Source: Planctomycetota bacterium (GTDB taxonomy: Bacteria > Planctomycetota > Planctomycetia > Pirellulales > Pirellulaceae). From it: a stretch of DNA of 12,644 nucleotides. Below, piece after piece: positions 1-12,644 of the stretch. Numbering within the stretch: the first letter of the stretch is position 1; every line of letters begins with the position of its first letter. The DNA lies in the NCBI GenBank assembly GCA_026692885.1, contig JAPLNJ010000743.1, positions 1 through 12,644 of the forward strand. The letters are read 5' to 3'. The position numbers were made by a program, and so were the translations under genes. Under the pieces are notes generated by a model. The model worked only from the letters and a program-made list of their open reading frames with translations, was not told the DNA's origin and made no database searches.

Positions 1-10
1 AGCCACATAA

Positions 11-237
11 CAGCCCAGGGCAGAGCGGAGCGGCGTTGGCCGCGTAGCGCCGCCCTGGGTTAGGGGAGTATCGGGAACGCCAGCCCTGAAGGGGCGAAAC
101 AAGCCTTGGCGCATCTGACGAACGATGCGTGTGAGAGGAACCGCCTTGTTTCGCCCCTTCAGGGCTACCAGGTTGCTTCGATACCGTACCCAGGGTGTCG
201 CTCTGCGGCTGTCGCCGCGACGCTTTGCCCTGGGCTG
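11..237. repeat. Nested palindromic repeat element
   Basis: Four nested inverted-repeat arms close on one centre. 11-27 pairs with 221-237 (16 of 17), 53-60 with 188-195 (CCCTGGGT/ACCCAGGG), 68-73 with 179-184 (GTATCG/CGATAC), and 82-103 with 145-166 (22 bp perfect, core CCCTGAAGGGGCG). The whole could fold as one long hairpin or cruciform in DNA or RNA. Similar GC-rich palindromes are dispersed in planctomycete genomes; that it is a REP or MITE-type mobile repeat is inference. It contains no convincing ORF. Confidence 0.8.
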
Positions 238-453
238 ATTTGTTAATGCCCCTTTGGGGCGGAAGAGTTGTGTATAAGGACGAGGGGCAAGCCGGGGGCA
301 TGCGTTAAATGCCAAAGTGAATGCCAACACCTGAAAGAACCGTTTGGTGCTAGTTCATCGTGCGACGACACCACGACGTCCGGCACAGCGACCGCGGCCC
401 ACCAGGAACACGGCTTGTTCGACCCACCCTACCATTCCGATGACTTCGCTCGT
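238..453. other. Gene-free stretch with a small hairpin and a repeat box
   Basis: No credible gene is seen here. There is a 5-bp hairpin at 248-260 (GCCCC TTT GGGGC). At 338-353 there is a copy of AACCGTTTGGTGCTAG, which recurs identically at 9265-9280. The stretch lies downstream of the minus-strand thioredoxin-like gene, but no hairpin plus T-tract typical of an intrinsic terminator was seen. Confidence 0.5.
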
Positions 454-1659
454 TCAGTCCTTCGACCTCGCGCCGGGCAGTTTGCGGACGAGTTCCTTGG
501 CCAGCGTCTGCGAAGCGGCGGAGAGACGGGCGTAGGGCACCGTGACACGTTTGCCCTCGCGCGTCTCCAGCACGACATAGGGAGCTTGGGTGTCTTGAGC
601 ATGTCCAGACGCCACGAGCACCGCCTCCATCGCGGTTCCCTTGTCGCTTGTCCACTCATGGAACTGCTTCGCTGTCGCGGGCCCTTGCTGCTGGCCAAGC
701 ATGCCCGCAGCAGCGGGATCATGCTCCCGAATCCAATCGGCGGCCAGCGTTGCCGCGGGAGTGCCGGAATTCTCGGACACGATGCGCAGCAGTGCCGTCA
801 AAGCTCGGCGTCGACCGGTGGGCTTTTGCAGCTGATCCCGGGCCTCGTCCAGTTGCTCGGCCAGTTTCAGCGAGTCCCGCAGATCGGCGTTCGCTCGCGT
901 GCTATTGACTGCAGCGACAATCTCGTTCTTCAGCGGGGGAAGCGCGAGATAGCCCCGGCGCGTCGCCGCCAAGGCCAGGGCACCTTCCAGGCGTGTCTCC
1001 GGCTGGCCCAACTTCTGCTTGGCAGCGGCGAGATCGCTCCGGCCCTGCTCGATCAACTGCTGTGCAAAATTGTCCGCCTCGATGGCGACCTCGGAGTAGC
1101 TGCCCAGTTTCCCGAGCGATCCCAGTTGGCTGAGCTTGCTCAGATCACGCACGGCGCCCGCCACGTCGTGGGCGGCGTATTCCTGTTTGGCCCGGTCCAG
1201 CGAAGTCTTCAGCAACTTGAGCTGTTGATCGCTATAGATCGTCCCCGCTTGTTGGATGACCTGTTCGATCAGCTGGGGCAATTCCAACCCCGGCAACGCG
1301 CCGCTCTTTCCAAACAGTTGTTGCCCGTCGGCACGAACCACAAAGATAATGGGAATCGTGCTGCCTTCGTGCCGGAATCGCGACGCCCACTTGCCCCATT
1401 CCTCGCCATTCGTCTCGATCTTCAGCGGGATGAACCACCCCGCATAGCGTGCCAGCGACTGGTCGGTCTGCAGTCGCTTTAGCATCGCCGCGCACGGCGG
1501 TCACGTCTTGTTCCCGGCCATGGCGAAAATCGGGCGCCCCGTAATCTTGGAGAGTGCCGTCGCTTCGTCTACAGACTGCAGTTGTGCCAGCAGCACGGAC
1601 GGCATCGCAAACAGAATCGCGCAGCCAACCAGCATTCGGTGAATGGTGTTCCCAGACAT
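454..1659 (-). CDS. Exported thioredoxin-like protein with SHD1-like C-terminus, candidate selenoprotein (UPPC active site)
   Basis: This is one continuous minus-strand frame of 401 residues interrupted only by TGA at codon 53 (1501-1503). The ATG at 1659 is preceded by a strong Shine-Dalgarno GGAGGT and begins a signal peptide (residues 1-25, likely cleaved after VLLA). A thioredoxin-like segment follows. Residues 47-59 read MAGNKT-[TGA]-PPCAAM, so the codon lies where the first Cys of CxxC belongs, and the second Cys (C56) is kept. A cis-Pro-type motif (STIPIIFVV, P103) completes the thioredoxin fold. The middle is Ala/Leu-rich helix. Residues about 333-389 (W336, then VLET, GKRVTVPYARLS) resemble the SHD1 domain common in planctomycetes. 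The likely role is an exported thiol or selenol oxidoreductase. Standard calling would give a 52-residue stub and a headless 343-residue protein starting at 1485. The alternative is a nonsense mutation or sequence error, but about 345 codons remain open after the TGA, which argues for function. Confidence 0.75.
1450..1484 (-). promoter_or_regulatory. Candidate bacterial SECIS hairpin inside the coding region
   Basis: Downstream of the UGA the transcript can form a perfect 8-bp stem, AGCGACUG with CAGUCGCU (1471-1478 with 1454-1461). The 9-nt loop is CAGACCGAC and begins 31 nt after the UGA. Below a two-base AA bulge the stem continues with UGCU/GGCA (one U·G pair), giving 12 pairs in total. 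A smaller hairpin (CGCCG-UGCG-CGGCG, 1486-1499) lies between it and the UGA. Bacterial SECIS elements sit just after UGA with the apical loop within about 16-37 nt and usually a G early in the loop. Here the loop starts with G only if the top G-C pair opens, so the fit is good but not perfect. Confidence 0.6.
1501..1503 (-). other. In-frame UGA, candidate selenocysteine codon
   Basis: On the minus strand the codons read GCC GGG AAC AAG ACG TGA CCG CCG TGC GCG GCG ATG, translating as AGNKT-stop-PPCAAM with the same frame on both sides. TGA differs from Cys TGC or TGT by one base and occupies the nucleophilic position of a CPPC motif. TGA ends other genes here, including this one at 454-456, so general reassignment of TGA is not the explanation. 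Confidence 0.7.
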
Positions 1660-1670
1660 GGTTCTCACTG

Positions 1671-1676
1671 ACCTCC
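1671..1676 (-). promoter_or_regulatory. Shine-Dalgarno deciding the start of the thioredoxin-like gene
   Basis: GGAGGT on the minus strand ends 11 nt before the ATG at 1659. It favours this start, which gives a clean signal peptide, over the upstream in-frame ATG at 1830, whose extra 57 residues cross a repeat and look non-coding. Confidence 0.65.
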
Positions 1677-1760
1677 AAGCAAGAGAAAAGAGGGATCCAG
1701 CACTAGTCTCGCCGCCCCTAGGCCCCTCCAGACATGGCGTAGGCACGGCCGGAAAACAAC

Positions 1761-1802
1761 TCCCTCGCCCCGGTACTCCGGGGAAAGGGTGGGGGTGAGG
1801 GG
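1761..1802. repeat. Dispersed palindromic intergenic repeat
   Basis: The segment contains the palindrome CCCCGG TACT CCGGGG (1768-1783), flanked by CCCTC on the left and GTGAGGGG on the right. On the minus strand it reads as a C-rich run, then the palindrome, then CGAGGGAG. I recognise this pattern as a frequent intergenic repeat of planctomycetes (recalled, not searched). It lies about 100 bp upstream of the thioredoxin-like start and could sit in its leader or promoter region. Confidence 0.6.
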
Positions 1803-2074
1803 CAGAAAAGGCAAATGCGGAAGTGAGCATCGTGTGGATTCCTTACCAGGCTGTCACCGGTTCCAGTTTGGCAGAAGGCGGCGGTGTCGACAAGGGAAGA
1901 TGAACAAGCCGCTGGAATGCGTGGAACGGAGCGTGTGCCCGGAGCCAGAGAAGGCCTCGTGAAGGTGCGGAGGATCCTTCTCGTCCGCACTCGTGGCTCG
2001 ATTCGCGGAGATTCCGCTCGTGAGCAGGGACAGTCCCCACAAGCTGACGGCCCTCGGCTGCTTGCCCTTGCGCT
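1803..2074. other. Gene-free stretch with short hairpins
   Basis: No credible coding sequence was seen between the two minus-strand genes; the short ORFs present resemble no family I know. Visible structures are GTGCGGA/TCCGCAC (1965-1971 with 1984-1990), enclosing the palindrome AGGATCCT, and the near-palindrome GGGACAGTCCCC (2027-2038). Both look like repeat debris rather than regulators. Confidence 0.4.
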
Positions 2075-2090
2075 TCGGGTGCCTACCCGA
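2075..2090 (-). terminator. Possible weak terminator hairpin after the GH127 gene
   Basis: Read on the minus strand, TCGGGT-AGGC-ACCCGA forms a 6-bp stem with a 4-nt loop, starting 5 nt after the glycosidase stop codon. No T-tract follows, so it is either a Rho-type boundary hairpin or a repeat fragment. Confidence 0.3.
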
Positions 2091-2095
2091 GGATG

Positions 2096-4480
2096 TCAGC
2101 GGACATCCCATTCATAGACGCCTGACGAGAACCCCGGCGAGAGCTGGATCTCCAGCCGGATCGCCGCAGTCGTGACCGGCGTGAAGGTGACCGTGACCGG
2201 CGCGTCTTTGGCAACGGGATACGACTTCACGCCTTCGACGGGCTTCCATTCGCCATCCGCCGTGCGGTAGACAATGCGCCACGAGGCGGGGATGCGGCAC
2301 TCGCCGTGCCCCGTGTCGTCGAACCACCAGATCGTGCAGGCCTTGACTTCTGCGGGTTTCACGAATTGGTACTGGATCCATTCGCCGGTGCCCTTGTGCG
2401 GCCAGAAGTCAAAGTTATTCGTAGATCGATCTTTCCCGTCGCCCGGCGCGACCGAATCGTTAACGGTTGACGGATCCATGCCGTCGCGGCAGAAGGAGAC
2501 CGTCACATCCGCCTGGCTGGCCAGCGTGTTCAGGCCCACCTTTTCGCGATTTTCTATCATCCAGACCTGCGACGTGCCCCCGCGGTTCAGCCGAACGTAG
2601 TTGGGCACGCCCACCAAGCCGCCGCCTTCGACGGCCACGACGCCGCCGAGCAGCTCCGCCCGCCAGGCCGGCTTGAGTTCCACGTCTGCGGCCAGCACCG
2701 CCACGCGAACGGGCTTCTCGCGATCGACATCTTCGAAGTTGTACACGATCGGCCCACGCTGCACGGCCACCCGCCCCCGATTGGCTACGACTTGTTCGTC
2801 GCAGCGAACCCGCTGCACCTCCATGGGCAGTGACAGCGTCACGTGATCCCCCGCCTGCCACGTACGCCGAATGCGGACGTACCCGTCTTCTAGGTCCGCC
2901 ACATAGGCCTGCCCGTTGACGTTCGCGCTGAACTTAGCGCCGGAGTCGGGCGTAACGCGGTACAGGTGGCTCTCCGTGCGGTCGGGGATGCGGAGGGCCA
3001 GTGTGAAGGCCGCCGGGGCCACCGGATTTATGGTGACGTTGACGTCGCCGTCCCACGGATAGCGAGTTTCCTGGCGGATGCGGAGGGCGGCCCCACCCAC
3101 GTCGGCAATCTCGCTGTCGCTGTCCACGAAATGGTTGACGTACAGGGTGTCCCGTTTGGCGTTGATGGAGTACATCAGATCCTTAATCGCGATCAGCGTA
3201 CGGGGGATGTTCCCGACGCAGCAAGGGCAGCCGTGCCAGGGATAGCGGGCCAGCCGAGAGACAAGCGGGTTTTGATAGAAGAAATTGGTCCCGCTGCGTT
3301 CGACGGCCCCCAGCACGTTATTGTACAGCACGCGCTCCTGTACGTCGCAGAAGTGTGCATTGGCATGCAGGCGGTGCATCCGCTCCGCCCAGAAACTCAG
3401 GCCGCAACCCGCGCACGACTCGCAATAGCCGCTGTTGGGCAACTCGTAGTCGTCCGCAAAGGCCTCGCCATGATGCGCTGCGCCAACACCGCCGGTCAGG
3501 TAGTGTTTCTTGTGGATCGCGTTGGCCCAGATGCGGTCGGCCGCCGCCCCGTACGCCGCATCACCCTTCAACAACGCCAGGTCCGCCATCGCGGTATAGA
3601 AATAGGTGGCGCGCACTGCATGGCCCGCGGCCTGGGTCATCTGGACCGCCGGCTTGTCAGACTGATTGTAGACGTCCGGATGGATCTCGTGCTGGTGATC
3701 CAGGAAATGCTTGGCCAGCGCAATGTACTTGTCACCCTGGCCGATTCCTGCGGCATCGTTTGCAAGCACTCCCAGCCGGCACAGGGCGTATTCGAGCCCC
3801 GGGTGCCCGTTCTTCCAGGTGCGTTTGGGAGCGGGACCAAAGGTCTCGCACAGGAGATCAGCGCAGCGGGTGGCTGCGCCGTAGAGCCGCCGGTCTTTTC
3901 CGCCCGTCATCCGGTAGTGGGCGACGCCCACCTCCACCAGATATCCCATCACGTAGAACTCGTGATCGCCGATAGCCGTGAAACGCGGACGTTTCTTGAG
4001 CGTGTGAAAGGAGTGGATGTAGCCGTCCTTGTCCTGCGCCGCCAAGATGATCGGGATCCACTCTTCGAGCTTGGCCCGCAGCGTCTCCTGCGCCGCGGCC
4101 AGTTGGGCGTCGCCGTCGGGATCGACCTCCAGCGCCAGACAGATGGCCTCGACGGTGTTGTAGATGTAGGCGTCGCTCCAGGGCGCACCCCGGTACTCGC
4201 CCACCGGCTCGCCCCGCAAAGCCTGGCCCGTCTGGATCAGGTTAAGTAGTTCCTGTCCTGCCCCGCCTTGCTCCATCTGCCGAACGCAGTGGGGAATCCA
4301 TTTCTCGATCTGGAGCTTGATCTGCTGTTTCCAGAACCCGTTGATCTTGACCCTCTGAAATCGGACCGGCTCAAGCGGGCGGTCTGATTCCATTGCATCC
4401 GCAGGCAAGGCCAATGCCATGCAGCCCAGTGACAGAATGGGCAGAATGGCAAGACGCAGGATGGGAAGACGCTGTTTCAC
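2096..4480 (-). CDS. Exported GH127/DUF1680 glycosidase (beta-L-arabinofuranosidase-like)
   Basis: The protein has 794 residues from the GTG at 4480, preceded by AGAAGGAG 8 nt upstream. That start begins a signal peptide (VKQRLPILRL, a hydrophobic run, then ADA) without the 36-residue upstream extension. The body matches the GH127/DUF1680 fold: an early FQRVKINGFW motif, a long (alpha/alpha)-barrel region, and a Zn-thiolate active site. E354 and C356 (in YCESCAGCG) and C420-C421 (in HGCPCCVGN) correspond to the Glu, Cys and CysCys of bifidobacterial HypBA1, where the second-cluster Cys is the nucleophile. Residues about 640-794 form a beta-rich C-terminal domain resembling a discoidin or carbohydrate-binding module (GTGEWIQYQF, IWWFDDTGHG, RLEIQL). 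The likely role is hydrolysis of L-arabinofuranosidic or related linkages outside the cytoplasm. GH127 and its relatives have mixed substrates, so the exact sugar is open. Confidence 0.88.
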   Translation of the reverse strand: MKQRLPILRLAILPILSLGCMALALPADAMESDRPLEPVRFQRVKINGFWKQQIKLQIEKWIPHCVRQMEQGGAGQELLNLIQTGQALRGEPVGEYRGAPWSDAYIYNTVEAICLALEVDPDGDAQLAAAQETLRAKLEEWIPIILAAQDKDGYIHSFHTLKKRPRFTAIGDHEFYVMGYLVEVGVAHYRMTGGKDRRLYGAATRCADLLCETFGPAPKRTWKNGHPGLEYALCRLGVLANDAAGIGQGDKYIALAKHFLDHQHEIHPDVYNQSDKPAVQMTQAAGHAVRATYFYTAMADLALLKGDAAYGAAADRIWANAIHKKHYLTGGVGAAHHGEAFADDYELPNSGYCESCAGCGLSFWAERMHRLHANAHFCDVQERVLYNNVLGAVERSGTNFFYQNPLVSRLARYPWHGCPCCVGNIPRTLIAIKDLMYSINAKRDTLYVNHFVDSDSEIADVGGAALRIRQETRYPWDGDVNVTINPVAPAAFTLALRIPDRTESHLYRVTPDSGAKFSANVNGQAYVADLEDGYVRIRRTWQAGDHVTLSLPMEVQRVRCDEQVVANRGRVAVQRGPIVYNFEDVDREKPVRVAVLAADVELKPAWRAELLGGVVAVEGGGLVGVPNYVRLNRGGTSQVWMIENREKVGLNTLASQADVTVSFCRDGMDPSTVNDSVAPGDGKDRSTNNFDFWPHKGTGEWIQYQFVKPAEVKACTIWWFDDTGHGECRIPASWRIVYRTADGEWKPVEGVKSYPVAKDAPVTVTFTPVTTAAIRLEIQLSPGFSSGVYEWDVR

Positions 4481-4488
4481 GAGATGGA

Positions 4489-4496
4489 CTCCTTCT
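4489..4496 (-). promoter_or_regulatory. Shine-Dalgarno deciding the GTG start of the GH127 gene
   Basis: AGAAGGAG on the minus strand lies 8 nt before the GTG at 4480. An ATG at 4501 and the far upstream ATG at 4588 are in frame but lack such a site, and they would bury the signal peptide. Confidence 0.65.
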
Positions 4497-4667
4497 AGCA
4501 TGACGCTCAATCGTTTTGGCGACGTTCTGGACTCGTATTTCGCTGTTTGTAGTCTGAAGCTTGGAACAACGTCAAGTGTCTGGCCCAAAACGACTGGTCC
4601 AAAACGACCCGCCTAGGTGTTGGGGGCTCGCAGGTGCGTTTGCCAAGGGTAGAGAGGCAGCATCCTG

Positions 4668-4697
4668 TTGTCCATTCCCCACTCGTCCTGCTACGAT
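4668..4697 (+). promoter_or_regulatory. Possible sigma70-like promoter for the aspartic protease gene
   Basis: TTGTCC (4668-4673) and TACGAT (4692-4697) are separated by 18 nt, a fair match to -35/-10 boxes, about 47 nt upstream of the ATG. Immediately after lies TGACA-ATTG-TGTCA (4697-4710), a short inverted repeat that could be an operator. The 263-bp gap (4481-4743) separates divergent genes and also holds an imperfect direct repeat, CCAAAACGAC, at 4583-4592 and 4598-4607. All of this is pattern reading only. Confidence 0.3.
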
Positions 4698-4743
4698 GAC
4701 AATTGTGTCAGCATCAGCATGGTGAACAACTGGGAGCAAGAGC

Positions 4744-5157
4744 ATGGGCGAAGTCCGCGTGAAAGTCAGCTTGGCCAACGCAGTGGACCAGGGGATGGTG
4801 CGCAGGGGAAACCTGCGGCCGACCGAGGTTCGAGTGTACGAAGCCGATGCCCTGGTCGACACCGGTGCGGTGCGGTGCGTCCTTCCGTCGCATGTCGTCC
4901 AGCGATTGGGATTGGCGCGAGTCGGTCAGCGCGTGGCGGAGTACGCCGATGGCCGACTCGAAGCGGTCGACCTGACGGAGCCGTTTACCCTGACGGTCAT
5001 GGGGCGAGAAGAGCTCGAAGATGCGATGGTGTTGGGCGATGAAGTGATCATTGGCCAGACGGCCCTGGAAAAACTCGACTTGGTGGTCGACTGCGCCGGC
5101 CGGCGGCTCGCTCCGAACCCAGCCCATCCAGACCAGCCGGTTTCGAAAATCAAGTAG
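4744..5157 (+). CDS. Retropepsin-like (clan AA) aspartic protease
   Basis: The protein has 137 residues, with GGGAG 7 nt before the ATG. The signature is ALVDTGAVRCVLP (D39-T40-G41), the catalytic loop of single-lobe, retroviral-type aspartic proteases, followed by a Leu-rich VVQRLGL helix. Further on, the segment VIIGQTALEKLDLVVD resembles the hydrophobic-hydrophobic-Gly motif seen after the flap. The tail (LAPNPAHPDQPV) is typical of the small bacterial clan AA proteins. Such proteins should act as homodimers because each chain supplies one Asp. No signal peptide is seen, so it is cytoplasmic. The gene stands alone between the glycosidase and the polysaccharide locus. Its substrate is unknown. 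Confidence 0.85.
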   Translation: MGEVRVKVSLANAVDQGMVRRGNLRPTEVRVYEADALVDTGAVRCVLPSHVVQRLGLARVGQRVAEYADGRLEAVDLTEPFTLTVMGREELEDAMVLGDEVIIGQTALEKLDLVVDCAGRRLAPNPAHPDQPVSKIK

Positions 5158-5495
5158 CCGGCAAGACATCGCCAATTCTCCTATTGACCTTGCTTGCACC
5201 CCGCCAACCGGCGCAAAAGCTGACATGCACTCCTATACAGCCGACTGTAAGTTTCGGTCTTGTGCCCCTGGCCCGCGGCTGCTACTATCCGCCGCCGCGC
5301 GCAGGCCACTCGACGATGGAGGTTGAAGCCCACGCGGAACAGCAGGCCGACGGACGAGAACCGTCCACCCGTGAGGCGAGTCGGCCATCGAACGCAAGAC
5401 GGAGGTGCTCGACGGGTTGCCCCTCCGTCCTGTTGCTGACCGGCTGTTCTTTCCGTCCGCTTGCCCAGCACGTTAGCTTGCAGGAAAGGATTCGT
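5158..5495. other. Intergenic region and probable leader of the polysaccharide locus
   Basis: No gene is seen, although the wbpB frame stays open upstream by chance. A perfect 8-bp inverted repeat, GACGGAGG/CCTCCGTC (5398-5405 with 5422-5429, 16-nt loop), lies about 65 nt before wbpB and may structure its leader. No clear promoter or T-rich terminator was recognised. Confidence 0.4.
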
Positions 5496-6476
5496 ATGAA
5501 TTTTGCTCTGATTGGTGCCGCCGGCTTTATTGCGCCTCGCCACATGCAGGCGATTCACGACACGGGGCATGCTCTGATTGCCGCCGTGGATCCCCATGAC
5601 TGTGTCGGCAGACTGGACAATTTCTTTCCGGACGCCCGCTTCTTTACCGAGATCGAGCGTTTCGATCGGTTCCTTGAGAAGCGCCGCCGCGGCCCCGAAG
5701 AACAGCGGGTCGACTACGTCAGTATTTGTACTCCGAACTACCTGCACGATGCACACGTACGGCTGGCGCTGCGGGTCAAAGCCCACGCTATTTGCGAGAA
5801 GCCGCTGGTCATCAGCCCCTGGAATCTGGATGCCCTGCAGGACTTGGAGGCCGAGTATGGCTGCCGGGTCTACAGCGTGCTGCAACTCCGTTTGATCCCC
5901 ACCTTACAGGAACTCAAACGCGTGGTGGACGCGGACCACAGCAACCATCGCGCCGACATCTGCCTGTCCTACGTGACTCGCCGCGGCAAGTGGTACGACG
6001 CGTCGTGGAAAGGCAATCCGGAGAAGTCTGGCGGCGTGTCGATGAACATCGGCGTGCATTTCTTCGACCTGTTGGGGTGGTTGTTCGGCGAGCCGGAGCA
6101 TTGGGAAGTCCATCTCCGCACGCCGCGCAAGATGGCGGGTCTGTTGGAATTAGAACGTGCGCGCGTCCGCTGGTTCCTGTCCGTGGACGAAGAGGATCTG
6201 CCGGACTCGGTCCGGGAATCCGGCAAGTTCGCCTATCGTTCGATGACGCTGGACGGCCAAGAGATCGAATTCTCCGATGGCTTTACGGACCTGCACACGC
6301 GCGTGTATCGCGAAATCCTGGCTGGGCGAGGCAGCGGTATTGACGAAGCTCGTCCGGCCATTGAACTGGTGTTCGCACTGAACAACAGTGATACCGTGGC
6401 GCACCCCGAGTGCTATCATCCCTTCCTCGAGACGACGCAGGCCTTTGAAACGGCGTCGTATCGAAGAGCCGCGTAA
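5496..6476 (+). CDS. wbpB: UDP-GlcNAcA 3-dehydrogenase (Gfo/Idh/MocA family, WbpB/WlbA)
   Basis: The protein has 326 residues. The ATG is preceded by AGGAAAGGA, and the protein begins directly with the Rossmann fold. GAAGFIAPRH (7-16) is the GxxGxxxPRH nucleotide-binding loop characteristic of the WbpB/WlbA subgroup. CTPNYLH (78-84) and CEKPL (100-104; K102) follow. The C-terminal substrate domain carries TRRGKWYDASWKGNPEKSGG and the catalytic-type H188 and D191 (MNIGVHFFDLLG). In the known pathway the enzyme oxidises C3 of UDP-GlcNAcA with NAD+, and WbpE then transaminates the ketone. wbpD, wbpE and wbpI downstream support this assignment. The protein is full-length and cytoplasmic. The upstream in-frame extension to 5184 has no family resemblance and was not used. 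Confidence 0.92.
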   Translation: MNFALIGAAGFIAPRHMQAIHDTGHALIAAVDPHDCVGRLDNFFPDARFFTEIERFDRFLEKRRRGPEEQRVDYVSICTPNYLHDAHVRLALRVKAHAICEKPLVISPWNLDALQDLEAEYGCRVYSVLQLRLIPTLQELKRVVDADHSNHRADICLSYVTRRGKWYDASWKGNPEKSGGVSMNIGVHFFDLLGWLFGEPEHWEVHLRTPRKMAGLLELERARVRWFLSVDEEDLPDSVRESGKFAYRSMTLDGQEIEFSDGFTDLHTRVYREILAGRGSGIDEARPAIELVFALNNSDTVAHPECYHPFLETTQAFETASYRRAA

Positions 6477-6607
6477 CTAGGTTCGTCTTGACACCTTGAA
6501 CCCGGACCGGATACCGTAATGCCGTTGCGTGGCCGGCTGAGGGTGCCCTTCCTGGTCGGCAAAGCCGCCGGGTGTCGGAGTCCGCCGTATCGCCTAGAGG
6601 TCAGAGC

Positions 6608-7540
6608 ATGACCGGACGTTGGCCGGGTGGAAAACGATTTGCCTTCACCGTGTTTGACGATACTGATTTCTCCACGGTGGAGAACACCAAGCCGGTTTAC
6701 GACCTGCTGGCAGAATGCGGATTTCGGACCACCAAGTCGTGCTGGGTGCGCAAACCGGGGGACGGAGAATTCGGCAACTGTGCTGGCATGACGGCCGAGG
6801 AACCGGAGTATCGTCAGTGGTTGTTAGCCATTCAACGACAAGGGACGGAGGTGGGGCTGCACAACGTTTCGTACGCCTCTTCTACGCGCCAGCAGACCCT
6901 CGCGGGATTTGATCAGTTCGAACATTCCTTCGGTCATCCACCACACACCTTGGCCAACCATTCGGGCGTCCGCGAGTGCATCTACTGGGGCAATTATCGG
7001 GTGACCGGCGTGTGGCGACCGGTTTACAACCTGCTCACACGTCGTCGGCACACCAACTAGTTTGACGGTCATGTCGAGTCCAGCCCGGGTTTCTGGGGCG
7101 ACGTCTGCAAGCAGCGAGTCAAGTACGTTCGCAATTTTACGTTTCGCGACATCAATACGTTGAAAATGTGTCCGTGGATGCCTTACCACGACCCCCTGCG
7201 CCAGTACGTGAACCACTGGTTTGCCTCGTCCGACGGCCATCACCTCGACAGCTTTGTTGGCACGGTCTGCGAGGATGCCCAGGACCGCCTGGAGGCCGAA
7301 GGCGGGGCCTGCATCATGTACACACATTTTGCGGCCGGTTTCTACGAGCAAGGGAAAGTGAATCGCCGGTTCGCCGAGTTGATGCGGCGGCTGGCCAAGA
7401 AGAACGGCTGGTTCGTCCCCGTGGCTGAGCTCCTCGACCATCTCGGCCGACAGCAAGGCTTCCACGTGTTGACACCACGTCAACGTCGGCGCCTCGAAGG
7501 GACTTGGCTGTGGGACAAGATCCAGGTTGGGCATTCCTGA
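6608..7540 (+). pseudogene. Polysaccharide deacetylase-like gene interrupted by in-frame TAG
   Basis: This is one frame of 310 codons with TAG at codon 151 (7058-7060). Both sides read as the same family: a NodB-like N-terminal half (FAFTVFDDTD, D17/D18; GLHNVSYASSTR, H85; LANHSG, H118), then FDGHVESSP, RYVRNFTF-type segments and MYTHFAAGF. The ATG at 6608 follows AGAGG and is preferred to the GTG at 6572. Intact homologues would be cytoplasmic sugar or glycan deacetylase-like proteins found in exopolysaccharide loci; their exact substrate is not established. The TAG removes the C-terminal half, so the gene is probably inactive unless the codon is suppressed, recoded or a sequence error. TAG is a normal stop for other genes here (protease, wbpD, wbpE). 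A standard caller would report two ORFs, 6572-7060 and 7160-7540. Confidence 0.78.
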
Positions 7541-7558
7541 GAGAACGGTGGCAGGTTC

Positions 7559-7904
7559 ATGGCGAGTTTCATTTCGGCTGGCGCAGAACATAGCGAGCTC
7601 GTAGCGCGTTTCAATAGGCGTCTGCGGCTGGGACCAAGAGTTCTCCTGGGAACCCGGCCGCTTTCACGACCGTGATCCAAATTCGCGGCACGGGATTTCG
7701 ACGGAGAAGTTCTTGGTCTTGGACAGACAGGGCGAGATGCGGGCGGGTTACTACTTGAAGCATCAGCGTTACCGCTTGAGCGGCACGGAACAAGAGCTTG
7801 GAAACCTCGGGCTGCCTATTTCGGAAGGCATCGTTAGCTCGGAATATGCGGCCTTCGGCCTAGCTCTGGTGCAGGACGCGCTCCAACGGAATCCTCTCTG
7901 CTAA
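7559..7904 (+). pseudogene. Remnant of a GNAT-like acyltransferase gene, frameshifted and truncated
   Basis: From the ATG at 7559 the first 23 codons (MASFISAGAEHSELVARFNR start) look like the N-terminus of GNAT-type proteins in such loci. That frame then loses its family character and stops at 7673. The recognisable continuation lies in another frame from about 7620 (WDQEFSWEPGRF, then FLVLDRQGEMRAGYYLKHQR, then LPISEGIVSSEYAAFGLALVQDAL) and ends at TAA 7902-7904. A frameshift must therefore lie near 7600-7640. The product breaks off where the family normally continues for roughly another hundred or more residues, and FkbH coding sequence begins at once. The family assignment is from memory and is moderate. 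Confidence 0.6.
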
Positions 7905-7908
7905 AGTC

Positions 7909-8997
7909 TTGGTCCTGGACTTGGATAATACGCTGTGGGGAGGCGTGATCGGCGAAGATGCTTTGGGGAGCATCCGGGTGGGTCCGCCTACGGCGGAGGG
8001 CGAAGGTTATCTGGAATTGCAGAAATACGTCAAGGAACTTCAACAGCGCCGCGTGCTCCTAGCCGTCTGTTCGAAGAACAATCTGGCCGACGCGGAGCTG
8101 CCCTTCCGCGCACACGATGCGATGCATCTGCGGCTCGAAGACTTCGCCGCATTTGTGGCCAATTGGCAGGACAAAGCCACCAACCTGGAGGTGATCGCCG
8201 GGGACCTCTCGCTCGGTCTGGACTCGTTTGTATTCCTGGACGACAATCCCCTCGAACGCGCGCTGGTGCGCGCACGCCTGCCCCAAGTGGTGGTCCCGGA
8301 GTGCGGAAAGACGCCGTGGGGAATGCTGGCGGCCCTGCGGCGCGGCTTGCACTTCGAGACGCTCACGCTCACCCCCGAGGATCGTGACCGGCACGCGAGC
8401 TATCGGAGCACGTCCGCGCGCAAATCACTGGAAATGAGTTCCGCCTCGCTGGACGACTTGCTGCGACTGGAAATGGGCGCCGAGCACGGCCCGATCGACG
8501 AACAGACCCTGCCTCGGGTGACGCAGCTCATCAACAAGACGAACCAATTCAACCTCACCTCGCGGCGCTATACCGAGGCCCAGGTCAGAAGCCTGACGCA
8601 GTCGTCCAACTGGTGGGGCCGCTGGTTCCGGCTCGCCGACCGCTTCGGAAATCACGGCCTGGTGGGGGTGATGCTGGCGCGGATCGAGGAACGCCGCTGG
8701 ATCATCGATAATTGGCTGATGAGTTGCCGTGTCTTGGGGCGGAAGCTGGAGGACTTCATGCTTTGCGTGCTGCTGTCCGCAGCTCAGGAGCGGGATGCGA
8801 TCGAGGTGTTGGGCGAGTATGCCCCGACCGAGAAGAACCGTCTCGTCCGGGACCTCTATCCGAAATTGGGGTTCACACCCGTGGCCGAGGACTCCTATCA
8901 TTACGTTTTGAATGTTGCGGGACAGCCCGCTCGCTCGTGCGAGTTCATGCGTTTGATAACTCGCGGGGGCCCTGGCGAAGGGCAAGCGGCCGCGTGA
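7909..8997 (+). CDS. FkbH-like HAD-IIIC phosphatase / GNAT protein, apparently 5'-truncated
   Basis: The 362 codons run from a TTG. The HAD motif DLDNTLWGG (D4, D6) comes at the very start, followed by the HAD motifs VCSKNN and FLDDNPLER. A GNAT-type second half follows (RFGNHGLVGVMLARIEE, WLMSCRVLGRKLEDFML). FkbH-type proteins handle acyl or glyceryl groups; in polysaccharide loci their substrate is uncertain. The frame is open only back to 7864 and has no ATG or GTG and no Shine-Dalgarno, and the TTG falls inside the first HAD strand (AKVLVLDLDNT). The WGGVIGED version normally carries a long N-terminal SGNH-like domain, which is absent here. A short FkbH form of about 360 residues exists, so a functional short protein is possible, but the missing start favours truncation. 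Confidence 0.75.
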   Translation: MVLDLDNTLWGGVIGEDALGSIRVGPPTAEGEGYLELQKYVKELQQRRVLLAVCSKNNLADAELPFRAHDAMHLRLEDFAAFVANWQDKATNLEVIAGDLSLGLDSFVFLDDNPLERALVRARLPQVVVPECGKTPWGMLAALRRGLHFETLTLTPEDRDRHASYRSTSARKSLEMSSASLDDLLRLEMGAEHGPIDEQTLPRVTQLINKTNQFNLTSRRYTEAQVRSLTQSSNWWGRWFRLADRFGNHGLVGVMLARIEERRWIIDNWLMSCRVLGRKLEDFMLCVLLSAAQERDAIEVLGEYAPTEKNRLVRDLYPKLGFTPVAEDSYHYVLNVAGQPARSCEFMRLITRGGPGEGQAAA

Positions 8998-9030
8998 CGA
9001 GACCGGCGCCACTCCGAGCCGAGGCTCGTC
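8996..9030 (+). other. Hairpin overlapping the fkbH-like stop codon
   Basis: GACGAG (8996-9001) can pair with CTCGTC (9025-9030); an alternative inner hairpin is GAGCC-GA-GGCTC (9016-9027). No T-tract follows, and the CTAGCACCAAACG repeat box starts immediately after. It may be the edge of a repeat element or a weak terminator. Confidence 0.3.
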
Positions 9031-9043
9031 CTAGCACCAAACG
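9031..9043 (-). repeat. CTAGCACCAAACG box, inverted copy
   Basis: This is the reverse complement of CGTTTGGTGCTAG, which occurs in direct orientation at 341-353 and 9268-9280. Together with the 9268-9280 copy it brackets the 32-bp inverted repeat, as terminal inverted repeats would. Confidence 0.6.
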
Positions 9044-9108
9044 CTATGTTGGCCCTTACGCGTAAAGAATGAGACTTAACGGTTCAGCAGGGACGGGGCG
9101 CGAGACAA

Positions 9109-9204
9109 GGGGTCAGACGTACAGATTTCAGTTTTCGCGGTCGTGTGCTCAAGCCCATGAAAAGCCTTCTGCCCGCGAAAACTGAAATCTGTACGTCTGA
9201 CCCC
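9109..9204. repeat. Perfect 32-bp inverted repeat with 32-nt spacer
   Basis: The left arm (9109-9140, starting GGGGTCAGACGTACAGATTT) is exactly complementary to the right arm (9173-9204, ending GTACGTCTGACCCC). The 32-nt spacer is 9141-9172. GGGGTCAGACGTAC-type sequences recur near REP-associated tyrosine transposases in my memory, so a REP/MITE element is the best guess. It contains no gene. Confidence 0.85.
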
Positions 9205-9264
9205 AGCTGGCGGTCCGTCTATGCGAAACCGTAAAACCCCATCCTTGACACCGACAACCCAGAA

Positions 9265-9280
9265 AACCGTTTGGTGCTAG
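9265..9280 (+). repeat. AACCGTTTGGTGCTAG box, direct copy
   Basis: It is identical over 16 bases to 338-353, almost 9 kb away and in a different context. An inverted 11-base partner, CTAGCACCAAA, lies at 9479-9489, overlapping the first codons of wbpD. Confidence 0.65.
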
Positions 9281-9471
9281 CGTCGGGCCGAAAGCGGAAT
9301 TCGCGTCTCGGAAAGATGCGACGACGGGCGGGACTCCCCCGCGCCCTCGTGGGGATTCTCCTGCCCGGCTTGCTCGCCTGCTCAGCCCCCGGTAATCACT
9401 CTTGCCGCGAGGCGGTATCCGCAGTACTCTACTCACGCTCAAACACCGCAGTCTTACGGAGCACAACCGGC

Positions 9472-10089
9472 GTGTCAGCTAGCACCAAAGATTACTTCGT
9501 GCACGAGTCGTCTTACGTGGACGACGGCGTGGAAATTGGCGAGCAGACGACAATCTGGCATTTCTGCCACATCCTGAAAGGAACTCGCATCGGGAAGCTG
9601 TGCCGGATCGGTCAGAATGTGGTGATCGGTCCCCACGTGGCCGTCGGCAACAACGTCAAGATTCAGAACAATGTCTCGGTGTATTCAGGCGTGACGCTGG
9701 AAGACGACGTTTTCTGTGGCCCTTCGATGGTCTTTACGAACGTCATCACGCCCCGCTGTGCCTTTCCCAGGAACGCGGACAAGGACTTTGCACCGACGCT
9801 GGTGAAACGCGGAGCGAGCATCGGCGCCAACGCCACGATCGTCTGTGGGCACACAATCGGCGAGCACGCCTTGATCGGCGCGGGTGCCGTCGTGACCAAA
9901 GACGTCCCGGCGTATGCGGTCGTGTATGGCAACCCGGCCCGTCAGCATGGCTGGGCCTGCGAGTGCGGGGTCGTGCTGGCATTTGACGGCGACCACGCCG
10001 AATGCCCGGAGTGTGGCCGTCAGTACCGACAGATTGACGGGGTAACCATCGAACGTTTGACCGAGGTGAAAGCCCAAGCAGCCACCTAG
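9472..10089 (+). CDS. wbpD: UDP-GlcNAc3NA N-acetyltransferase (left-handed beta-helix, WbpD/WlbB)
   Basis: The protein has 205 residues from the GTG at 9472, with GGAG 10 nt upstream. The frame is open back to 9271, but that part has no family resemblance and crosses a repeat. Hexapeptide repeats fill most of the protein ([60 protein letters not shown]), giving the trimeric left-handed beta-helix. In the known pathway it transfers acetyl from acetyl-CoA to the 3-amino group made by WbpE, yielding UDP-GlcNAc(3NAc)A. The C-terminus carries a four-Cys knuckle (C163, C165, C178, C181; CECG and CPECG) that looks like a small zinc ribbon, an addition to the minimal enzyme. Placement between wbpB and wbpE agrees with the role. 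Confidence 0.9.
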
Positions 10090-10169
10090 ACTCTGGGGCT
10101 GCGTGGCTTTCCGACTCAGTGGCGTTGTGACAACTGGACTTGAGGATTATCGGACAGGCAACAGGAACC

Positions 10170-10460
10170 ATGGATACGCCGACGAACCAGCCGTGGTGGG
10201 CGTTACACGTCCGAGTCTCTCGCGGCGAGATGCTCAGCGAGGAACAGCGTATCACCTATGAGAAGGGCCTGAAGGAATTGCACGACGAGGAATCACTAGC
10301 GGATCTTTCGGTGTTACGGCAAACACGTGCAGCGGTGATGGAGTTAGACGCGAAATGCGACGAGTTGCACGCGCGGCGCCAGCAATTGAAAGGAAGAATT
10401 GCGCACTTGGAAGCAGCGCTGACCGAGGAAGCCCGTAGGAATCTGGGCATCGGGAATTAA
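10170..10460 (+). CDS. Small coiled-coil protein of unknown function paired with HNH gene
   Basis: The protein has 96 residues, with ATG after AGGA. It shows no recognised family. The N-terminus is WWALHVRVSRGEMLSEEQ, and the rest is highly charged helix with Leu heptad spacing (residues about 50-90: LRQTRAAVMELDAKCDELHA, then LKGRIAHLEAAL), predicting a coiled coil. The stop is only 3 nt before the GTG of the HNH endonuclease, so the two are surely co-transcribed and probably translationally coupled. An upstream in-frame TTG at 10140 is less likely. It may be an oligomerising partner or regulator of the nuclease; this is inference. Confidence 0.7.
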   Translation: MDTPTNQPWWALHVRVSRGEMLSEEQRITYEKGLKELHDEESLADLSVLRQTRAAVMELDAKCDELHARRQQLKGRIAHLEAALTEEARRNLGIGN

Positions 10461-10463
10461 CCC

Positions 10464-10979
10464 GTGGCGCACGTGAAGCACCAGGAAGTGCAACGGCAAT
10501 ACCGATGCCAATGCGGTTACTGCGGGGTCACGGAGACCGACTGCGGCGGTGCATTGACGGTCGACCATTTTCGTCCCGTGTCGCACGGCGGCGATGAGTC
10601 AGACGACAATTTGGTCTATGCTTGTTTCAAATGCAATCAGTTCAAGGGGGACTTCTTTCCGAGTCCTGACGATCAACGCCACGGACGACGTGTGCTGCAT
10701 CCGCTGGTCGATCAGGCCAAGCAGCACATGCGGCTGGATGAATACACGGGATGGCTAGAACCCCTAACGACGACCGGACGATTTCATATTGCCTTGCTGC
10801 AATTGAATCGTCCTGCCCTGATTCAGCATCGTTTGCAGCGTCGCATGTTGAACTGGCTGGTGGAACGAAGGGAGCTGTTAGAAGACGAGGTCGACATGCT
10901 GACATCGACGATTACTGGGTTGGAACTCCATGTCGCGAGGCTCGAACGTCTGTTGGGTTCTGCCGCGGACGACGGATGA
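10464..10979 (+). CDS. HNH endonuclease
   Basis: The protein has 171 residues from a GTG 3 nt after the previous stop, with GGGAA in the end of the upstream gene as ribosome site. A Zn-HNH domain lies at residues 15-62: CGYC (C17, C20), LTVDHFRPVSHGG (D34, H35), N49, and CFKCNQFKGD (C54, C57, N58). All canonical metal and zinc-knuckle positions are present, so the domain should be active. The C-terminal 100 residues are helical, with a Leu-rich end (about 125-165), perhaps interacting with the coiled-coil partner. It is cytoplasmic. The substrate is unknown; such stand-alone HNH proteins can be mobile-element, defence or housekeeping nucleases. It sits between wbpD and wbpE, with which it has no obvious metabolic link. 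Confidence 0.85.
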   Translation: MAHVKHQEVQRQYRCQCGYCGVTETDCGGALTVDHFRPVSHGGDESDDNLVYACFKCNQFKGDFFPSPDDQRHGRRVLHPLVDQAKQHMRLDEYTGWLEPLTTTGRFHIALLQLNRPALIQHRLQRRMLNWLVERRELLEDEVDMLTSTITGLELHVARLERLLGSAADDG

Positions 10980-11083
10980 TGCTTGCCTTTTCTCGTCTTG
11001 GACGTTGTGACTCTTGGCCCCCTTCGACTCCGCAACTCTTCCACTTTTGACCCGTGCATTTTTTCCGGCAAGGACGCCACCCC

Positions 11084-12253
11084 GTGATCCCGCTTTGCGA
11101 CCTGACACAGCAGTACCTTTCGCTGAAGACCGAGATTGACGCGGCGATGCAGCGCGTGGCCGAAGAGGGCCACTACATCCTGGGGCCGAACGTCAAGGCT
11201 CTGGAGCAGGAAGTCGCCGCATTTTGCGGCTGCCAATATGCTGTCGGCGTAGCGAACGGGACGGACGCGTTGCACCTGACGCTCCGCGCTCTGAACATCG
11301 GTCCCGGCGACGAGGTCATCACCACGCCCTTCACGTTCGTGGCGACGACCGAGGCGATTGGCCTGGTGGGTGCCAAACCGGTGTTTGTGGACATCGATCC
11401 ACACACCTACAATATCGACCCGAAGCTAATCGAACCCGCCATTACGCCTCGGACGCGCGCGATCCTGCCCGTCCACCTGTACGGCCAGCCGTGCGACATG
11501 CAACCTATCATGGCCCTGGCTGAGAAACACGGATTGCCCGTTGTGGAGGACTGCGCCCAGGCGTTGGGGGCTGCCTATCAAGGCCAGCAAATCGGCTCGT
11601 TTGGCACGGCCGGCTGCCTGAGCTTCTTCCCGAGCAAGAACCTCGGCTGTTTCGGCGACGGCGGCATGGTGGTCACGAACAATCCCCAAGTCTACGAGCG
11701 CGTCGAGATGCTCCGGCGTCACGGGGGTCGAGTCAAGTACCATCACGAGGAATTGGGACTGAACAGCCGGCTGGATGAACTCCAGGCCGCAATCCTGCGG
11801 GTCAAATTACCGCACGTACCGCGCTGGAATCAGCTCCGGCGCGAGCATGCGTACCGCTACAACAAGCTGTTGGCGGGGATTGTCGGCGTCGAGTTGCCCT
11901 CGGAACTGACGGCTTCCGGCGGGCTCCCTTCCGGCAGCTTGGCAGCCGCCGAACCGGACGGACTCGTGACGGCGGTCTATCATCAATACACGGTCCTTCT
12001 GGAAGATCGGGACGCGGTCAGCCGCGAGTTGAGCGCGGCGGGCATCGGCAATGCGGTGTACTATCCCGTCCCCTTACATCTGCAAGGCGTCCACGCCGCC
12101 CTGGGCTGGACTGCGGGAGCGTTTCCCCACGCCGAACGCGCCGCGCGGTGTTGCCTGAGTCTGCCCATGTTTCCGGAACTATCCCTGGATCAACAGCAAC
12201 GCGTGAACGCGGTGTTACGAGCGGTTTGTGCGGCGCGGGCCGCTTTGTCGTAG
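11084..12253 (+). CDS. wbpE: UDP-3-keto-GlcNAcA aminotransferase (DegT/DnrJ family, WbpE/WlbC)
   Basis: The protein has 389 residues from the GTG at 11084 (AAGGA 9 nt upstream), giving the typical family start MIPLCDLTQQY. The GTG at 11054 has no such support. Features of PLP sugar aminotransferases are GTDAL (59-63), HLYGQPCDM (131-139), VVEDCAQALGA (D156 to the pyridine N) and SFFPSKNLGCFGDGG, with K185 as the Schiff-base lysine, the same number I recall for P. aeruginosa WbpE. It uses glutamate to aminate the C3 ketone produced by WbpB. An extra Ala/Gly/Ser-rich stretch (LTASGGLPSGSLAAAEPDG) before VYHQYTV is longer than usual and probably a surface loop. The stop codon TAG is also the beginning of a palindromic repeat. 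Confidence 0.93.
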   Translation: MIPLCDLTQQYLSLKTEIDAAMQRVAEEGHYILGPNVKALEQEVAAFCGCQYAVGVANGTDALHLTLRALNIGPGDEVITTPFTFVATTEAIGLVGAKPVFVDIDPHTYNIDPKLIEPAITPRTRAILPVHLYGQPCDMQPIMALAEKHGLPVVEDCAQALGAAYQGQQIGSFGTAGCLSFFPSKNLGCFGDGGMVVTNNPQVYERVEMLRRHGGRVKYHHEELGLNSRLDELQAAILRVKLPHVPRWNQLRREHAYRYNKLLAGIVGVELPSELTASGGLPSGSLAAAEPDGLVTAVYHQYTVLLEDRDAVSRELSAAGIGNAVYYPVPLHLQGVHAALGWTAGAFPHAERAARCCLSLPMFPELSLDQQQRVNAVLRAVCAARAALS

Positions 12254-12302
12254 AACGGATTTCAATCCGTTCCGTGAAAAGCGGAGTGAATTCCGCTCTA
12301 CG
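12249..12302. repeat. Double-hairpin palindromic (REP/BIME-like) repeat
   Basis: Outer arms CGTAGA (12249-12254) and TCTACG (12297-12302) enclose hairpin one, AACGGATT-TC-AATCCGTT (12254-12271), and hairpin two, AGCGGA-GTGAAT-TCCGCT (12280-12297). I recognise this pattern as a common intergenic repeat in planctomycetes and related phyla (memory, not searched). It supplies the wbpE stop codon and could act as an RNA stabiliser or attenuator between wbpE and wbpI. Confidence 0.7.
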
Positions 12303-12399
12303 AAGGGACAAACCTGGCCGCGGGCAGTATGGTTCTCACCTCGCACTTCCCACGGAGCCGTCTGGCAGAAACTTACTTTGCTACGCCACGGAGTTGCCC

Positions 12400-12644
12400 A
12401 TGCTGAAAATCGCGACCATCGTCGGCGCGCGGCCGCAGTTCATTAAATGCGCGCCGGTCTCCCGCGAGCTACGCCGACAGGCGACGGAGGTGTTGGTCCA
12501 TACCGGCCAGCACTACGACGACGCGATGAGTGAGGCGTTCTTCCGGGACCTGGAAATCCCCGCGCCGGACTACCGGCTGGACATCGGTTCCGGTTCGCAT
12601 GGTGTGCAGACCGGCAAGATGCTCGCCGCCATCGAAGACGTGCT
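12400..12644 (+). CDS. wbpI: UDP-GlcNAc(3NAc)A 2-epimerase, non-hydrolysing (WbpI/WlbD), partial at window edge
   Basis: The first 81 codons are present and the gene runs off the right edge. GGAG 6 nt upstream supports the ATG. The sequence begins MLKIATIVGARPQFIKCAPVS, the signature of non-hydrolysing UDP-GlcNAc 2-epimerases, followed by HTGQHYDDAMSEAFFRDL and GSHGVQTGKML. Family members include WecB (UDP-GlcNAc) and WbpI (UDP-2,3-diacetamido-glucuronate). The context of wbpB, wbpD and wbpE, and the IPAPDYRLDIGSGSHG-type wording, favour WbpI, which inverts C2 to give UDP-ManNAc3NAcA. The catalytic residues further on cannot be seen. Confidence 0.88.
   Translation, partial: MLKIATIVGARPQFIKCAPVSRELRRQATEVLVHTGQHYDDAMSEAFFRDLEIPAPDYRLDIGSGSHGVQTGKMLAAIEDV

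Follow-up and report, generated by a model that had tools for sequence, protein, structure and literature searches.

A reading frame of 401 codons on the minus strand of the 12,644-nt stretch of DNA analysed here (the window) is interrupted once, by a TGA at 1503–1501, which raises the question of whether this triplet separates two genes or is decoded within a single one. The sequence-only reading had described two minus-strand ORFs in the same frame parted by this TGA, and its coordinates were correct: the frame (457–1659) extends from an ATG at 1659–1657 over 52 codons to the TGA at codon 53 (1501–1503), and then over 348 open codons to a TGA stop at 456–454, the whole gene (454–1659, minus strand) specifying 401 residues. 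As that reading had also stated, the downstream part is undisturbed, and the TGA occupies the place of the first Cys of a CPPC motif with an intact second Cys, so that read-through gives U-P-P-C (residues 53–56; 1492–1503, minus strand) within the context FAMAGNKT-U-PPCAAMLK, with the next Met at 1485. Where that reading had claimed a strong ribosome site, a GGAGG is present (1672–1676, minus strand) as a possible ribosome-binding site, usable but, at 12 nt from the ATG, somewhat far. The N-terminus (approximately residues 1–25; 1585–1659, minus strand) does look like the proposed signal peptide, both by inspection and by hydropathy (best 12-residue mean of 2.38), and residues 1–30 have a low pLDDT in the structure model.

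The predicted structure is a confident model with a thioredoxin fold (approximately residues 26–140; 1240–1584, minus strand). The Thioredoxin_7 profile (PF13899) scored 23.8 bits on the window protein against a gathering cut-off of 27, and matched all 31 family members at E ≤ 0.1 (best 2.7e-11), while PF13098 scored 14.4 bits, below its Pfam cut-off of 27, and matched 23 of the 31 at E ≤ 0.1. Pro103 (1351–1353, minus strand), at what we take to be the cis-proline place of thioredoxins, is unchanged across 31 sequences. In the model, this domain is followed by a helical domain (approximately residues 144–324; 688–1230, minus strand), with TPR_6 matches in 7/31 family members, and by a small beta domain (approximately residues 334–393; 481–660, minus strand). 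The latter had been called SHD1-like from the sequence; Pfam found no SHD1 (PF03983) in the window protein at E up to 1, but did so in 11 of the 31 members, and the family profile matches the SLA1 SHD1 structure 2hbp at E 4.8e-7.

Elsewhere in the window, the region 3′ of the gene (1–243) contains a perfect 22-nt inverted repeat (82–103 and 145–166) that sits inside a 56-nt, 79% inverted repeat (5–60 and 188–243). Two adjoining frames (6572–7060 and 7160–7540), with no Pfam match at 1e-3, look by eye like parts of a single polysaccharide-deacetylase-like protein that a stop or frameshift has divided. The stretch 5184–12644 resembles a cluster for surface sugars, since its genes include those for GFO_IDH_MocA, a hexapeptide transferase, a DegT aminotransferase and a UDP-GlcNAc 2-epimerase.

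The codon at position 53 was compared in a sample of 396 genomes of the order Pirellulales, 49 of which had a match, and 30 loci (L023–L052) were counted, including the fragment L045, which was retained in every count. This comparison, a check that the sequence-only reading had proposed, revealed TGA at 24 loci, TGC or TGT at the remaining six, and nothing else. The recurrence of the same TGA in 24 of 30 loci, with Cys in the other six, makes this observation more than chance; among the loci sampled from the order, TGA is thus the more frequent of the two forms. From the 19 matching genomes outside these 30 loci, which gave weaker matches, three codons were read (L129, L131 and L132, all Cys) and 16 were left out. 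In all, four loci of the order sample besides the 30 counted ones were found to carry Cys, two of them being distant relatives. Two candidates for the TGA form, a weak match in G031 flagged with one TGA and locus L110, proved to have TGC as the motif codon and were excluded from the TGA count. Two Cys relatives, L052 (CEEA) and L131 (CREA), keep the first Cys and miss the second, and possibly form a separate subfamily.

Beyond the order, 23 of 392 genomes in a phylum sample matched at E ≤ 1e-10, and the 13 loci with a codon read comprised 11 with Cys and two with TGA. One of the latter (L106, in G401) is a distant Thioredoxin_7-type gene with the motif UGYC, a tRNA-Sec in its genome and a hairpin z-score of –1.57, and perhaps represents another selenoprotein group. 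The other (L107, in G672), with the motif UGNC, has a TAG further on, only a tRNA-Ser matched in its genome and a hairpin z-score of +0.92; the additional TAG and the lack of both tRNA-Sec and hairpin make it likely to be a decoy or a decayed gene. A tree of the family required four Sec/Cys changes (three to four in bootstraps), although it is unrooted and a single change is possible. One genome, G298, holds both a TGA copy and a Cys copy.

The nearest named relative, at 61% identity, was found in a MAG of Candidatus Anammoximicrobium, which NCBI taxonomy places in the order Pirellulales, and was the sole match in a scan of genome contigs; its DNA continues in frame upstream to an identical FAMAGNKT-TGA-PPC. 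No relative was found among viral contigs. A protein search yielded 40 proteins, including the downstream frame of the window itself, and their alignments with the read-through protein started at residue 58 or 59 in 27 cases, at residue 69 in six and further on in another six. The remaining one (P0042) aligned from residue 9, but by inspection crosses the site in another frame. This clustering of alignment starts at residue 58/59 indicates that the database group has been cut at one place; the sequence-only reading had suggested that automatic annotation misses the gene. A further protein search, started from the family alignment, gave 45 proteins, among whose five new ones were a full-length Cys form (P0044) and a truncated product of a TGA gene (P0045).

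The same alignment starts would also be seen if translation really stopped at 1501 and the annotated protein of 343 residues were made from a new start at Met 1485, and some restart under selenium shortage is possible. Gene callers, however, cut here by rule, the shorter product would be left without the nucleophile, half of the fold and the export signal, and Cys-form relatives such as P0044 are one protein, so that two separate products are very improbable.

If the TGA is instead decoded as selenocysteine (Sec), genomes with the TGA form should be considered together with their Sec machinery. The Anammoximicrobium genome contains SelA (551 bits), SelB (370 bits), a tRNA-Sec with a UCA anticodon, and a SelD (360 bits) that has an in-frame TGA of its own in the context UAGK, which fits the UxxK motif tabulated in PMC13188914. 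A tRNA-Sec above 60 bits was present in 23 of the 24 TGA-form genomes, in 22 of which ARAGORN also named it tRNA-SeC. SelA exceeded its cut-off in 115 of the 396 genomes overall, divided as 21/24 with the TGA form versus 94/372 others (Fisher p 1e-9). SelB, searched in 12 genomes, was found in five of the six of these that have the TGA form. The TGA-form genomes without SelA are G338 and G027, both having SelB and tRNA-Sec, and G289, a genome of unstated completeness in which neither SelA, SelB nor tRNA-Sec was found. Among the six Cys-form genomes, G022 and G179 carry SelA, SelB and tRNA-Sec. In G280, SelA is over its cut-off while SelB and tRNA-Sec are both missing, and the other three genomes have none of the three.

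SelA matches at E ≤ 0.001 occurred in 263 of the 396 genomes, with 115 over the cut-off, and the full-length matches of 150–270 bits suggest SelA-like paralogues, of which G280 is perhaps a case. In a single genome (G364), the tRNA-Sec gene, at 4397–4493 of locus L083, lies on the strand opposite to the selenoprotein gene and within about 0.5 kb of the end of that gene.

A TGA gene in a genome without detected Sec machinery, as in G289, might hint towards TGA being read as an amino acid other than Sec, through a changed code or plain stop read-through. Against this, TGA is also the stop codon of the present gene, of several other genes in the window (GH127 among them) and of eight of the 31 family genes, and both the exclusive exchange of the position with Cys and the tRNA-Sec found in all TGA-form genomes except one argue for Sec. 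We therefore regard such an alternative decoding as highly unlikely.

Coding constraint was compared upstream and downstream of the TGA. Between the window and L023, pN and pS were 0.148 and 0.556 over the 24 codons before the TGA, and 0.094 and 0.586 over the 59 codons after it, and in five other hand-chosen pairs pN was likewise smaller than pS both before and after. As judged from these substitution patterns, the codons upstream of the TGA are under purifying selection, and the comparison shows a frame with the signature of coding on either side of codon 53.

The RNA downstream of the TGA was examined by comparing the 60 nt after codon 53 with 300 synonymous recodings per gene, which is a test of stability rather than of covariation. 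In the window, these nucleotides fold into a hairpin (1446–1489, minus strand, with an apical loop at 1462–1470) of –20.6 kcal/mol, presumed to be a SECIS element, with a z-score of –2.81. All 25 TGA genes had negative z-scores (mean –2.12, with p < 0.05 individually in 14), which are not independent of each other since the genes are related, while the six Cys orthologues had a mean of +0.28 and did not overlap with the TGA genes. Other segments of the same genes (ten each, and five in L045) gave a mean of –0.22. In G298, which holds both forms, the hairpin is present in the TGA copy (z –2.53) and absent from the Cys copy (z +1.15). Along the gene, the stability signal was strongest, with a mean of –2.02, in the segment 12–60 nt past the TGA, and a weaker second signal was seen in segments starting at 36 and 48 nt. 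Taken together, the comparison shows a position 53 that exchanges only with Cys, and a predicted downstream hairpin that accompanies the TGA genes and not the Cys genes.

The position of the hairpin was less discriminating than its stability. Counted from the first base of the codon, the loop centre of the best hairpin was located at 33.5–39 nt in every one of the 25 TGA genes and at 22.5–43 nt in the six Cys genes, with L027 falling within the TGA-gene range, and this overlap is why the synonymous recodings were used instead. RNAalifold, run on a gap-free alignment with fixed columns, revealed no consensus pair, and Rfam gave no match over the window at gathering scores. The bacterial SECIS model, as given in the accessible part of PMC13188914, calls for a stem-loop 16–37 nt after the TGA with an MFE of at most –7.5 kcal/mol and a G within the first two loop positions, and some bacterial SECIS elements are stated there to break it. 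In the window, the 9-nt loop starts 30 nt after the TGA, in line with the stem-loop part of this model as is its folding energy, but no G occupies its first two positions, in departure from the published loop rule. The strict model is satisfied by 14 of the 25 TGA genes and by three of the six Cys genes, and with such proportions it cannot separate the two forms.

Also very improbable is a pseudogene or miscall, with a single mutation or a sequencing error having turned a Cys codon into TGA, for although TGA is one base away from both TGC and TGT, and L107 shows that such decoys exist, the same TGA recurs in 24 of 30 independent loci, and the frame here is otherwise intact, with both the hairpin and the upstream constraint present.

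These data as a whole are very probably best explained by one gene that encodes an exported thioredoxin-fold selenoprotein. That the gene product is a selenoprotein with Sec at TGA 53 is, on comparative sequence evidence, almost certain, and its role is likely to be that of an exported thiol-disulfide oxidoreductase, which may act as a reductase or as an isomerase. The claim of a planctomycete selenoprotein was supported, though the window protein turned out to be no single oddity but a member of a family. The outcomes named beforehand as speaking against a selenoprotein (reads with TGC or TGT at 1501–1503, absence of the whole Sec machinery from a complete genome, or homologues lacking Cys at this position) did not appear among the checks that were run.

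The type of mechanism is ordinary. SelB and tRNA-Sec, guided by the hairpin, would decode TGA 53 as Sec, after which the exported protein could attack a disulfide or similar oxidised substrate with Sec53 and resolve the resulting selenenylsulfide with Cys56. The helical and SHD1-like domains may bind a client or position the enzyme in the envelope, and electrons might be supplied by a DsbD-type membrane protein. DsbD_TM was found in all 24 TGA-form genomes but also in 10 of 14 control genomes, and thus has no specific link with the family. The gene neighbourhoods (20 regions, L001, the window) revealed no shared neighbour indicating a substrate, and the neighbour clusters present in at least three loci, the family itself aside, came mainly from near relatives. 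It is conceivable, if rather doubtful, that these Sec-dominant proteins are chaperone-like thioredoxins, with a client-binding helical domain after the thioredoxin domain and an SHD1-like anchor, which serve redox upkeep of the envelope in Sec-decoding Pirellulales and may help to keep the Sec trait in the order.

The family would add to the known selenoproteins from a phylum that is unnamed in the text of the reviews PMC13188914 and PMC9312934, where the string "planctomyc" has no occurrences. The TGA-form members found in the searched database lack their active site, so that entries labelled "hypothetical proteins" are read wrongly at the residue that matters most. Moreover, the family offers a test case for selenium use outside the cytoplasm, for which the Cys orthologues and the one genome with both forms are natural controls.

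Among known families, NCBIfam cut-offs were compared for 11 of the 31 members. The window protein had only a chance-level match (TIGR00962, 13.5 bits versus 484), and ten further members scored no higher than 29.2 bits for any of the listed families, well short of the cut-offs. With regard to fold, the first Foldseek row was YbbN/CnoX of E. coli (3qou, E 3.3e-6), in which a thioredoxin domain is followed by helical repeats as it is here, but the overall superposition was poor (TM 0.22 when scaled to query length, with an rmsd of 13.3), and YbbN was not among the 50 rows listed by VIA-align, which tests residues 22–138 well. To our knowledge, YbbN/CnoX is not exported and has no Sec. The C-terminal domain of DsbD was also among the Foldseek matches of the window model. 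The bacterial disulphide isomerase 3fk8 and the ERp18/AGR2 group, unlike the window protein, are single-domain proteins of approximately 130–160 residues that use Cys.

Within the same phylum, the accessible part of PMC4807772 reports selenoproteins and Sec genes in the planctomycetes P1 and P2; those named there, FdhA and FmdB, belong to other families than the window protein. We found no description of the present family, and an earlier listing in the candidate supplement of that paper is possible. Table 1 of the 2026 review PMC13188914, by its own statement, covers 119 selenoprotein families and subfamilies, including several UxxC thioredoxin-like ones but none that combines Thioredoxin_7, helical and SHD1 domains. 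The PF13098 thiol:disulfide interchange selenoprotein described there shares with the window family a UxxC on a Thioredoxin_2/7-type domain, and is set apart from it, by description rather than by sequence, through the other domains attached. The Trx7/PDZ selenoprotein NF041199 gave no match for the window protein at E ≤ 0.1 and 12.7–21.3 bits for seven of ten other members, against a cut-off of 300. As described in PMC13188914, it is, like the window family, a selenoprotein family with a Thioredoxin_7-type domain, but joins a CxxU motif to a PDZ domain, where the window family joins UxxC to a helical and an SHD1-like domain.
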